Shown here: piece after piece, positions 1 through 64,000 of the stretch
Numbering within the stretch: position 1 is the first letter of the stretch
How the letters are laid out: the number at the start of each line of letters is the position of its first letter
Origin: Alphaproteobacteria bacterium
Lineage (GTDB): Bacteria > Pseudomonadota > Alphaproteobacteria > Micropepsales > Micropepsaceae
Assembly: GCA_025350465.1 (NCBI GenBank)
Contig: JANXXU010000011.1
Coordinates: 1 to 64,000 of the forward strand
Length of the DNA stretch: 64,000 nt
Direction: 5' to 3'
The notes under the pieces: generated by a model
What the model was told of the DNA's origin: nothing
The model's input: the letters and a program-made list of their open reading frames with translations, nothing else
Databases searched by the model: none
Translations under genes and position numbers: made by a program

Positions 1-99
1 GATTCCCAACACAATCTGAAGCGCAGTTTGTGCGAAAATCTCGAAGTCGGATCCGTTGCCCTCTGAGAGGGCCAAGGCGACGATTGCAGGGTCTGTCAT
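1..99 (-). CDS. Start of an unidentified gene, cut by the left edge
   Basis: An open frame of 33 codons begins with ATG at 99 and runs off the window without a stop. A GAGG Shine-Dalgarno lies about 8 nt upstream, and an in-frame TGA upstream excludes a longer start. The visible residues contain an acidic/Gly stretch followed by FEIFAQ. This loosely recalls the N-termini of nuclease-like proteins in defence islands, but 33 residues are too few to name a family. It reads away from the tRNA-Thr gene and has a 20-bp palindrome upstream, so it may be the first gene of an island. Only the start is visible. Confidence 0.4.
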   Translation of the reverse strand, partial: MTDPAIVALALSEGNGSDFEIFAQTALQIVLGI

Positions 100-399
100 G
101 GACAGCCTCAGCCTGGTTCTGGTTTCAAGTGAAGGGGTAGGGGCGTTTGCATCACCATCACGGCATGCCGTGATGAATACGACGCAGAACTTCCGCATTC
201 CACAGGTTATCGCCCTTCTGAGAGCGCTCTAAATCGCGTTCGGAATCCCACACGCACGATGCCCTGTCGGGTACTCAAAGCCGCCAGTAAGCCCTCACAA
301 CCAGCCCCGACGGTTCTGTGTATCAGAGTGTATCACTAAATTGTCTTCGGCGATCAGATCGGCGATATACGCATAAAGTATTGATATATAAAGGAAATC
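100..399. other. Gene-free 300 bp between the partial gene and tRNA-Thr
   Basis: No convincing coding frame is seen. The stretch is less GC-rich than the rest of the window, most clearly at 335-400. It holds the palindrome at 156-175, a 10-bp palindrome (AGAGCGCTCT, 221-230) and two copies of GTGTATCA spaced 11 bp apart (about 318-336). This spacing puts both copies on one face of the helix. Sequence directly after a tRNA 3' end is a common site of integrase-mediated insertion. No integrase is visible. Confidence 0.4.
156..175. promoter_or_regulatory. Perfect 20-bp palindrome, possible operator
   Basis: CATCACGGCATGCCGTGATG reads the same on both strands. Its near edge is about 57 nt upstream of the ATG of the partial left-edge gene, where a promoter or operator would lie. 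There is no adjacent T-run, so a terminator is less likely. The bound protein is unknown. Confidence 0.4.
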
Positions 400-475
400 T
401 GGTGCCGCCTAGGTGACTCGAACACCTGACCCTCGCATTACGAATGCGATGCTCTACCGGCTGAGCTAAGGCGGC
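400..475 (-). tRNA. tRNA-Thr (anticodon CGT)
   Basis: Read on the minus strand, the 76 nt start GCCGCCTTAGCTCAG and end with an encoded CCA. The 7-bp acceptor stem (GCCGCCT/AGGCGGC), the D arm, an anticodon stem TCGCA/TGCGA around the loop TTCGTAA, and the T arm GTTCGAGTC are all present. The anticodon CGT decodes ACG (Thr). It lies downstream of the heme operon and the hydrolase gene on the same strand. Its 3' end faces the gene-poor left edge, as at island attachment sites. Confidence 0.95.
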
Positions 476-492
476 TTTTTGGGCTCGAAAGC

Positions 493-546
493 GGCCGGGA
501 CCATACGGAGTTCGCGCCTTTGGCGCAACCCTGGCCGGTCCCGGCC
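493..546 (-). terminator. Nested stem-loop after the hydrolase gene
   Basis: GGCCGGGACC (493-502) and GGTCCCGGCC (537-546) form a perfect 10-bp stem. The enclosed loop carries a second hairpin, GCGCC-TTT-GGCGC (514-526). It starts just downstream of the hydrolase stop and lies before tRNA-Thr. There is no strong T-run on the minus strand, so it may be a mRNA 3'-end stabiliser or a weak terminator. Confidence 0.5.
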
Positions 547-554
547 TCCCAATC

Positions 555-1511
555 TTAATGCGCTTGGAGGAAACTGCGTACGGCTTCGGCGCTGCGTTCC
601 GGCACTTCCTCCATCGGCAGATGGCCGACGTTGTTGTAAACGATGAACTGCGAGCCCTTGATCGCGTCGCGATAGGCTTCGCCCGCGTCGATCGGGACGA
701 GCGTGTCTTTGTCGCCCCACAGGATCAGCGTCGGCGTCGTGATCTTGGACACGTTCTCTTGGATGTATGTGTCGAGCGGCGTTTGAAAGCGCTTGAGTGT
801 CGCGGCGCGATTGCCCTCGCGCCGGTTCAGTTCCCAATAGCGGTCGACCATCTCCGGCGTGACGAGCGTGTCGTCGAAGATCGCCTTTTTCAGCCCTTCT
901 TCGAAGAGATTGCGCGGTGTCACGTAAAGCAAGAGATTCTGCACGATCGGAATACGCGCCAAGCGAAAACCGATGCCGGGATCGTTCGGTGCTTTCGGTG
1001 GTATGCCGCCGGCGTCGATCAAGATCAATTTGGTCAAGCGCTCCGGGTGCGTCAGTGCGAAGCGCGCGGCAACGCCGCCGCCCATCGAATTGCCGCCGAG
1101 CGCGAATTTCGGCACGCCCAGTTGCGTCGTGAATTGATCGACGAAGGTCGCCATGCCGGCTTGGCTGTAATCATCGCCGGGCACTGCGCCGGTCAGACCA
1201 TGGCTCGGCAAGTCGACGGTGATGACACGAAATTCGTTGCCAAGAATTTTGACCCATGGCTCCCAGGTATGGAGCGACGCGTTCGAGCCATGCAGCAACA
1301 CGAGGGCTGGACCGGTCGCGACGCCTTGATCGCGATAATGCACATGGGCGCCGGTTGCCGTCAGCGTCATGAATTTCGACGGCGGCTGTCCGTATTTTGC
1401 AACCAGCACGCTGTCGGGGATATCGGCGTCCTTGAACACGAAGACGGCGCCGACGGCCGCCGCCACGAGCAACACGAGCAGGATGAACAACCCGCGCAAA
1501 AACTTCACCAT
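555..1511 (-). CDS. Membrane-anchored alpha/beta hydrolase
   Basis: This 318-residue protein starts with a hydrophobic anchor (about residues 5-26), followed by an alpha/beta-hydrolase fold. The oxyanion HGSNAS motif is near 74-79. The nucleophile elbow is G-N-S-M-G with Ser142, the acid is Asp269 in WGDKD, and the catalytic His297 is in NNVGH. The triad is therefore complete. The substrate cannot be predicted from sequence; the family includes esterases, C-C hydrolases and haloperoxidase-like enzymes. The start overlaps the end of the hemY-like gene by 7 nt, so it is translationally coupled to the heme operon. Confidence 0.85.
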   Translation of the reverse strand: MVKFLRGLFILLVLLVAAAVGAVFVFKDADIPDSVLVAKYGQPPSKFMTLTATGAHVHYRDQGVATGPALVLLHGSNASLHTWEPWVKILGNEFRVITVDLPSHGLTGAVPGDDYSQAGMATFVDQFTTQLGVPKFALGGNSMGGGVAARFALTHPERLTKLILIDAGGIPPKAPNDPGIGFRLARIPIVQNLLLYVTPRNLFEEGLKKAIFDDTLVTPEMVDRYWELNRREGNRAATLKRFQTPLDTYIQENVSKITTPTLILWGDKDTLVPIDAGEAYRDAIKGSQFIVYNNVGHLPMEEVPERSAEAVRSFLQAH

Positions 1512-3064
1512 GACCCCATTCTCCGTTGTCGACGGTCTTCGCCGTCCAGTGCAAATTCGTCAGCGTCCGGGCCCGGATCGTCGGGCGCGCGCGGCGCGAA
1601 GATAATCGGCTCGTCCTCGCCGCGCGGCCTCGCCGCCGACGCCGAAGTAGGCGGCGCACGACGTGGCACGACAGCACGCGAAGGCTCTTCTGCCTTGACC
1701 GCATCGCGATAAAGCGTCGTGTCGACGGGCTCGCGCGCCGCCGCGTCGTCGACTTGCGCCATCGCCTCGACCTGCGCGCGCGGTCCGCTCTGCCAGGAAA
1801 GCGCATCGAACGCGTGACAATGCGGACAGGTCGCCGACCATTCATGCGTCGCGCGGGCGCAGGCCGAGCACACCCATTGCGCATCGCGCGGCGCCCGCAT
1901 CGCCCGGTTCGCCCATTCGCGCGCGATCAGACCGTCGCCGCCGAACCCGCGCTCGATGTCCGCCATCAGCAAGCAAACGCGGGCCACGGGAAAACGATCG
2001 GCGAGCGGTTTCAGCGCGTCGCGGGCGTCTTCGAGCCGTCCGGCCGCGATGGCCACCGCGGCACTGAGGAAGCGGCTTTCCGCATGCTCCGGATTCATGC
2101 CGGCCAGCGCCGACAGACGGCGCGCGCGCGCTTGCGCGGTTTCTTCAGGCTTCAACGCGGCGTAAGCGCGCGCGAGATCGGGATGAGGCTCTTGCGCCCA
2201 TGCCGTTTCGATCAAGCTCGCCGCTTTCCACTGCCGGCCTTGCGCCGATAGATGCTTCGCCGCGATCAGCCCGGCGGGGGCGAAGCCCGGCGAGAACCCC
2301 AGCGCCTCTTGTGCACGTGTCAGAGCCGTCGCGTTGTCGCCGCGTTGGTCTGCGTCTCTCGCCGCCGCAGTCGCAAGCACGGCGCGCCGCCGCTTCGTGA
2401 TGCTTGAATCGATGAGCTTCGCGCGCGCCGCCGCATCGAGAGCCGCGGTTGCCAAATCCCACGCCCGCTTGCCCGACTGCAGGTCGAACAGCGCGTTGAT
2501 CGCCCACGGCGTCTTGGGCCGCAGGCCCAGCGCGCGCTCCGCGATCGATATCGCCTGCTCGTTGTCGCCGCGTCGTGTCGCGGCAACAAAGAGTCCGCGT
2601 AAGCCAAGGAATTCCATCTCCTTCGACTGCAGCATTTGCGTATAGAAGCGCTGCGCCTGTTCGTCGTCGCCGTCGAGCGCGGCACTTTGCGCCGCCAGCA
2701 GCAGCGCCAGCGGCGGCTCGCCGACGAGCGCCAGCGCCTTTTTCGTTTGCCTGCGCGCATCCTCGCCGTCGCCGGCCGCGACAGCGACAAGCCCGCGCGT
2801 CAGCGCCAGAAACCCTTTGCGCCGCCGCCGTGTCGCGCTCCAGCGTGTGAACTCGCCGGGCATCGCCACGAACATCGAGATGAAACGATAGGCCAAGACC
2901 GTGACGATGCTCGCCGCAATGATGAGGGCGGCTGCGACCGGCAGGCTGATGTGGATCTCTTGCCCCGGCAGAGCGATCGTGACGCCACCCGGCAGGTCGG
3001 CGAGCCACGCGGCACCGGCCGCGATCGCGGCGATCAAAAGGAAAAGCCAGAGTGCGCGCAGCAT
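1505..3064 (-). CDS. hemY: HemY-like TPR membrane protein
   Basis: Alphaproteobacterial HemY-type protein of about 519 residues. Two N-terminal membrane segments flank a short loop, followed by helical TPR-like repeats rich in Ala and Arg. Near residues 397-415 a C-terminal zinc ribbon shows CSAC and CPHC, as in many alphaproteobacterial HemY proteins. This is not the protoporphyrinogen oxidase that shares the name; its exact role at the inner membrane is unclear. I chose the ATG at 3064 because an upstream in-frame start would add an Arg/Cys-rich stretch that overlaps mic60. It starts 7 nt after mic60 ends. Confidence 0.8.
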   Translation of the reverse strand: MLRALWLFLLIAAIAAGAAWLADLPGGVTIALPGQEIHISLPVAAALIIAASIVTVLAYRFISMFVAMPGEFTRWSATRRRRKGFLALTRGLVAVAAGDGEDARRQTKKALALVGEPPLALLLAAQSAALDGDDEQAQRFYTQMLQSKEMEFLGLRGLFVAATRRGDNEQAISIAERALGLRPKTPWAINALFDLQSGKRAWDLATAALDAAARAKLIDSSITKRRRAVLATAAARDADQRGDNATALTRAQEALGFSPGFAPAGLIAAKHLSAQGRQWKAASLIETAWAQEPHPDLARAYAALKPEETAQARARRLSALAGMNPEHAESRFLSAAVAIAAGRLEDARDALKPLADRFPVARVCLLMADIERGFGGDGLIAREWANRAMRAPRDAQWVCSACARATHEWSATCPHCHAFDALSWQSGPRAQVEAMAQVDDAAAREPVDTTLYRDAVKAEEPSRAVVPRRAPPTSASAARPRGEDEPIIFAPRAPDDPGPDADEFALDGEDRRQRRMGSW

Positions 3065-3071
3065 GATCGGC

Positions 3072-4250
3072 CTAAGGCACAGGCAGTTGCGGCACGGGCG
3101 CCGACGACGGCGGCGGCTCGGCAAGCGCAGCTATGGCGTGCGTGTTGAGTTGCGCCAAGGCCTTCTCGAGTTTGACCCGTGCGTCGGCTTGGGCAAACCA
3201 GGGATCGATTGCTGTTCGGGCCGCACCAGAAATCGGTTGCAGCTCTTGCACCGCCGCTGGCAGGTCGCCCGCCTTGAGCCTGAGTTCGGCGCGCGCGATG
3301 CGGCTTTCCGTATTGTCGCCTTGCGTTTCGCCGACAGCGCGAACGGTGACAAGCGCCATCAAATTGGCCCAGAGTCTCGCCCACCAATTTTCGCCGCTCG
3401 CCGAGCGCTCGGCGTCGATTGCCGCGTTCGCCGCGTCGTCGAACGTTGCGGTGAGCACGCCCACTGTCGGCAAGCCGCTCGCCGCGTATTTGTTGAGGTC
3501 CGCGAGTGTCGGGTCGTCGCTAGCCAAAGCCGCAACTGCGGCATACTCCGTCGTGAATGCGCCGGATCCCTGCGTCGCGCGCATCAAGTTCGCGGTTGCA
3601 GCCGAGAGCGCGGCACGGCGCGCCATCGTCATCAAGTCTGATTGCTCCATATGCGCGAGGCGTTCGTCAAGCTTGTCAAAACTCGCTTTTAGACTCGTGA
3701 GAGCCGTGACTTGATCGCCCTGCGCCTGCACCTTCGTCGAGACTGCGTCGAGCTTAGTGGTTAGCCCGGCGACGGCATCCTTCTGGCCCTCCAGCACCGC
3801 CAGTCGCGCGTTCATCTGGTCGATCAGCTTCGCGGTCTCGGCGATGCGTTGTGAGGAATCCGAGGTCGCTGCCGCCACGATATCGGTCGGCGATGCGCCC
3901 GGATGCCCGTTTGCCGTAGCGGGGAGCGGCGTCCCGCCGAGTGCGGCTTCCGCCGCCTTCACGCGCGCTTCGAGTTGCGTCACCCGCGTCTTGAGCGCTG
4001 CGATTTGCGGTTCGTTGGCCGACGTGACGGCAGAGAACCGGGTCTCTAATGCCCCAAGACGTTCTGCCAATTCGTTGCTGGCCTGCGAGGAGCTGTCGGG
4101 TTCGGGCCAAAACCGAGCGATCAGGGCTCCCGAAACGGCGGCGACGAACAGCATCAGCAAAATGCCGAGCGCGTCGCGCCAATCCTCGAACATGCCGTGG
4201 CGCATCGACCGGCCGGACTTGGCTTGGGCCTGATCGGCCGCGTCGCTCAT
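3072..4250 (-). CDS. mic60: Mitofilin/Mic60-family inner-membrane protein
   Basis: 392 residues. There is a short cytoplasmic N-terminus, one membrane helix (about 28-48), then a long heptad-rich Ala/Gln/Glu region (about 55-200) that should form a coiled coil, and a helical C-terminal mitofilin-like domain. Position between hemD and hemY is the established location of the alphaproteobacterial homologue of Mic60, the crista-junction protein. It probably shapes the inner membrane and contacts the outer membrane from the periplasm. Similarity between distant homologues is low, so the assignment rests on architecture plus locus. Confidence 0.8.
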   Translation of the reverse strand: MSDAADQAQAKSGRSMRHGMFEDWRDALGILLMLFVAAVSGALIARFWPEPDSSSQASNELAERLGALETRFSAVTSANEPQIAALKTRVTQLEARVKAAEAALGGTPLPATANGHPGASPTDIVAAATSDSSQRIAETAKLIDQMNARLAVLEGQKDAVAGLTTKLDAVSTKVQAQGDQVTALTSLKASFDKLDERLAHMEQSDLMTMARRAALSAATANLMRATQGSGAFTTEYAAVAALASDDPTLADLNKYAASGLPTVGVLTATFDDAANAAIDAERSASGENWWARLWANLMALVTVRAVGETQGDNTESRIARAELRLKAGDLPAAVQELQPISGAARTAIDPWFAQADARVKLEKALAQLNTHAIAALAEPPPSSAPVPQLPVP

Positions 4251-4269
4251 TGCGCCTTCCCTGGTCGTT

Positions 4270-4319
4270 GTGGCTCTGCTTGGGCCGCCCGGAAGCTAAT
4301 CGCCCGGAACCCAAGCCAC
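4270..4319. repeat. Imperfect inverted repeat between hemD and mic60
   Basis: GTGGCT and TTGGG (4270-4275 and 4280-4284, with four extra bases between them) pair with CCCAAGCCAC (4310-4319). A CCCGG-type inner arm may extend the structure. It fills most of the 88-nt gap between hemD and mic60. It may be an RNA processing or attenuation element inside the operon; no T-run follows. Confidence 0.35.
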
Positions 4320-4338
4320 AAGCGCCGCGGGCGCGCCC

Positions 4339-5055
4339 TCAAATTGGGCCGATCAGCGCCAACATCGCCTCCGCGCTTGGGTTTTTCGCGATTTTAACGG
4401 CCGCGAATCCGAGCGGCGCGAGACCGGCCGCAACCGCTTGGCTGAGGCAAATTGCCGTCACGCGCCGGCAAGGCGCTTGAAGCCCCTCATCTTCGGCGAT
4501 TTCCGCAAAGAGGCCAGCCGTGCGCGGTGAGAAGAATGTCGCCGCGTCGATCAGCCCGGCTGAAAGCTCGGCAACCAGCGCGCCTGACAGATTGTTGACG
4601 GCGCGCGCCTCGTAGATCGTCTCGCGCCGAACGCTGTAGCCGTACGCATCCAGGGCGGCTGCCAGATCACCCGCCACAACGCTGCCCGTCGGATGCAACA
4701 GAGCCCCGTCGGTGGCGCGCACCTTCCCCCGCACGAACGCCGCGAGCGCGTCAACGCCTTCGCCCGGACTCTCGCTTACGTTGACGAAGCCAGCGTCCCG
4801 TGCGGCGGCGGCAGTTGCAGCGCCGACGGCGATCACGGCGACGTCGCGCGCGGGGGCACGCAATGCGGCGGCGCGCGCCCCGTTCGCGCTGGTCAGCAGA
4901 ATGGCCTGCACGCCAATGAGATCCAGTGGCGGACCTGAGAGATAAGCAATTTCAAGCAACGGCTCGATCACGGCTTCATGGCCGAGCGTTGTCAGCGCCC
5001 GCGCGAACGGTTCTGCATCTTGGCGGGGCCGTGTGATCAAAATTCGCATCGTCAA
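4339..5055 (-). CDS. hemD: Uroporphyrinogen-III synthase
   Basis: 238 residues, the usual size. It closes and isomerises hydroxymethylbilane to uroporphyrinogen III in the cytoplasm. The N-terminus reads ILITRPRQDAEPFA, the typical HemD opening, followed by the LGHEAVIEPLLEI segment. The second half has FFSPRTAGLF, which matches the conserved phosphate/pyrrole-binding region. The family is poorly conserved, but the position directly behind hemC is decisive. The ATG overlaps the hemC stop by 4 nt (ATGA), so the two enzymes are coupled. Confidence 0.93.
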   Translation of the reverse strand: MTMRILITRPRQDAEPFARALTTLGHEAVIEPLLEIAYLSGPPLDLIGVQAILLTSANGARAAALRAPARDVAVIAVGAATAAAARDAGFVNVSESPGEGVDALAAFVRGKVRATDGALLHPTGSVVAGDLAAALDAYGYSVRRETIYEARAVNNLSGALVAELSAGLIDAATFFSPRTAGLFAEIAEDEGLQAPCRRVTAICLSQAVAAGLAPLGFAAVKIAKNPSAEAMLALIGPI

Positions 5056-5990
5056 ACAGCGAAGAACGAGCGCCCGGCGCGGCGCAGCAACTCTTGAGCC
5101 GCATCACGACCGATCGCTTCGGCGTCGGTTCGTGAATTTACGCTGGCATCGCGCGCGACATCGAAGCGCTGGCGCCCGTCGAGCGAGAGGGCGGCCCCCC
5201 TGAAACGCAATGCTGAGCCGTGCCATGCGGCAAGGCCCGCGAGCGGCGTTTTGCAGCTGCCGTCGAGTTCCTGCAGGAATGCGCGCTCGAGCGACGCTGC
5301 GGTGCCGGTGGCCTTGTGATCGATCGCGGCAACACGATCGCGCACGCGCGCGTCGCCCGCCCGCACTTCGATCGCGATCACGCCTTGCGCGACGCTGGGC
5401 AACATCTCCTCGGGCGAAAAGATGTGCCGTGCGTGCGCCTCTGCGCCCAGCCGTTTCAGACCGGCGAGGGCAAGCACCGTTGCGTCGGCCTGCCCCTCGG
5501 CGAGCTTGCGCAAGCGCGTATCCACGTTGCCGCGGAAATTGATGATGACGAGATCGCGCCGTTGGTTGAGCAGAATCGCTTGGCGCCGCACCGAGCTTGT
5601 GCCCACGACGGCGCCATGCGGGAGTTCGCTCAGCGATGCTGCCTTGGGCGAAACGAGCGCATCGCGTGGATCCGCGCGTTCAAGGTGACACACGATCGCC
5701 AGCTCGTTCGGCAGAAACGAGGGCATGTCCTTGAGCGAATGGACCGCGCAGTCGATCCGCCCGGTCAACAACGCCTCCTCGATTTCCTTGGCAAAGAGCC
5801 CTTTGCCGCCGATATCGGCAAGCGAGCGGTCCTGAATTGTATCGCCCGTCGTCTTGATCGGGACGATCTCGACGCGCCCCTCCGCTTCATGCAGATGCCA
5901 GCCTTCGGCGCTCGCCAGAGCCGTGATGAATTCGTCCGTTTGTTTGAGCGCCAGCGCCGAGCCGCGGGTACCGATGCGAAGGCGCGTTTG
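5052..5990 (-). CDS. hemC: Hydroxymethylbilane synthase (porphobilinogen deaminase)
   Basis: Polymerises four porphobilinogens into hydroxymethylbilane. The conserved LRIGTRGSALALKQ N-terminus, the HSLKDMP motif, the GTSSVRRQA segment and the cofactor-attachment Cys in DGSCKTPL are all visible. I favour the GTG at 5990, which gives about 312 residues, the family norm, and leaves a 91-bp divergent promoter region before tsaD. An ATG at 6062 would leave only 19 bp and add an unconserved basic leader. First gene of the operon hemC-hemD-mic60-hemY-hydrolase. Confidence 0.93.
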   Translation of the reverse strand, partial: QTRLRIGTRGSALALKQTDEFITALASAEGWHLHEAEGRVEIVPIKTTGDTIQDRSLADIGGKGLFAKEIEEALLTGRIDCAVHSLKDMPSFLPNELAIVCHLERADPRDALVSPKAASLSELPHGAVVGTSSVRRQAILLNQRRDLVIINFRGNVDTRLRKLAEGQADATVLALAGLKRLGAEAHARHIFSPEEMLPSVAQGVIAIEVRAGDARVRDRVAAIDHKATGTAASLERAFLQELDGSCKTPLAGLAAWHGSALRFRGAALSLDGRQRFDVARDASVNSRTDAEAIGRDAAQELLRRAGRSFFAV

Positions 5991-6081
5991 CACGAGCGGA
6001 AGACCTGATGCTAGGGGTGAAAAGCGGCGCAACCTAACGTTCTTCGCCGCCCTGCGCCACATCGAGAGCTACACTGCCTGA

Positions 6082-7152
6082 ATGACCAAAGTGCTGACCG
6101 TATTGGGCATCGAGACGAGCTGTGACGAGACGGCGGCGGCGGTGGTGCGCGGGCGTCCGCCCGGTCCCGGAGACATCGTCTCCAATATCGTGGCCAGCCA
6201 GATCGCCGAGCATCGCCCTTATGGCGGCGTGGTGCCGGAGATTGCGGCGCGCGCCCATGTTGAGATTCTAGACGTTATCGTTGCACAGGCGTTGGAAGAG
6301 GCGCGCATCGCGCTCGCTGGCGTCGACGCGATCGCCGTTACCGCTGGGCCCGGCTTGATCGGCGGCGTGGCGGTCGGGCTTTCGCTCGCCAAGGGGTTGG
6401 CCCTGGCGAGTGGCAAGCCTCTCATCGCGCTCAATCATCTGGAAGGCCACGCTCTGACCGCGCGCCTGACGCATGGCGTCGCCTTTCCGTTCTTGTTGTT
6501 GCTGGTCTCGGGCGGCCATTGCCAGTTGTTGATCGCCGAGGGTGTCGGCCGGTTCACCCGTTTGGGCACCACCATCGATGACGCCGCTGGCGAGGCCTTT
6601 GACAAAACCGCGAAGCTTTTGGGTCTGGGTTTTCCAGGCGGTCCGGCTGTCGAATGCGCCGCAGCTCGGGGCAATCCGCGACGACACCGCTTTCCCCGGC
6701 CGCTGGCGGGCTCCGAAGGTTTTGATTTTTCGTTTTCCGGGTTGAAGACGGCAGTACGCCGCGCCGCGGAGACGTCGGGCGATCTGACTGCTGGCGTCGT
6801 CGCCGATCTGGCTGCGGGATTTCAAGCGGCGGCAATCGACGTGCTCGTTGGGCGTTCGTCGAAAGCGATGCAATTCTTCGCTGAGAAGTACCCGGCGCCG
6901 CACTTCTTGGTTGTCGCCGGTGGCGTGGCTGCGAACAAAGCGCTCAATATTTCTCTCGCAAACGCAGCAAATATCGCAGGTTTCGAGATGTTTGTTCCGT
7001 CACCGCAACTCTGCACGGACAATGCAGCAATGATCGCGTGGGCAGGGTTGGAGTATTTTTCGCTTGGTCGGACCGATTGTCTCGATATCGCTCCCCGAGC
7101 CCGATGGCCACTCGACGCTTCACGCCGCGATGTTGCAGGTGCGAAAGCCTAG
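6082..7152 (+). CDS. tsaD: tRNA N6-adenosine threonylcarbamoyltransferase
   Basis: Transfers the threonylcarbamoyl group from TC-AMP to A37 of ANN-decoding tRNAs, working with TsaB and TsaE. 356 residues. The ASKHA start [11 protein letters not shown], the metal-binding histidines in [11 protein letters not shown], the [10 protein letters not shown] loop, [10 protein letters not shown] and GGVAANKAL are all present. It is divergent from hemC, as in many alphaproteobacteria, and gpsA lies downstream. The start ATG at 6082 sits shortly before the conserved VLGIETS strand. Confidence 0.96.
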
Positions 7153-7178
7153 GCTAGATCGCCTGAACCTCTTGATTA

Positions 7179-7216
7179 CAAAAACGAAACGGGCGGCTGA
7201 GGGTTTCTCGCCGCCC
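7179..7216 (-). terminator. Rho-independent terminator of the 35-residue gene
   Basis: GGGCGGC (7191-7197) pairs with GCCGCCC (7210-7216), and an inner GAG/CTC pair tightens the loop. On the minus strand the stem is followed by GTTTCGTTTTTG. It lies about 20 nt after the stop of the small gene. It may also receive transcripts from tsaD on the other strand, but that side lacks a T-run. Confidence 0.8.
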
Positions 7217-7236
7217 GCTTGTTCACGCCGTTCATA

Positions 7237-7344
7237 TTAGATGAGGCCGGCGCTGTGGACCAGCAACAGAACGCCGTAGAGGCCAAGAACCAAGGCCGCG
7301 ATCGTGGTGGAAACCTGGGTAACCGTGTTGCCAATGTTTGTCAT
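7237..7344 (-). CDS. 35-residue hydrophobic membrane peptide
   Basis: The minus strand encodes MTNIGNTVTQVSTTIAALV, then a Leu/Val/Gly-rich stretch, ending HSAGLI. It has one predicted membrane helix from about residue 13 to 30 and almost no charged residues. An AAGGAGAG Shine-Dalgarno sits upstream of ATG 7344, a sigma-70-like promoter at 7398-7426, and a strong terminator downstream, so this is a complete transcription unit rather than a chance frame. It lies just downstream of a TetR gene on the same strand. I recognise no family. It could be a small membrane regulator, a stress peptide or a toxin-like peptide. Confidence 0.7.
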   Translation of the reverse strand: MTNIGNTVTQVSTTIAALVLGLYGVLLLVHSAGLI

Positions 7345-7397
7345 GAGAGTCTCTCCTTCAATTTCGTCGGCGCCGGCTCTTGCCTCGCCATGACCCT

Positions 7398-7426
7398 CAT
7401 ATAAAACAGGCCTGAAACAAATTCAA
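7398..7426 (-). promoter_or_regulatory. Sigma-70-like promoter of the small peptide gene
   Basis: On the minus strand TTGAAT (7426-7421) and TATATG (7403-7398) are separated by 17 nt, the optimal spacing. The spacer contains the 8-bp palindrome CAGGCCTG, a possible repressor site. The predicted transcript would start near 7390 and leave a leader of about 45 nt. Confidence 0.6.
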
Positions 7427-7501
7427 TGAACAAAATCATTTTTATTCACTCATCGCACAATGTGCGACGTCCTGCCGCAGGTAGAGCTTCCGGCAGGGGC
7501 T

Positions 7502-8167
7502 TTAGATCGAGACCAGGGTCTCGGATTTCTGGGTTTCTTGGTCTTTACGCGGGCGCTCGATTCCGGCGCCGCCGTCGTCGAGACCGTTCAGCAGCAAGTG
7601 GACGACGCCGTCCAATTCCCGCTCGAGCTTGTCGTAGGTGAGCTTCGACCAGAGTTGCGGATAGACGAATTTCATTGTCGCCGATTGGATCATTTCGGCC
7701 GTGAACACCACGTCCTCCACGACGAATTCGCCGCTCGAATTTCCCGCCGCCAAAATCTCTGTCAGCAACGCGCGCTGAAGCGCCATCTGGCGGTTCGCAT
7801 ATTGCGGCCGTTCCGCCGAAATCACGCGTGCCATCTCATAAATTTGCTTGTCGAACTCGAGCTGATTGTAGGTGATGTGCATGTGGGAGAAGAGGAAATC
7901 GCGAAGCTTTTGGCGGGCTGTTTTGCCCGCCAGCTTGACCACCTCTCGAAGCTTGGCGAGGGTAACTTCTCCGGCTGCCTGCGAGATGGCTTCCGCGATG
8001 TCGAGCTTTCCCGGGAAGTACCGGTAGAGGTTGCCCGGCGACATGCTACAATCCGCAGCAATCTCCGCCATCGTCGTCTTCGCGTAACCGTAATGCAGGA
8101 ACCGTTTTCTCGCCGCTTCTAGGATGTTTCCTCGGATAGTGTTTTTGCACAACATTTGTGCGTACAT
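7502..8167 (-). CDS. TetR-family transcriptional regulator
   Basis: 221 residues from ATG 8167. The N-terminal helix-turn-helix is typical: ILEAARKRFLHYGYAKTTM, then EIAADCSMSPGNLYRYFPGK. A helical ligand-binding domain of about 150 residues follows. The frame stays open upstream for another 540 nt, but that part overlaps gpsA antisense and is not coding. The gene is divergent from gpsA with 64 bp between starts, and the small membrane peptide lies downstream. The ligand and regulon are unknown; the adjacent peptide gene and gpsA are the obvious candidates. Confidence 0.88.
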   Translation of the reverse strand: MYAQMLCKNTIRGNILEAARKRFLHYGYAKTTMAEIAADCSMSPGNLYRYFPGKLDIAEAISQAAGEVTLAKLREVVKLAGKTARQKLRDFLFSHMHITYNQLEFDKQIYEMARVISAERPQYANRQMALQRALLTEILAAGNSSGEFVVEDVVFTAEMIQSATMKFVYPQLWSKLTYDKLERELDGVVHLLLNGLDDGGAGIERPRKDQETQKSETLVSI

Positions 8168-8231
8168 ATGACACCATCTGAGTAAATATTCAACAAAACA
8201 TTCACAGCCATCGCGGGACCGTGAAGCCGCT

Positions 8232-9227
8232 GTGTCGAATCTCAAGGGGATAAACCATGTCGGCGTCGCCGGAGCCGGCGCCTGGGGCACGGCTTTGGCT
8301 TTGGCTACCAGCCGCGCCGGCCGGCGGACGACACTCTGGGCGAGAGAGCAAGCCGTCGTCGACATGGTTAATAAAAGTCGCGAAAACAAGGCGTTTCTCG
8401 CTGGCGTTCCGCTAGCCGACGGAATCGTCGCGAGCTCCTCGCTTGCCGATCTCGCCGTCTGCGATCTCGTCCTTCTCGCCTCGCCGGCCCAACATCTAAG
8501 AGCCGCCGCGAAGGGTCTGGCAGAGCATCTTTCGCCCCACACCCCGGTCCTTATCTGCGCCAAAGGCATTGAACGCGAAACGGGCAAGCTGATGACAGAA
8601 GTGGCGACGGAAGCGGCACCCAGCCTCGACTTCGGCATGCTGTCGGGCCCGAGTTTTGCGATCGAAGTCGCGCGCGGGCTGCCCGTCGCCGTCACTCTCG
8701 CGTTCAAGGATGCCGAGCGCGCCGTGCGGCTCGCTTACGCGTTGAGTGGGCCATCGTTGCGCCCTTATGTGTCGACCGATGTCGTCGGCGTCGCCGTCGG
8801 CGGTGCGGTGAAGAACGTGCTCGCCATTGCTTGCGGTATCATCGAAGGACGTAGCTTGGGCGAAAGTGCGCGTGCCGCGCTGACCGCACGCGGATTTGCC
8901 GAAATGGTCCGCTTCGGCACGGCGCTGGGCGCAAGACCTGAAACGCTTTCGGGCCTGAGCGGTTTGGGAGATTTGATTTTGACGGCGTCGAGCCACCAGT
9001 CGCGCAACTTCTCGCTCGGCGTTCAACTGGCACATGGCGGTCGTCGCGAGGCTGACGCCCCTCTTGCCGAAGGTGCCGATACCGCAGACGCTTTGCTCGT
9101 CCGCGCACGCGCCGTCAAAGTCGAGATGCCGATCGCCGAAGCGGTTGCGGCCATCTTGCGCGGCACCATCGACGTCGACACTGCGATCCGAAGCCTTCTG
9201 GCGCGGCCGCTCAAATCGGAGGTCTAA
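8232..9227 (+). CDS. gpsA: NAD(P)-dependent glycerol-3-phosphate dehydrogenase
   Basis: Makes sn-glycerol-3-phosphate from dihydroxyacetone phosphate for phospholipid synthesis. 331 residues from a GTG start. It has the Rossmann motif GVAGAGAWGTALA, CAKGIE, the SGPSFA loop and the conserved catalytic segment GGAVKNVLAIACGI. The C-terminal helical domain includes GLSGLGDLILT. It follows tsaD on the same strand, interrupted by the oppositely oriented peptide and TetR genes. EVE-domain and Rieske genes lie downstream. Confidence 0.95.
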   Translation: MSNLKGINHVGVAGAGAWGTALALATSRAGRRTTLWAREQAVVDMVNKSRENKAFLAGVPLADGIVASSSLADLAVCDLVLLASPAQHLRAAAKGLAEHLSPHTPVLICAKGIERETGKLMTEVATEAAPSLDFGMLSGPSFAIEVARGLPVAVTLAFKDAERAVRLAYALSGPSLRPYVSTDVVGVAVGGAVKNVLAIACGIIEGRSLGESARAALTARGFAEMVRFGTALGARPETLSGLSGLGDLILTASSHQSRNFSLGVQLAHGGRREADAPLAEGADTADALLVRARAVKVEMPIAEAVAAILRGTIDVDTAIRSLLARPLKSEV

Positions 9228-9238
9228 AGGGAGACGAT

Positions 9239-9661
9239 ATGGCGTATTGGCTGATGAAGACCGAGGCCGAGACCTTCGGTTGGAAGGATCAAGTTCAGCG
9301 CGGCAAGAAAGGCGAGCCTTGGACAGGCGTGCGTAACTTTCAAGCGCGCGCCAATTTGAAAGAAATGAAAAAGGGCGACCTCGCGTTTTTCTATCACACC
9401 GGCGACGAGAAGGCCGTCGTCGGTATCGTCAAGGTGATCAAAGAACACTATCCCGATCCCACCGCCGAAGGCGGCCCGTGGGTCGTCGTCGACGTTGAAG
9501 CGGTCGAACCGTTCAAGAAGCACGTGACGCTCGCCCAGGTCAAAGCCGAACCGAAATTGAAGGATATGATCTTGGTCAAATATTCACGTCTCTCCGTTCA
9601 ACCGGTGAAGGACGATGAATGGGCGTTGATCTGCAAAATGGGTGGAATGAAGACGAAGTGA
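9239..9661 (+). CDS. EVE-domain protein
   Basis: 140 residues, all EVE (PUA-like) domain, which binds modified bases in RNA or DNA. The hallmark YWLMKTE start, the WTGVRNFQARANLKEMKKGD segment (Trp, Asn and Arg lining the pocket) and the YSRLSVQPV C-terminal stretch are present. It starts 11 nt after gpsA, so it is likely co-transcribed. Many alphaproteobacteria have this stand-alone EVE gene near gpsA and tsaD. The physiological ligand is not known. Confidence 0.9.
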   Translation: MAYWLMKTEAETFGWKDQVQRGKKGEPWTGVRNFQARANLKEMKKGDLAFFYHTGDEKAVVGIVKVIKEHYPDPTAEGGPWVVVDVEAVEPFKKHVTLAQVKAEPKLKDMILVKYSRLSVQPVKDDEWALICKMGGMKTK

Positions 9662-9918
9662 GACACGCCGGCCCCGCTGCGCTCGATCAACTCGAGCCGC
9701 TGCTCGTCGAGATGCGCAACTGCGCGGGTTTGCGGGAGCGCAAGCGCGGCGCCTTCTACCGCGGCAGCAGCGGCTTCCTCCACTTCCACGAAGACCCCGA
9801 AGGTTTCTTCGCCGACGTCAAACTCAAGACCGGCGGCGACTTCAGCCGCTTCCGCGTTTCGACCTCGGCCGAACGCAAGCGCTTCCTCGCCGCCGCACGC
9901 AAGGCGGCCACCTCGTGA
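9658..9918 (+). CDS. Conserved-looking 86-residue protein of unknown function
   Basis: It starts at a GTG that overlaps the EVE stop (GTGA) and ends in another GTGA that starts the Rieske gene, so three products are translationally coupled. The central stretch reads KRGAFYRGSSGFLHFHEDP, then FFADVKL. The aromatic/His/Glu/Asp cluster could bind a metal or nucleic acid. The rest is basic. I recall short proteins with a similar FLHFHED core in other proteobacteria but know of no assigned function. A longer start at 9619 would overlap EVE and is less likely. Confidence 0.7.
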   Translation: MRHAGPAALDQLEPLLVEMRNCAGLRERKRGAFYRGSSGFLHFHEDPEGFFADVKLKTGGDFSRFRVSTSAERKRFLAAARKAATS

Positions 9919-10244
9919 GCATAATCCTCTGCCGCGTCGATGAAATCGCAGAAGGAACGGCGCGCAGCTTCGTCATCGGCGGGGGCACCGCACGCCGCGA
10001 CATCGTCGTCGCCCGCAAAGACGGCCACATCTTCGCCTATGAGAATTCCTGCCCGCACGAAGGCACGCCCCTCGAAACCTTCCCCGACAAATTCCTCAAC
10101 CAAGACGGCTCGCTCTTCGTCTGCTCGACCCACGGCGCGAGATTCCGCATCGAAGACGGTTTTTGCGTCAGCGGACCTTGTGAGGGGAAAGCGTTAATGT
10201 CCGTCGCAGTCTTGATCGAGCACGGAAGGCTCTCAGTCGAATGA
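9915..10244 (+). CDS. Rieske-type [2Fe-2S] ferredoxin-like protein
   Basis: 109 residues forming a single Rieske domain. The cluster ligands are Cys46-Pro-His48 and Cys70-Ser-Thr-His73, with the usual insertion between them. It has no membrane anchor or signal peptide, so it is cytoplasmic and probably carries electrons, or is a small subunit, for an unidentified oxygenase. No oxygenase is adjacent. The GTG start overlaps the previous stop by 4 nt, and the stop itself overlaps an ATG (ATGA at 10241) that opens only a short frame. Confidence 0.85.
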   Translation: MSIILCRVDEIAEGTARSFVIGGGTARRDIVVARKDGHIFAYENSCPHEGTPLETFPDKFLNQDGSLFVCSTHGARFRIEDGFCVSGPCEGKALMSVAVLIEHGRLSVE

Positions 10245-10287
10245 CAAGCATCGACGAACCGAGCCTGCGACGAAGCGTCGTGGTCGG

Positions 10288-11193
10288 TTGGCGGCGCTCC
10301 TAAGCGTGCTCGTGCCCGGCCTTGGTTATCTTTACGTTGGTCGGCGCGGACGTGCAGCGGTCATGCTCGGCCTCGCTCTCATAATGCCCATCTTTGCGTT
10401 TGCCGTCGCACTCGGATCATTTGCGGCCTTCGTGACGTTCCTGATTTTTTGGTGGGCGCTCTATTTCGGATCTGCAGGCAATGCATGGCTGTTGGCGGGT
10501 CGTCCTTCAGCCGATGCAAAGCGGCGCTGGTACGAATACGCTGCTTTTGTGCTTGGAGCTTTGGCTGCGCTCGGTTTCATCGAGTTCACGGTGCTTCGCG
10601 AAAACCGCGTCGGCGCGACAATGTATCATACGTATTATATGCCGAGCTGGTCGATGAAGCCGGCATTGACGGTCGGGGACCTATTCGCCGTGCGGCCGAC
10701 GAAGCCTGACGCGGAACCACGTCGCGGGCAAATCATCATATACAAAAGCCCCCATGCCGGAGACTTGCACGTCAGTCGTATCATAGCGATCGCAGGCGAT
10801 ACCATTGAGCTGAGCGGCAACGATCTAAAGATCAACGGTGCATTCGTACCCACACGAAAGCTCTGCGGTCCGATCAGTGTCTCCGAAGATGATCCCGACG
10901 GAAGTCTTTTTGAAGAGATGCTGAAACCGACCGTTCGCTATCATGTCCTTCGATCCGCGATGAGCGGAAGCGGGATGTGGCAAGATTCGATCGTTGTGCC
11001 AGCTGGACGCGTATTCATAGTGAGCGACAATCGCCCAAATGCAATCGACAGCCGGGTTTTTGGGCCACTGCCTATTGGAAATATCGTGGGCGTTCCGATT
11101 TATGTTCTTTGGTCGCGCGACTGGGGCCGCATTGGTTTGTCGCTGACTGAATCGCGACCTGATGAAGACGGGCCGCGCGCATGCGTGCGCTAA
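10288..11193 (+). CDS. Signal peptidase I-like membrane protein, catalytic Lys absent
   Basis: About 301 residues. The N-terminal half has several membrane helices (about 3-15, 22-70 and 83-102). The C-terminal half is an S26 domain: nucleophile Ser122 in MPSWSMKPAL, box D at 160-171 and box E in SDNRPNAIDSRVFGP. In box D the residue before the conserved Arg, normally the general-base Lys, is Ser163 (HVSRIIAIAGD). The start is uncertain: TTG 10288 is the only start-like codon in frame, while the expected ATG (10241, overlapping the Rieske stop) is in another frame. The gene may be frameshifted near its start. Its stop shares CTAA with doc. Confidence 0.75.
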   Translation: MAALLSVLVPGLGYLYVGRRGRAAVMLGLALIMPIFAFAVALGSFAAFVTFLIFWWALYFGSAGNAWLLAGRPSADAKRRWYEYAAFVLGALAALGFIEFTVLRENRVGATMYHTYYMPSWSMKPALTVGDLFAVRPTKPDAEPRRGQIIIYKSPHAGDLHVSRIIAIAGDTIELSGNDLKINGAFVPTRKLCGPISVSEDDPDGSLFEEMLKPTVRYHVLRSAMSGSGMWQDSIVVPAGRVFIVSDNRPNAIDSRVFGPLPIGNIVGVPIYVLWSRDWGRIGLSLTESRPDEDGPRACVR

Positions 11194-11582
11194 GATTTGA
11201 TCTTGACCGCGTGTCGTTTGAACCAATCAGCTAATTCGGCTTCGCTGACCTCGCCGGCCGCAAGGCGAAGGAACGTCGTGTATTTTTCGTCGTGTTCCGC
11301 CTCGACGCGAAAGCCGTTCAAACTCAAGAAGAGCAGTGACACGACGTAAGCCGTTCGCTTGTTGCCGTCGGAAAATGGATGATTGGACGCGATGCCGAAC
11401 GCATAGGCTGCGGCCAGATCGAACAGGGTGGGCGTTTCATAGGCGAACTTATTTTGCGGCCGCGCCAACGCCGACAGCAACGCACCTTCATCGCGCACGC
11501 CCGGCAGTCCGCCATGCTCCGCGATTTGCCGGTTGTGTATTGCAAGGACCGCTTCGTCCAACACCCAGATCGGCTCGGCCAT
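11190..11582 (-). CDS. doc: Doc-type toxin (Fic superfamily)
   Basis: 130 residues. The Fic signature HPFSDGNKRTA is intact, as is the N-terminal helix with HNRQIAEHGG typical of Doc. Doc proteins phosphorylate EF-Tu and stop translation. The gene starts 4 nt after the AbrB-type antitoxin, in the standard antitoxin-first order. Phd is the classical partner of Doc; here the partner is a SpoVT/AbrB-fold protein instead. The complete active-site motif suggests a functional toxin. Confidence 0.92.
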   Translation of the reverse strand: MAEPIWVLDEAVLAIHNRQIAEHGGLPGVRDEGALLSALARPQNKFAYETPTLFDLAAAYAFGIASNHPFSDGNKRTAYVVSLLFLSLNGFRVEAEHDEKYTTFLRLAAGEVSEAELADWFKRHAVKIKS

Positions 11583-11586
11583 GTGG

Positions 11587-11811
11587 CTACTTCGCGAGGG
11601 CCTTCAGCACATCACGATCCTCGCGCATTATTTTTTCGGCCGCGCCCAGTTGCTCCGCCACGTCCTTGTTGTACGGCGTCAGCAAAAATCCATCGGCGAT
11701 TTCGGTCAGGTAAATCGTATCGCCCTTTTGGACGCGCAATTTCTCCAGTGCGGCCTTTGGTAAAACAACGCCTGTCGAGCTTCCAATCGTTGTGAGTTTC
11801 AATGGGATCAT
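11587..11811 (-). CDS. AbrB/MazE-family antitoxin
   Basis: 74 residues. The N-terminal swapped-hairpin AbrB domain is clear: KLTTIGSSTGVVLPKAALEKL, then VQKGDTIYLTE. The C-terminal 30 residues (KDVAEQLGAAEKIMREDRD) are helical and would wrap around Doc. As for other antitoxins, it probably represses its own operon together with Doc. An AT-rich inverted repeat that fits this role lies 28 nt upstream. Confidence 0.88.
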   Translation of the reverse strand: MIPLKLTTIGSSTGVVLPKAALEKLRVQKGDTIYLTEIADGFLLTPYNKDVAEQLGAAEKIMREDRDVLKALAK

Positions 11812-11838
11812 TGGCTCTCGTGCCTCATAATCCGATAA

Positions 11839-11856
11839 TTATAACAAATGTTATAA
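11839..11856. promoter_or_regulatory. Inverted repeat, likely operator of the toxin-antitoxin pair
   Basis: TTATAAC-AAAT-GTTATAA is a perfect 7-bp inverted repeat with a 4-nt spacer in an AT-rich patch (GATAATTATAAC) that can also serve as a -10 element. It lies immediately upstream of the antitoxin start. AbrB-type antitoxins bind AT-rich palindromes over their own promoters. Confidence 0.6.
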
Positions 11857-11871
11857 CGTTCGATCAATACC

Positions 11872-12621
11872 TTAGTTCGCCTGCATGAACGCCTCGAAGT
11901 CTCGCACCAGCGCCTTCTTCGCCGCCTTCACGATGCGCTCGCCTTTTTCGGGCGTGGCTTGCGATGGGTCCGAGCCGATCCGCCCGTCGGGAAACTGGCG
12001 GCGATAATCGTCCGCATCGCGGATGGAGCCGGTCGGTGCGATCTTCGGCGACATCTCGACCTGTTTCACGGCTTCGGGATAGGCGTAATAGGTCACCGAG
12101 ACTTCCGACGCGGTCGCGTGGCTGCCCTCGCCGACCGGAAACATTTCGCGGCAGAGTTCGCCGACGCCGGGCAGTTCCCACCAATTGCGCAAGAACAGCT
12201 TCACTGGCCGCCGGTTCGAACCGGCCCGCTGAAAGCTGTATTCCGAGTAGATCTCGGCGAAGGCCGAATTGATCGGCGCGATGTTGCCGCCATGGCCGTT
12301 GAACCAATAGATCCGCTCGAAGCCGTGGCGAATGAGCGATGAGGCCCAATCGTACATCGACGCAATCATCGTCGAAGGCCGCAGGGTGATCGTACCCGCG
12401 AAGCCCAGATGATGTTGCGCCGAGCCGACATTGAACGTCGGCCCGATCAGGATGCCGCTGTCGTCGCCGGCATGTTTGGCGATCACCTCCGGGCAGATTG
12501 CGTCGCAACCGAGAAGCCCGTTCGGGCCGTGCTGTTCGGTCGAGCCGATCGGCACGATGAGCCCATTGGATCGCTTCAGATAGGCGTCGATTTCTGGCCA
12601 GGACGATTGATGAAGTTGCAT
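11872..12621 (-). CDS. Creatininase-family amidohydrolase
   Basis: About 249 residues from ATG 12621, which begins MQLHQSSWPEIDAYL. Metal-binding signatures of the family are present: the IGSTEQHGP motif (Glu, His), the CDAICPEV Asp, HHLGF and NGHGGNIAP. The family hydrolyses cyclic amides such as creatinine and includes enzymes of FAPy and cofactor metabolism. The substrate here cannot be told. An ATG at 12681 would add an unconserved Thr/Ala-rich stretch and is less likely. It is divergent from the CoA-transferase gene with 86 bp between starts. Confidence 0.88.
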   Translation of the reverse strand: MQLHQSSWPEIDAYLKRSNGLIVPIGSTEQHGPNGLLGCDAICPEVIAKHAGDDSGILIGPTFNVGSAQHHLGFAGTITLRPSTMIASMYDWASSLIRHGFERIYWFNGHGGNIAPINSAFAEIYSEYSFQRAGSNRRPVKLFLRNWWELPGVGELCREMFPVGEGSHATASEVSVTYYAYPEAVKQVEMSPKIAPTGSIRDADDYRRQFPDGRIGSDPSQATPEKGERIVKAAKKALVRDFEAFMQAN

Positions 12622-12707
12622 GTGAATCTTCGTTTCCGCGCTTGCCGTTGCTGGCGTTTGCCGCCACGTTTGAGGGGCCAAGCTATCGCGACTAAGGACC
12701 GAATTCC

Positions 12708-13868
12708 ATGCACCAAGGCAAGACCGGGCCGCTTCACGGCATCCGCATCGTCGATCTGACCCAGTTCATCCTGGGGCCTTACGCGACGCAAAACCTTGGC
12801 GATCTCGGCGCCGATGTCATCAAGGTCGAGGAGCCGGGCGGCGATCGCCAGCGCCGCCAGGGCAAGGCGCCGAAGTCCGACACGATGGGCCCGGTGTTTG
12901 TCGCCCTCAACCGCAACAAGCGCTCGGTCGCCATCGACCTGAAGTCGGAGCCCGGCAAGCGTGCTCTGACCAAATTGATCAAGACCGCGCATGTCTTCAT
13001 CCACAATATGCGACCTGAGGCGATCAAGCGCCTCGGCTTTTCGTACGCCGAAGTCTCGGCGATCAAGCCCGATATCGTCTATGTCGAAGCCGTCGGCTAC
13101 GCCTCGAACGGGCCCTATGCCGGGCTGCAGTCGTTCGACGATCTGGTGCAAGCCGCGAGCGGCACGGGCTCGCTGATCCCGCTCGTCGAAAAGGCGAGCG
13201 ATTTGCGTTTGATCCCCGGATATATCGCCGACAAGACGGTCGGCCTCTTCGCCGCGATCGCGACGTTGGCCGCGCTCAATCATCAGGCGCGCACGGGCGA
13301 GGGCCAGTTCGTCGAAGTACCGATGCTCGAAACCTTCACCGGCTTCATGCTCGCCGAACATTTGTGGGGTCAAACTTATGATCCGCCGACCGGCAAGATC
13401 GGTTCGACTACCGCGCTGACACCGCACCGCAAACCTTACAAGTCCAAGGACGGCTTCATCGCCGTACTGCCGGCGGCGCGCGAACAATCGACGAAGTTCT
13501 TGGAGCTTGGCGGCATTCCCGACGCCTACAACAGCGAGCGGTTTTTGTCGGCGCCCGCGGGCTCTCGCGTCGAGGTCTACTACGCCATGATGCGCGAAGC
13601 TGCCGCGACCAAGACGACCGAAGAATGGATGCGCATCTGCGCCGAGAATTCGATTCCCGCGATGCGCGCCAACGAACTCTCGACCGTGTTCGAAGATCCG
13701 CATCTCAAGGCGACCGGCTTCTTCGAAATGCGCGAAATCGCGGGCGAGGGGCGTTACCGCGCGATGCGCCCGGGCCTGAGGTTCTCCAAGACGCCAAGCT
13801 CGATCCGCTTCGACCCGCCCAAAATCGGCGAGCACACGGACGAAATTTTGCGCGAGGTGGGCGACTAA
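12708..13868 (+). CDS. Family III CoA transferase (CaiB/BaiF)
   Basis: 386 residues. Typical opening GPLHGIRIVDLTQFILGPYAT, then DLGADVIKVEEPGGD and the LNRNKRSVAIDLKS motif. The region carrying the catalytic Asp fits PGYIADKTVG. Members move CoA between carboxylic acids, for example formyl-, carnitine- or succinyl-CoA. The acceptor cannot be predicted. It is followed 84 nt downstream by acetyl-CoA synthetase, so the pair may activate organic acids. Confidence 0.9.
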   Translation: MHQGKTGPLHGIRIVDLTQFILGPYATQNLGDLGADVIKVEEPGGDRQRRQGKAPKSDTMGPVFVALNRNKRSVAIDLKSEPGKRALTKLIKTAHVFIHNMRPEAIKRLGFSYAEVSAIKPDIVYVEAVGYASNGPYAGLQSFDDLVQAASGTGSLIPLVEKASDLRLIPGYIADKTVGLFAAIATLAALNHQARTGEGQFVEVPMLETFTGFMLAEHLWGQTYDPPTGKIGSTTALTPHRKPYKSKDGFIAVLPAAREQSTKFLELGGIPDAYNSERFLSAPAGSRVEVYYAMMREAAATKTTEEWMRICAENSIPAMRANELSTVFEDPHLKATGFFEMREIAGEGRYRAMRPGLRFSKTPSSIRFDPPKIGEHTDEILREVGD

Positions 13869-13952
13869 CGGCCTGCTTGCGGTTGAGTGCTTGCCGCCCG
13901 CTCCTTCGCCGACACATAATCGGTCAAAACAACATCGCCGAGGAGACGCCAC

Positions 13953-15887
<1,935 letters not shown>

Positions 15888-15908
15888 TCGTGCCGATTTG
15901 ATACCTTC

Positions 15909-17639
15909 ATGACCTTTCGCGTACTCGTCGTCGGCGCCACCGGTGCCTTTGGCCGCCGCCTCGTCGAGCAATTGGCCGCGACGACCGATTGCGAAATTAT
16001 TCTCGCCGGACGCAACAGCGCGAAACTCGACGCTGCAGTCATGAGACTGAACGGCAAGGTCCTAAACCGGGTGATCGAAGGTGCAATTCTTGACAAAGAC
16101 ACCGTTCACGCGGCGCGCCTTCGTGCCTTGAACGTGAATTGCGTGGTCGATGCCGCGGGGCCCTTCCAAAACGCGGAGCCTGCGCTAGCCCGCGCCGCGA
16201 TCGCGGCCGGCGTGCACTATATCGATCTTGCCGACGCGCGTGATTTCGTGGCTCGATTTCCCGAGCTCGACGGCGAAGCGAAAGCCGCCGGCGTGCTGGC
16301 GGTGACGGGCGCCAGTTCGACGCCCGCGCTGTCGAATGCGGTCATCGACCGTTTGACGGCAGGCTGGCAGCGCGTCGACGACGTGGCGATCGCAATCTCG
16401 CCCGGGAACCGGGCGCAGCCCGGCCTTTCCGTCGTCGAAGCGATTTTGAGCTACACCGGAAAACCCGTTCGCGTGTGGCGAAACCGCGGCTGGGTGACGC
16501 GGCCTGGCTGGGGCGATTTGATCCTCGAAGACATGCCGGAGATCGGCAACCGCTGGCTATCGCTGTGCGAGACGCCCGATCTCGACATCGTGCCCGCCCG
16601 TTTCCCAAGCGTGCGCACTGCCGTGTTCCGTGCCGGGGTCGAACTCGGGATATTTCATGTCGGATTGTGGCTCTTGAGCTTCGCGGTAAGGTTGCGCTTG
16701 GTGCGTTCGCTAACGCCATATGCGCGTCTCTTCCACGATATTTTCGAAGGCTTCAGTGCCTTCGGTCATGAACGCGGCGGAATGACGGTGAAGGTCGAAG
16801 GCGTGGATGCGCGCGGACGGCGCGCGCTTGCGCGCTGGTCTCTGAGCGCCGACGGCGACGGCCCGAACATTCCGATCCTGCCGGCGCTGGCTCTCATCCG
16901 CCAATGGAGCAAACAGGGGCCCGGCGACGCCGGCGCCAAGGTCTGTGCAGGGCTACTCGATCTTGCCGCGCTCGAAAATGAATTCGCTCGCCTGAAGATT
17001 CGCACGCGCAGCGAAACCTGGCCCGGCAACGACGCGCCGGTGATGGCGCAGGCGATGGGTGGCGCATTCGAGACCATGCCCTCTCTCGTCCGGCATATTC
17101 ACGCGCCGTCTCCGCGGATCGACCTCGAGGGCCGCGTTGACATCGACGGTGCGGCGAGCTGGGTTGGCCAGCTGATATCGCGCGTCGTCGGTTTCGCGAA
17201 CACGGCTCGCGACCTGCATGCCTTCGTTTCAATCGAGCGCGCGGGACTTGATGAGATTTGGACGCGCCGCTTCGGCACCGACAGCTTCACGAGCCGCATG
17301 AGCGCCTCGCGCTTCGGCGGCCTTTGCGAATCGTTTGGCCCCATTGTGCTTGAGCTCGAGGCTCAGGCGACTTCGCGCGGCTTCGCACTGACCGTCAGGC
17401 GTTGGCGCTTGGGCGCGATACCGTTGCCGCGCTTCTTGATGCCGGCGACGCGTGCTCAGGTCGGCATAGATGATCAAGCCCGATACACGTTCGACGTGTG
17501 GATCGGCATGCCTTTGGTCGGGCGCCTGATCCACTATCGCGGTTGGCTGTTGGAGACCGCTGCCCAACCGGTGATCGATTCCGCAATGACAAACAATTTA
17601 GCCAGCCAACCACTCGCCAAGGCCCCAACGCGCGGCTAA
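15909..17639 (+). CDS. Saccharopine-dehydrogenase-like NAD(P) protein with DUF4166-like C-terminus
   Basis: 576 residues. The N-terminal Rossmann domain (FRVLVVGATGAFGRRLVEQL, then AGRNSAKLD) and the VDAAGPFQ and TGASSTPALSNAVID motifs match the saccharopine dehydrogenase NADP-binding family. The last 170 residues resemble DUF4166, which is often fused to it. The reaction is unknown; it is probably not lysine synthesis. It begins 21 nt after acs. A hydrophobic patch near residue 240-260 suggests membrane contact. Confidence 0.8.
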   Translation: MTFRVLVVGATGAFGRRLVEQLAATTDCEIILAGRNSAKLDAAVMRLNGKVLNRVIEGAILDKDTVHAARLRALNVNCVVDAAGPFQNAEPALARAAIAAGVHYIDLADARDFVARFPELDGEAKAAGVLAVTGASSTPALSNAVIDRLTAGWQRVDDVAIAISPGNRAQPGLSVVEAILSYTGKPVRVWRNRGWVTRPGWGDLILEDMPEIGNRWLSLCETPDLDIVPARFPSVRTAVFRAGVELGIFHVGLWLLSFAVRLRLVRSLTPYARLFHDIFEGFSAFGHERGGMTVKVEGVDARGRRALARWSLSADGDGPNIPILPALALIRQWSKQGPGDAGAKVCAGLLDLAALENEFARLKIRTRSETWPGNDAPVMAQAMGGAFETMPSLVRHIHAPSPRIDLEGRVDIDGAASWVGQLISRVVGFANTARDLHAFVSIERAGLDEIWTRRFGTDSFTSRMSASRFGGLCESFGPIVLELEAQATSRGFALTVRRWRLGAIPLPRFLMPATRAQVGIDDQARYTFDVWIGMPLVGRLIHYRGWLLETAAQPVIDSAMTNNLASQPLAKAPTRG

Positions 17640-17670
17640 GAGTCCCGCCCTCAAATCAGGGAGCGTCCGA

Positions 17671-18138
17671 ATGCCTGCCAAGCCCAATCCCATCGTCTCT
17701 TATCTCACCGTCAGCGACGGAGTCGCCGCGATCAATTTCTACAAGAAGGCGTTCGGCGCGAAGGAAGTTCGGCGCCACAAAGCCGATGACGGCAAGCGCC
17801 TGATGCATGCAGAGATCGTGTTCAACGGCCACTCTGTCTATCTCTCCGACGATTTTCCCGAATGGACGGGCGGGCGCACGCCGCAAAAGCTCGGCGGCAC
17901 GGCGGTGACCATGCATCTCAATTTGCCGAAGCCCAAGGACGTGGACATTTGGATGACGCGCGCCGAGAAGGCGGGCGGCAAGGTCACGATGCCTGCCCAA
18001 GATCAATTTTGGGGCGACCGTTACGGCAAGCTCACCGATCCCTTCGGTCACGATTGGGGCTTCGGCTCGCCGCTCCCAAAACCGAAGAAGGCAGCAAAGA
18101 AGGCGCCGGCCAAGAAGGTAAAATCGAAGAAGCGCTGA
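17671..18138 (+). CDS. VOC-superfamily (PhnB/glyoxalase-like) protein
   Basis: 155 residues. Two beta-alpha-beta-beta-beta repeats are visible: VSYLTVSDGVAAINFYKKAFGA, and a second repeat ending FGDR-type metal-side residues near WGDRYGKLTDPFGHDW. This pattern matches PhnB-like members with unknown substrates. The C-terminus is a Lys/Ala/Pro-rich tail (about residues 138-155, KPKKAAKKAPAKK) that is not part of the fold and may bind nucleic acid or simply be disordered. Confidence 0.85.
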   Translation: MPAKPNPIVSYLTVSDGVAAINFYKKAFGAKEVRRHKADDGKRLMHAEIVFNGHSVYLSDDFPEWTGGRTPQKLGGTAVTMHLNLPKPKDVDIWMTRAEKAGGKVTMPAQDQFWGDRYGKLTDPFGHDWGFGSPLPKPKKAAKKAPAKKVKSKKR

Positions 18139-18216
18139 CAGTTAACCGGGCGCGGCCTTGACGGCGGGTCGCGCTCGCGTGACGGTCCTCACCGAAGAGA
18201 AGGTGGGGCGTAAGTC

Positions 18217-18558
18217 ATGTGGCAGGTGTTGGCCTCGTCGATCATGATTGCGACGGCGGCGGCCGCAGCGCCGCCCGCGCCGCAACAGCACAAGCCGCCC
18301 AACTGGCGCTGCTTTGTGCGCGATGCCATGGTGTTTTACGACCGCGTGCACGTGCGCTGTTACAACAAGACCGCCGAGGGCGTGACCTTCTTCGCCGTCG
18401 ACACGTCGCAGCCGATTGCCGTCTCGCTGATCACCAAGGCGTTGAGCGCCATGCAGCAGGGCAAGCCAGTGAAGATCGCTTACGCCCCGGATGGCGATCT
18501 CAATCCGCCGGGCTGCCGCAAGACCGATTGCCGGCGCTTGCTCGACATAACCTTCTAG
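18217..18558 (+). CDS. Small secreted protein of unknown function
   Basis: 113 residues. A short signal peptide (cleavage near AAAAA-PP, about residue 18-20) is followed by a Pro/Gln stretch and a compact domain with four Cys: WRCF, VRCYN, PGCRKTDC. The Cys pattern suggests two disulfides in the periplasm. I recognise no family. The stop shares the tetranucleotide CTAG with the stop of the convergent DUF1674 gene. Confidence 0.65.
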   Translation: MWQVLASSIMIATAAAAAPPAPQQHKPPNWRCFVRDAMVFYDRVHVRCYNKTAEGVTFFAVDTSQPIAVSLITKALSAMQQGKPVKIAYAPDGDLNPPGCRKTDCRRLLDITF

Positions 18559-18743
18559 AAGTCGCAGGCGATGCCTTTGATTTCCCAATCGCCATAGCGT
18601 GTCGGATCGAGTCCCGCGCGCCCTCCGACTTCTTTGGGTGCAGCCTTCTCTCGATCGCGTAGGGCGCGCCGTTCCTCTGCCTCGGCGAGCGCCCGCTTGC
18701 CGGCTTCCGCGATGCGCTTCTCGATTTCGCTTTCGTCGTCCAT
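18555..18743 (-). CDS. DUF1674 protein (SDHAF4-type succinate dehydrogenase assembly factor)
   Basis: 62 residues from ATG 18743; a start at 18773 adds ten residues. The diagnostic C-terminus GLDPTRYGDWEIKGIACDF is complete, preceded by a charged helix. The mitochondrial homologue SDHAF4 helps the flavinylated SdhA subunit join SdhB. The sdh genes are not in the window. In related genomes DUF1674 often sits near htpX-rsmB, which matches the relic htpX found downstream here. Confidence 0.9.
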   Translation of the reverse strand: MDDESEIEKRIAEAGKRALAEAEERRALRDREKAAPKEVGGRAGLDPTRYGDWEIKGIACDF

Positions 18744-18867
18744 CGTGACCAATGCGCCGCAGATGGGTGTCAATTCTGCGTGAATATGGACATTAGCTGT
18801 GATCGGCCCGGGACGAAAGCGGCTCAGGTTGCTCTAAGCTGACGATCTGTGTTCTTGGGGGAAGATC

Positions 18868-20163
18868 ATGTTTGCTCGCCTGTGGTCGGTCGCGGCGCTT
18901 GTCCTCGTCGCATTGTCATTGCCGGTGGCGCTCGCTCACGCCGGAGATTTCGACGTGAAAGCAGCGACCGACGCCTATCTTGCAACGGTGACCGGCGCCG
19001 CGCGCGCCAAGTCGAACGCATATTTTGAAGGCGGCTACTGGCTCATCCTCTGGGATGCGTTGGTGACCATCGGTGTCTGCCTATTGCTCCTGTTCACGCG
19101 CGCATCGGTCGGAATGAGAAATTTCGCTGAGCGTATCGCGGGGTGGCGGACGCCGCAGACGTTCATTTACTCAGCCCTCTTCCTTCTCGCGCTTGCGATT
19201 CTAAGCTTTCCGATGACGATCTACGAGGGTTTCTATCGCGAACACGCCTACGGTCTTTCCAACATGACGTTGACTGATTGGCTGATCGATCTTGCCAAGG
19301 GCGTGGGATTAAACGTCGTCTTCGGTGCTCTGGGTTTGACCCTGATCTATAGGGCGATTCGCGCCGTACCGCGAAGCTGGCCGATCTGGGCGACAGGCAT
19401 TTCCGCTGCCTTGCTCGTCGTCAGCGTCGTGATAGGCCCCGTGTTTATTGAGCCGCTGTTCAATACGTATAAGCCCATGGACAATGGCCCGATCAAAGAA
19501 AGTATTCTTTCGATCGCGCGCGCCAACGGCGTGCCGGCGACCCAGGTCTTCCAGGTCGACGCGTCGCGCCAAAGCGATCGCGTCAGCGCCAATGTCGCCG
19601 GCTTTGCCGGCACGACGCGCATAGCGCTGAACGACAATTTGCTCAGGCGCGCCAACCCGGCCGAGATCAAGGCGGTTATGGCTCACGAGATCGGCCACTA
19701 CGTGCTCAATCACGTCGCAAAGTTTGTCGTCTATTTGTCGTTGGTCCTGGCGGCGACTTTCGTTTTCACGAATTGGGGTTTTGGACTCCTATACGCAGCC
19801 TTTGGCGGCATCTGGGGAGTGCGCGATATCGGCGACCCGGCAGGGTTTCCGATCCTGCTGATTCTCTTCACGGTCTTTGGCCTGCTCTCAACGCCGGTTC
19901 AAAACTCCATCATTCGCGAGAACGAGGCGCAGGCCGATCTCTTCGGCTTGAACGCCTCGCGCGAGCCCGATGCGTTTTCGACTGCGATCCTCAAGCTCGC
20001 CGAATACCGCAAGCTCGATCCGACGCCTCTGGAAGAGATCGTGTTCTACGATCATCCTTCCGGACGCAGCCGCATCACCATGGCAATGCAATGGAAGTCC
20101 GAGCATCTGAACGAGCTTCCTCCGGCGCCCGCCCCGGCAGCACCCGCGCCGCCTGTTCCTTGA
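18868..20163 (+). CDS. M48 metalloprotease, Ste24/CAAX-protease type
   Basis: 431 residues. A signal-like first helix, then five or more membrane segments, and a zinc site HEIGHY (residues about 273-278) with a downstream Glu in NEAQADLFGL. The FYDHPSGRSRI tail is typical of Ste24-type proteases. Bacterial members degrade damaged membrane proteins. The last 20 residues are Pro/Ala-rich. It is directly followed, in the same frame after its TGA, by an htpX C-terminal remnant. Confidence 0.9.
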   Translation: MFARLWSVAALVLVALSLPVALAHAGDFDVKAATDAYLATVTGAARAKSNAYFEGGYWLILWDALVTIGVCLLLLFTRASVGMRNFAERIAGWRTPQTFIYSALFLLALAILSFPMTIYEGFYREHAYGLSNMTLTDWLIDLAKGVGLNVVFGALGLTLIYRAIRAVPRSWPIWATGISAALLVVSVVIGPVFIEPLFNTYKPMDNGPIKESILSIARANGVPATQVFQVDASRQSDRVSANVAGFAGTTRIALNDNLLRRANPAEIKAVMAHEIGHYVLNHVAKFVVYLSLVLAATFVFTNWGFGLLYAAFGGIWGVRDIGDPAGFPILLILFTVFGLLSTPVQNSIIRENEAQADLFGLNASREPDAFSTAILKLAEYRKLDPTPLEEIVFYDHPSGRSRITMAMQWKSEHLNELPPAPAPAAPAPPVP

Positions 20164-20472
20164 TGCAGCGAGCAAGGCGCCCTACATGAGCGGCAGGCCA
20201 ATGACGATTCCGAGGCCGAGATCGCAGGTCATCCGATGTGGCTTGCGTCCGCCCTCGAGCGCATCCACAACGGCGCTGAACGTGTCATCAATGTCGACGC
20301 GGAGCGCAATCCGGCGACGGCGCACATGTTCATCGTCAATCCTTTGAGCGGTCACCGCATGGACAGTCTATTTTCCACCCACCCCTCGATCGAGAACCGC
20401 ATCGCGCGCCTCCAGGCGCGTACGAACCAGAAGCCGGAAGGGCAGGCGGCGGGCCGCGGACCTTGGGGTTGA
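20164..20472 (+). pseudogene. htpX: htpX remnant (C-terminal end only)
   Basis: In the reading frame of the preceding M48 gene, just after its stop, the frame is open for about 102 codons. It encodes the end of Htp[22 protein letters not shown], then SALERI, and the terminal [15 protein letters not shown]. The membrane helices and the HEXXH zinc site of HtpX are missing, so no protease can be made. This looks like what remains of an ancestral htpX-rsmB locus after the upstream part was lost or replaced by the Ste24-type gene. A short peptide from ATG 20236 could still be translated. Confidence 0.8.
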
Positions 20473-21788
20473 AGCCGGCCGATCGCCCAGCGCCTGAGGG
20501 AAAGGGTGGCGCTTCGCGTGTGTTGGCGCTTGCGACGCTTCACTCCGTGTTTGTCAACGAGCGGCCGTTGGGCGAAGCGTTGGACGCGACGCCCAGAGCC
20601 AAAATCGAAGCGCGCGACATCGGCTTCGCCCGCGCGATTGCGATGACGGTTTTGCGCCGGCTCGGGCAAATCGATGCGGTGCTGGCGAATTTTTTGCGCG
20701 AGCCGCTGCCGGTCCGTTCCGGTCCGGCCGAAATCATTCTGCGCATGGCGGCGGCTGAGATGTTGTTCTTAAACGTCGCGCCGCACGCCGCCGTGAGTTC
20801 GGCGGTCGAACTGGCCAATGGCGACAGCCGCGCCCGGCATTTCAAAGGTTTGATCAATGCGGTTGCACGTCGTGTGGCGACGGAAGGGCAGAGCATGCTG
20901 ACGTCGCTCGACGCGGAGCGTTTGAACACGCCGTCCTGGGCTTGGGATGCGTGGAGCAAGGCGTACGGCGAGGTGACGGCGCGCGCGATCGCGGCGGCGC
21001 ACCTAAGTGAGCCGCCGCTCGACATTACGGCGAAAGCCGAAGCGAAGGCATGGGCCGAGCGCCTCGAGGCCGAGCTGCTGCCGACTGGCACGCTGCGCCG
21101 CAAGGCCGGCGGTCGCATCGAAGATCTGCCCGGCTACGGCGACGGCGCCTGGTGGATTCAAGATGCGGGCTCGACTTTGCCGGCCCTGCTATTGGGAGAT
21201 GTTCGCGGCCGATCCGTCATTGATCTTTGTGCAGCACCTGGTGGCAAGACAGCTCAATTGGCCGCTGCAGGCGCAAGTGTGATTGCAGTGGATCATGCCG
21301 CCGAGCGGCTTGAGCGGCTGCGTGAGAACCTTCGCCGCCTGAAGCTCGAAGCCTGGACCGAAACTGCTGATGTGGCCGATTGGCGCCCGGCCACTCTGGC
21401 AGATGCCGTGCTCCTCGACGCTCCTTGCACGGCAACGGGCACCGCGCGCCGCCATCCAGATGTGCTCTGGCGCAAGGATGCCTCCGACGTCCTCGCCCAA
21501 GCTCAAATTCAAAATCGTCTGATTGCCGCGGCCGCGCGGATGGCCAGGCCGGGCGGACTCCTCGTCTACTGCGTGTGCTCATTGGCGCAGGAGGAGGGCG
21601 AGGGCGTCGTCGGCGCCTTTCTCGAAAGCAACCCCGACTTCGAGCGCTGTCCGATCGCTCCTGTTGAATTGGGCGGCGAGGCGCAGTTTATCACGCCGTT
21701 GGGCGATTTGCGCACCCTCCCCTGTCATTGGCCTGAGCGCGGGGGCATTGATGGTTTTTATGCCGCCCGGTTGCGGCGCAAAGCCTGA
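20469..21788 (+). CDS. rsmB: 16S rRNA (cytosine-967) methyltransferase RsmB
   Basis: About 439 residues. An N-terminal NusB-like helical domain (residues about 15-145) precedes a SAM-dependent methyltransferase: [17 protein letters not shown] (SAM loop), [26 protein letters not shown] and [13 protein letters not shown]. The two Cys serve catalysis and product release. I favour the TTG at 20469, whose TTGA overlaps the stop of the htpX remnant; TTG 20463 is also possible. The first gene of rsmB-rpe-heparinase-purH. Confidence 0.93.
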
Positions 21789-21805
21789 ATCTATAAAGCG
21801 GCGGC

Positions 21806-22465
21806 ATGAAAACACCGAAGATCGCACCGTCGATTCTCGCCGCCGATTTCTCCAAGCTGGGCGAAGAAGTTCGCGCCATGACTGCCGCCGGCGCCGATTA
21901 CATCCATGTCGACGTCATGGATGGGCATTTCGTCCCCAATCTGACGATCGGACCCCAGATGGTGAGGGCGATCCGGCCGCATACCTCCCTGCCGCTCGAC
22001 GTTCACCTGATGATCTCGCCCGTCGACCCTTTCATCGCCGAATTCGCCCAGGCGGGCGCTGATATCATCACCGTGCATCCAGAGGCTGGACCCCACGTCC
22101 ACCGCACAGTTCAACTCATCAAAGGTTTGGGAAAAAAAGCAGGCCTGGCACTCAATCCAGCTTCGCCCGTTTCCTTGATCGAGCTTATGTTGGCTGATAT
22201 CGACCTGATTCTCGTCATGACCGTAAATCCGGGCTTTGGCGGGCAGAGCTTTATCGATTCGCAGCGCGCAAAAATCGCCACAATTCGCGCGCTGATTGAT
22301 CGGTCGGGCAGGTCCATCGAGCTCGAGGTCGATGGAGGAATCAATGCGCAAACAGCGGGTCTTGCGGTCAGTGCCGGCGCAGACGTCCTCGTCGCCGGAA
22401 CCGCTGCGTTCCATGGCGGATCCGCAAGCTATGGCGACAACGTCAGACGCCTCCGCGGCGGTTGA
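21806..22465 (+). CDS. rpe: Ribulose-phosphate 3-epimerase
   Basis: 219 residues, a TIM barrel that interconverts ribulose-5-phosphate and xylulose-5-phosphate. It has IAPSILAADFSKLGEEV, the metal ligands in YIHVDVMDGHFVPN and LDVHLMI, VNPGFGGQ and the phosphate site VDGGIN. The start lies 17 nt after rsmB. The 3' end overlaps the start of the heparinase gene by about 35-53 nt in another frame. Confidence 0.96.
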   Translation: MKTPKIAPSILAADFSKLGEEVRAMTAAGADYIHVDVMDGHFVPNLTIGPQMVRAIRPHTSLPLDVHLMISPVDPFIAEFAQAGADIITVHPEAGPHVHRTVQLIKGLGKKAGLALNPASPVSLIELMLADIDLILVMTVNPGFGGQSFIDSQRAKIATIRALIDRSGRSIELEVDGGINAQTAGLAVSAGADVLVAGTAAFHGGSASYGDNVRRLRGG

Positions 22466-24236
22466 GTTCGAGACCGCGCCGGAATCCGCGCGCCCGCCGC
22501 GCAAGACCTCGTTGCTACCGCTGACCGGCGCTCTGCTCACAGCTTTTTGGCAGAACTTGCGCCGCACGTTCGAACGCGCCCTCTACGCCAGTGCACTTTG
22601 GCGTCAGGCGCTTTCCGGTCCGGCGCCCGATCGCTTGCTCGCCCAGCCGCGCTCGTTCTTTCCCAAGAGCCTCATCGAAGCCGAGCGGATTCTGAGTGGC
22701 CGCTTTCGACTGCCCGGCGGGGAAGTCGACGCCAGCGATGGCTCGCCTTTCTTCTCGACGGCGCCAAGCGTCGAGTGGCTGGAAAACCTGCACAGCTTCG
22801 CATGGCTGAGGCACTTGGAAGCTGTCGGCGGTGAATCGACGCAACAGCATGCGCGTCAACTGATCGGCCATTGGATTCGCGCCTACGGCCAGAATTGGTC
22901 GGATGTGCCGTGGCGCCCGCACGTGATCGCCCGCCGGTTGATGACGTGGGCGAGCTTCGGTCGCTTCATCCTGTCGAACAGCGATATTCTGTTTCGCTCG
23001 CGCGTCTTGTGGACGATGTCGCGTCAGGCGCGCCATTTGGCGGCGACGGTGACACGGGCCCCAGCGGGTTTGCCGCGCCTCACGGCAATCATCGGTCTTG
23101 TGCAGTCGGGCGTAATTTTGCCTGACGGCGAGGAGCGCTTGGCCAAGGGTTTGCACCTGCTCTCCGAGGCCTTGACGGAACAAATCCTCGCCGACGGCGG
23201 CCATGTCAGCCGCAATCCCGAAGCCGTTCTCGTCGTGATGAGCGATCTGCTCTCGCTCGTCGACGCGATGCATCAGCGCAATATTGTCGTGCCGGCGACG
23301 GTCAGGCGCGCCATCGATCGCATGACGTCGATGGTGCGCTTCATGACGCTGGGGGACGGCCGGCTCGCCACGTTCAACGGCGGCACAGAAGGCCCGGACG
23401 GTTGGTCGGCGTCGCTCCTGATGCACGAAGAGGCGGCCCATCGCGTCCTCACGCACGCGCCGCACACGGGCTATGACGGTTTGACCGCCGGCCCGACCAT
23501 CTTGGTCGTCGACGTGGGCTGCGGTCCGCCGCCGGAAGTCAGCGCTCAAGCGCATGCAGGAACGCTCGCATTCGAGATGAGCGCTGGTGGCGAGCGTTTG
23601 ATCGTCAATTGCGGCACGCCCTTGACCAAGGACGCGGAGTGGATCCAAGCGACACGGGCGACCGCCGCGCACTCGACATTGACCGTCGCCGATACCTCTT
23701 CGTCTGCGTTCGTCTCGCAGCGTTTTGCGCTCGATCTCCTCGGGCCGCGGTTGACGCCCGGACCTGTCCACGTCGAGGCAAAGCGCCAAGAGGTCGCGGA
23801 CGGGGTTTGGCTTCACATGAATCACGACGGCTATGTCAAGCCGTTTGGCTTCGTCCATGAGCGAGAATTGTTCTTGTCGAACGATGGCGCGAGCTTGAAC
23901 GGCGTCGATCGTCTGGCCCCGCGCGGGCGCAAGACAGGCGCGCCGCCTCTGCCGCTCGCCGCGCGCTTCCACCTTCATCCCGCGGTTCGCGCGACGCTGG
24001 ATGCCGAGAAAAAAACCGCAATGCTTGCGCTGGAAAGCGGCGCCTCGTGGCGGTTCGAGAGTTCGGGCGATCTGAGCATCACCGAAAGCATCTATTGCGA
24101 AAGCGGCGACGTCATCCGCAAGACCTCCCAGCTTGTTATCTCGGCGACGGCAAACAGCGAACCCCTGACGCTCACCTGGACGCTCGCCCGTGTGCGCGAC
24201 GCCGTTCCGACCCCGGTGCCGTCACTCGAACCCTGA
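22431..24236 (+). CDS. Heparinase II/III-family protein
   Basis: About 601 residues from ATG 22431, which lies inside the end of rpe; ATG 22413 is also possible and neither has a clear Shine-Dalgarno. The N-terminal alpha-helical toroid domain runs roughly over residues 60-330 (WLENLHSFAWLRHLE, NWSDVPWRPHVIARRL, FLTAIIG-like segments). A beta-sandwich lyase-like domain follows (HTGYDGLT, then VVDVGCGPP and CGTPL). No signal peptide is seen. It is common next to rsmB and purH in this group; the polysaccharide substrate is unknown. Confidence 0.85.
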   Translation: MATTSDASAAVEFETAPESARPPRKTSLLPLTGALLTAFWQNLRRTFERALYASALWRQALSGPAPDRLLAQPRSFFPKSLIEAERILSGRFRLPGGEVDASDGSPFFSTAPSVEWLENLHSFAWLRHLEAVGGESTQQHARQLIGHWIRAYGQNWSDVPWRPHVIARRLMTWASFGRFILSNSDILFRSRVLWTMSRQARHLAATVTRAPAGLPRLTAIIGLVQSGVILPDGEERLAKGLHLLSEALTEQILADGGHVSRNPEAVLVVMSDLLSLVDAMHQRNIVVPATVRRAIDRMTSMVRFMTLGDGRLATFNGGTEGPDGWSASLLMHEEAAHRVLTHAPHTGYDGLTAGPTILVVDVGCGPPPEVSAQAHAGTLAFEMSAGGERLIVNCGTPLTKDAEWIQATRATAAHSTLTVADTSSSAFVSQRFALDLLGPRLTPGPVHVEAKRQEVADGVWLHMNHDGYVKPFGFVHERELFLSNDGASLNGVDRLAPRGRKTGAPPLPLAARFHLHPAVRATLDAEKKTAMLALESGASWRFESSGDLSITESIYCESGDVIRKTSQLVISATANSEPLTLTWTLARVRDAVPTPVPSLEP

Positions 24237-24350
24237 CAATCAGGTCCCAAGCTTCAGGGCGGTCGAAAGTGCCGCGTTCGCCGCGCTTTGCGGCGCCGCT
24301 TTCTGCATGCTATTCCGCCGCTCCCTTCTCATGCTCGCTGAGGAAATTCG

Positions 24351-25967
24351 ATGTCGGCCAGTGACATGCGTCCCGTCCGCCGCGCCTTGCTGTCGGTCTC
24401 CGACAAGGCCGGCTTGATCGATTTCGCGCGCGGCCTCGCCAAGCATGGCGTCGAATTGATCTCCACGGGTGGCACGGCGAAGGCCCTCGCTCAGGCAGGA
24501 TTAAAAGTCGTCGACGTTTCTGCCGTCACCGGGTTTCCGGAGATGATGGACGGCCGCGTCAAAACCCTGCACCCGCGCATCCACGGTGGCTTGTTGGCGT
24601 TGCGCGATGAGCCCTCGCACGCAGCAGCGATGAAAGAGCACGGCATCGAGGGTATCGATCTTCTCGTATCCAATCTCTATCCGTTCGAGGAAACGGTCGC
24701 CCGCCAAGCCTCGTTCGACGAAACGATCGAGAACATCGACATCGGTGGTCCCGCGATGATCCGCGCCGCCGCCAAGAACCACGGCTATGTCGCCGTCGTC
24801 GTCGATACCGAAGACTATGTGTCCCTGATTGCGGAGCTCGACGCCAACAAGAGCACTCTCTCACTTGCGACGCGCCGCTCGCTCGCCGCAAAGGCCTACG
24901 CCCGAACGGCCGCTTACGATGCGGCGATTTCAAATTGGTTCCTGGGCGCGCTCACGAGCGGCAAGAAGGCCGAAGAGCTGAAGCCGCCAACTTATTTCGC
25001 ACTGGGCGGTCGTTTGAAACAGAGCCTGCGTTATGGCGAAAATCCGCATCAATGGGCGGCCTTCTATTTGACCGGCGGCAAACGCTTCGGTGTCGCGACC
25101 GCCGAACAGATCGGCGGTAAAGAACTCTCTTACAACAACATCAACGACACCGACGCAGCTTACGAAGCGGTCGCCGAGTTCGACGCGAAGGAACATGCCG
25201 CCGTCGCGATCATCAAACACGCCAATCCGTGCGGCGTGGCGACGGCGAAGACGCTGGCGGAGGCATATTTGTTGGCGTTGCGCTGCGATCCGGTTAGCGC
25301 TTACGGCGGCATCGTTGCCTGCAATCGGACACTCGACGGCGCGACCGCCGAGCAGCTCGCGAAGATCTTCACCGAGGTGATCATCGCGCCTGAGGCCGAT
25401 GCCGACGCGCGGCGCATTCTGTCGGCGAAGAAGAATTTGCGCTTGCTCATCGCCGGCGGGTTGCCGGATCCCGCGACGCCTGGCATCTCATTGCGCAAGG
25501 TGTCAGGCGGCTTCCTGCTGCAATCGCGCGACAACGGCCGCGTCGCGAAGGACGGCCTGCGCGTCGTCACGAAGCGCAAGCCCTCGGCGCACGAACTGGA
25601 CGACCTCGTCTTTGCATTCAAGGTCGCCAAGCACGTCAAGTCGAACACGATCGTCTATGCCAAGGACGGCGCGACGGTCGGCATCGGCGCCGGTCAGATG
25701 AGCCGCGTCGATTCCGCGCGCATTGCCGCTTGGAAAGCGCAAGAAGCAGCAAAGGCGGCGGGCTTGAGCGAGAGTTTGGCGAAGGGCTCGGCCGTCGCCT
25801 CCGACGCATTCTTCCCGTTTGCCGACGGTCTGATCGCCGCCGCCGAAGCGGGAGCCACCGCCGTCATCCAGCCGGGCGGCTCGATCCGCGACGATGAGGT
25901 GATCGCGGCGGCCGACGAGCGCGGGCTCGCCATGGTCTTCACCGGCATGCGCCATTTTCGACATTAA
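24351..25967 (+). CDS. purH: Bifunctional AICAR formyltransferase / IMP cyclohydrolase
   Basis: 538 residues; the last two steps of purine synthesis. The N-terminal MGS-like cyclohydrolase domain shows [29 protein letters not shown] and [13 protein letters not shown]. The formyltransferase domain has the catalytic KHANPCGVA and the C-terminal PFADGL and [12 protein letters not shown] motifs. A GAGGAAA ribosome site precedes ATG 24351. Its TAA shares TTAA with the stop of the convergent monooxygenase gene. Confidence 0.97.
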
Positions 25968-27196
25968 GGCTTCAACGTCGAGCGTATGTCCGGCGTCTTC
26001 ACGTGCTCTGGTCTAAAGCCGAGGCCGATGAAGCGTGCCGGGATGCGGCGCAGATACGGCCAGCGCCGCAAAAGCCGAAGCGGCAATGGCAATGAAAGCG
26101 TCTGCCGGGCGCCAAGAATCCGCGCGATGAAGCGCTTTTGCGCAAAGACCTGAAAAGCCTGTGTCACGCGCGTGGGCCTTTCGCGCCTGTCTTGTACACG
26201 CTGCAAGTCCATGTCGTTGGCGCGCCCTAGGCCCAAGGGCCCGGCCAAGATATTCGCCGCTGCCACCGCATCTTGGATCGCGAGATTGATTCCGACGCCG
26301 CCGATCGGTGACATCGCGTGCGCCGCGTCGCCGATGCACAAGAGCCCGGGCCGATGCCATCTTTTCAAGCGATCGACCTCGACCGTCAAAAGCTTGACCT
26401 GATCCCAGTCGGCAAGTTCCTGAACGCGATCGCTCAAATTGGGAACCAGAGCCGCGATATCCTTTTGAAAGGCCGCCAGGCCACGCTCTTGTATTCCGAC
26501 GAACGAGCCTTTCGCGATGACGAAGGCGCACTGCCAATAGTCGCCGCGGTCGATCATGATGAAAATTCGGCCCGCGACGATACGGCCGAAGGATTGCGCT
26601 GGATCGTCAGGCCGCTTGGAAATACGCAGCCACAACACATCCATCGGCGCACCGAGATCCACCACCTCAAGTTTCGACTTCTCGCGGATCGTCGAGTGCC
26701 GCCCGTCGGCCGCGACAATCAATTTCGCTCTGATTTCGATTTCGCCGCCGCCGGTCTTGGCGCGCACGCCGGTAACGCGCCCGCCATCTTCGATCAGATC
26801 GGTCGCCTCGGTTTCCATCAGCAGCCTGAACGTTTTGCGCTGGCGCGCGTGGCTGGCGACGAAATCGAGAAAATCCCATTGCGGCATGAAGGCGATGAAT
26901 TTGCAGCGCGTCGGCAGATGCGAGAAGTCGGCGACTGTCAGCGATGTGTCGCCGAATTGAGCACCGATCTGGCGCGCCTCCTGATGCGGTCGTTTCAGAA
27001 ACTCGTCGAGCAGCCCCAGCTCATGGATATTCTCCAACGTCGAGGGATGGATCGTGTCGCCGCGGAAATCGCGGAAAAAGTCGGCATGCTTCTCGATCAC
27101 GATCACATCGACGCCGGCCCGCACCAGCAGGAAGCCCAGCATCATCCCGGCCGGCCCGCCGCCGACGATGCAGCATGTTGTGCTGAGAGGCGCCAC
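25964..27196 (-). CDS. FAD-dependent aromatic-type monooxygenase
   Basis: 410 residues of the PHBH/UbiH flavoprotein group. The FAD-binding [17 protein letters not shown] with Glu of VIVIEKH, the middle motif [10 protein letters not shown] (DG fingerprint) and [20 protein letters not shown] are all clear. It should use NAD(P)H and O2 to hydroxylate a small organic molecule. The position 6 nt after an MFS transporter gene suggests the transporter moves the substrate or product. Confidence 0.88.
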
Positions 27197-27202
27197 CGTC
27201 CC

Positions 27203-28666
27203 TCAGCTCACCAACTTGGCCCGTTCTTGCTTGACGAAGAAAAGGCCCGCGCAGCCGACGCCAAGCAGAATCAGAATCGAGGCAAGGCCGATCGAATTGC
27301 TGTGCGACCATTCCGTGAACCGCGCGACGACGAAGGGCGCCAGAAAAGCTGTTGCCGTGCCCGACAGCGCAAAGAGTCCGAAGAACTCGGCCATCTTCTC
27401 CGTCGGCGCGATGCGCGCCATCATCGTCCGGCTGTTCGCGTAAGAAGCGGTGATGAAGATCGCGATGATGATGACGATGATCACGTAGATGATCTCGGGC
27501 CAGGTCTTAAAGAACGGCAGGCTGTGCACCGGCGGCAGCGTCGTATCGTAGGGGATGAAAAAGAGAATCGTGTCCGGACGCATCGACAGCGAGAGGACAA
27601 GACCTATCATCGTTCCCCCGACCGCGATCAGGAGGCCATTACGGGAGCCGAAGCGATGATCGACCCAGCCGCCAAAAACGCCGCCATAGGTGGCAAAGAC
27701 GCTGAGAATGACACCGTAGACGAGCAGGTCGAGCGTACTCCAGTGGAACGTGGTGGCCGCGTAACCGCCGCCGAAGATCAGCACCGCGTTGCAGCCGTCG
27801 TTGTAGATCATGCGTGCGATTAGGAAGGTCGTGACGTTCTTATAGTTGCGCAGGCTTCTCACCGTGCGCAGCAATGACACGAGGCCGCGCTTCACCGCCG
27901 TGATCGGCCCGAGCGCGATCCCCGGTTGATCGGGGGTGAAGAGGAAGATCGGCAGCCCGAAGATCAGGAACCAAACGGCAAAGAGCGGCCCGACCATGCG
28001 CTCCGGCTCGAAGGCTGCCTTGTCGACGCCGAACAAGGGGTGCGCTGGAATGAATGGCCAATCGACCGCGCCCGGCAGCACGAAACAGATCAGCATGAAA
28101 AGAAACAAAATCACGCCCGACAAATTGCCGAGTGCAAGCGCCAGCCCCGAAAGCTTGCCGACCTTGTCGTCCGGTACCAGCGTCGGCAGCATCGCGTTGT
28201 GAAATACGGCAGTAAAATCGAACGAACACAGCGTTGCGACTAGAATGACGCAGATCGCAAACAGCGACAGTCCTGCCTCGTGCGGCAGCGCATACCAGAG
28301 CACGGTGGCTGTCAGGCCCAGTGAGATCGACCAAATCATGAGCCAAGGTTTGCGACGTCCGCCCGCGTCGGCAATAGCGCCGAGCGCCGGTGCGACCAAA
28401 GCGATGATCAGTCCGGCGAGCGAATTGAGGTCGCCCCACAACGCTTGTCCACGCACCGGATCGCCGACGAGTTGGCTGTAGAAATACGGAGCGAAAATAT
28501 AGATCGTGATCAGCAGGACGTGCGGATTGCGTGCGCCTTCGAAAAGGGCCCACGACCACTGACCCAGCGGCGTGGCGACCTTGCCGCCGCTCGCCGAAAT
28601 ACCTGGCTGCGGTATCGTCCAACCCCTCGGCGCCGAGGGCGCAATATCACTGCCGATGTCACTCAT
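27203..28666 (-). CDS. UMF1-type MFS transporter
   Basis: About 487 residues from ATG 28666 with some 12 membrane helices. The N-terminal WSWALFEGARNPHVLL and PALGAIADAGGRRKPW segments match the UMF1 (Atg22-like) subfamily of the major facilitator superfamily. Substrates of bacterial members are mostly unknown. The frame is open for another 99 codons upstream, but these are unconserved and overlap the divergent EamA gene. Co-transcribed with the FAD monooxygenase. Confidence 0.88.
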   Translation of the reverse strand: MSDIGSDIAPSAPRGWTIPQPGISASGGKVATPLGQWSWALFEGARNPHVLLITIYIFAPYFYSQLVGDPVRGQALWGDLNSLAGLIIALVAPALGAIADAGGRRKPWLMIWSISLGLTATVLWYALPHEAGLSLFAICVILVATLCSFDFTAVFHNAMLPTLVPDDKVGKLSGLALALGNLSGVILFLFMLICFVLPGAVDWPFIPAHPLFGVDKAAFEPERMVGPLFAVWFLIFGLPIFLFTPDQPGIALGPITAVKRGLVSLLRTVRSLRNYKNVTTFLIARMIYNDGCNAVLIFGGGYAATTFHWSTLDLLVYGVILSVFATYGGVFGGWVDHRFGSRNGLLIAVGGTMIGLVLSLSMRPDTILFFIPYDTTLPPVHSLPFFKTWPEIIYVIIVIIIAIFITASYANSRTMMARIAPTEKMAEFFGLFALSGTATAFLAPFVVARFTEWSHSNSIGLASILILLGVGCAGLFFVKQERAKLVS

Positions 28667-28796
28667 GTCGACCCGTTCGTTTCCAATTGTGGTGGCCAAG
28701 CTTAGGCATGGAAATCGCGGGAAGGCGAGCGCCTTGACGCAATCGTGCGCCTCGCGCCAGATGCGTTGACGTCCCCGCCGCAACTCAGTTCCAACC

Positions 28797-29636
28797 ATGA
28801 CCATCCCCTGGCAAGCCGTCGTGGCCGCCCTCGCCGCCGCCATGATGCACGCGGCGTGGAACGCGGGTCTCAAGGCCGGCAAGGATCGCTTGCTCGATGC
28901 TGCGTTGTTGTTCGGCATCGCCGGTTTGATCGGCCTCGTAATCGCACTGACGCGCGCACCCATACATGCCGAAGCGTGGATGTGGATCGGCCTGACGACC
29001 GCGCTGCATCTGCCGTACGTTTATCTTTTGGCGCGCGCCTATGAGCTGGGCGAACTCAGCCACGTCTACACGATCGCGCGCGGCCTGCCGCCGATTATGA
29101 TCACCGTGCTTGCCGCAGCGACGATCGGCGAAGTTCCAAGCCCGATGGCAGCTTTCGGCATTGTCACGATCAGCTTCGGCATCTTAATCGTGGGCTTAAG
29201 TCCCGGCGCGCATCTGCAGGGCACGTTGATTGCCGCCGCGGTCGCGGTGACGATCGCCCTCTACAGCGTCTCCGACGGCATCGGTGTACGCGCCTCGGGC
29301 GATGCGCTTGCTTACAACGCGTGGGTCTTTGTCAGCATCGGCATCGTCGTCGCATTGATGGCACTGACCCTCCGCCGGCGAGATCAGCTCCCCGCCTACA
29401 TGCGTTTGTATTGGCGGCGCGGCGTGATCGGGGGCGCTCTCAGTTTCATCAGCTACGGGCTGGTCTTGTGGGCGATGACGTTCGCGCCGATCGCCGCGGT
29501 CAGCGCCTTTCGCGAGACTTCGGTTGTCTTCGCCGCGCTCTATGGCGTGCTGTTCTTCGGTGAAGCGGCCGGTTCCCGGCGCTTCAGCGGCGCCTTGATC
29601 GTGGCGCTCGGCGCCATCATGCTCAAGTTTGCTTGA
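28797..29636 (+). CDS. EamA/DMT-superfamily transporter
   Basis: 279 residues, ten predicted membrane helices in two five-helix EamA repeats; the second repeat begins near GTLIAAAVAVTIALYSVSDG. Such proteins export or import amino acids, nucleosides or other metabolites; the substrate is not predictable. The start at 28797 is 130 bp from the divergent MFS gene. The last codons overlap the frame leading into the DUF2855 gene, whose Shine-Dalgarno lies across this stop. Confidence 0.88.
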   Translation: MTIPWQAVVAALAAAMMHAAWNAGLKAGKDRLLDAALLFGIAGLIGLVIALTRAPIHAEAWMWIGLTTALHLPYVYLLARAYELGELSHVYTIARGLPPIMITVLAAATIGEVPSPMAAFGIVTISFGILIVGLSPGAHLQGTLIAAAVAVTIALYSVSDGIGVRASGDALAYNAWVFVSIGIVVALMALTLRRRDQLPAYMRLYWRRGVIGGALSFISYGLVLWAMTFAPIAAVSAFRETSVVFAALYGVLFFGEAAGSRRFSGALIVALGAIMLKFA

Positions 29637-29647
29637 GGAGAAATGCG

Positions 29648-30763
29648 ATGACCACGTCGACCGATTTCATCGTCAACCGCGCGAACTTGCCCGAGGGCAC
29701 GTTCGTTACGACCCAATTGAACGAACTCGGGCCCGGACAAATCTTGCTTCGCGTCGACAAATTCGCGTTGACCGCGAACAACATCACCTACGGCGCCGCC
29801 GGCGACACGATCGGCTATTGGAAATTCTTTCCGGCGAAAGACGGTTGGGGCCGAATACCGGTTTGGGGCTATGCCGAAATCGTCGCCTCGAAGAATGAAG
29901 CCATACCCGCCGGCGAGCGCGTCTACGGTTATTTGCCGATGTCGACGCATGTGATTGTCGACGCCGCAAGGGTCACGCCCTCGACCTTCATCGATGGCGC
30001 TGGCCATCGCGCCGCCCTGCCGCCGGTCTACAACCAATATCTGCGCGTCGGTGCAGACCAGGCTTATTTTTCGGGGCGCGAGGACGAAATTGCGCTTTAC
30101 AGGCCGCTATTCTCCACCTCGTTTCTGATCGACGATTTCCTCGCCGAAAACGATTTCTTTGGCGCGCGCAACGTCGTGCTCACCAGTGCCTCGAGCAAGA
30201 CCGCGTTAGGCCTGGCGCAACTCCTTCATGACCACCGGAAGGGTCAGGTCAAGGTCATTGGTTTGACCTCACCCGGGAATCTGCACTTCGTCGAGCGCAC
30301 GGGCTACTACGATCGCATCGTCCTTTATGCCGACGTCAAAGAACTCGATGCGCGAACGCCCACGCTGATGGTCGACTTCGCCGGCGATACGAAACTGCGC
30401 GCTGCGATTCATACGCATTTCGCCGATCAACTGAAATACAGCTGCATCGTCGGCGCCACCCATTGGGAGAGTTTGGCCCGCGGCGCTGGCTCTGTCGCCG
30501 GCGCCAACGCCGAACGCACGCCGCTTCCGGGGGCCAAGCCCATCTTCTTCTTCGCGCCCGACCGCATCGTCAAACGCTCGGCCGATTGGGGGAATGCAGC
30601 CCTAACCAAACGCATCGGCGAGGCATTGTTCGCCTTCGCCGCGTCGGCCAAGCCATGGATGCGCGTGGTCGAAGGCCGTGGCCACAGCGCGGTCGAAAAG
30701 GTCTACGGCGACTTCATCAACGGCAAGACCAACCCGGCCGAAGGCCACATTCTTTCGCTATAG
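29648..30763 (+). CDS. DUF2855 family protein
   Basis: 371 residues from ATG 29648, which has GAGGAG at a 7-nt spacing. The sequence TTQLNELGPGQILLRVDKFALTANNITYG resembles the start of medium-chain dehydrogenase/reductase folds, and DUF2855 members are thought to be remote relatives. No catalytic zinc ligands or clear GxGxxG motif are seen; LTSASSKTALGLAQLL may form the nucleotide site. The function is unknown. Coupled to the EamA transporter gene. Confidence 0.82.
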   Translation: MTTSTDFIVNRANLPEGTFVTTQLNELGPGQILLRVDKFALTANNITYGAAGDTIGYWKFFPAKDGWGRIPVWGYAEIVASKNEAIPAGERVYGYLPMSTHVIVDAARVTPSTFIDGAGHRAALPPVYNQYLRVGADQAYFSGREDEIALYRPLFSTSFLIDDFLAENDFFGARNVVLTSASSKTALGLAQLLHDHRKGQVKVIGLTSPGNLHFVERTGYYDRIVLYADVKELDARTPTLMVDFAGDTKLRAAIHTHFADQLKYSCIVGATHWESLARGAGSVAGANAERTPLPGAKPIFFFAPDRIVKRSADWGNAALTKRIGEALFAFAASAKPWMRVVEGRGHSAVEKVYGDFINGKTNPAEGHILSL

Positions 30764-31145
30764 GCGAGCGCGTCTTGCACTGTGGTCAATTTGTCCTGTC
30801 TGGGTCGATCCCGCTGTTGTTCGCTGTAAAATGCAGGAATCTACAGCGACAAAAATGCTGCACGATGCGCGGTCGCACACTCGGGAAGCCATGCGCCGCG
30901 CACGCAATTCCAGGCACACATCGCGCATTCGGCCGCGACTGCCTCAACTCCAAATCACGATGTCAAAGAACAGCGATCCCGCTTAGCGAGGCGGGGCACA
31001 TACGAGAACAAAAGTAGAACATCGCGGCCCTCGTTGCAAGCAATTTCGACTGCTAAAGCTCGACTTTGTCGCTGGACGATACGCCGCTTAGCGGCGAGCG
31101 GACGGAGATGCGATATGGATTTCGCTGCTTCGACGATGTGCGCCA
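30764..31145. other. Gene-free 382 bp at the left side of a probable islet
   Basis: No frame here is convincing. GC content is visibly lower than in the flanking genes, especially around 30775-30870. A hairpin CGCCGC-TTA-GCGGCG (31082-31096) lies downstream of the DUF2218 stop. It could end that operon but lacks a T-run. The stretch may be decayed coding DNA left by an insertion. Confidence 0.4.
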
Positions 31146-31442
31146 TCAGCGATCTTCGGTTGCTGACCATTCGAATGGCAGAGGCGCTTCTCGAAACGCG
31201 AATCGGTCGAGATGATTGGCGACGGTCTCTTTCAGCCGCTCGACCGATTCCGTATCGTCGGTCTCGATGACGACGAGCAGCGCATCCGCGCTCGCCTCCA
31301 TGGTCGCGACGGCGGAAGGGAAGCGAACCTGTCCTCTGGTCTGCGAGAATTCGACTTCGAATTTGTGGCCCCAATGCTTGCAGAGCTGCTGGAGGTACTT
31401 TGAACCGCTGGCCGTCTTCGCACGGCCTGTGGCAATGGCCAT
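31146..31442 (-). CDS. DUF2218 family protein
   Basis: 98 residues. The KYLQQLCKHWGHKFEVEF opening, the central acidic beta region and HLDRFAFREAPLPFEW ending are characteristic of DUF2218. Such proteins often accompany siderophore or redox genes, but the role is not known. It is the last gene of a minus-strand set: pectin-acetylesterase-like, SDR, DUF2218. Confidence 0.85.
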   Translation of the reverse strand: MAIATGRAKTASGSKYLQQLCKHWGHKFEVEFSQTRGQVRFPSAVATMEASADALLVVIETDDTESVERLKETVANHLDRFAFREAPLPFEWSATEDR

Positions 31443-31484
31443 CTTAAAGCCCTCTCGATTTTGCTTCGCAGCCCAGGCGAGCGT

Positions 31485-32201
31485 TCACCACGGAACGGTG
31501 TGCCCCTCACGGTCGAGATATCGCAGGCCGGGATTGCCCTGCTGCGAGAGCAGCACGTCCACGACTTTGGGAATGGCCTCCTCGACACTGAACGGCGCGT
31601 CCGGTCCGCCCATGGCGGTGCGGATCCAGCCGGGAGCCATCAACACCAGTGCGCGCGGCTCTTCGGCATGACGCGCGGCGTAGCACCGCATGAACTGGTT
31701 CAGAGCGGCCTTGCTTCCACGATATATGTCATTCCTGCCCTTTGCATTGTTGCCGATGCTCCCCTGTCCTGACGACATGATGCCGATCAGCCCGTCCGCA
31801 GGAACAAGGTCCTGCAGTCCCTCTATGACGCGCATCGGGCTCAGGGCATTCGTGACCATGACGCGAACGAACTCCTCCGTGGACACCTCCGCGACGGACT
31901 CGTGGGGGTTGGCGTTGGCGATCCCGGCGTTGTGAAACAGGATGTCGAAGCTGCGGCCGGAGAGACGGTCTCGCAGCGCCGCGATCTGATCCGGCTCTGT
32001 GACGTCGAGGGACTCGATCTCGATGCGGCCCGGATGCTCGTCCGCCAGATTATGCAACTCGGTTCTGGCGCTGCCCTGTATCGTACCAACGACCTTCCAA
32101 CCCCTCGTCAGAAATTCGGCGGCCATGGCGAGGCCAAGACCTCGTGACGCTCCGACGAGGAGAATTGTACCGACGGTGTCGGGTGAAGCGGCTGGGCGCA
32201 T
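31485..32201 (-). CDS. Short-chain dehydrogenase/reductase
   Basis: About 238 residues from ATG 32201 (MRPAASPDTVG). The cofactor motif LLVGASRGLGLAMA, HNAGIAN, MSSGQGS (catalytic Ser) and YRGSK (catalytic YxxxK) form a complete classical SDR. The substrate is unknown. An earlier ATG at 32240 would overlap the upstream gene's stop. It lies 11 nt after the esterase-like gene, so they form one operon. Confidence 0.88.
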   Translation of the reverse strand: MRPAASPDTVGTILLVGASRGLGLAMAAEFLTRGWKVVGTIQGSARTELHNLADEHPGRIEIESLDVTEPDQIAALRDRLSGRSFDILFHNAGIANANPHESVAEVSTEEFVRVMVTNALSPMRVIEGLQDLVPADGLIGIMSSGQGSIGNNAKGRNDIYRGSKAALNQFMRCYAARHAEEPRALVLMAPGWIRTAMGGPDAPFSVEEAIPKVVDVLLSQQGNPGLRYLDREGHTVPW

Positions 32202-32212
32202 GGGTATATCTT

Positions 32213-33376
32213 TCACTGAGGAAATTCGGGGCGCTTCCAATGGTGCTCAGGGGTTTCGCAGTCCACGCAAGCCACGTCCTCCACCGGCTTGCCCGTAACG
32301 GCCGCCGTAAACCAATCGAGGAAGCGCGCGCCGTTGGTCTGACGAGTGTAGAAGCGATCCAGCACGTGAGGACGGCCGCGGTTGTCCAGCGCATTTTTTG
32401 CGAGCACAGCGTCGTAGTACCCCCCGATGACGGCTTCGTCGTGCCCCCAGCTGGTATAGGTGCGGAAATTGGGAACCTTCGCGCGGATATATGCGTGCGC
32501 GTTGTCCAAATTTGCCGCGACATCAGGGGCATCCACGCCCATGAGCTGCATGAAAAGGGCCTGAACAGCATCGTGTCTTTCGTTGTATTGGTGAAAGGTG
32601 ATTTCAGGATGGAGCTTGGCCGCTCGGATATAGAGATCCTCCCATGAGAGGCCGTCTATGCTGATGCCTTCGAAGCCTCGCACCCTTTTTAAAACGTTCG
32701 CCGTCCCCCAGGATTTGAGGAGCGGCGCTAGTTTTTTGCCCACGCGATAGGCACCCCCACCGTCGGCGAAATGGGTGACTGAAGCGTCCGAATAGTGTTG
32801 AGCGACAATATGAGTGTAAACGGGCGACGCGATTGCCCCCGCGCTCCACCCAATCACGGCGACGGTTTTGGGATGCGGGTAAGTCTTGAACATCCAATCC
32901 AAGGCAGACGCCGCATTATCGTAGCCCTTGTGCAGGATATTGATCTTGCCCGCAGGGTGGCCGCCCATTGCGGGTACGTCATAAGTCGTGACCGAGTCGC
33001 CGAGAAAGACGTCTCCGTTGGCGGTGGGAAGATAGACCATCGTATAGTCAGCGAGCGGGTTTTCCGGGTTGTCGGTGTCGAAGACCCCGCCCAAATTGCT
33101 TGGATCCGTTTCAAGGCCGGCAAAGGGCCGGTAAAACGATCTCCCACGCAACGCACAGTTTTCACCTGTCCAGCACGCGCCGCCGCCGGCAAAGATGACG
33201 GTGAGCTTGGCGGGATCGCCTTCCTTCACCCAAAAAGAGTAGGGCGTGCCCTGTGAGCATCCAGGCGCTGCTGCTGGCAGCACATTGCGCCAGTCACGTC
33301 GGACGGATTGAACGGGTTGGGTTGGCAAGACTGTCTCCTCGGCGATGTGCGCTGAGAGGAGGTGCTTGTCAGTCAT
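32213..33376 (-). CDS. Pectin-acetylesterase-like hydrolase
   Basis: About 387 residues from ATG 33376. FAGGGACWTGENC is the oxyanion-side signature of the pectinacetylesterase/NOTUM family, VIGWSAGAIAS holds the nucleophile Ser, and the C-terminal CETPEHHW provides the catalytic His. No signal peptide is evident, which is odd for a polysaccharide esterase, so it may act on a small intracellular ester. It is divergent from the LysR gene and probably controlled by it. Confidence 0.8.
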   Translation of the reverse strand: MTDKHLLSAHIAEETVLPTQPVQSVRRDWRNVLPAAAPGCSQGTPYSFWVKEGDPAKLTVIFAGGGACWTGENCALRGRSFYRPFAGLETDPSNLGGVFDTDNPENPLADYTMVYLPTANGDVFLGDSVTTYDVPAMGGHPAGKINILHKGYDNAASALDWMFKTYPHPKTVAVIGWSAGAIASPVYTHIVAQHYSDASVTHFADGGGAYRVGKKLAPLLKSWGTANVLKRVRGFEGISIDGLSWEDLYIRAAKLHPEITFHQYNERHDAVQALFMQLMGVDAPDVAANLDNAHAYIRAKVPNFRTYTSWGHDEAVIGGYYDAVLAKNALDNRGRPHVLDRFYTRQTNGARFLDWFTAAVTGKPVEDVACVDCETPEHHWKRPEFPQ

Positions 33377-33540
33377 AGGGCGCTGCCTTCGCCCTGCACG
33401 GACATGAAACAGACCGGACCATAGAGTGCTCATGCGTCGCTGATAGCAGCGCGGACTTGATTGCGACAGACGCACAGGCTGCACAATATAGTTGCGTCAG
33501 ACGCTATGTCATAAAGGGGCGAATGGAATAGCGTTCGGCC

Positions 33541-34470
33541 ATGGATGATGTGGACCTGAACCTACTCGTTGCGTTGGACGCGCTGCTTGCCGGGGCCAGC
33601 GTGACTGGGGCAGCGCGGCGCCTCGGCCTGAGTTCTTCCGCCATGAGCCGGACCCTTGCGCGGCTCCGGTCCGCAACAGGCGATCCGCTGCTCGTGCGCG
33701 CCGGGCGCGGGCTCGTGCCCACGCCCTACGCTGCCGAGTTGCGCGAGCACGTCCATGCGCTTAGCCGGGACGTGCTGGCGGTCCTCCGCCCACGCGTCAG
33801 CCAGCTGGACATCGCTTCGCTCGAACGGACCTTCACCATTCGAGCGAACGAAGGGTTTGTTGCCGCCCTTTCCGCTTCCCTGGTCGCAACTATCACCGAG
33901 GCTGCGCCGCGCGTCCGCCTGCGTTTCGCGCCCAAGCCCGAGAAGGATGCGCGCCCGCTCCGGGAGGGGCAGATTGATTTGGAGATCGGCGTGCTGGGCG
34001 CCTTCGCACCGGAGGTTCGCACGCAGGCTTTGTTTCGAGACAGATTCGTCGGGGTGGCTCGGATCGGGCATCCGCTTTTTTCTGGAACAGATATTACGCC
34101 CGAAAAATATGCGGCTTGCGATCATGTTGTTGCGTCACGGAAAGGAGAATTCACCGGACCAGTTGACGACGCACTCGAAGAACTTGGGCTCCAACGGACG
34201 ACATCGGTTGTTGTGCCGGGATTTCCTGATGCGATGCGGATCGCTCGTCACTCGGATTTGGTCGCGCTCGTGCCGCGCTCGTGCCTCGGCGATAGCCTTG
34301 CGAACGATCAGGCAGCGGCAACAGGACTTCAGAGCTTCGAGCTTCCGGTTCGCACGCCGGAGATCGTGATTTCGGCGATGTGGCATCCTCGTGTGGACGC
34401 CGACCCGGCACATCGCTGGCTTCGTGACACCGTGGTCTCAGTGTGCCGGACGGCCAATCCGCAACGCTGA
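33541..34470 (+). CDS. LysR-family regulator
   Basis: 309 residues. The N-terminal winged helix is standard: DLNLLVALDALLAGASVTGAARRL, then GLSSSAMSRTLARLR and DPLLVRAGRGLVPT. A periplasmic-binding-like effector domain follows. It is divergent from the esterase/SDR/DUF2218 operon with 164 bp between starts, the usual arrangement for LysR control of a neighbouring operon. The 267 bp after its stop hold no gene that I can support. Confidence 0.92.
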   Translation: MDDVDLNLLVALDALLAGASVTGAARRLGLSSSAMSRTLARLRSATGDPLLVRAGRGLVPTPYAAELREHVHALSRDVLAVLRPRVSQLDIASLERTFTIRANEGFVAALSASLVATITEAAPRVRLRFAPKPEKDARPLREGQIDLEIGVLGAFAPEVRTQALFRDRFVGVARIGHPLFSGTDITPEKYAACDHVVASRKGEFTGPVDDALEELGLQRTTSVVVPGFPDAMRIARHSDLVALVPRSCLGDSLANDQAAATGLQSFELPVRTPEIVISAMWHPRVDADPAHRWLRDTVVSVCRTANPQR

Positions 34471-34737
34471 CGATGGCAGAGCTTGCAAGGCCCTGCCGTT
34501 TCAGAAATATACCGTGGGAAAAGATCAAGAGAGTCGCTTTGGACCCTTGGCAAGGACCTTACGCCAAATTTCGTCAAATTCCGGAAGTTTCGAAGGCGTC
34601 ATCCAGTGGCATGAATCAAGGGTGCGTTCCAGCAATTCCAGGAGCGAGCGGCCATTGTATGTGCCGCTTCCTCAGGCTCTCCAAGAAAGCCTTCAGCGGT
34701 TCGCGATCTGAAGACGGCAGATACATTCCCGATTTCG

Positions 34738-37700
34738 CTAAGCGTCGAGCAAATCGCGGATCTGGCTCGCCGCCAAGGTCAACCGCGCCACGGTGAAGGC
34801 GCCTGAGCGCTCAAGATCGCCGATCAAGTGACCGACACGGTCGACCTGATCGCGATGTGCATTGGCCCAGGCTTCGACGGCGGCGTTGCCGGCCGCGCGA
34901 TCGTCGCCTTGCGTTCCGTTCGAGAGCGCGCGTGCCGCCAGCGCGCGCTGATGGACGAAGAGATCGTCGATCAACCGGCGCACGGCGAGGCGATCCCAGT
35001 GCTCGGGTAAATTCATTCGCTCGGCCGCAAGGCGCAGGCGGTCGACGCAAATCGTGCGCGCCGCGGCGAAATAGGCGCCCGCGACCATATCCAGCGGTTT
35101 CTGTGTCTCGAGCGCCAGGCGCACGATATCGGGCGTCGCGCCCATCGCCGGAAGGGCCGCCACGTCGTCGGCGAGGTCGTCGGGTACGCCCGCCGCGCGT
35201 AGCTCCGCGATGTGATCCTCGATCGATTGCGACTCGGCTTTGGACACGAGCGTCGAGAATGTTCCGCGCAGGTTCTCGACCCCCTTTGCGAAGGTGGCGA
35301 TCGTGTCGCCGATTTCGGCTGACGGCGCGACGTGCCGCACGAACCACAGGGTTTGTCGCGTCAGGTGTCCGATCACCTTGGCATGCATCGCGAGTTGCAC
35401 GTTTGCCGCGACCTGGTTGTCGAGCGCGTTGATGCGTGCTGTGACCTTGTCGACCGCAAAGGCGCCGACCGCGATAGTATACGCCCGCATCAGAGCCGGT
35501 GCTTCGACGCCGCTCGCTTCCTTCAACCGGTGCATGAACAGCGGTCCGCCGCGGTTGACCAGGTCGTTGTCGAGCATCGTCCCGATGATTTCGCGCCGTA
35601 GGCGGTGCTGCGCCAAGCCGCGCGGACAACGCTCGGCCGCTTCCTTTGGAAAATAGGCTTTGAGCGTCGTCGTGTAATAAGGGTCGTCAGGCAGCGACGA
35701 GGCGTTGATCTCATCGAAGAGCTGGAGCTTGGCGTAGGCGAGGAGCACCGCAAGTTCCGGTCGCGTCAAACCTTCGTTCCGGTTGCCGCGTTCGCGCATC
35801 GTGTCGTTCGACGGCAATCCCTCGACTGCGCGATTCAAGCGACCTTCGCGCTCGAGCGCAGACATAAAGCGCGCGTGGCCGTCGCGATCTCCGATCGAAC
35901 CGCTTTGCGCAACGCTCAAGGCGCCCGTTTGATTGTAATTATCGGCGAGTACCAGCGCGCCAACCTCGTCCGTCAGTTTGGCCAAGAACGCATCGCGCTC
36001 GCCGCCTTTGAACTCGCCGGCGCCGATGGCTGTATTCATCAAAATCTTGAGATTGACCTCATGATCCGAGGTGTCGACGCCCGCCGAGTTGTCGATGGCG
36101 TCCGTGTTGATGCGCCCGCCCGCTTGCGCGTATTCGATGCGCGCAGCTTGTGTCATGCCCAAATTGGCGCCTTCGCCGACGACCTTGGCGCGAATTTCGC
36201 GCCCGTCGATCCGTACGGCGTCGTTCGCCTTGTCGCCGGCGTCGATATTCGACTGCGTCGACGATTTGACGAACGTGCCGATGCCGCCGAACCAGAGGAG
36301 GTCGACCTGCGTCTTTAACAGGGCGCGCATCAACTCGGCCGGCTCGGCATCCTTGCCGGCGAGACCCGTTAGCTTTTGCACTTCCGGCGACAGCGGAATG
36401 CGCTTCATGGCGCGCGAATAGACGCCGCCGCCTTTGGAAATTTTCGACTGGTCGTAATCCGCCCACGACGAGCGGGGCAACGCGAAGATGCGTTCGCGCT
36501 CGGCAAAGCTCGCCGCCACATCGGGATCGGGGTCGAGGAAAATGTCGCGATGGTCGAAGGCAGCGACGAGTTTAGTGACGCGCGACAGCAGCATACCGTT
36601 GCCGAACACGTCGCCGGACATGTCGCCGACGCCGACGACCGTGAACTGCGTCGACTGAATGTCGGTTCCCATCTCGCGGAAGTGACGTTTGACGGCCTCC
36701 CACGCGCCTTTGGCGGTGATGCCCATTTTCTTGTGATCGTAACCGACCGAGCCGCCGCTCGCGAACGCGTCGCCCAGCCAAAACCCGTATTCGGCCGAGA
36801 TGCCGTTCGCGATATCGGAGAACGTCGCTGTGCCCTTGTCGGCCGCGACCACGAGATAGGGGTCGTCCTCGTCTTGGCGCACGACGTTCTTGGGCGGAAC
36901 GATCTTGCCGTCAGCCGCGATATTGTCGGTCAAGTCGAGGAGCGAAGCGATAAATGTCTTGTACGCGGCCACGCCGCCCGCAAGCCAAGCTTCGCGGTTG
37001 GACGGCGCCGGCAGTTTTTTTGGATAGAAGCCGCCCTTCGATCCGACAGGCACGATGACCGCGTTCTTCACCTGCTGCGCTTTAACGAGACCCAGGACCT
37101 CTGTGCGGAAATCTTCGCGCCGGTCCGACCAGCGAATGCCGCCGCGCGCCACTTTGCCGAAGCGCAAATGCACGCCTTCGACTTCCGGCGAATAAACGAA
37201 GATCTCGACCATCGGGCGTGGCAGCGGCAGGTCTTCGATCTTCCGGCTGTCGACCTTGAAGGCGAGAGCGGGCCTGAACGAGCCATCGGCTGCCTTCTGC
37301 CAATAGTTTGTGCGCAGCATTGATTGAATGACGTTGCGCAAGCGCCGGATGATGCGGTCGTCGTCGAGGCTCGGCACCTTGGCGAGCGCGTCATCGATCT
37401 CGGCTGTTGTTTGCTTCTCGGCGTCCTCGCGATTTTGCATCGCGGGGTCGAAGCGCGCCTTGAACAGGCGCACCAGTGCCGAAGCGATGCGCGGATTGCG
37501 CGTCAACGCCTCTTCCACCAGCGCTTGGCTGAAAGGGAACGCGGCTTGACGCAGGAACTTGGCGACGGCACGCAGCACGCTGACGTCGCGCCAAGGCACT
37601 TCGGCGTAGAGGGTCAGCCGATTGAAGCCGTCGCTTTCGGCGTGCGAGCGCCAGACCGCGAGGAACGCCTCTTCAAACAAGCGAATCGCGTTTTCGCGTT

Positions 37701-39519
37701 CGGGATTCAAATTGCCGTGCAGCTTGAGATCGTGAATCGTGAGCGTTTGCGCTCCGACCTTCACCGGATAATTGATCTCCTCGATCACGCGAACGCCGAA
37801 ATGCTCGAGCACGGGCAGAAGGTCGGACAATTCGATCACGCCGCCGGCATGATAAATCTTGAAGGTGACGATACCGTCGGTGACGTCCGCGCCGCTCGAG
37901 GAGCGCAAGGCCAGAGCTCCGGCGCCCGCTTTTTGCACCTCTTCAAGCTTGGCGATGTCTGAGATCGCTTCGACCGGTCCGAAGGCTTCGCGATAACCTT
38001 CGGAAAACGCATTCGCATAGCGCGAGAAGACTTTGCCCGCGCGCTCCGGAGCAAGGGTCGCGTGCAGCGCTTCGGAGAAATCGTCGCTCCACAGGCGCAC
38101 GGCCTTCTCGAGCCTCGCCTGCAGCGCCTCTTCGTCGAAGGCGCGGCGTCCGCCTTCCAAATCGATCATGTAGTGGATGCGGGTGAGCTGGCCTTCCTCG
38201 GTGTGCGGATAGGCTGCCGCGATACGACCGCCGAGTGCTTCGACCAGGATGCCGCCAAGGGTGCGCATAAGCCCGCCGCGGAATTTGTCGGCCGGCAGAT
38301 AGACGAGCGCGGAGGCGAAGCGGTTGAACGTATCGAAGCGCAGGAACGCTTTCGTGCGCGGCCGGTCGGTGAGATAGGCGATGCCGGGCGCGATGCGCAA
38401 CAGATCTTCGTCGGAAATTTGGAAAAGCTCGTCGCGCGGAAAGGTCTCGAGTACTTGAGCGAGCGCCTTAGCGCTGTGGCCGGATTTCGGCATCGCGGCA
38501 TGGGCGGTGGCGTTGGCGACTTTGCGCCGTAGAAATGGAATGTCGCGCGGACTCTCATTATAGGCCGCGGACGTGAACAAGCCCACGAACCGCCGCTCAC
38601 CGACGAGCTCGCCTGTGCTATTGAAGCGTTTGATGCCGATGTAATCTTCCTGCACGCGCCGGTGAACGGTCGAACGTTCGATCGATTTGGTGATGATGAG
38701 CGGCGAGGGCTGCATCAGGAAGCCGCGCACCTCCGGCGTCAGCACGGCTCGATCGTGGCCCCGTCGTACGATGCGCCGCTCGCCGCCCCGCAGGATGCCG
38801 AGGCCGGTGTCGGAGAGCGGGCGCAATTGATCGCTGCCGTTGGCTTTCTCGAAGACGTAATCGCGCGCGCCCAAGAACGTGAAGTGGTTTTCTTTGATCC
38901 ATTTCAGGAACGCGAGCGACTCCTCGATCTCCTCGCGCGGCGCCGGCGGTGGGTTTTGCCACAACTCCGCGATCGATTGATCGAGACGCACCTGCATCAA
39001 CTTCCAGTCGGCGACGGCCGCGTCGACATCCGCAAGCACGTGCGCGATGCCGGCCTGGATGTCGGCGAGTTGATCGCTCGATTCCGCACGCGAGAACGCG
39101 ATGCAGATCATGCTTTCCGGCACGCCGTCGTTGTCGTTGGTATCGAAGACGAAGCCGCGAAAGCCGCCGCTCGCGTCGCGCTTGACGCGCATGATGGGAT
39201 GGAAGATGGCTTTTACCGCCAAGCCGCGGTCGGCGAGCTCCGAAAGCACCGAGTCGACGAGGAAGGGCTTGTCGTCGTTGATCGTCGCAAGAAAACTTGC
39301 CGCGGCCGTGAACCCGTCTTTCTCCGGCGTCGGGTCGAAAACGCGAATGAACGGCGCGCCGATACGGCGCTCCTGCATCGCGCGCCAGAACAATCGCGCA
39401 AGTCCGGCGAGGCCGTCTTGAGAGAATGTCTTCAGATCGTCCGACGCCGCGCCGGAATAGAAGCGTAGCGCGAATTGCGAAAAACCTTGCGGATCGGATT
39501 CAAGCGGGGCAGCGACCAT
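34738..39519 (-). CDS. gdhB: NAD-specific glutamate dehydrogenase, 180-kDa class
   Basis: 1593 residues, the normal size for this large class. It deaminates glutamate to 2-oxoglutarate and ammonia. About 700 N-terminal residues hold ACT-like regulatory regions. The catalytic domain follows: LRFGKVARGGIRWSDRREDF, VIVPVGSKGGF (catalytic Lys) and a Rossmann part with FTVVGVGDMSGDVFGNGML. A long helical C-terminal domain completes the protein. It is a single transcription unit; the upstream 187 bp is a divergent promoter region shared with the exonuclease gene. It links amino-acid catabolism to the TCA cycle. Confidence 0.97.
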   Translation of the reverse strand: MVAAPLESDPQGFSQFALRFYSGAASDDLKTFSQDGLAGLARLFWRAMQERRIGAPFIRVFDPTPEKDGFTAAASFLATINDDKPFLVDSVLSELADRGLAVKAIFHPIMRVKRDASGGFRGFVFDTNDNDGVPESMICIAFSRAESSDQLADIQAGIAHVLADVDAAVADWKLMQVRLDQSIAELWQNPPPAPREEIEESLAFLKWIKENHFTFLGARDYVFEKANGSDQLRPLSDTGLGILRGGERRIVRRGHDRAVLTPEVRGFLMQPSPLIITKSIERSTVHRRVQEDYIGIKRFNSTGELVGERRFVGLFTSAAYNESPRDIPFLRRKVANATAHAAMPKSGHSAKALAQVLETFPRDELFQISDEDLLRIAPGIAYLTDRPRTKAFLRFDTFNRFASALVYLPADKFRGGLMRTLGGILVEALGGRIAAAYPHTEEGQLTRIHYMIDLEGGRRAFDEEALQARLEKAVRLWSDDFSEALHATLAPERAGKVFSRYANAFSEGYREAFGPVEAISDIAKLEEVQKAGAGALALRSSSGADVTDGIVTFKIYHAGGVIELSDLLPVLEHFGVRVIEEINYPVKVGAQTLTIHDLKLHGNLNPERENAIRLFEEAFLAVWRSHAESDGFNRLTLYAEVPWRDVSVLRAVAKFLRQAAFPFSQALVEEALTRNPRIASALVRLFKARFDPAMQNREDAEKQTTAEIDDALAKVPSLDDDRIIRRLRNVIQSMLRTNYWQKAADGSFRPALAFKVDSRKIEDLPLPRPMVEIFVYSPEVEGVHLRFGKVARGGIRWSDRREDFRTEVLGLVKAQQVKNAVIVPVGSKGGFYPKKLPAPSNREAWLAGGVAAYKTFIASLLDLTDNIAADGKIVPPKNVVRQDEDDPYLVVAADKGTATFSDIANGISAEYGFWLGDAFASGGSVGYDHKKMGITAKGAWEAVKRHFREMGTDIQSTQFTVVGVGDMSGDVFGNGMLLSRVTKLVAAFDHRDIFLDPDPDVAASFAERERIFALPRSSWADYDQSKISKGGGVYSRAMKRIPLSPEVQKLTGLAGKDAEPAELMRALLKTQVDLLWFGGIGTFVKSSTQSNIDAGDKANDAVRIDGREIRAKVVGEGANLGMTQAARIEYAQAGGRINTDAIDNSAGVDTSDHEVNLKILMNTAIGAGEFKGGERDAFLAKLTDEVGALVLADNYNQTGALSVAQSGSIGDRDGHARFMSALEREGRLNRAVEGLPSNDTMRERGNRNEGLTRPELAVLLAYAKLQLFDEINASSLPDDPYYTTTLKAYFPKEAAERCPRGLAQHRLRREIIGTMLDNDLVNRGGPLFMHRLKEASGVEAPALMRAYTIAVGAFAVDKVTARINALDNQVAANVQLAMHAKVIGHLTRQTLWFVRHVAPSAEIGDTIATFAKGVENLRGTFSTLVSKAESQSIEDHIAELRAAGVPDDLADDVAALPAMGATPDIVRLALETQKPLDMVAGAYFAAARTICVDRLRLAAERMNLPEHWDRLAVRRLIDDLFVHQRALAARALSNGTQGDDRAAGNAAVEAWANAHRDQVDRVGHLIGDLERSGAFTVARLTLAASQIRDLLDA

Positions 39520-39706
39520 GATATCTCGTCTGACGGGAGCGGTGGGGCAGGCGGCGCGAGACCGCTTCGAAGCGCGGGCCGCATACTATGCGCAAATTGA
39601 GTTTCACGTCCGCTTAATGCCGATCGTTTCCGCGGAAGACTCTTGCGCGGGAACCTGTCCCATGCGAACGAAATAAACTTCGCACCTGCAAAAGCCAGAG
39701 CACTTG

Positions 39707-40285
39707 ATGGCCCCCGACGCGATCGTCTTCGACACGGAATTCACAGCTTGGCAAGGTTCGATGGAGCGCCATTGGTCTGGTCCGGGTGAATTCCGCGAAA
39801 TCGTTCAGATTGGCGGCGTTTCGATCGACGGTGCGACCTTGGCGGAAACCGGCACGTTCTCGGTCTTGATCAAACCGGTATTGAATCCGGTCATGTCCGA
39901 TTACCTCGTGACGTTGACGCGAATCACCAACGAGCGCCTTGCGGTCGAGGGGACGGACTTCGTTTCGGGTGTTCAGGCTTTCTTAAAGTTTGCCGCCGGC
40001 CGCCCGATGTTCTGCTACGGGCGCGACGACAAGGTCATCGCCGCCAACGCAAAGCTGTTGGGCGTCCGCGAAGCCTGGCCGCGCGTCACCGCCTATGATC
40101 TGAAGGATTGGTTGCTGCGCGTCGGTATTCCGCTCACCGGCATTCATTCGGGCGCCCTGGCTGAACACGTCGGCGGGGTTTCGCAAGGTATCGGCCACGA
40201 TGCGGTGACGGACTCGCGCTCCCTTGCCGAGGCGATCAGGTACTTGGTCGCGCGCGGTGCACCGAACCCGCTCGCCGGATCATGA
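39707..40285 (+). CDS. DEDDh-type 3'-5' exonuclease (ERI1/RNase T-like)
   Basis: 192 residues. IVFDTEFTAW gives the first Asp and Glu, and HDAVTDSRSLAEA supplies the catalytic His and last Asp; the middle Asp is likely in YGRDDKVI. The overall length and MERHWSGPGEFREIVQIG insertion match small exonucleases of the ERI1 type rather than DnaQ. It may trim RNA. The stop overlaps that of the DUF1287 gene in the palindrome TCATGA. Confidence 0.82.
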   Translation: MAPDAIVFDTEFTAWQGSMERHWSGPGEFREIVQIGGVSIDGATLAETGTFSVLIKPVLNPVMSDYLVTLTRITNERLAVEGTDFVSGVQAFLKFAAGRPMFCYGRDDKVIAANAKLLGVREAWPRVTAYDLKDWLLRVGIPLTGIHSGALAEHVGGVSQGIGHDAVTDSRSLAEAIRYLVARGAPNPLAGS

Positions 40286-40993
40286 TTCGCGCCGCAGCCG
40301 CTTCGGGCCTTCGTAGCGATAGTGGCCGGTGATCTTGAATACGAACAGCATGTCCTCGATGTGCGGCCCCAAGCCGATGTTGTGCAGGACAAGGGGCCTT
40401 GCGCCGTCGCTCGTTCGCTCCTCGGTCACCAGGCCGATATGCGGCCTGCCGTCCGGCAGCGCCCAGGCGATGACATCGCCGGGCTTGTAGTCATTCGCCT
40501 CGTCGCTCACGGCGAGCGCCTGACCATGCCGCGCGAAAAACGTTGCGAGGTTCGGCACGCGGCGGTGATCGATGTTTGGGTCCGGATGCGTCATATGCCA
40601 GCGCGTCGGATAGGCCGCGAACGCGCGCGCCATATCCTCGTGCACCAAACGCTGGAGATCGATGCCGAGCAATCGGTACGCGCGCACGACTTCGTCCGAG
40701 CACACCCCTTGGCTCGCCGGTACGTCGCCCATCGGATAGGGGATGCGCAGGTAGGCCGCGTCGTAGGTGACGATATGGGTCGCTCGTTCTTCTGCGGCGG
40801 CGGCTAAGCGCAGGCCGAACGGCAGCCTTGCGTCGCTCCAATCCTTGTGCACGCGCTGCACGGCCGGCGCAGTGACGGTTTGCGCGACGGTGGGTTTCGG
40901 GCGCGGCGATGGCGGTGCTGCCGCGTCGCAGGCACCGATCACTGCGACGCACAAGCCCAGGACAAACAGCAGCGAGACTCGATTGGCGTTCAT
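40280..40993 (-). CDS. DUF1287 lipoprotein
   Basis: 237 residues. The N-terminus is a lipoprotein signal with lipobox VIGAC (Cys near residue 22), then a Pro/Ala linker. The DUF1287 domain contains YDAAYLRIPYPMGDVPASQGVC, then SDEVVRAYR, RWHMTHPDPNIDHRRV, KPGDVIAW and HIGLV. The Cys, His and Asp residues resemble an NlpC/P60-like or amidase active site, so a cell-wall role is plausible. Confidence 0.85.
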   Translation of the reverse strand: MNANRVSLLFVLGLCVAVIGACDAAAPPSPRPKPTVAQTVTAPAVQRVHKDWSDARLPFGLRLAAAAEERATHIVTYDAAYLRIPYPMGDVPASQGVCSDEVVRAYRLLGIDLQRLVHEDMARAFAAYPTRWHMTHPDPNIDHRRVPNLATFFARHGQALAVSDEANDYKPGDVIAWALPDGRPHIGLVTEERTSDGARPLVLHNIGLGPHIEDMLFVFKITGHYRYEGPKRLRRES

Positions 40994-41117
40994 GAGGGCG
41001 TGATGCTCGCTACAAATGCGGCCTCAATGCGGCGCCGCGCTGCGATCCATCGCATTCGATTTAAATTAGAGTGATCGCGCTCACATATCGTTAGAAGCGC
41101 CGCCGCAGACTGGCGGC

Positions 41118-41429
41118 ATGTCGGGTATCTACGCCTCAGGCATTGCCGGATTACGCGCCGCTGACGTGCGCGCGAGCGTCCGCGCCCAGAACATTGTCAA
41201 CTGGCAGTCGCAAGACTATCGACCGCTGACGGTGCAGCAGACGACGGGCGCGTCGGGCGAACCGGTCGTCAAAATCTCGAAAGCCCAATTGAGCGGCGAT
41301 TTTCCCTTTGTCGATCTCGCCAGCGAAATCGTCGATCTGCAAATGGCCAAACGCGCCTATCAAGCCTCGGCCAAAGTGATCCGCACGGCCGATGAAATGT
41401 CGAAGACGCTGCTCGACGCCTTCGCTTGA
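41118..41429 (+). CDS. Miniature flagellar rod/hook-like protein (FlgC-like)
   Basis: 103 residues. The N-terminus SGIYASGIAGLRAADVRAS with QNIVNWQ resembles the N-terminal helix of flagellar axial proteins (FlgB, FlgC, FlgG). The C-terminus holds the matching helix DLQMAKRAYQASAKVIRTAD. The central beta region is nearly absent; true FlgC is about 135 residues or more. No other flagellar structural gene is nearby. A short GC hairpin (CCGCC/GGCGG) immediately precedes the ATG and may hide the ribosome site. Confidence 0.7.
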   Translation: MSGIYASGIAGLRAADVRASVRAQNIVNWQSQDYRPLTVQQTTGASGEPVVKISKAQLSGDFPFVDLASEIVDLQMAKRAYQASAKVIRTADEMSKTLLDAFA

Positions 41430-41433
41430 ACCC

Positions 41434-43305
41434 TCATTTCTGCGCCAGCAGTTTTTCCATCTCGTCCATGATCCGGTTCATGCGCGCCTCGAGCGCGCGA
41501 TGGACAAGCGGCGTCGCCATGTCGATGCCGGCCGTCTTGAAGAGATTGTAGGGATAGTCCGAGCCGCCGGCACTCAAGAGCGCGAGGAAGCGTTTCTGCG
41601 CCGCCTCGCCGTTGCGCGTTAGGTCGTCGGCGAGATAGGTCGCGCCGGCCAGCGACGTCGCATAGTTGAAGACGTAGAAGCCGCGATAGAAATGCGGAAT
41701 GAATGCCCATTCGATGCAGTATTTCGGATCGATCTTCATCACGCCCTTGGCATCGCCGTAGTAGCGCTTGAGCAGGTCGCAATAGAGTCCGGTCAGTTTC
41801 TCGCCGGTCAGCGGCTCGCCTTTTTCGGCAAGCCCATGTGCGTTGAGCAGGAATTCCGTGAAGAGCGCCTGACGGAAATACGTCGTGCGAATGCCGTCCA
41901 GAATTTCGTTGTCGAACGCGAGTTTTTCCTCCTTCGACTTCGCCCGCGCCAACACGTAATTCTGCACCAGCACTTCGTTCGAGATCGACGCCGTCTCGGC
42001 GACGAAGGTCGCGTAGTTGGACAATTCGAACGGCTGATTGTGCTTGGTCAGCATGGTGTGAACGGCATGTCCCCATTCATGCGCGAAGGTGGAGAGCGAA
42101 CTGTAATCGCCGTTGTGATTGAGCAGCAGATATGGATGCACGTCGTAGGCACCGCCGTTCATGTAGCCGCCCGAACGCTTGCCGTCGTGCGGATAGACGT
42201 TCATCCAGCGCGCCGCGAATCCTTGACGCAGAATGCCGAGATATTCCTCGCCGAGCGGCGCCAGGGCTTCGAGCGTGATGCGCTTTGAATCGTCCACATT
42301 GTAGGTATTGGCGACCGACGTCGTCGGCGCGTAGACATCGTAATAGGCCTGATCCTTCAGGCCGAGCATCCGGGCGCGCAGTTTCAAATAACGCTGAAAC
42401 GTCGGCAGCTCGCGGTTGACTTCCGCAATCAGAGTTCGCACGACGGGTTCGGGCATGTTGTCGCCGAAGAGCTCGGCATCCAGCGTCGATTTGAAGTGTC
42501 GCGCTTTGGCGTTGAACACTTGGCCCATGATTTCGGCCTGGAGATTGGCGCCGAACGTTCCCTCATAAGCTTTGTATGCGGCCCAGAAGGCATCGAAGAC
42601 CTTCTTCCGGTCGTCGCGATTGCGCGATTGTCGGTAGAGTTCGTACGTCGAGTCGCTGAGCTTCACCGATTTGCCGTCGGCGAACGTCACGCTTGGAAAC
42701 GGCAGCTCGCCGTTCGCGAAGATCGTGTAGACCGTCTGCGGCTGGGCGAGCGTATTGGCGACTTGCGCCATGACGCGTTCGCTCTCTTCGCCGAGCGCGT
42801 GCGGAGCGCTGCGTAAAACATCGCGCAAACCGAACGCGTGCGGCTTCAGACCGGGTTCGCTCGCAATGAAAGCCTCGATCTTCGACGCGCCGATCGATTG
42901 AATCTCAGGCTTGAGCCAGCTTGTCGCTTCGACAAAGCGCGCGTTCAAATTGTCGGCGGCCGTATTGCGCGCTTGGTTCGGGGCGACGCGAACGTCTTCA
43001 TCCGCTTTGAGCGAGGCATAGACCGCAAGCCGCGCGATGCGTTTGTTCAGCAACGAGATCGCATCGCACGCCTTGCGCAGCGACGCGGCGTCGCGCCCAA
43101 GCGTTCCTTTGAAGTGCACGAGCTTTTCGATGTCGCTCTGAACGGCCGCCTGCTCGCCCTCCCAAGCGGCCGCGTTGGGGTAGAGGTCGCCCAGATCCCA
43201 CATGCCGTCCGCTTGCGCAGGCTGGGTCGGTGCGGCGTGCGCCAGCGCGAACGAAATCGCGCTCGCAAGGCAAAACGCGATCGAGCGTCGGATCAAAGCG
43301 GCCAT
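41434..43305 (-). CDS. pepF: Secreted oligoendopeptidase F
   Basis: 623 residues of peptidase family M3B. The zinc site FAHEWGHAVHTML is intact, with the downstream Glu in VAETASISNEVL. Unlike cytosolic PepF proteins it begins with a clear signal peptide (IRRSIAFCLASAISFALAHA), so it probably degrades peptides in the periplasm. It converges on the FlgC-like gene with 4 nt between stops. Confidence 0.92.
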   Translation of the reverse strand: MAALIRRSIAFCLASAISFALAHAAPTQPAQADGMWDLGDLYPNAAAWEGEQAAVQSDIEKLVHFKGTLGRDAASLRKACDAISLLNKRIARLAVYASLKADEDVRVAPNQARNTAADNLNARFVEATSWLKPEIQSIGASKIEAFIASEPGLKPHAFGLRDVLRSAPHALGEESERVMAQVANTLAQPQTVYTIFANGELPFPSVTFADGKSVKLSDSTYELYRQSRNRDDRKKVFDAFWAAYKAYEGTFGANLQAEIMGQVFNAKARHFKSTLDAELFGDNMPEPVVRTLIAEVNRELPTFQRYLKLRARMLGLKDQAYYDVYAPTTSVANTYNVDDSKRITLEALAPLGEEYLGILRQGFAARWMNVYPHDGKRSGGYMNGGAYDVHPYLLLNHNGDYSSLSTFAHEWGHAVHTMLTKHNQPFELSNYATFVAETASISNEVLVQNYVLARAKSKEEKLAFDNEILDGIRTTYFRQALFTEFLLNAHGLAEKGEPLTGEKLTGLYCDLLKRYYGDAKGVMKIDPKYCIEWAFIPHFYRGFYVFNYATSLAGATYLADDLTRNGEAAQKRFLALLSAGGSDYPYNLFKTAGIDMATPLVHRALEARMNRIMDEMEKLLAQK

Positions 43306-43764
43306 GAGGTCCCCGCAGAAATGCCCATTGACGTTACCGCCGACTGAGCCGCGAGCGCGAAGGTTTGATTGTCAATTAAGCGTCATCGCCACGCTAGAGC
43401 CAGACAAACGCGGACATACGTCTCAGTCCCCCGATCCCGGGGCAACGCGTTGTCTTTCTGCGACTTGTTAGATTGACATGACACGATTGGCGGCTGGTCG
43501 GCGCAACTTGGTTTGCCCAGAAAATATCCGTCATTATTGGGTGATTGCTGCGCCGCACAAACGGGCAGCGGCTGCTCAAAAGCGTGGCGTTTGTGCAATA
43601 CTGCGCCGCTCTCTGTGACGGAATTGCCAATCTTCGTTGACTTGAGTGTGTGGAACGTGTGCTCTGATTTCGAGGGATGCTAGGGGCAGAGGCATGTGGG
43701 CGACACATGCGTTCTCCGTTTCGAAGCAAAGAAAATTGAAGACCGGGTAGGAGGAAATTGCGTC
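43306..43764. promoter_or_regulatory. 459-bp promoter region upstream of the DUF1302 cluster
   Basis: No gene is supported. The region separates pepF from the divergent DUF1302 gene and holds both promoters. A CCCCG-ATCC-CGGGG hairpin lies near 43430-43443. One GTGACGG half-site (43615-43621) and a CCGTCAT near 43528 resemble the clustered half-sites found before the diiron genes. I could not place a convincing -35/-10 pair. A GGAGGAA ribosome site precedes ATG 43765. Confidence 0.45.
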
Positions 43765-46548
43765 ATGCCGAAGTCAAATAGCATGCGGTTGGGGTATCTG
43801 GGGTCGGTCGCGTTGATAGCTCTTGCGGGGGCATATTCCGGCGCGCAGGCGGCACAAATTCAGTTTGGCGAGGTCAGTCTGACACTCGACAACAATCTGG
43901 CGGTCGGCATCTCCGACCGGGTGGCGTCTCGAAACACGGCCTATCTGCCCGAAAGCAACGGCGGTCCGAAGTCGCTGAACGCGGCTGACGCCGGGTCGAA
44001 CACACTGCCGGCAATCAGCGGGTTGACCGGAACAGGTATCGCGGCACTTTGTAACCCGCTCTGCGGCCCGTTGACGGGCAACATGACGACGACGAACAAT
44101 CCGTACGCTTTCGCGGGAAGCATCAACGCGGACGATGGCCGGCTGAACTACACGTCCGGCGACATCATCGGCGCGCCCGTCAAGATGACCTCGGAATTGA
44201 CCGCAGTGTGGAGAAACTACAAGGCGTTCGTCCGCGGCTACGGCTTCTATGATTTCGTGCTGACGGACTTCAACCACGGTGACCGCTCGTTGTTAAACGA
44301 CGATTCCAAGGGTCTCGTCGGTCGCGACTATCGCCTGCTCGACGCGTTCATCTCGGCTGATTTCACCTTCGCCGATATGCCGCTCAACATTCGCGTCGGC
44401 AAACAAGTCATCAACTGGGGTGAAAGCACGTTCCTCTTGAACGGCTTGAACAACTTCAATCCGATCGATGTCACCGCCTATCGCCGTCCCGGCGCGGAAA
44501 TCAAAGACATTCTGCTTCCGGTCAATGCGATCGAGGGTTCGATCTCGTTGCCGTACAACGTCTCGCTCGCGGGCTATTATGCGCTCGGCTGGGATCGCTA
44601 TCGTCTCGATCCGGCCGGCTCGCCGTTCTCTGCCACCGATGTCGTTGACGCGACCTCGGGTTTCGGCGGCAACCAGAATGCAGCCAGCTTCCTCTCCGGC
44701 GGCCGCTTTGCGGGCTACAAACTCAATTGCGGCACGGGAACCGACCAGACGACGAACGGCTTGGCCTTCGCGCGTAGCATAAATCTCCTGCCGGGGACCA
44801 ACGGCACCTACAGTGTTCAGATCCCAGGCTTGAACAGCCCTGTGGGTACGCGCCCGAACTGTACCCAGGACGTGGTCGCGGGGTCGTCGTTCTTCAACTA
44901 CGCGACACCGGTCGTTATCGGCCAGGCCGAGGCGACACGATTCGGCAAAGTGTCGATCATGAATTCGACCGGTTATGCGGCGCAGTCCAGCGCCTATGAA
45001 GGCATCGTCGATCGCGGCAAGGACCTTTATCCGAGCCAATCGGGCGACTTCGGCCTCAATGTGAAATATCTGATGGAGGGCGGCGTACTCGACGGTTACG
45101 AGTTCGGCGGTTACTACCAGAACTACTCGAGCCGCCTGCCTTTCGTTGATGAGACGACTGGGTCGCCGCAACTCGGCCTGATTACGGTTGGCAATTCGTC
45201 GAACATCCCGGTGGCAGTCACGCCGGCCTCGGTAGGATCAAATCTGGCCAGCCGCTATGCGGGCCCCGCAGGTTGCGTCAATCCGGCGTTCGGTCCGATC
45301 GCAAACCTTGCCGATCCTCGTGCGGCCGCTCTGCAGATTTTGCCTGCGAGCGACCCACAGAACTTGCTGAACGTCAACTCGGTGGTAACCGCGACCAACT
45401 TCATTCCGCCGACGCGGTTCAAGGATACGTCGATCGATCCGTTCACGGGCACGCACGATACGCTTGCCTACCAGTTGGTTCACGACAATCTGGGAGCGGT
45501 TGTTGCGGCTAACAGTGCAACGGCCATTGTCACGAACTTCGGCACCGGCCTCTATCACAGCAACTACGGCCTGGGTAACTTCCATTCGATCGGCAATATG
45601 ATCGAATTCAACTGTGCCCTCGACCTGCTGCAGTCGGGCGTGGTTGCCGGCTTGCCGATGAACTTCAACGGCACGATGTTGGTGAACGCGTACAATCAGA
45701 TCGGCTTGTCGCTTTCCTATCCGAGCGGCATCGAACAGTATGGCTTTAGCTGGGCCGGTACGATCGGAACGTGGGGAATTCAAGGTGAATTGACCTACCG
45801 TCCGAAGGCGCCCTTCCAGGCTGACACCGACCAGGTCACGATCGCGGCGGTGACACAGGAATGCGCCTTTGTCGCGGCGGGCAACGTGGGCAGCTTCAAC
45901 TTTGAGCCGCTCGACACGATGCTCACTCGCTGCGACCCGACCCACGTCGGCAACAGCCGGATCAACGGCGAAATCTTCAACAGCATGTATACCGGCCAAG
46001 TCGGCTCGACCGCGACGTTCACGAACTCGGAGTGGTTCGTCGACGCGATCGGTGCGGACCTCGGTATATTCGTTCCTGAAATCGGCTTTGTGCATGTACC
46101 CGGTGTAGAGAAGACGTGGATTGACAATAACCCGCTCGTTGGCGGCAAGTATGTCGGCCCAGTCCAATACGGAAACACCGGCTGTCAGGGTTCGGACCTG
46201 CCGCTGGGTGGCTTGCTCGCCCTCGATCACAAGTCGAGCAAGGAATGCCGCCCGACGGACACGTCAGCTGGCTTGGTGTTGCTCGCGATCACGCAATACA
46301 ACAACGCCTTCAACACCGGCTTCGTGGTGGCACCGCAGGCGGCGTTCTCTTGGGACTTCTACGGCACGACGCCGGCCCCCTACGGGAACTACATGGAGGG
46401 CCGGATGGCGGTCAGCCTTGGCGTGAACGGTACGCTTAACAACAGCTTCACCATGGGCGTCAACTACACGAACTACTTCGGCGCCGGCATCAGGAACAAG
46501 TCGCAGGACCTGGACTATGTGTCTGCGAGCATGGGATACTCGTTCTAA
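43765..46548 (+). CDS. DUF1302 outer-membrane protein, unusually long
   Basis: About 927 residues from ATG 43765, which has GGAGGAA upstream. A signal peptide ends near AGAYSGAQAA. IQFGEVSLTLDNNLAVGISDR is the DUF1302 opening. Many short beta strands follow, including LNIRVGKQVINWGESTFLLNG, and the last residue is Phe in SMGYSF, the usual signal for beta-barrel assembly. Known members are more often 500-700 residues; the extra length appears as Gly/Asn-rich loops. It is presumably a barrel for hydrophobic molecules, paired with DUF1329. Confidence 0.85.
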   Translation: MPKSNSMRLGYLGSVALIALAGAYSGAQAAQIQFGEVSLTLDNNLAVGISDRVASRNTAYLPESNGGPKSLNAADAGSNTLPAISGLTGTGIAALCNPLCGPLTGNMTTTNNPYAFAGSINADDGRLNYTSGDIIGAPVKMTSELTAVWRNYKAFVRGYGFYDFVLTDFNHGDRSLLNDDSKGLVGRDYRLLDAFISADFTFADMPLNIRVGKQVINWGESTFLLNGLNNFNPIDVTAYRRPGAEIKDILLPVNAIEGSISLPYNVSLAGYYALGWDRYRLDPAGSPFSATDVVDATSGFGGNQNAASFLSGGRFAGYKLNCGTGTDQTTNGLAFARSINLLPGTNGTYSVQIPGLNSPVGTRPNCTQDVVAGSSFFNYATPVVIGQAEATRFGKVSIMNSTGYAAQSSAYEGIVDRGKDLYPSQSGDFGLNVKYLMEGGVLDGYEFGGYYQNYSSRLPFVDETTGSPQLGLITVGNSSNIPVAVTPASVGSNLASRYAGPAGCVNPAFGPIANLADPRAAALQILPASDPQNLLNVNSVVTATNFIPPTRFKDTSIDPFTGTHDTLAYQLVHDNLGAVVAANSATAIVTNFGTGLYHSNYGLGNFHSIGNMIEFNCALDLLQSGVVAGLPMNFNGTMLVNAYNQIGLSLSYPSGIEQYGFSWAGTIGTWGIQGELTYRPKAPFQADTDQVTIAAVTQECAFVAAGNVGSFNFEPLDTMLTRCDPTHVGNSRINGEIFNSMYTGQVGSTATFTNSEWFVDAIGADLGIFVPEIGFVHVPGVEKTWIDNNPLVGGKYVGPVQYGNTGCQGSDLPLGGLLALDHKSSKECRPTDTSAGLVLLAITQYNNAFNTGFVVAPQAAFSWDFYGTTPAPYGNYMEGRMAVSLGVNGTLNNSFTMGVNYTNYFGAGIRNKSQDLDYVSASMGYSF

Positions 46549-46592
46549 GGGCGGGGGCAACCGCACGGACCTATTAGGTGGAGGAAATGCAC

Positions 46593-47963
46593 GTGACGAA
46601 GACCAGACTACTTCTTACTGCCTCTGCTGTTGCGGTAGCGTTTGCTGCAACCAGCGCATGGGCCAAGGTGCCTGCCGACCAAGCTGCTCGGCTCGGTAAG
46701 GACCTGACGCCGATGGGTGGTGAGATGGCGGGGACGACCGATGGTTCGGTACCCGCTTGGACGGGCGGTCTCACCGCGCCGCCCGCTGGCGTCAAGTTCG
46801 ACGCCAAGACTCAGAACCCGCCCAACCCGTTCCCTGGCGATAAACCGGCTTTCACGGTGAACGCAGGCAACATGGGGCAATACGCTGACAAGCTGCTCGA
46901 CGGCTACAAACAGCTGATGAAGCTCTACCCGACCTATCACATGAACGTGTACCAATCGCGGCGCACGTGTTCCTTGCCGGAGTACGTTTACTCGGCGATC
47001 AAGAACAACGCGACGGTTGGCGACCTGACTGCGGATGGTGACGGCGTCACCGGCGCGATCATGGGCGTTCCGTTCCCCATCGCCTCGAACGGCATGGAAA
47101 TTGTTTGGAACAAGAAGCTCGGCTTCCGCAACTTCAAAGTCACGCGTCAGTTCGCGGCGGCGCCCGTTCAGCGTAACGGCTCGTACAACCTGATCACGGT
47201 TCAAGACGAAGCCATTTTGCGCTGGTCGGATCCTTCCAAGAAGCATGCGGAAGATCTGAACAACGTCTCGATCCTTTACATCGCGAACACGATCGCGCCG
47301 GCCCGTTTGGCGGGTAACGTGATTTTGGTTCACGAGTCGCTGAATGCGGCGGTCGATCCGCGCAAGGCTTGGTCGTACAATCCCGGCACGCGCCGCGTTC
47401 GTCGCGCTCCGGACATTGCCTATGACAATCCGGGCACGAACACGGACGCTATGTCGACGTCGGACGCCTTCGACGGCTACAACGGCGCCATGGATCGCTA
47501 CAACTGGACGACAAAGGGTCGTAGCGTAAAGTTCATCTCCTACAACGACTATGACGCGATCAACACCAAGTACGCGGACTTCGTGAAGCCCTCGCACTTG
47601 AACCAAGACCGCGTTCGTTATGAGCCGCATCGCGTGTGGACGGTCCAGGCCGACCTGAAGCCCGGCGCGCGGCATGTCTACGCCCGCCGCGTTATGCACC
47701 TCGACGAGGATGCGCAGATCGTTGACGCCGCCGAGAACTATGACGGCCGCGGCCAGCTGTGGCGCTTCCAGGAAGTGCAGGTTGCCAACTACTACCACGT
47801 TCCAACCTGCGGCGGCGCCGCGGAGATCGTGTACGACTTGCTTGACGGCCGCTATCTGGCGCTGTCGATGCGGAACGAGGAGCCGCCGGTGAACTACTTC
47901 GCCGACGAACTCCAGGAGAGCCGCTATACGCCGGAAGCCATCCGCACACTCGGCGTTCGCTGA
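46593..47963 (+). CDS. DUF1329 protein (LolA-like fold)
   Basis: About 456 residues. I favour the GTG at 46593: GGAGGAA lies at a proper distance, whereas ATG 46587 is too close to it. A signal peptide (LLLTASAVAVAFAATSAWA) is followed by the family start KVPADQAARLGKDLTPMGGE. The domain is related to LolA-type lipid carriers and almost always accompanies DUF1302. The likely role is to ferry a lipid-like molecule through the periplasm. The 44-nt gap to DUF1302 indicates one transcript. Confidence 0.88.
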   Translation: MTKTRLLLTASAVAVAFAATSAWAKVPADQAARLGKDLTPMGGEMAGTTDGSVPAWTGGLTAPPAGVKFDAKTQNPPNPFPGDKPAFTVNAGNMGQYADKLLDGYKQLMKLYPTYHMNVYQSRRTCSLPEYVYSAIKNNATVGDLTADGDGVTGAIMGVPFPIASNGMEIVWNKKLGFRNFKVTRQFAAAPVQRNGSYNLITVQDEAILRWSDPSKKHAEDLNNVSILYIANTIAPARLAGNVILVHESLNAAVDPRKAWSYNPGTRRVRRAPDIAYDNPGTNTDAMSTSDAFDGYNGAMDRYNWTTKGRSVKFISYNDYDAINTKYADFVKPSHLNQDRVRYEPHRVWTVQADLKPGARHVYARRVMHLDEDAQIVDAAENYDGRGQLWRFQEVQVANYYHVPTCGGAAEIVYDLLDGRYLALSMRNEEPPVNYFADELQESRYTPEAIRTLGVR

Positions 47964-47982
47964 GGCGGTTATGATGTGAAGT

Positions 47983-48024
47983 CGGCCGGCCTCCGTTTCT
48001 TCGGGGGCCGGCCGTTATCATTTT
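47983..48024 (+). terminator. Rho-independent terminator after the DUF1329 gene
   Basis: CGGCCGGCC (47983-47991) pairs perfectly with GGCCGGCCG (48006-48014), with a 14-nt loop, and TTATCATTTT follows. It lies within the cluster, 30 nt before the YCF48-like start, so it may attenuate expression of the downstream genes relative to DUF1302/DUF1329. Confidence 0.75.
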
Positions 48025-48054
48025 GAAGGCTCAATTTCGCCGGGAGTTCGGTTC

Positions 48055-49233
48055 ATGCTCGGGTCCAAGTTCAGACCGCTGATGTCTCGCGTCTCGCTCG
48101 CCGCGGCCCTTCTGGCGGCGCCGCATCTCGCCGCTCAGGCTTTCGCCACTGAAACGACGCTCAGCGACAAGCCCGCGGTGGCGACGTCGCATGCGACCGA
48201 GGCACTGCTCTTGGGCGTGGCGCGCGCCGGCTCTCGCATTGTGGCGGTCGGCGAATATGGCGACGTCGTCTTGTCGGACGATGACGGCAAGACCTGGCGC
48301 CAGGCGAAATCCGTTCCCACCCAAGTCACGTTGACCGCGGTTTGTTTCGTCGACGACAAGATCGGCTGGGCGGTCGGCCACGATACCGTCATCCTCCAAA
48401 CGACGGACGCCGGCGAGACCTGGCACAAACAATTCGGCGGCGGCGCCAGCGACAACGCGTTGCTCACGGTAGCGTTTTGGGACGCCAACCATGGCCTCGC
48501 CATGGGCGCCTTCAACTTCACGGCCGAGACAAAGGACGCCGGCAAAACGTGGACCGAGCGCAAAACGCTCAATCCCATTCAAGTGAAGCCCGGCACGGTA
48601 CCGGCGGCTCCGGCGCCGGGCGGCGCGCCTGGGGCAGCTCCACCGGCACCGGCAGCTCACGCACCGGCAGCACATGCGCCAGCGGCCGGCGCAGATGATG
48701 GTGCTGCGGATTCCAAAGATCCCTATGCCGCCGCTACGGGTGACGAGAACCATCTCAACGCAGCGTTCGTGGGCCCTGCCGGCGCCATGTACGTGGCGGC
48801 GGAAGCGGGCGCCGTATTTCGTTCGTTCGACAACGGTGTGACCTGGGACAAGATCCTGACGGGTTACAACGGATCGTTTTGGGGTGGCTTGGCGGCCAAG
48901 GATGGCACGCTCTACATCACCGGCATGCACGGCAATATTTGGCATTCGACCGATAAGGGCGCGATCTGGACGAAGCTCGACACCGCCGGCGCCGACCAGT
49001 CCGTCGCGATGGGCCTGCAGCTCAAGGACGGCAAGTTCGTCTTCGTCGGACTTGGTGGTCAGGTCCTTTATTCGGCCGACGGTCAGAAATTTACGCTGAC
49101 CTATCGCGAGGATCGTAAGGGCTTGAACGCGGTCCTCGAAGACGGCGCCGATCGGCTGCTGGTCTTCGGCGAGACCGGGATCAAAGAACAGCCGATGACA
49201 CCCCCGGCGACGGCCCCGCAGCCGCAGGGCTAA
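48055..49233 (+). CDS. YCF48-like secreted beta-propeller
   Basis: 392 residues. A signal peptide ends near AAQAFA. Asp-box/BNR-like repeats recur: SDDDGKTW, TTDAGETW, TKDAGKTW, SFDNGVTW and STDKGAIW, each with the D-G-x-W spacing of YCF48-type propellers. An Ala/Pro/His low-complexity insertion interrupts the blades at about residues 182-217. Such propellers often accompany DUF1302/DUF1329 and may act as a scaffold or binding protein in the envelope. Confidence 0.85.
   Translation: MLGSKFRPLMSRVSLAAALLAAPHLAAQAFATETTLSDKPAVATSHATEALLLGVARAGSRIVAVGEYGDVVLSDDDGKTWRQAKSVPTQVTLTAVCFVDDKIGWAVGHDTVILQTTDAGETWHKQFGGGASDNALLTVAFWDANHGLAMGAFNFTAETKDAGKTWTERKTLNPIQVKPGTVPAAPAPGGAPGAAPPAPAAHAPAAHAPAAGADDGAADSKDPYAAATGDENHLNAAFVGPAGAMYVAAEAGAVFRSFDNGVTWDKILTGYNGSFWGGLAAKDGTLYITGMHGNIWHSTDKGAIWTKLDTAGADQSVAMGLQLKDGKFVFVGLGGQVLYSADGQKFTLTYREDRKGLNAVLEDGADRLLVFGETGIKEQPMTPPATAPQPQG
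48600..48695 (+). repeat. Low-complexity Ala/Pro/His insertion in the propeller gene
   Basis: The DNA carries related GCACCGGCAGCTCAC-type units coding for APAAH repeated in tandem, preceded by Pro/Gly/Ala codons. The repeats are imperfect at the third codon position. This would form a flexible linker between propeller blades and may vary in length between strains. Confidence 0.7.
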
Positions 49234-49337
49234 GAACTAGACCTTTCCGGTACTGAGAACGGGCGCGCCAGCCGCCTGTGTCAGGCTGCGCTGTGGCCGG
49301 CCGGGGAATTGGTGGAACCGCATGGCCCTGACTGGAG

Positions 49338-49369
49338 GTGACGGTCGAGCCCGTCACGGATCGTGACGG
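49338..49369. promoter_or_regulatory. Three alternating GTGACGG half-sites before the diiron genes
   Basis: GTGACGG (49338-49344), its complement CCGTCAC (49351-49357) and GTGACGG again (49363-49369) alternate in orientation. The last two form a perfect 19-bp palindrome, CCGTCACG-GAT-CGTGACGG. The spacing of 12-13 bp is near one helical turn. The site lies 85-115 bp upstream of the first diiron gene, which suggests a dimeric regulator binding cooperatively. Confidence 0.6.
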
Positions 49370-49453
49370 TAGCGTCATTTTTACTTGTCTCCGCCGCTAG
49401 TCGTCGTACCATCGGGCAACAGCGCAACCGAATTGCCCTTATGGAGGATTGAG

Positions 49454-50578
49454 ATGAGCGGATTGACCAACATCACCAAGGACCCGGCCTACAACGCCGT
49501 CGATCCTGACGATTTTCGCTCCATGATGGATATCGAGCGCTACGGCGCGCGAACGTCCGCTTTCGACAAGATCATTTCCGCGACTCACGATCACTTCTGG
49601 GATCCGCTCGACAAGAAATACATCGATTTCGCCGAGCCCTTCGATCTGGAGAAGAACTACATTGTCGACCCCGACCTGATGACCGAGCTGAAAACCGCCG
49701 TCGGCGATAAGCTCGACGAGCGCGGGAAGATCAAGCTCACCAATCTCAACACGCTGTGGTCGTTCTCGAGCATCTTGCACGGCGAGCAAGGCGCGCTCTC
49801 GCTCTCGGCGTCCCTCTGCCACATTCTTCGTGATCCGGGCGCGCAGGAATACGCCGCCAATCAGACGCGCGAGGAAGCGCGCCACGTCACCGCCTTCAGC
49901 CGCTATATCCACGCGCGCTGGGGCAAGCCCGTGGCCGTCGGCCCCGCGCTCGGTGATCTTCTGACCGACCTCGTGCTTTCGCCGCTCGTCTGGAAGAAGC
50001 TCGTCGGCATGCAGATGCTGGTCGAGGGCTTGGCCATGGGCGCCTTTGCGACCTTCTATCAAAAGGGAAACGATCCCCTGATGGTCAAGCTGTGCCAGCT
50101 CGTCATGACGGACGAGGCCTTCCACCACAAATTCGGAAAAATATGGGCCGACCGCACGATCCCGCACCTTTCCAAAGGCGAGGCCGAGAAGATCGAGGAT
50201 TGGGCCTGGGAGGTCTTCCAGGTGCTGCTCTTCAACCTCGCAAGCCCCGATCAGAAGAGTTGGATATACGTTGAACTTGGGCTTGATCCCGCCTGGGTGC
50301 AGGCCGCGTTCATGGAAGCCATGACCGACGCCAACATCCGTACCGAGCTGCAGGAAGGGACGAACATCTTCCGCGTGCTTATCAAAACCTTGCTCAAGGC
50401 CGGCATCATCACCGACCGTACGCGCAACAACTACGCGGCCTTCATCGACATGTCCGAACTCCATGCCGAGGGCGAGCGCATGATCGGCGACGACATCGCC
50501 GAGGAAGGCATCAAATATCTGATGAAGCTGAACGGCGGCCACATGTTGCGCACGCCTTCAAGCATCGCGGCGGAATAG
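49454..50578 (+). CDS. Ferritin-like diiron protein, copy 1
   Basis: 374 residues from ATG 49454, with GGAGG upstream. The complete carboxylate-bridged diiron ligand set is visible: Glu111 (HGEQGAL), Glu141-x-x-His144 (EEARH), Glu191 (LVEGLA) and Glu221-x-x-His224 (DEAFHHKFG). This is the E/ExxH/E/ExxH pattern of R2-like oxidases and oxygenases. There is no signal peptide, so it is cytoplasmic. The substrate is unknown; an O2-dependent hydroxylation, desaturation or N-oxidation is plausible. A paralogue follows 19 nt downstream. Confidence 0.85.
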   Translation: MSGLTNITKDPAYNAVDPDDFRSMMDIERYGARTSAFDKIISATHDHFWDPLDKKYIDFAEPFDLEKNYIVDPDLMTELKTAVGDKLDERGKIKLTNLNTLWSFSSILHGEQGALSLSASLCHILRDPGAQEYAANQTREEARHVTAFSRYIHARWGKPVAVGPALGDLLTDLVLSPLVWKKLVGMQMLVEGLAMGAFATFYQKGNDPLMVKLCQLVMTDEAFHHKFGKIWADRTIPHLSKGEAEKIEDWAWEVFQVLLFNLASPDQKSWIYVELGLDPAWVQAAFMEAMTDANIRTELQEGTNIFRVLIKTLLKAGIITDRTRNNYAAFIDMSELHAEGERMIGDDIAEEGIKYLMKLNGGHMLRTPSSIAAE

Positions 50579-50597
50579 CGACTAGAGGGACGGGCAA

Positions 50598-51719
50598 ATG
50601 ACCGAATTGACCAACATCACCAAGGACGCCGCCTACGATGCGGTGGATCCGAAGGATTTTCGCTCGATGATGGATGTCGAGCGTTATGGCGCGCGCTCGA
50701 CGGCCTTCGACAAGATCATTTCGGCGACGCACGATCATTTCTGGGACCCGCTTGATCCCAAATACATCGACTTCTCGGCGCCGTTCGATCTCGAGAACGA
50801 ATACATCATGCCGCCGTTCTTGAATCTCGATCTGCAAACCGCGATCGGCGACAGGTTGAACGAAAAGCAGAAGATCAAGCTGGTCAACGCCTCCGCTCAT
50901 TGGGGTTTGTCGTCGATTCTGCACGGCGAGCAGGGCGCGCTGTCGCTGTCGGCCTCGCTTTGTCACATTCTGCGCGATCCGGGCGCCCAGGAATACGCGG
51001 CCAACCAAGCGCGCGAGGAAGCGCGTCACGTCACCGGCTTCACGAAGTACGTCCAGGCGCGTTGGGGCAAACCGCTGCCGGTCGGACCAGCGCTCGGCAA
51101 CCTTCTCTCCGAGATGGTGCTCTCGCCTTATGTTTGGAAGAAACTTGTCGGCATGCAGATGCTGGTCGAAGGTCTCGCCATGGGTGCCTTCGCCACCAAT
51201 TATCAGTACACGAACGATCCATTGCTGAAGCGCCTTTGCCAACTCGTCATGACGGACGAGGCCTTCCACCACAAATTCGGCAAGATATGGGCCGATCGAA
51301 CGATTCCGCATCTCTCCGAGACGGAGCGCAATCTGATCGAGGATTGGGCGGCGCAAGTATTCCAGGGTCTGCTCTTCAACCTCGGCAGCCCGGAGCAAAA
51401 GAAGCCGATCTACGCGCAGTTCGGCATCGATTGGGAATGGGCGCAAAACGCCTTCCGCGAAGCCTTCACCGACGCGCGCGTGCGCGAACGCATGAAGGAT
51501 TCCACCAACATCTTCCGCGTCTTGATCAAGACCTTGCTCAAAGCCCGGATCATCACCGACCGCACGCGCGGCACTTATGCGGCCTTTGTCGATATGGCCG
51601 AATTACACCACGAGGGCGACCGTATGATCGGCGACGACATCGCCGAGGAAGGCATCAAATATCTGATGCAGATCAACGGCGGCATGGGCCGCACGCCGAT
51701 AGGTATCGCAGCGGAATAA
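50598..51719 (+). CDS. Ferritin-like diiron protein, copy 2
   Basis: 373 residues, aligning end to end with copy 1 at roughly 70% identity by eye. The same ligands occur: HGEQGAL, EEARH, LVEGLA and DEAFHHKFG. Differences cluster at about residues 70-105 and 240-300. These could line the substrate tunnel or the dimer face. The ribosome site GAGGGACGGGCAA is weaker than for copy 1. The two may form a heterodimer or act on different substrates. No redox partner is adjacent. Confidence 0.85.
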   Translation: MTELTNITKDAAYDAVDPKDFRSMMDVERYGARSTAFDKIISATHDHFWDPLDPKYIDFSAPFDLENEYIMPPFLNLDLQTAIGDRLNEKQKIKLVNASAHWGLSSILHGEQGALSLSASLCHILRDPGAQEYAANQAREEARHVTGFTKYVQARWGKPLPVGPALGNLLSEMVLSPYVWKKLVGMQMLVEGLAMGAFATNYQYTNDPLLKRLCQLVMTDEAFHHKFGKIWADRTIPHLSETERNLIEDWAAQVFQGLLFNLGSPEQKKPIYAQFGIDWEWAQNAFREAFTDARVRERMKDSTNIFRVLIKTLLKARIITDRTRGTYAAFVDMAELHHEGDRMIGDDIAEEGIKYLMQINGGMGRTPIGIAAE

Positions 51720-51991
51720 TCGCCGCGAGCGCGGGCTACCAGCCGAACTGAGAGCCAGTGGCCCACCTAATTCGCGTAGTCGTCCTTCCCTTTAATGATG
51801 CGCCAGCGCCCGTTTGCAACCAAGGGCGCATGGAGAAGCTGCCATTATGGAGACCCTGACACGCTAGTCCCCTGAAATCGGCCATGTCGAACGTCGGGGC
51901 GATCGAATGCGAGCATCGAAACCATGCCCGCAACGGCAATGACAGGGGCCGCTCCGTCCGCATAATGACAGTCTCAATCTCGGAGGCCGTT

Positions 51992-52417
51992 ATGCGAACC
52001 AAACTGCAGTGGACGAGCGTTATCCTGTTTATGGCCGTCAGCACCTTTCTCGTGGCGTTCGGACTGCTCTATTCCAATGCCAACGACCTGCTTTGGTTCC
52101 ATGCCGCGGCCGTACCGCCGGAGGCGCTCGAAAAAATTCGCCCGCTCTATTTCGCGTTGATGAAACTGATCGGCGGCGCTTCGATCGGGCTCGGGATACT
52201 GGGCGGCTTCGTCGTGCTGGGTCCCATGCGCCAAGGCGTGCCTTGGGCCGCGACATTCGTGTCGTTGACCTATTGGATCGCCTTCGGCGTTGCGGCGTTT
52301 ACCGCAATCCGCCTTAACGAACTTACGAACGCGCCGGTCGCCTGGTACAACATGGCGATCCTGTCGGCCCTCACGGCGGCCGCTTACGGTGCGCACACGC
52401 TGGCCTCGCGGCGTTGA
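51992..52417 (+). CDS. Four-helix integral membrane protein of unknown function
   Basis: 141 residues from ATG 51992, which has GGAGG at a 6-nt spacing; an ATG at 51965 is weaker. Four hydrophobic helices are evident, with conserved-looking polar spots between the first two (LLYSNANDLLWFH) and few charges elsewhere. No motif points to a transporter or enzyme family. The 272 bp before it, after the second diiron gene, hold nothing that I can support as a gene. Confidence 0.7.
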   Translation: MRTKLQWTSVILFMAVSTFLVAFGLLYSNANDLLWFHAAAVPPEALEKIRPLYFALMKLIGGASIGLGILGGFVVLGPMRQGVPWAATFVSLTYWIAFGVAAFTAIRLNELTNAPVAWYNMAILSALTAAAYGAHTLASRR

Positions 52418-52475
52418 GGTTGGGCACTGCCCGGCCTCTTCATTTGTGGCCCACGGCTTGAGTAATCTGTGGGCC

Positions 52476-53123
52476 ATGAGCCTCTTTCCCGACCTTGCCG
52501 AAACACTGCCAGACGGCGTTCGCCTTTGGCGCCGGCGTCTCGCACCCGGTGCGCAGATGGCCTTGCTCGACGATGTCGCGCGCACGCTTGAGGCGGCGCC
52601 GCCCTATCGCCCGCAAATGCGCACCGGGGCCTATGTGATCAATCGCATGTCGAATTGCGGATCGCTCGGATGGATCTCGGACACGCGCGGCTATCGCTAC
52701 GAGCCGCTCCATCCCGAGACGGGCAAGGCGTGGCCGCCGATTCCCGTCGAACTCGGGCGGATCGGGGCCGACTGCACGCGTGAAGCGGGGTTCGCGGACT
52801 ACGAACCGGACGCCTGCTTGATCAACATCTACGAAGCGAGCGGCAAGTTGAACCTGCATCGCGACTACGATGAGGCGGATTTTCGCTGGCCGGTGGTCTC
52901 GTTCAGCCTGGGCGCGGACGCTGAATTCCTGCTTGGCGGTTTCAAGCGCGCCGATCCGACACACCGCCTCGTGCTGCACTCCGGAGACATCCTCGTCTTC
53001 GGCGGCCCGAGCCGCCTGCGCTACCACGGGGTGCGCAAGATTTTTCCCGGCACCTCGCCCGTCGATCATTCGGTTTTGCCGGAAGGCGGGCGGATCAATC
53101 TAACGCTGCGGCGCGCCCGTTGA
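52476..53123 (+). CDS. alkB: AlkB-type 2-oxoglutarate/Fe(II) DNA-repair dioxygenase
   Basis: About 215 residues from ATG 52476. It repairs alkylated bases such as 1-methyladenine by oxidative demethylation. The iron ligands HRDYDE (HxD) and the later His in RYHGVRK are present, with the 2-oxoglutarate-binding Arg in RINLTLRRAR. The N-terminal RTGAYVINRMSNCGSLGW matches the nucleotide-recognition lid. It is not next to ada; it stands alone here. Confidence 0.93.
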   Translation: MSLFPDLAETLPDGVRLWRRRLAPGAQMALLDDVARTLEAAPPYRPQMRTGAYVINRMSNCGSLGWISDTRGYRYEPLHPETGKAWPPIPVELGRIGADCTREAGFADYEPDACLINIYEASGKLNLHRDYDEADFRWPVVSFSLGADAEFLLGGFKRADPTHRLVLHSGDILVFGGPSRLRYHGVRKIFPGTSPVDHSVLPEGGRINLTLRRAR

Positions 53124-53188
53124 TTTGCTCGCCTGCGGGCGCTCTTCTAACATCGCCGGCGATCCAAGCCGCAACAAGCGAGAGCTTC

Positions 53189-54340
53189 ATGGCTGACCTC
53201 CAGGCTGCCGCCCGCGGCTTCCACGCAGAGCTTCGCTCGCGCGCCGGCGAAATCGAGTCCGGGCGCAGGTTGCCCGCCGACATTGCGAAGCGCTTTGCCG
53301 AAGCAGGCTTCTATAGGCCGTGCGTGCCGCAAGCCTACGGTGGCCTTGAAAGCGATCCGCTGACGCTCTCCAATTTGATCGAAACGATTGCCGAAGCTGA
53401 CGGCTCGGCCGCCTGGTGCGTGATGATCGCGGCGACGACGGGATTGGTCGCGGCCTATATGCCGCCCGCAACCGCGCGCGTGATCTTCGAGCGCGATCCC
53501 AACGTCATCCTCGCTGGCGTGTTCGCACCACGCGGCAAGGCCGTTGAGGAGGGCGCGCAGTATGTCGTCAACGGCCGGTGGCAATGGGGCTCGGGCTCTC
53601 CGAACGCGAAATGGATTGCTGGCGGCTGCGTTGTCCTGCGGGACGGAAAGCCCGCGTTGTTACCGTCGGGTGTGCCCGATTCGCGCATGATGATTGTCGC
53701 CGTCGAAGACGCCGAGTTGATGAACAACTGGGACGTCTCGGGCCTCTGCGGCACGGGCAGTCAGGATTTTGCCTTCAAGGACGTTCGCGTTGCGAAGGAA
53801 ATGAGCGTGAGCTTGATGTCGGACAAACCCTTGGCGCGCCCGCTCTATGCCTTCCCGGTGTTCGGGTTGCTCGCCGCGGGAATCGCCTCCGTTATGCTGG
53901 GCCTCGGGCGCGCCGCGATTTGCGAATTGATCGCCATCGCCGGCGGTAAGACACCTGAGGGCCAGCGCAAACCGCTGGCCGCACGAGCCAAGACGCAAGA
54001 AGACGTCGCCGAGGCCGAAGCGCTGTTGAGTTCGGCCCGCGCCTATTTTCGCGACAGTATCGCAAAGGCTTGGGATGAAGCGCGCCGCGGCGAGAGCTTG
54101 TCGGTCGAAGCGCGCCGCGATCTGCGTCTCTCGGCGACGCACGCGGCACGCTCAAGCGTTCGCGCTGTCGATCTCATGTATCATCTCGGCGGCGGCACCT
54201 CGGTTTATAGGTCTTCACCGTTGCAGCGCATCTTTCGTGACGTCCACGTAGCGAGTCAGCATATGATGGTGGCGCCCACAACGATGGAGCTTGCGGGAAG
54301 GCTGCTTCTCGGACAGGAAGCGGAGCTATCGCAGCTATGA
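53189..54340 (+). CDS. Acyl-CoA-dehydrogenase-fold flavin monooxygenase-like protein
   Basis: About 383 residues from ATG 53189. The helical N-domain (ADIAKRFAEAGFYRPCVPQAYGG), a beta middle domain (VNGRWQWGSGSPNAKW) and a C-terminal four-helix bundle (VDLMYHLGGGTSVYRSSPLQR, RIFRDVHVASQHMM) match the HpaB/DszC-type group of two-component flavin monooxygenases better than true acyl-CoA dehydrogenases; the catalytic Glu of the latter is not evident. It starts after alkB and overlaps dapB by ATGA. Confidence 0.82.
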   Translation: MADLQAAARGFHAELRSRAGEIESGRRLPADIAKRFAEAGFYRPCVPQAYGGLESDPLTLSNLIETIAEADGSAAWCVMIAATTGLVAAYMPPATARVIFERDPNVILAGVFAPRGKAVEEGAQYVVNGRWQWGSGSPNAKWIAGGCVVLRDGKPALLPSGVPDSRMMIVAVEDAELMNNWDVSGLCGTGSQDFAFKDVRVAKEMSVSLMSDKPLARPLYAFPVFGLLAAGIASVMLGLGRAAICELIAIAGGKTPEGQRKPLAARAKTQEDVAEAEALLSSARAYFRDSIAKAWDEARRGESLSVEARRDLRLSATHAARSSVRAVDLMYHLGGGTSVYRSSPLQRIFRDVHVASQHMMVAPTTMELAGRLLLGQEAELSQL

Positions 54341-55152
54341 CCGACATCCGCCTCGTGATCGCGGGCGCCACGGGCCGCATGGGCCACGCCATCATCCGCG
54401 CCGCTCTGAAAACTCCGGGCATAAAATTGCATGCGGGCCTCGCGTCGCCCTCGAATCCGGCGCAAGGAAAAGATCTGGGCGCGCTGATCGGTCACGAGTC
54501 TTTAGGCGTCTTTGTCGGCGCCGATCCGCTCGCGGCCATCGCCAAGGCCGATGCCGTAGTGGATTTTACGACGCCGTCGGTCAGCTTGGCGCTCGCCGAT
54601 CTGTGCGCTCAAGCGCGCATCGTTCATGTCGTCGGCACAACCGGTTTCGATGACAGCGCCGGCAAGCGCTTCGCCGCCGCCGCGCGTCACGCCACGATCG
54701 TCAAATCAGGCAATTTCAGTCTCGGCGTCAACGTCCTGGCGGGATTGGTCGAACTGGCCGCGCGCGCCCTCGGTCCCGATTTCGATGTCGAATTGATGGA
54801 GATCCATCATCGCTTGAAGGCCGATGCGCCGTCGGGGACGGCGTTGCTGCTCGGCGAAGCGGCGGCGAAGGGTCGTGGCGGTAATCTCTTCGAGTTGCGC
54901 ACGAAGCCGCATGACGGTCTGGCCGGTCCACGACCGCGCGGCACCATCGGCTTTGCCAGCCTGCGGGGCGGGACCGTCGTCGGGGATCATGGCGCGATCT
55001 TGGCAGGCGAGGGCGAGCGCCTCGAGCTTTGGCACAAGGCCGAGGACCGGACCATCTTTGCCAAAGGCGCGCTCAAGGCCGCGCTGTGGGGCCAAGGCAA
55101 GGGGCCCGGTCTCTTCGACATGCAGGATGTTTTAGGTTTGCGCGCGCGTTAG
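54337..55152 (+). CDS. dapB: 4-hydroxy-tetrahydrodipicolinate reductase
   Basis: 271 residues; the second committed step of the lysine/diaminopimelate branch. The nucleotide motif VIAGATGRMGHAII, the GTTGF loop, the catalytic EIHHRLKADAPSGTAL and the C-terminal H/D region are present. The ATG overlaps the previous stop by 4 nt, so it is coupled to the flavin enzyme gene. Its TAG shares TTAG with the convergent DUF2244 stop. Confidence 0.96.
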   Translation: MTDIRLVIAGATGRMGHAIIRAALKTPGIKLHAGLASPSNPAQGKDLGALIGHESLGVFVGADPLAAIAKADAVVDFTTPSVSLALADLCAQARIVHVVGTTGFDDSAGKRFAAAARHATIVKSGNFSLGVNVLAGLVELAARALGPDFDVELMEIHHRLKADAPSGTALLLGEAAAKGRGGNLFELRTKPHDGLAGPRPRGTIGFASLRGGTVVGDHGAILAGEGERLELWHKAEDRTIFAKGALKAALWGQGKGPGLFDMQDVLGLRAR

Positions 55153-55631
55153 ACCGCAGTGGCGAAAGTCCGCGCCCGGCGTAGTGCATCGCTGAGTTCG
55201 CGCGCCAAGGAAATGCGCGCCTCGGGATGCAGGAATTTGCCGACTTCGATTTGCTGCCCATGACTGCGCACCGTTAGAACGCCTCGCTCATCGGACTCCT
55301 CGTCGTAACCGACGCTCGCCCAATAGGATGGACAGCGCCATTCCCGCGCTCTGCCGCGCCCATCTATCTGCGACACCACGAGCGCGTTGTCGGCTATCGT
55401 GATCCGTTCGAATGCGGCGGCTTGAGCGTAGCTCAACCGAAAAGCGATGTAGACCGCGAGCATGTCGAGACCGAGGAATCCGGTTACCGGCCATGCGCCG
55501 CGCGCCAGCATCACGGCGCCGAAGGCGCCGTTCGCCACGACCAACACAGCCATGAGCAGTCGAAACCCAAACACGTTGAGCGAGCGGTGTGGCCGGACCA
55601 CGGTCTCGAAGATGGGTTGGCGCTCCGTCAT
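55149..55631 (-). CDS. DUF2244 membrane protein
   Basis: 160 residues. FETVVRPHRSLNVFGFRLLMAVL is the usual opening, then two membrane helices (about 24-44 and 50-68) and a cytoplasmic beta domain with EWRCPSYWASVGY and the C-terminal HGQQIEVGKFLHPEAR. The function is unknown. It is common in alphaproteobacteria near cytochrome oxidase or amino-acid genes. Confidence 0.9.
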   Translation of the reverse strand: MTERQPIFETVVRPHRSLNVFGFRLLMAVLVVANGAFGAVMLARGAWPVTGFLGLDMLAVYIAFRLSYAQAAAFERITIADNALVVSQIDGRGRAREWRCPSYWASVGYDEESDERGVLTVRSHGQQIEVGKFLHPEARISLARELSDALRRARTFATAV

Positions 55632-55675
55632 ATGAGAATGCTAGGAGCGCCGCTCGCGATTGTCACGAGGGGTGG

Positions 55676-56131
55676 CTATTGCGGGATGTTCACCACCGCT
55701 TGCGCCATAAGCACTTTCGCACCGGGTTTTCCCAGAACGTCGTCAGCTGTCTGCTGGATGCGCGCGGCAAGTTCGTCGACATCGGCTTGCCGGCGCGGTC
55801 GCAGCGCGGTCGCGGCATAGAGATTGAGCGAGCGCAGCCAGGCATCGCGCAAGCGCGGCATCAAGAGTTCGGCCTTCTCGCGCAGCGTGTTGTCCGGTAC
55901 GTCCATGCCGAAATTGACGGTGAAGGTGCCTCGGATATCGCCGTCTTGAATGACGGAAATCGTGAAGGGGTCGACCATGACCCAGGATTTGAGCGAGGTA
56001 GGCGGGCGTTTGGGCGGCGCGCCTTTTGGCTTGGCATGCTCCTCGCCGGTCGCGACCGTCGTGCTGAGACTAAGGGCTATGAAAACGGCGAGCGACGGAC
56101 TGAGCGAGATTCTGCGCATCTTCGATCCCAT
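55676..56131 (-). CDS. FliL-like secreted protein
   Basis: 151 residues with a signal peptide or N-terminal anchor (about 6-28) and a Lys/Pro linker. The domain reads VMVDPFTISVIQDGDIRGTFTV then TLREKAELLMPRLRDAWLRSL; the beta segment followed by a helix ending in P-x-L-R-D resembles FliL, which surrounds the flagellar motor. Similarity is partial. No flagellar operon is near. It could be a FliL-derived envelope protein with another job. Confidence 0.55.
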   Translation of the reverse strand: MGSKMRRISLSPSLAVFIALSLSTTVATGEEHAKPKGAPPKRPPTSLKSWVMVDPFTISVIQDGDIRGTFTVNFGMDVPDNTLREKAELLMPRLRDAWLRSLNLYAATALRPRRQADVDELAARIQQTADDVLGKPGAKVLMAQAVVNIPQ

Positions 56132-56186
56132 TCTGGGGATCGAAACGGTCTCATCACCAAGGTAAACAAATGGTTTCCGGCGGCGT

Positions 56187-56262
56187 TGGTGGAGCTGAGC
56201 GGAATCGAACCGCTGACCTCCTCATTGCGAACGAGGCGCTCTCCCAACTGAGCTACAGCCCC
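56187..56262 (-). tRNA. tRNA-Ala (anticodon CGC)
   Basis: Read on the minus strand, the 76 nt begin GGGGCTGTAGCTCAGTTGGG and end with an encoded CCA. The acceptor stem has one G-T pair, the anticodon loop is TTCGCAA, and the T arm GTTCGATTC is intact. CGC decodes GCG (Ala). It lies between the FliL-like gene and yggT. No repeat of its 3' end is seen in the window. Confidence 0.95.
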
Positions 56263-56411
56263 TGGGCCAAACACGGCTCCGGGACCCAACGGGCCTGAGG
56301 GACAGGGTTGTAGGTGCGCGTACGGTTGAGTGTCAAGGCGGGGATGCTATTGCGAGCGCGCCCGAGTGTGCCTACACAACAGCTACGCGAATCTCCCGAT
56401 CGGAAGGCACT

Positions 56412-56711
56412 ATGATCAGCGACTCCCTGATCTACATCATCAACGTATTCGCTTATCTATTTTTTTGGGTAGTCGTACTGCGCGTCGTGCTGTCGTGGCT
56501 GATCGGCTTCAACGTCGTCAACGGCTACAGTCCTTATGTCCGCACGTTCCAGCAGTTTTCCGATCGTGTGACCGAGCCCTTCTTGGGGCCAATCCGCCGC
56601 GCTTTGCCGGATCTGGGCGGCCTCGACATTTCACCGCTGATTTTGTTGGTCGGCTTGGAGGTCGTGCGGCGGTTGCTCGTCGGCTTGTTGTCTGGACAAC
56701 CTCTGTTTTGA
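56412..56711 (+). CDS. yggT: YggT-family membrane protein
   Basis: 99 residues with two hydrophobic helices (about 6-30 and 70-92). The central segment VVLSWLIGFNVVNGYSPYV, FQQFSDRVTEPFLGPIRRALP is the YggT hallmark. Members are linked to osmotic tolerance and to chloroplast/bacterial division-site organisation. First of the tight set yggT-DUF167-folD-VOC. Confidence 0.93.
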   Translation: MISDSLIYIINVFAYLFFWVVVLRVVLSWLIGFNVVNGYSPYVRTFQQFSDRVTEPFLGPIRRALPDLGGLDISPLILLVGLEVVRRLLVGLLSGQPLF

Positions 56712-57031
56712 ACGGCGATTTGCCGCTCCGTCCGTGCGCGGATGGGGTGTTGCTGCGTGTGCGGTTGACGCCGCGCGCCAATCGGGACGGCATGGAGGGC
56801 ATTAAAGCCGGTTCTGACGGCGTCTATCTCCAAGCCCGTGTCCGGGTCGTTCCTGAGGACGGCAAGGCCAACACAGCCTTGATTGAACTCCTGGCACAGG
56901 CGCTCGGCCTGGCAAAATCCAGCCTGAAAATCTCCAGCGGCGCGGCTTCTCGCCTCAAGACAGTGCACATTGCCGGCGATACAAGTGCGCTCACCGACCG
57001 CCTGACGGCATGGCTGAAGGGGCTCGCATGA
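56708..57031 (+). CDS. yggU: DUF167 (YggU-like) protein
   Basis: About 107 residues from a TTG at 56708, whose TTGA overlaps the yggT stop. [32 protein letters not shown] and [15 protein letters not shown] are the family motifs of this small alpha/beta fold. The function is not established. It pairs with yggT in most proteobacteria. The stop is embedded in the ATGA that starts folD. Confidence 0.9.
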
Positions 57032-57915
57032 CGGCTCGAATCATAGATGGAAAGGCCTTCGCGGCGGGCCTGCGCGCCCGCGTGAAGGACGCTGTCAGCG
57101 CCCTCAAATCCCGTCACGGCCTGGCGGTCGGCTTGACGGTCGTGCTCGTGGGAGAAGATGCCGCGAGCAAAATCTACGTAAAAAACAAAGGCATCGCTGC
57201 GCGCGAGGCCGGCCTGGTCTCCAACGAGATTCGCTTGCCCGGCTCCACCTCGGAGGCGGAGCTGCTGGGCATCGTCGATGGCCTCAATCGCGACCCCAAC
57301 GTGCATGGCATCCTGGTCCAGTTTCCGGTGCCGCCGCACATTCGCCAGCAAGCGGTGCTTGACCTGCTTTCGCCCGAGAAGGATGTCGACGGCCTGACCA
57401 CGCGCAGCGCGGGCCGCTTGTTGAGTGGCTACCAGGGTCTGGTTTCGTGTACGCCCCAGGGTTGTTTGATGCTGATTAAAGATCAGCGCCCGCAACTCGA
57501 AGGCCTAAACGCCGTCGTCATCGGCCGGTCGCAGCTGGTCGGCAAGCCGATGGGCATCTTGCTGCTGCAGCAAAATTGTACGGTTACGTTTGCGCACTCT
57601 AAGACCAAGGACCTTCCCGCGCTGGCCGCCACGGCCGATATTCTGGTCGCAGCCGTCGGCCGGCCGGAGATGGTGCGAGGCAGCTGGATCAAGCCGGGCG
57701 CGATCGTTATCGACGTCGGGATGAACCGCCTGACGCTTGCCAATGGCCAGTCGAAGCTCCTGGGCGATGTGGCGTATAGTGAGGCCGTGGAACGTGCCGG
57801 CGCGATCACACCGGTACCGGGGGGCGTCGGTCCGATGACGATTGCTTGCCTCTTGAGAAATACGGTGTTGGCCGCGAGCGTGCAGCACGCTCTAAGCCCA
57901 CCGACGGAGCTTTGA
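57028..57915 (+). CDS. folD: Methylenetetrahydrofolate dehydrogenase / cyclohydrolase
   Basis: 295 residues from ATG 57028, which overlaps the previous stop (ATGA); the in-frame ATG 57010 is less likely. Interconverts 5,10-methylene- and 10-formyl-THF, supplying one-carbon units to purine synthesis. Present are the catalytic YVKNK (Lys), GILVQFPVP, the NADP loop [13 protein letters not shown] and the C-terminal [12 protein letters not shown]. Confidence 0.96.
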
Positions 57916-57921
57916 AACGCG

Positions 57922-58254
57922 ATGAGCACTCTGCCCCCCATTTGGCTCGACCATCTTAATTTGCCGGCGCAGGACCCTGAACTCCTCGCGCAATGGTACG
58001 CACAGCGCCTGGGCCTCGAACAGCGGGGTGCCAACGTCGTCGGACCCGGCATAACGCTCTTCTTCGCGAAGGGCATGCCGCTTCGCCAAGGCGATAGATT
58101 TCACTTTGGCTTCCGCGTCGAAAACCGTTCTGCGGTTGAAGCTTGGGCCCAACATCTAGGCGTCGCCATCGCCTTCGACGAGCACGATTTTTTCGCGGCC
58201 CGCATGTCCGATCCGGAGGGCAACACGTTCGAAATTTATTGGAACAAGATGTGA
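57922..58254 (+). CDS. Short VOC-superfamily protein
   Basis: 110 residues. WLDHLNLPAQDPELLAQWY is the first module with a metal-type His, and MSDPEGNTFEIYWNKM is the last strand with the conserved Glu. It is a single glyoxalase/dioxygenase-like unit of unknown substrate. It starts 6 nt after folD and abuts the end of argG on the opposite strand. Confidence 0.88.
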   Translation: MSTLPPIWLDHLNLPAQDPELLAQWYAQRLGLEQRGANVVGPGITLFFAKGMPLRQGDRFHFGFRVENRSAVEAWAQHLGVAIAFDEHDFFAARMSDPEGNTFEIYWNKM

Positions 58255-58255
58255 T

Positions 58256-59482
58256 TCAACGCTTCACCTGATTTCGCGCCGCGAGCAGGCGAAGCCGCAA
58301 CGCATTCAGCTTGATGAAGCCCGTCGCATCTTTCTGATCGTAGACGCTGTCCTTCTCGAAGGTCACGTAGTCCTGCCGATAGAGCGAATACGGCGACGAG
58401 CGGCCGACGATGGTCGCGTTGCCTTTGTAGAGTTTCATCCGGACGCTTCCTGTGACGAACTCCTGGCTCTTGTCGATCAAGGCTTGCAGCATCTCGCGCT
58501 CGGGCGCGAACCAAAAGCCGAAATAGATGAGCTCCGCATAGCGCGGCATCAAATCGTCCTTGAGATGCGCCGCGCCGCGGTCGAGCGTGATCGACTCGAT
58601 GCCGCGATGCGCGACATTGAGGATCGTCCCGCCCGGCGTTTCGTAGACGCCACGGCTCTTCATGCCGACGAAGCGGTTCTCGACGAGGTCAAGCCTGCCG
58701 ATGCCATTGGCGCGCCCAAGCTCGTTGAGCTGGGTCAAGAGCGTGGCCGGCGACAATATCTTGCCGTCGATCGACACCGGATCGCCGCGCTCGAATCCGA
58801 TCTCGACGTGGCTCGCCTTGTCGGGCGCTTCTTCGGGGCTGATCGTCCGCTGATAGACGATGGAATCGGCTTCGATCGCCGGATCCTCAAGCACTTTGCC
58901 TTCGCTGGAGGAGTGGAGGAGGTTCGCATCGACAGAAAACGGCGCGTCGCCGCGCTTGTCCTTCGCGATCGGTATTTGGTGCTTCTCGGCGAATTCGATC
59001 AGCTTCGTGCGGCTGTCGAGTTCCCATTCGCGCCACGGCGCAATGACGCGTACATCCGGTTTGAGCGCGTAGTAGGCCAATTCGAAGCGCACTTGGTCGT
59101 TGCCCTTGCCCGTCGCGCCGTGCGCCACCGCGTCGGCCCCGACTTTGTTGGCGATTTCGATTTGCTTTTTTGCGATCAGCGGCCGTGCGATCGACGTGCC
59201 GAGCAAATATTGCCCTTCATAAAGGGCATTGGCGCGAAACATCGGAAAGATGTAGTCGCGGACGAATTCCTCGCGCAGATCTTCGATGTAGATGTTGCCG
59301 GGCTTGATGCCCAGCAGCTCGGCCTTCTTACGCGCGGGCGCCAGTTCCTCGCCTTGGCCGAGGTCGGCCGTGAAGGTGACGACCTCGCAGCCATACGCCT
59401 CCTGCAGCCACTTCAAGATGACCGAGGTGTCGAGCCCGCCCGAGTAGGCGAGAACGACTTTCTTCACGGGTTTTTTTGTCAA
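58256..59482 (-). CDS. argG: Argininosuccinate synthase
   Basis: 408 residues. I favour the TTG at 59482, which has GGAG at a 7-nt spacing and gives the normal length; no ATG lies near the conserved start. Condenses citrulline and aspartate with ATP. The P-loop [13 protein letters not shown], the [13 protein letters not shown] segment, [18 protein letters not shown] and the C-terminal FGFWFAPER are present. The frame extends upstream into rlmN, but that part is not coding. Confidence 0.96.
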
Positions 59483-59498
59483 AGCGGTGCTCCGATAT

Positions 59499-60641
59499 TC
59501 AACTCGGCATGCCGGCCAATTCGCGCGAGCGCAATTCGGCGAGCTTGGCACTGGCGCGTTGTTTGACGCTCTCACTCTTGAGCTGCCCACAGGCGGCCAT
59601 GATGTCGCGGCCGCGCGGCGTTCGGATCGGCGAGGCATAGCCGGCACGGTTGACGATCTCGCCGAATATTTCGATCTGCTCCCAATCCGAGCATTCGTAA
59701 GGCGCACCGGGCCAGGGATTGAACGGTATCAAATTGATCTTCGCCGGTATCCCGCCCATCAAGCGGACGAGCTGCTTTGCATCCGCGGCGCTGTCGTTGA
59801 TGCCCTTCAGCATCACGTATTCGAAGGTGATGCGCCGCGCATTGGAGAGCCCCGGGTAGTCGCGGCAAGCCTGCAGCAGCTCTTTGATCGGATATTTCTT
59901 GTTCAGTGGCACGAGGACATCGCGGATTTCGTCGCGCGCCGCGTGCAGAGAAATCGCCAGCATCGACCCGATTTCTTCGCCGGCGCGCGGGATCATCGGC
60001 ACGACGCCGGCGGTCGAAAGTGTGATCCGGCGCTTCGAGACCGACAGGCCTTCGCCGTCCGAGACAATGCCAAGCGCGTCGCGGACATTGTCGAAATTGT
60101 AGAGCGGCTCGCCCATCCCCATCATCACGACGTTGGTGATCTGCCGGGTTGAGCTGTTGCGCCCGGCGCCAGGCCATTCCTTCAGATGATCGCGCGCCAC
60201 GAGAATTTGCGAAACGATCTCGGCTGATGTCAGATTGCGCACGAGCTTTTGCGTGCCTGTGTGGCAGAACCGGCAATTCAGCGTGCAGCCGACTTGCGAC
60301 GAAACGCAGAGCGTGCCGCGACCTTCCTCGGGAATGAACACGGTCTCGATTTCGATGCCGGGCCCGAACCGGATCAGCCACTTGCGCGTTCCGTCGCTTG
60401 AGGTCTGTGCCGCCACAACCTCGGGCCGGTCGAGTGCAAATTGTTTGCTGAGTTCGTTTCGAAACGGTTTGGCGAGCGTCGTCATGCGATCGAAACTGGT
60501 TGCGCCTTGAACGTAGAGCGCGTTCCACAGCTGACTAGCGCGCATGCCGGATTGCCTGGCCTCGACGCCGATGCCCGCAAGCTCGCGCTTGAGACCCTCG
60601 CGCGTCAGTCCGATCAGCGTCTTCTTGGCTGCGACGTTCAT
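59499..60641 (-). CDS. rlmN: Dual-specificity 23S rRNA A2503 / tRNA A37 C2-methyltransferase
   Basis: 380 residues. Radical SAM enzyme with the cluster motif CTLNCRFC (CxxxCxxC) in the [14 protein letters not shown] loop, the SSQVG start of the barrel, [12 protein letters not shown] and a C-terminal Cys (MAACGQL) that forms the covalent intermediate. N-terminal basic helices bind RNA. It lies 16 nt before argG on the same strand, so they may be co-transcribed. Confidence 0.96.
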
Positions 60642-60651
60642 GTGCCCGCTT

Positions 60652-60680
60652 CAAACGAAAAGGCGGCGGGTTTCGCCGCC
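60652..60680 (-). terminator. Rho-independent terminator after the IalB-family gene
   Basis: GGCGGCG (60662-60668) pairs with CGCCGCC (60674-60680) across a 5-nt loop. On the minus strand TTTTCGTTTG follows. It separates the IalB-family gene from rlmN, which therefore needs its own promoter or read-through. Confidence 0.8.
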
Positions 60681-60712
60681 GCCCCGGAACCGCCTCGAGA
60701 GGCGCTGGGACT

Positions 60713-61234
60713 TTATTTGCAGCCTTCGGCCGCTTTGTCGAGGGCCGCCGAGATGCCCTTGAGCGAGTAAGTATCGGTCGTTAGCGTTCCGCGCTTCGAC
60801 ATGCCCTTAACCGTAAGTTCGGCGGCGCTGCGAATGGCGGTGATGAGCTTTTGCTCCTCCTCGCGCGCGGCAAGCCACGCACCGTCATCCTTGGTGAAGA
60901 ATTGGAATTTGTCGGACCCGACCTGAACGGTAGCCTCTGATCCACCCTTGAACGCATAACCGATGATGATCGAGGGCTCGTTAGCGACCTTTTGGCCCGG
61001 CCACGAGGTGATCAAGAAGTACACGGCATCGCGCTTGGCGGTCGCAGGTTCTTTGGTTTGCGGTTGGGAGACGACGTAGCAGACGGCGCCCCTGCCACTG
61101 TCGTTGCCTTTGTAGGTTTCCCAGGCATCGAAATTGCCGAGCAGGGTCGAGCCTGCCGGCTGGGCCGCCGCCGCACCGCAGGCAATCGCAATCCCAATAA
61201 CGGTGAAAAGAGTCCGACGGAGTGTGGGGGTCAT
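60713..61234 (-). CDS. IalB-family (invasion-associated locus B) periplasmic protein
   Basis: 173 residues from ATG 61234. A signal peptide ends near CGAAAA-QP. GNFDAWETY, the Cys in VCYVVSQPQ, VYFLITSWPGQKVANEPSI and IGYAFKGGSEATVQVG match the IalB family. Two Cys probably form a disulfide. In Bartonella the family aids entry into red cells, but free-living alphaproteobacteria have many copies with unknown roles. It is divergent from the sigma factor gene. Confidence 0.85.
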   Translation of the reverse strand: MTPTLRRTLFTVIGIAIACGAAAAQPAGSTLLGNFDAWETYKGNDSGRGAVCYVVSQPQTKEPATAKRDAVYFLITSWPGQKVANEPSIIIGYAFKGGSEATVQVGSDKFQFFTKDDGAWLAAREEEQKLITAIRSAAELTVKGMSKRGTLTTDTYSLKGISAALDKAAEGCK

Positions 61235-61424
61235 CTGGCTACCTTTGGTTCTGGCGTCACGTGAAGCCCGGCGTCGGGCCGAAGCGAAAAGGGGGTATTC
61301 GCCTGACCCCCAATGTCTGACCCATATGGGGCGCTTTTGTGAAGCCCCTTTTGCCATAGGATTCCAAGCAATTGAACCAGGCACAGGGTTCGCGGCGCGA
61401 AAGGCGGGTGATAAGCTTGCTTCC

Positions 61425-62006
61425 ATGCCTCCAGCCGCCGCCGAACCGCAAAGCGCCCCCGACCGTGAAGCGCTCGCCGACCTCGTCGAGGCTATTGCCG
61501 TCCAGGGCGATCGCTCCGCGTTCGCCGACCTCTTTCGCCACTTCGCGCCGAAGATCAAGGGCTATCTGGTCAAACTCGGTGCCGGCGCCCAGGCCGAAGA
61601 ATTGACGCAGGAGGTGATGTTGACGGTGTGGCGCAAGGCGGCGACCTTCGATCGCAAGCGGGCGTCCGTTTCAACATGGCTTTTTACCGTTGCCCGCAAC
61701 CGGCGGATCGACGCGATCCGAAAAGAGCGCCGCCCCGAACTTGACCCCCTGGATCCGATGCTTGTGCCGGAGCCGCCGCAATCGCCCGACGATCGGCTGC
61801 AGGCGATCGATCGCGAAGCGCGCGTCGCGCAAACCATCAAGGGTTTGCCTCCCGAGCAAGCCGAACTCTTGCGCCAGGCGTTCTATCTCGCCAAATCACA
61901 CAGCGAGATCGCCGGCGAAATGAATTTGCCGTTGGGTACGGTCAAGTCGCGCTTGCGCCTCGCCTTCGGCCGCTTGCGCAAGGTTCTGGAGGGAGAAGAC
62001 GCGTAA
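61425..62006 (+). CDS. rpoE: ECF-type RNA polymerase sigma factor
   Basis: 193 residues from ATG 61425. Region 2 is clear (LFRHFAPKIKGYLVKLGA, ELTQEVMLTVWRKAATFD, then STWLFTVARNRRIDAIRKE), as is region 4 (LPPEQAELLRQAFYLAKSHSEIA, NLPLGTVKSRLRLAFGRLRK). The next gene encodes a ChrR-type anti-sigma factor and its ATG shares the last base of this stop. In Rhodobacter the homologous pair controls the response to singlet oxygen. Confidence 0.92.
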   Translation: MPPAAAEPQSAPDREALADLVEAIAVQGDRSAFADLFRHFAPKIKGYLVKLGAGAQAEELTQEVMLTVWRKAATFDRKRASVSTWLFTVARNRRIDAIRKERRPELDPLDPMLVPEPPQSPDDRLQAIDREARVAQTIKGLPPEQAELLRQAFYLAKSHSEIAGEMNLPLGTVKSRLRLAFGRLRKVLEGEDA

Positions 62007-62662
62007 TGCCGGTTCATCATCCCTCATCCGACCTCTTGTGGTCCGTCGCCGCCGGTCAAAAGACGCCGGCCGTGCACAAGATCGTGTTGGCCCACGCCTC
62101 GATGTGCAGCGCCTGCCGCGTTCAGCTCGATCAGCTTGAGGCGGTCGGCGGCGCGCTGCTCGAAGACGAAGTGGGCAGCGCCATGAGCGAAGGCGCGCTC
62201 GACCGTGCACTCGTTGCGACTGCCGCGGAGCACGGCATGGGCACGCCGGCGGCGACGCCGGACTGGATCAACTCAGTGCCGGCCGCCGTACGCGAACTCG
62301 CGGCCGAGGCAGCCCGCAGCCCCTCGCACGCGGTATCAAAGGGGGCGCCGTCCCTCAATTTGATGAACGCGATGGCCGCCAATCGCGAGACGATCGAGTT
62401 GTTGCGCATCGAGCCCGGTAAAGCGATAGCGGCCCACGCTCACGACGGGACCGAATACACGCTTGTCTTGACCGGCGCCTTCCGTGATCAGCGCGGCGTC
62501 TTCGCGCAAGGCGATCTGGCCATCAGCGATGCGCGCCACACGCACCGCCCCGTCGCCGAGCCGGGTGAGACGTGCATGGCGCTGATTGCGACGACCGCGC
62601 CGCTGCGTTTCAAAGGTCCACTGGGTTTGCTCCAGCGCGTCATGACGCTCGGACGCGGTTGA
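62006..62662 (+). CDS. chrR: ChrR-family anti-sigma factor
   Basis: 218 residues. The zinc-binding anti-sigma domain shows His4/5, His30, Cys34 and Cys37 (VLAHASMCSACR). The C-terminal cupin has the second metal site His144, His146, Glu150 and a His at 178-180 (AAHAHDGTEYTLV, then ARHTH). All ligands required in Rhodobacter ChrR are present. It should hold the sigma factor inactive until oxidative damage releases it. Confidence 0.92.
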   Translation: MPVHHPSSDLLWSVAAGQKTPAVHKIVLAHASMCSACRVQLDQLEAVGGALLEDEVGSAMSEGALDRALVATAAEHGMGTPAATPDWINSVPAAVRELAAEAARSPSHAVSKGAPSLNLMNAMAANRETIELLRIEPGKAIAAHAHDGTEYTLVLTGAFRDQRGVFAQGDLAISDARHTHRPVAEPGETCMALIATTAPLRFKGPLGLLQRVMTLGRG

Positions 62663-62672
62663 GCTGCTGCAC

Positions 62673-63683
62673 ATGAATCCCATTCTCGTCGAGGTGACGC
62701 GCGGCAGCCGGATCGAGAGCGCTCATCGCGGCGCGATCGCAATATGCGACGCGCGCGGCCGCGTGTTCGGCGGCTGGGGCGACATCGAAGCGGCCGTGTA
62801 TCCGCGCTCCGCCTTCAAGTCGCTGCAAGCTTTGGCATTGGTCGAAAGCGGCGCGGCCGACGCCCTCGCGATCAGCCAAGAGGAGCTGGCACTTGCCTGC
62901 GCCTCACACAGCGGTGAGACGATGCATGTCGAGCGCGTCGAACATTGGCTTGAACGAATCGGATGCCGAGAAAGCGACTTGGCGTGCGGACCGCATCTGC
63001 CGCTGCACGAACCGTCGGCGCATGCGATGATCCGCGAGGGACGCAAGCCTTGTCGTCTTCACAACAATTGTTCGGGCAAGCACACCGGGTTCCTATCGTT
63101 GGCGCAGCACCTAGGTGTTTCGACTGCGAATTACGAGCGTCCCGATCATCCTGTGCAGCGGCTGATACGCATGACGATCGCCGAAATGAGCGATCTCAAG
63201 CCTGACGACATGCCCGTCGCCATCGATGGCTGTGCCGCGCCGAACTACGCGATCCCGCTGCGGAATTTGGCAAAAGCAATGGCGCGGCTTGGCGATACGA
63301 ATGCGCTCGCCCCGGCGCGCGCCGCTGCCGCGCGCCGGCTCGTCGATGCATGGCAAGTGCATCCGCTACTCGTTTCGGGCACCGGCCGCTCCTGTGCGGA
63401 TATGATCCGTGCCGCGACGGGCCGCACCGTCGTCAAGACTGGCGCGGAAGGCGTGTTCACGGCCGTGTTGCCCGAGCGTGGATTGGGAATCGCGCTCAAG
63501 ATCGACGACGGCGCGACGCGCGGCGCCGAAACGGCTATGGCGCGCCTCCTCGTGCTGCTAGGCGTCGCGGACGAATCGTCTGAACTCATCGCCAAGCATT
63601 TGAGACCGGCGGTGCGAAATTGGCGCGGCGATGAAGTTGGTGAGCGCCGCACCAGCGCGGCGCTCGAAAACCTCGCGACCTAA
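62673..63683 (+). CDS. L-asparaginase, rhizobial (AnsA/PF06089) type
   Basis: 336 residues. VEVTRGSRIESAHRGAIAICD opening, the FKSLQALALVESGAAD helix, CASHSGE, HNNCSGKHTGFL and VAIDGCAAPNYAIPL are the markers of the Rhizobium-type enzyme, distinct from the E. coli family. The catalytic Ser/Lys pairs are in the SGE and SGKH motifs. Its TAA shares CTAA with the next, convergent gene. It lies 11 nt after chrR and may share its transcript. Confidence 0.92.
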   Translation: MNPILVEVTRGSRIESAHRGAIAICDARGRVFGGWGDIEAAVYPRSAFKSLQALALVESGAADALAISQEELALACASHSGETMHVERVEHWLERIGCRESDLACGPHLPLHEPSAHAMIREGRKPCRLHNNCSGKHTGFLSLAQHLGVSTANYERPDHPVQRLIRMTIAEMSDLKPDDMPVAIDGCAAPNYAIPLRNLAKAMARLGDTNALAPARAAAARRLVDAWQVHPLLVSGTGRSCADMIRAATGRTVVKTGAEGVFTAVLPERGLGIALKIDDGATRGAETAMARLLVLLGVADESSELIAKHLRPAVRNWRGDEVGERRTSAALENLAT

Positions 63684-64000
63684 TGCGCGGGTGCGCTCGC
63701 GGGAGTCGCCCCGCGCGGCGGCAGCTTCTCGATCGATTGAATGACGCAGATATCCTGGATGCCATGGCGCTGTCCAAAGACGATGCGATCGCCTGGGCTC
63801 ACGCAAATGCCCGGGTGCGTCTCCAACTTGGCAAAGAAGGCGTCGCGCGACTCACGGCAATCGCCGACAAACGTGACCTTGTAACGGCTGACCCCGACTT
63901 CGATGACGGCCGTCTGGTTATCAACGTACTCCCAACCGCGCACCCGGTCGGTGAAGGCGCAGCCTTGATCAGGCTTGGCCTCGTCGGCAAGGGCTGAGAA
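63680..64000 (-). CDS. DUF6491-like secreted protein, 5' end cut by the window
   Basis: 107 codons are visible on the minus strand, open to the right edge, so the start is missing. The visible part includes FTDRVRGWEYVDNQTAVIEV, YKVTF, a Cys in GDCRESRDAF and CVSPGDRIVFG near the end. The pattern fits DUF6491 lipoproteins of alphaproteobacteria. A signal peptide would lie beyond the edge. An internal GTG at 63943 is not a likely start. Confidence 0.75.
   Translation of the reverse strand, partial: FSALADEAKPDQGCAFTDRVRGWEYVDNQTAVIEVGVSRYKVTFVGDCRESRDAFFAKLETHPGICVSPGDRIVFGQRHGIQDICVIQSIEKLPPRGATPASAPAH

What the first reader, a model, noticed from the sequence alone, without database searches (positions are those of the whole stretch)
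10288..11193. Signal peptidase-like protein with Ser in place of the catalytic Lys
Bacterial type I signal peptidases use a Ser/Lys dyad. The Ser (122) is present, boxes D and E are recognisable, but the Lys position reads Ser163 (HVSRIIAIAGD). ER-type enzymes use His there, which is also absent. The protein may be a pseudoenzyme or use another base. The large N-terminal membrane domain is also unlike LepB.
Basis: partly seen in the sequence, partly recalled or inferred. Interest (0 to 1): 0.55.

Follow-up and report, generated by a model that had tools for sequence, protein, structure and literature searches.

The report
Signal peptidase-like protein missing catalytic lysine
Besides three normal signal peptidases, this bacterium carries a fourth membrane-anchored relative that keeps the enzyme's shape but has lost its catalytic lysine and residues around it, so it probably binds exported proteins without cutting them; similar losses turned up in several relatives of the same build.

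Summary
ORF 10288-11193 (+) encodes a 301-aa S26 (signal peptidase I) homologue with the nucleophile Ser122 but Ser163 at the general-base position. Two residues that make room for, or stabilise, that lysine in E. coli LepB are also changed (Gly272->Ser246, Ser278->Ala252). In a control of 141 other S26 genes, 140 keep Lys and all 141 keep Gly272 and Ser278. The genome has three Ser/Lys LepBs. The predicted fold over residues 109-289 matches LepB (Z 20.4). The only other homologue found in the genus lacks both residues (Ala/His). The protein belongs to a patchy family with a multi-helix N-terminal membrane domain; 10 of the 29 members tabulated lack the lysine (partly biased sampling), not as one clade. 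A sequencing error does not explain this. Best reading: a membrane-anchored pseudopeptidase, in anatomy like streptococcal SipA. Non-cleaving peptide binding is inferred; no partner was found. Dyad-less homologues are known (SipA, SpsA), so this is a new variant of a known kind; repeated Lys loss, with His at three places on the tree, is the more interesting part. Caveats: TTG start without in-frame ATG, long branches, not found in 9 of 11 genomes of the genus, no activity data.

The parts
10288..11193 (+). S26 signal peptidase-like protein, 301 aa, TTG start, catalytic Lys position occupied by Ser
10288..10617 (+). N-terminal membrane domain (aa 1-110, three long predicted helices; weak, sub-cut-off DUF6677 match)
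10651..10653 (+). codon of Ser122, position of the LepB nucleophile Ser90
10768..10770 (+). codon of His161, position of LepB Tyr143; the candidate substitute base
10774..10776 (+). codon AGT of Ser163, position of the LepB general base Lys145
11023..11025 (+). codon of Ser246, position of LepB Gly272
11041..11043 (+). codon of Ala252, position of LepB Ser278
10241..10303 (+). out-of-frame ATG ORF of 20 codons overlapping the Rieske stop; possible original start frame, or chance
9915..10244 (+). Rieske [2Fe-2S] protein, upstream neighbour
11190..11582 (-). Fic/Doc protein, tail-to-tail neighbour (ORFs overlap by 4 bases)
11587..11811 (-). MazE-type antitoxin domain, upstream of the Fic gene on the same strand

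Best explanation
The protein is a membrane-anchored pseudopeptidase derived from type I signal peptidase. Shown by sequence and model: the S26 fold is kept; the nucleophile serine is present; the general-base lysine is gone, and so are two residues that accommodate or stabilise it (Gly272, Ser278); positions that line the signal-peptide S1 pocket in LepB (Pro87, Ser88, Met91, Leu95) are kept. Inferred: the protein does not cut signal peptides. It sits in the inner membrane with the beta domain in the periplasm and binds signal peptides or hydrophobic segments of exported proteins in the retained groove, as a holding factor or as a modulator of the three Ser/Lys LepBs, in the way SipA serves pilus assembly without proteolysis. 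The client is not known.
For: Lys145->Ser163, Gly272->Ser246 and Ser278->Ala252 occur together. PMC4049620 section 8 says that any side chain at Gly272 would clash with Lys145 and that Ser278 is involved in stabilising Lys145; SipA has changed the same three positions (and the nucleophile) and shows no detectable peptidase activity. PMC2913515 (passages): Ser278 is necessary for optimal LepB activity. Control genes keep Lys in 140 of 141. The only other homologue found in the genus (G007, 31-35% identity) has Ala for Ser90 and His for Lys145, so neither half of the dyad is preserved between the two. Both models keep the LepB fold: window Z 20.4, rmsd 2.4, 175 aligned to 1b12_D; homologue Z 20.1, rmsd 1.9, 163 aligned to 1t7d_A. 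Three LepBs with Ser and Lys are in the same genome. Pocket residues named in PMC2259416 (passages) are kept at Pro119, Ser120, Met123 and Leu127. Both genes are open over about 300 codons, which suggests selection on the fold.
Against: No activity, binding or expression data. Ser122 is still present, which a pure binding protein would not need. Both models were built with many LepBs in the alignment, so a LepB-like fold was to be expected, and side-chain geometry was not measured. LepB Gly89 is Trp121 here and Tyr143 is His161, so the pocket is not unchanged. No neighbour in common suggests a client (one search is an ORF listing without a family scan).
Confidence: 0.6

Rival explanations
1. 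A decaying gene without function: an accessory insert derived from a signal peptidase that has lost its purpose and drifts.
For: The membrane domain was found in only 2 of 11 genomes of the genus, own genome included; several are incomplete. G001 has 75 bp where the window has 1.7 kb between the two aligned blocks. No in-frame ATG; the ATG at the Rieske stop is in another frame. GC3 0.59 against 0.70-0.84 in the neighbours. Long end branch (1.45-1.52). The G007 homologue is 31% identical, while canonical LepB pairs of the two genomes reach 58% and flanking genes 64-87%.
Against: Window and G007 genes are both fully open over about 300 codons in spite of end branches of about 1.5 changes per site, and both keep the box C/D/E framework and the predicted fold. 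Lys-less members of the same build occur in other lineages.
Confidence: 0.22
2. An active serine peptidase with a substitute base: Ser122 paired with His161, two residues upstream of the usual base and on the same face of the strand.
For: Among the proteins tabulated, His at this position occurs only in the window protein and its G007 homologue; the 141 control genes have Y, F, L or W. SipA has Lys83 two residues before its base position, with its amino group 4 A from the residue in the nucleophile position (PMC4049620 passages). Asp254 is kept.
Against: The G007 homologue keeps this His but has Ala for the nucleophile. [quoted passage not shown] No distance was measured here.
Confidence: 0.12
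3. Sequencing or assembly error at the Lys codon of an ordinary signal peptidase.
For: The window comes from an assembly in 52 contigs and the start region looks irregular.
Against: AGT needs two changes to become a Lys codon; the Gly272 and Ser278 positions are altered too; the congener also lacks Lys.
Confidence: 0.02

Closest known systems
Streptococcus pyogenes SipA (dyad-less SPase-I homologue needed for pilus polymerisation; PMC4049620, section 8 and passages)
   Same: S26 fold; general base lost; Gly272 and Ser278 positions also changed; a basic residue two before the base position (Lys83 / His161); model match to 4n31_A Z 14.1, rmsd 3.1, 137 aligned
   Different: SipA has Asp for the nucleophile, one N-terminal membrane helix and a pilus role; here Ser122 is kept, the membrane domain has about three helices, and the neighbours are Rieske and Fic genes
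Staphylococcus aureus SpsA (inactive SPase paralogue; PMC12445088, passages)
   Same: Extra copy lacking conserved catalytic residues beside an active enzyme
   Different: SpsA is said to lack two conserved catalytic residues; its membrane part was not compared here
E. coli LepB / bacterial signal peptidase I (S26A)
   Same: S26 domain, Ser90, Asp280, Arg282, fold (Z 20.4 to 1b12_D)
   Different: No Lys145, no Gly272, no Ser278; different N-terminal membrane domain
ER/archaeal-type signal peptidase (S26B; Sec11, and SipW in Bacillus)
   Same: No lysine in the base position; some family relatives (L038, L068, L174) have Ser plus His there
   Different: The window protein has Ser, not His, in the base position; its best family and PDB matches are bacterial signal peptidase I

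Membership tests
Bacterial type I signal peptidase (S26A) | S26 domain with recognisable boxes B-E and LepB fold | tested here: met
   PF10502 E 2.5e-26, TIGR02227 above cut-off; fold Z 20.4
Bacterial type I signal peptidase (S26A) | Ser nucleophile in box B | tested here: met
   Ser122
Bacterial type I signal peptidase (S26A) | Lys general base in box D | tested here: not met
   Ser163; 140 of 141 control genes have Lys
Bacterial type I signal peptidase (S26A) | Gly272 and Ser278 around the Lys | tested here: not met
   Ser246 and Ala252
ER/archaeal-type signal peptidase (S26B) | His in the base position | tested here: not met
   Ser163; His161 is offset by two
SipA/SpsA-type pseudopeptidases | SPase fold without a Ser-Lys dyad | tested here: met
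SipA/SpsA-type pseudopeptidases | no peptidase activity; for SipA an assembly function | not testable with these tools
   needs purified protein and genetics
DUF6677 (N-terminal part) | Pfam PF20382 above its cut-off | tested here: not met
   20.2 bits against cut-off 24.3

The most novel reading that the evidence does not exclude
A scattered family of signal peptidase homologues with a multi-helix N-terminal membrane domain has lost the Ser-Lys dyad repeatedly. Some lineages changed Lys to His and may have converted a bacterial-type enzyme to ER-type Ser-His chemistry on their own; others (this window, its congener, a Pseudovibrio and others) became pseudopeptidases with a peptide-binding role outside Gram-positive pilus assembly.
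Probability: 0.3. Interest if true: 0.6.

Novelty: new variant of a known kind. Interest (0 to 1): 0.42.

Why it matters
The NCBIfam model would name this protein 'signal peptidase I', which is probably wrong as to activity. The dyad-less homologues in the papers I saw are Gram-positive (SipA, SpsA). A family in proteobacteria and Bacteroidota in which the catalytic base was lost or exchanged several times would allow tests of what the S26 fold does without proteolysis, and of how readily this enzyme switches its base from Lys to His.

Tried and rejected
The single-protein scan of genome contigs found no relatives; the alignment query did. Plasmid and phage collections hold no match covering 80% or more of the protein; the rows listed (15 of 113 plasmid records, 7 of 7 phage records) begin at residue 108 or later, i.e. 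they are S26-domain matches only. Literature: searches of the held PMC library on signal peptidase with pseudoenzyme, DUF6677 or TM2-domain terms gave 0 papers; broader ones listed 15 of 246, 12 of 68 and 10 of 23 papers, none of whose titles or abstract starts describes this family. Subscription journals are not held. ORFs around four other members (L197, L068, L199, L070) were listed; I saw no partner in common, but ran no family scan on them. A base supplied by Lys124 or Lys153 was judged unlikely from alignment only.

Results that limit the reading. (a) The Lys145-Ser278 association (Ser278 changed in 6 of 10 Lys-less and 0 of 19 Lys-bearing members, Fisher p 4e-4) ignores kinship; on independent pairs it is not significant. 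(b) The 10-of-29 figure is inflated: 5 of the 11 seeds of the N-domain profile were Lys-less, and three searches were centred on genomes with Lys-less members. Among the 18 non-seed members 5 are Lys-less, and 2 of those 5 (L169, L174) came from these centred searches. (c) Three of 32 deduplicated profile hits (L152, L161, L178) were dropped before the count because none of my three box patterns matched; they were not examined further. (d) G211 showed a full-length match to the A2 profile but was not fetched and is not in the table. (e) The sister relation of the window and G007 genes joins two long branches, which the tree tool flags as possibly false. (f) Many deep forks of the tree are open, so the number and place of changes are approximate.

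LepB residue numbers come from the papers cited; the box patterns used in scripts and the names 'box B' to 'box E' are recalled.

Full report
The ORF at 10288-11193 (+) is open, 301 codons from a TTG start, and is an S26 signal peptidase homologue by Pfam and NCBIfam. Against E. coli LepB, Ser90 is Ser122 and Lys145 is Ser163.

Two further LepB positions that bear on the lysine are altered: Gly272 is Ser246 and Ser278 is Ala252; Asp280 and Arg282 are kept. PMC4049620 section 8 says that a side chain at Gly272 would clash with Lys145 and that Ser278 is involved in stabilising Lys145; SipA, which shows no detectable peptidase activity, has changed the same positions. In a control of 142 other S26 ORFs (141 genes; deduplicated by exact sequence only), Lys145 is kept in 140, Ser90 in 140, and Gly272, Ser278 and Asp280 in 141. 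Many of these loci were collected by a capped scan with a box-E pattern, so box-E conservation is overstated.

The genome has four S26 matches at the search threshold. The other three (G000:C44 twice, G000:C37) have Ser and Lys, so signal peptide processing need not depend on this protein.

Relatives with the same N-terminal membrane domain are rare and scattered. With the N-domain profile (window genome included where it belongs to the group): 4 of 96 genomes of the window's family at E 1e-4, 6 of 385 of the class at E 1e-6, 7 of 398 of the phylum, 6 of 17 of family f37, 4 of 81 around the Pseudovibrio genome. With the full-length profile at E 1e-20, 2 of 195 around the Chitinophaga genome. 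From the loci held then, 49 profile hits gave 32 after removing duplicates; three without any recognisable box were dropped, leaving 29. Ten of the 29 lack the lysine; residues at Ser90/Lys145: window S/S, L006 A/H, L169 A/H, L038 S/H, L174 S/H, L068 S/H, L070 N/E, L156 V/M, L159 S/A, L160 S/F. Seeds and search centres were partly Lys-less, so the fraction is inflated; among the 18 non-seed members it is 5. On a tree made without the active-site columns the Lys/non-Lys state changes at least 5 times, and one clade of all Lys-less members is rejected (p-AU 3e-6). His in the base position stands at three separate places of the best tree, though many forks are open.

The only other homologue found in the genus is in G007 (L006), 31-35% identical, with Ala for Ser90 and His for Lys145. 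The pair is joined with support 95/89 and 95/83, but both branches are long and the tool warns about such joins. Both have His at the Tyr143 position, where the 141 control genes have Y, F, L or W.

Locus. gpsA-EVE-Rieske-creatininase-CaiB-acs was found in the 7 congener loci compared, apart from contig ends (G006 ends within creatininase, G007 begins within gpsA); a small unnamed gene after EVE was detected in 4 of the 7. Loci of G003, G005 and G009 were not compared. The S26-like gene is in the window (between Rieske and Fic) and in G007 (between EVE and the small gene), and was not detected in the other 6. G001, the closest by neighbour identity, has 75 bp between the two aligned blocks where the window has 1.7 kb with the S26-like, Fic and MazE genes. 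The gene is thus accessory, and its GC3 (0.59) is lower than that of its neighbours (0.70-0.84). It may have been gained or lost repeatedly.

Start. No ATG lies in frame upstream. An ATG overlapping the Rieske stop (10241) is in another frame and ends at 10303. Either TTG 10288 is the start or the frame was disturbed near the N terminus; this is left open.

Structure. The AlphaFold2 model of the window protein has mean pLDDT 84.1. Residues 109-289 match LepB 1b12_D with Z 20.4, rmsd 2.4, 175 aligned, and SipA 4n31_A (model 105-280) with Z 14.1, rmsd 3.1, 137 aligned. The G007 homologue (mean pLDDT 84.1) gives Z 20.1, rmsd 1.9, 163 aligned to 1t7d_A. LepBs were in both alignments, so the fold was to be expected; the models only show that nothing speaks against it. 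The N-terminal helices were barely tested by the fold comparison.

Mechanism. A pseudopeptidase is most likely: no base, altered base pocket, congener's homologue without nucleophile, fold kept, and S1-pocket residues equivalent to LepB Pro87, Ser88, Met91 and Leu95 (named in PMC2259416 passages) kept in the window protein. That it binds signal peptides or exported proteins is inferred by analogy with SipA. A drifting gene without function and a Ser122-His161 peptidase remain possible.

Novelty. Inactive signal peptidase homologues are known (SipA, PMC4049620, section 8 and passages; SpsA, PMC12445088, passages). This one differs in its membrane domain, its alphaproteobacterial host and its retained serine, and comes from a family with repeated dyad loss. 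No description of that family appeared in the listings.

Noticed in passing
L038, L174, L068: Family members with Ser in the nucleophile position and His in place of Lys (two genomes of family f37 and a Chitinophaga MAG); candidates for an ER-like Ser-His signal peptidase within a bacterial-type family.
   Followed up: partly
L170 (G1040): Two adjacent copies of the membrane-domain S26 gene in one genome, both with Ser and Lys.
   Followed up: no
window 11190-11811: Fic/Doc gene with a MazE-type antitoxin gene upstream on the minus strand. By tblastn Fic was detected at the G006 and G007 loci and not at those of G001, G002, G004, G008 and G010.
   Followed up: partly
L076: S26 protein outside the membrane-domain family that keeps Lys but has Ala in the nucleophile position.
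   Followed up: no
L030: LepB-like gene with Thr in the Lys position, but the contig has an N gap inside the gene, so it may be an assembly fault.
   Followed up: no
window 7502-8707 (-): TetR-family regulator whose mechanical ORF has about 190 residues before the TetR domain, so the true start is probably internal.
   Followed up: no

Follow-up and report, generated by a model that had tools for sequence, protein, structure and literature searches.

Downstream of three genes for an outer-membrane barrel, a periplasmic carrier and a secreted propeller, a 64,000-nucleotide stretch of alphaproteobacterial DNA from the family Micropepsaceae (hereafter the window) carries two genes for diiron proteins on the same strand. 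The locus raises the question of whether the envelope genes and the diiron genes belong to one system. DUF1302, DUF1329 and the diiron family are all common and functionally undefined. Their conserved links to both halves of one transporter, and the operator that the diiron paralogues have in common, make them a testable system, in which cargo, regulator and enzyme substrate each offer a handle for finding the others. A literature search for diiron proteins together with DUF1302 found no paper joining the two.

Gene cassette and its relation to Ame-type transporters

ORF positions and family profile matches placed all five predicted genes on the forward strand between 43.8 and 51.7 kb (Table 1). 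As originally described, the DUF1302 barrel is long and has a C-terminal phenylalanine (...GYSF, counted from the ATG at 43765), and no RND/MMPL gene was seen at the locus. DUF1329 adjoins DUF1302 directly downstream, with the ATG at 46587 preferred over the GTG at 46578 of the ORF call. DUF1302 was found as a single gene copy in the window's genome and YCF48 gave one match only, while DUF1329 is represented by two genes, the second copy lying at G000:C10:83744.

Table 1. Features of the locus and of the distant RND-D3 pair. Coordinates refer to the window unless a contig (C27) of the same genome is given.
Feature	Coordinates	Strand	Evidence or remark
DUF1302 outer-membrane barrel, AmeA-like, 927 aa, signal peptide	43765..46548	+	PF06980, E 1.6e-125
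DUF1329 LolA-superfamily periplasmic protein, AmeB-like	46587..47963	+	PF07044, E 3.4e-126
Terminator-like hairpin, 13 bp with 12 GC pairs, then TTATCATTTT	47983..48014	+	Between DUF1329 and YCF48
YCF48/BNR-repeat (PSII_BNR) secreted propeller, AmeC-like	48055..49233	+	PF14870, 61.1 bits (cut-off 27)
Palindrome TGACGGTAGCGTCA	49364..49377	+	Upstream of D1; consensus TGACGC-N2-GCGTCA with AAA/TTT flanks
Putative promoter TTGTCT-N16-TACCAT	49385..49412	+	Sequence reading
D1 diiron protein, 374 aa, ferritin-like, AurF/ADO/R2-related	49454..50578	+	PF11583 weak, 18.8 bits; invariant ligands
D2 diiron protein, 373 aa, ferritin-like	50598..51719	+	AlphaFold model, pLDDT 83.9; fold matches
AmeD-like HAE3 RND	C27:111907-114633	-	Divergent from D3
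D3, third diiron paralogue	C27:115232-116344	+	Divergent neighbour of the RND

By sequence, the first three genes match AmeABC, three components of the described hydrophobe transporter AmeABCD. AmeABCD of Castellaniella defragrans consists of DUF1302, DUF1329 and COG4447 proteins and an HAE3 RND; it is up-regulated on monoterpene, and cells from which it is deleted tolerate monoterpene less well (PMC6394551). The window locus has DUF1302, DUF1329 and a COG4447/YCF48-like propeller in the same order, and its genome encodes an HAE3 RND akin to the AmeD-type pumps. However, the cassette itself is without an RND gene and has two diiron genes in its place, and a third diiron gene adjoins the distant RND. 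We class the cassette as related to AmeABCD and probably working like it, but not as a complete member, because the RND is missing from it. The four-gene A-B-C-RND order was found contiguous on public plasmids of Azoarcus, Massilia and Pseudomonas.

A precedent for a split system exists in Pseudomonas putida, where growth on Tween 20 needs PP_0765/PP_0766 (DUF1302/DUF1329) together with a periplasmic protein and an RND pump that are encoded elsewhere, PP_2018/PP_2019 (PMC10866462). There too the DUF1302/DUF1329 pair stands apart from the RND, whereas at the window locus YCF48 is kept with the pair, and diiron genes are not described in the PP_0765/PP_0766 system. In Delftia and in a benzene-degrading culture, DUF1329 'nanopod' genes also point to hydrophobic substrates (PMC13101534).

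The cassette varies in copy number among relatives: it occurs as a tandem duplicate upstream of a diiron pair in G002 (L043:2-11107, contig C17), and likewise in two copies in G005:C207. DUF1302 length was considered as a marker of diiron linkage and holds within the order; it was not used, since long unlinked copies occur in other families (G032, G193). An anti-phage defence role was rejected, as PADLOC gave no match. Upstream of the cassette, on the opposite strand, lies an oligoendopeptidase F gene (41434-43305) with an apparent signal peptide, unusual for this normally cytoplasmic peptidase.

The diiron proteins D1 and D2

D1 and D2 are 75% identical. The start of D1 was set at the ATG preceded by GGAGG, and the TTG at 49385 given in the ORF list is more likely part of a -35 element. 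The ligand set E111, E141/H144, E191 and E221/H224 (D2 numbering) is invariant in 35 relatives, and in the helical, fairly confident AlphaFold model of D2 (pTM 0.85) these residues lie on separate core helices of a four-helix core. Re-alignment against the PDB gave R2lox (Z 20.7), RNR R2, CmlI and AurF (Z 19.8) as the closest solved folds, all with Z of about 20, although Foldseek's own E-values for the matches were only about 1e-3. Together, the invariant ligands, the helical model and these fold matches support the assignment of D1 and D2 as predicted ferritin-like diiron-carboxylate proteins, whose reaction is not told by the fold.

None of the curated models for AurF, aldehyde-deformylating oxygenase or R2lox claims D1 or D2. 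Cyanobacterial aldehyde-deformylating oxygenase is the best sequence-profile match among solved structures (residues 107-233, E 0.005), but the score against TIGR04059 is far below its cut-off (20.7 versus 222.65 bits), and the window protein is longer, with an extra C-terminal region. In R2lox, too, a four-helix core carries a dinuclear metal site, and one such R2-like ligand-binding oxidase, GkR2loxI, has been reported as an alkane monooxygenase (PMC10867098). Against this likeness, identity is about 16-18% over the aligned residues, and the NCBIfam R2-like ligand-binding oxidase models gave no match to the window proteins; a divergent paralogue elsewhere in the window's genome, D4, matched them weakly and under the cut-off.

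The relation to AurF raises a further explanation, namely that the diiron proteins are AurF-type N-oxygenases whose N-oxygenated product is exported by the cassette. All 35 family members have AurF (PF11583) as their top Pfam match, and the arylamine N-oxygenases AurF and CmlI share the ferritin-like diiron fold. However, the window proteins score 23.9 and 18.8 bits against a gathering score of 29.6, which D4 passes with 49.1 bits; aldehyde-deformylating oxygenase is the better sequence match among solved structures; the gene context differs, and biosynthetic genes were not seen nearby. We regard this explanation as very improbable. AurF has a seventh iron ligand, a third histidine; the residue that may correspond to it, four before E221, is Val217, at a site outside the profile alignment.

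In the family tree, D1 and D2 belong to different clades, both of which contain cassette-linked orthologues, and the RND-linked diiron genes form further clades. A recent tandem duplication as the source of the pair was therefore rejected. D1 and D2 are an old pair of cytoplasmic proteins, most likely O2-activating oxygenases. The genes that follow the pair in the window (52290-55152) encode an AlkB-type 2OG oxygenase, an HsaA-like acyl-CoA dehydrogenase-fold protein and DapB, and related gene sets recur downstream in relatives.

Possible transcription units and a conserved palindrome

The original prediction treated the five genes as one run; as a joint transcript this run found no support. 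From DUF1302 onward (to the ATG of DUF1329 and so on), the intergenic gaps are 38, 91, 220 and 19 bp. The hairpin at 47983-48014 has an equivalent in all eight species loci that were folded, and some relatives have a second terminator-like hairpin after YCF48. The 220-bp gap contains, in this order, the palindrome, the motif TTTTTAC and the promoter-like pair (49364-49412 overall), and the spacing between promoter and palindrome is similar in relatives. A single operon was rejected as the default because the hairpin is conserved and the diiron pair has a putative promoter of its own, with a conserved promoter/operator that is absent from the DUF1302 promoter. The five-gene run is thus probably not one operon; DUF1302-DUF1329, YCF48 and D1-D2 may form separate units, with read-through possible between them.

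The palindrome is conserved upstream of most diiron genes in the family; D2 has none of its own. The 1.63 Mb of loci contained 70 exact TGACG-N4-CGTCA sites, of which 60 lay no more than 260 bp upstream of diiron genes, compared with one match each for three control palindrome patterns in the same loci. Across 73 distinct upstream regions the operator extends to AAA-N-TGACGC-N2-GCGTCA-N-TTT and usually stands a few bases ahead of a TTG -35-like element. The window's genome carries it upstream of D1, D3 and D4. The D4 paralogues share about 34-39% identity with D2, and in ten genomes all ten had the operator, none with more than one mismatch. In the window's genome and in G001, D4 is preceded by a 2Fe-2S ferredoxin gene, which hints at the electron donor. 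The operator was also found upstream of a Tistrella plasmid homologue (53% identical) and, in Parvibaculum-like genomes, at CYP125-like P450 genes sitting between two diiron genes.

The operator was not found in the upstream regions of DUF1302, DUF1329 or YCF48, and an operator common to their promoters was rejected on this basis; a near match with one mismatch, 326 bp ahead of DUF1329, falls within the coding sequence of DUF1302. The diiron clade beside Fec-type transport genes likewise had no operator upstream. Most other exact sites in the window's genome are inside coding regions and apparently occur by chance. We propose that the diiron genes form their own putative regulon through the TGACGC-N2-GCGTCA operator, placed just upstream of a sigma-70-like -35 element; this is the most novel part of the findings on the locus.

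Two sites elsewhere in the window's genome were recorded separately. Upstream of a LiuR-like MerR gene, the exact site TTGACGTAAACGTCAA (L148, G000:C5:11115) resembles the diiron operator except in its inner bases; no regulator was assigned to the operator. An exact operator, together with a CTTGAAA promoter-like element, precedes a gene for a 109-aa membrane protein (L162:2305-2694, G000:C44), a possible further regulon member.

Linkage of transporter and diiron genes and its possible function

In at least 14 genomes from five genera of the family, and in one genome of another family (G209, matching L068), diiron genes are immediately preceded by DUF1302, DUF1329 or YCF48, so the linkage expected from the original prediction does recur. 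In a class sample of 241 genomes, DUF1302 was present in 40 and the diiron family in 37; 18 genomes had both, against 6.1 expected (phylogeny not controlled), and in these the genes were mostly unlinked. Many alphaproteobacteria (G014, G043 and others) carry diiron genes without DUF1302 or an AmeD-like RND. Conserved in five genera yet mostly unlinked in the class, the cassette-diiron linkage is real but lineage-limited.

The diiron family also accompanies the pump. Two RNDs in the window's genome, on contigs C27 and C10, strongly match the AmeD-like profile, and the former is back to back with D3. Among 86 genomes of the order, all 17 RND-carrying genomes had a diiron gene as divergent neighbour of the RND (gaps of about 390-620 bp), and a strong-scoring DUF1329 cassette was present in 15 of these 17 but in none of the 69 RND-lacking genomes; the two RND-carrying genomes without such a cassette are 82-86% complete, and because the genomes are related by descent, neither the RND-diiron nor the cassette counts are independent events, and P values make the case look stronger than it is. 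With the RND adjoining D3, a transporter of a known kind has two links to the diiron family, itself undescribed and marked by a common operator.

The main rival to a shared cargo is that there is no coupling, and that a class-wide diiron regulon with its own role, such as fatty-acid or isoprenoid oxidation, came to lie beside the cassette and the RND gene by chance in one lineage and was kept there by descent. This would fit the separate promoter and operator of the diiron pair, the hairpin between DUF1329 and YCF48, the unlinked state of diiron genes and cassette in most other families and the occurrence of diiron genes in genomes without the transporter. It accords poorly with two separate linkages that involve complementary transporter halves and different diiron clades, with the strict RND-diiron pairing (17/17) and with the excess of DUF1302-diiron co-occurrence given above, in which phylogeny was not controlled. 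We consider it rather unlikely, and functional coupling of transporter and diiron proteins likely.

The preferred reading is that diiron oxygenases under common control are allied with a hydrophobe transporter encoded in two parts and act on the cargo of this transporter; we hold it to be evenly balanced between right and wrong. The barrel, the LolA-like carrier and the propeller would be the envelope parts of an AmeABCD-type transporter, and the HAE3 AmeD-like RND encoded back to back with D3 on the other contig would serve as its inner-membrane pump. The cargo that the transporter takes across the envelope would be a lipid-like molecule, aliphatic or isoprenoid. The diiron enzymes, receiving electrons from a ferredoxin-type donor, would oxidise this molecule in the cytoplasm as part of its catabolism; in some relatives CYP125-like P450s and acyl-CoA enzymes would take part as well. 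The scheme builds on observed gene content, conserved neighbourhoods, ligand residues and fold and on the operator sequence common to the diiron genes, while we infer the oxygenase activity, the substrate, the use of the distant pump and the direction of transport. The original prediction that the cluster moves and oxidises a hydrophobic molecule has thus gained an AmeABCD-type cassette on the transport side, whereas oxidation of the cargo stays conjectural.

Gene neighbourhoods elsewhere bear on the kind of chemistry. Diiron paralogues were found next to genes for acyl-CoA ligases, acyl-CoA dehydrogenases, enoyl-CoA hydratase and P450s and, among transport functions, next to a YhdP-like intermembrane gene and Fec-type genes. 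We read these neighbours as pointing to oxidation of an aliphatic or isoprenoid lipid, with the Ame-type system moving the substrate. The cargo could instead be a product of the cell and not food: a membrane lipid (fatty acid, hopanoid or carotenoid) that is hydroxylated or desaturated by the diiron proteins and taken to the outer membrane by the transporter. Consistent with this, the HAE3 relatives HpnN carry hopanoids (PMC6394551), and one diiron clade adjoins YhdP/AsmA-like intermembrane transport genes. However, the neighbours of diiron genes in relatives (acyl-CoA ligase, acyl-CoA dehydrogenase, enoyl-CoA hydratase and CYP125-like P450) point to catabolism, and in the Ame-type systems that have been characterised the role is to let cells grow on external hydrophobes or tolerate them, which makes envelope lipid modification quite improbable.

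Returning to catabolism of a transported molecule, the findings suggest that transport and oxidation of some oily compound go together in these little-studied bacteria. A more specific version is offered tentatively, with somewhat less confidence than the general one: the Ame-type transporter would be encoded at two loci, each half with a diiron paralogue, as one system, and a single regulator would read TGACGC-N2-GCGTCA. Held equally tentatively, this regulator would control the cell's diiron paralogues and, in Parvibaculum-like relatives, the CYP125-like P450 as well. If true, the AmeABCD model would extend from tolerance and transport to transport with dedicated cytoplasmic oxygenases.

Two further observations concern the pump. 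In the window's genome the RND-D3 pair (L120:10908-15345, G000:C27) closely follows dnaA-, recF- and gyrB-like genes, which usually surround a replication origin, and relatives have the pair at the same place. In G006, the genes for a second AmeD-like RND and a second DUF1329 protein point away from each other (G006:C185:3247-7085), which suggests another partial transporter in the genus.
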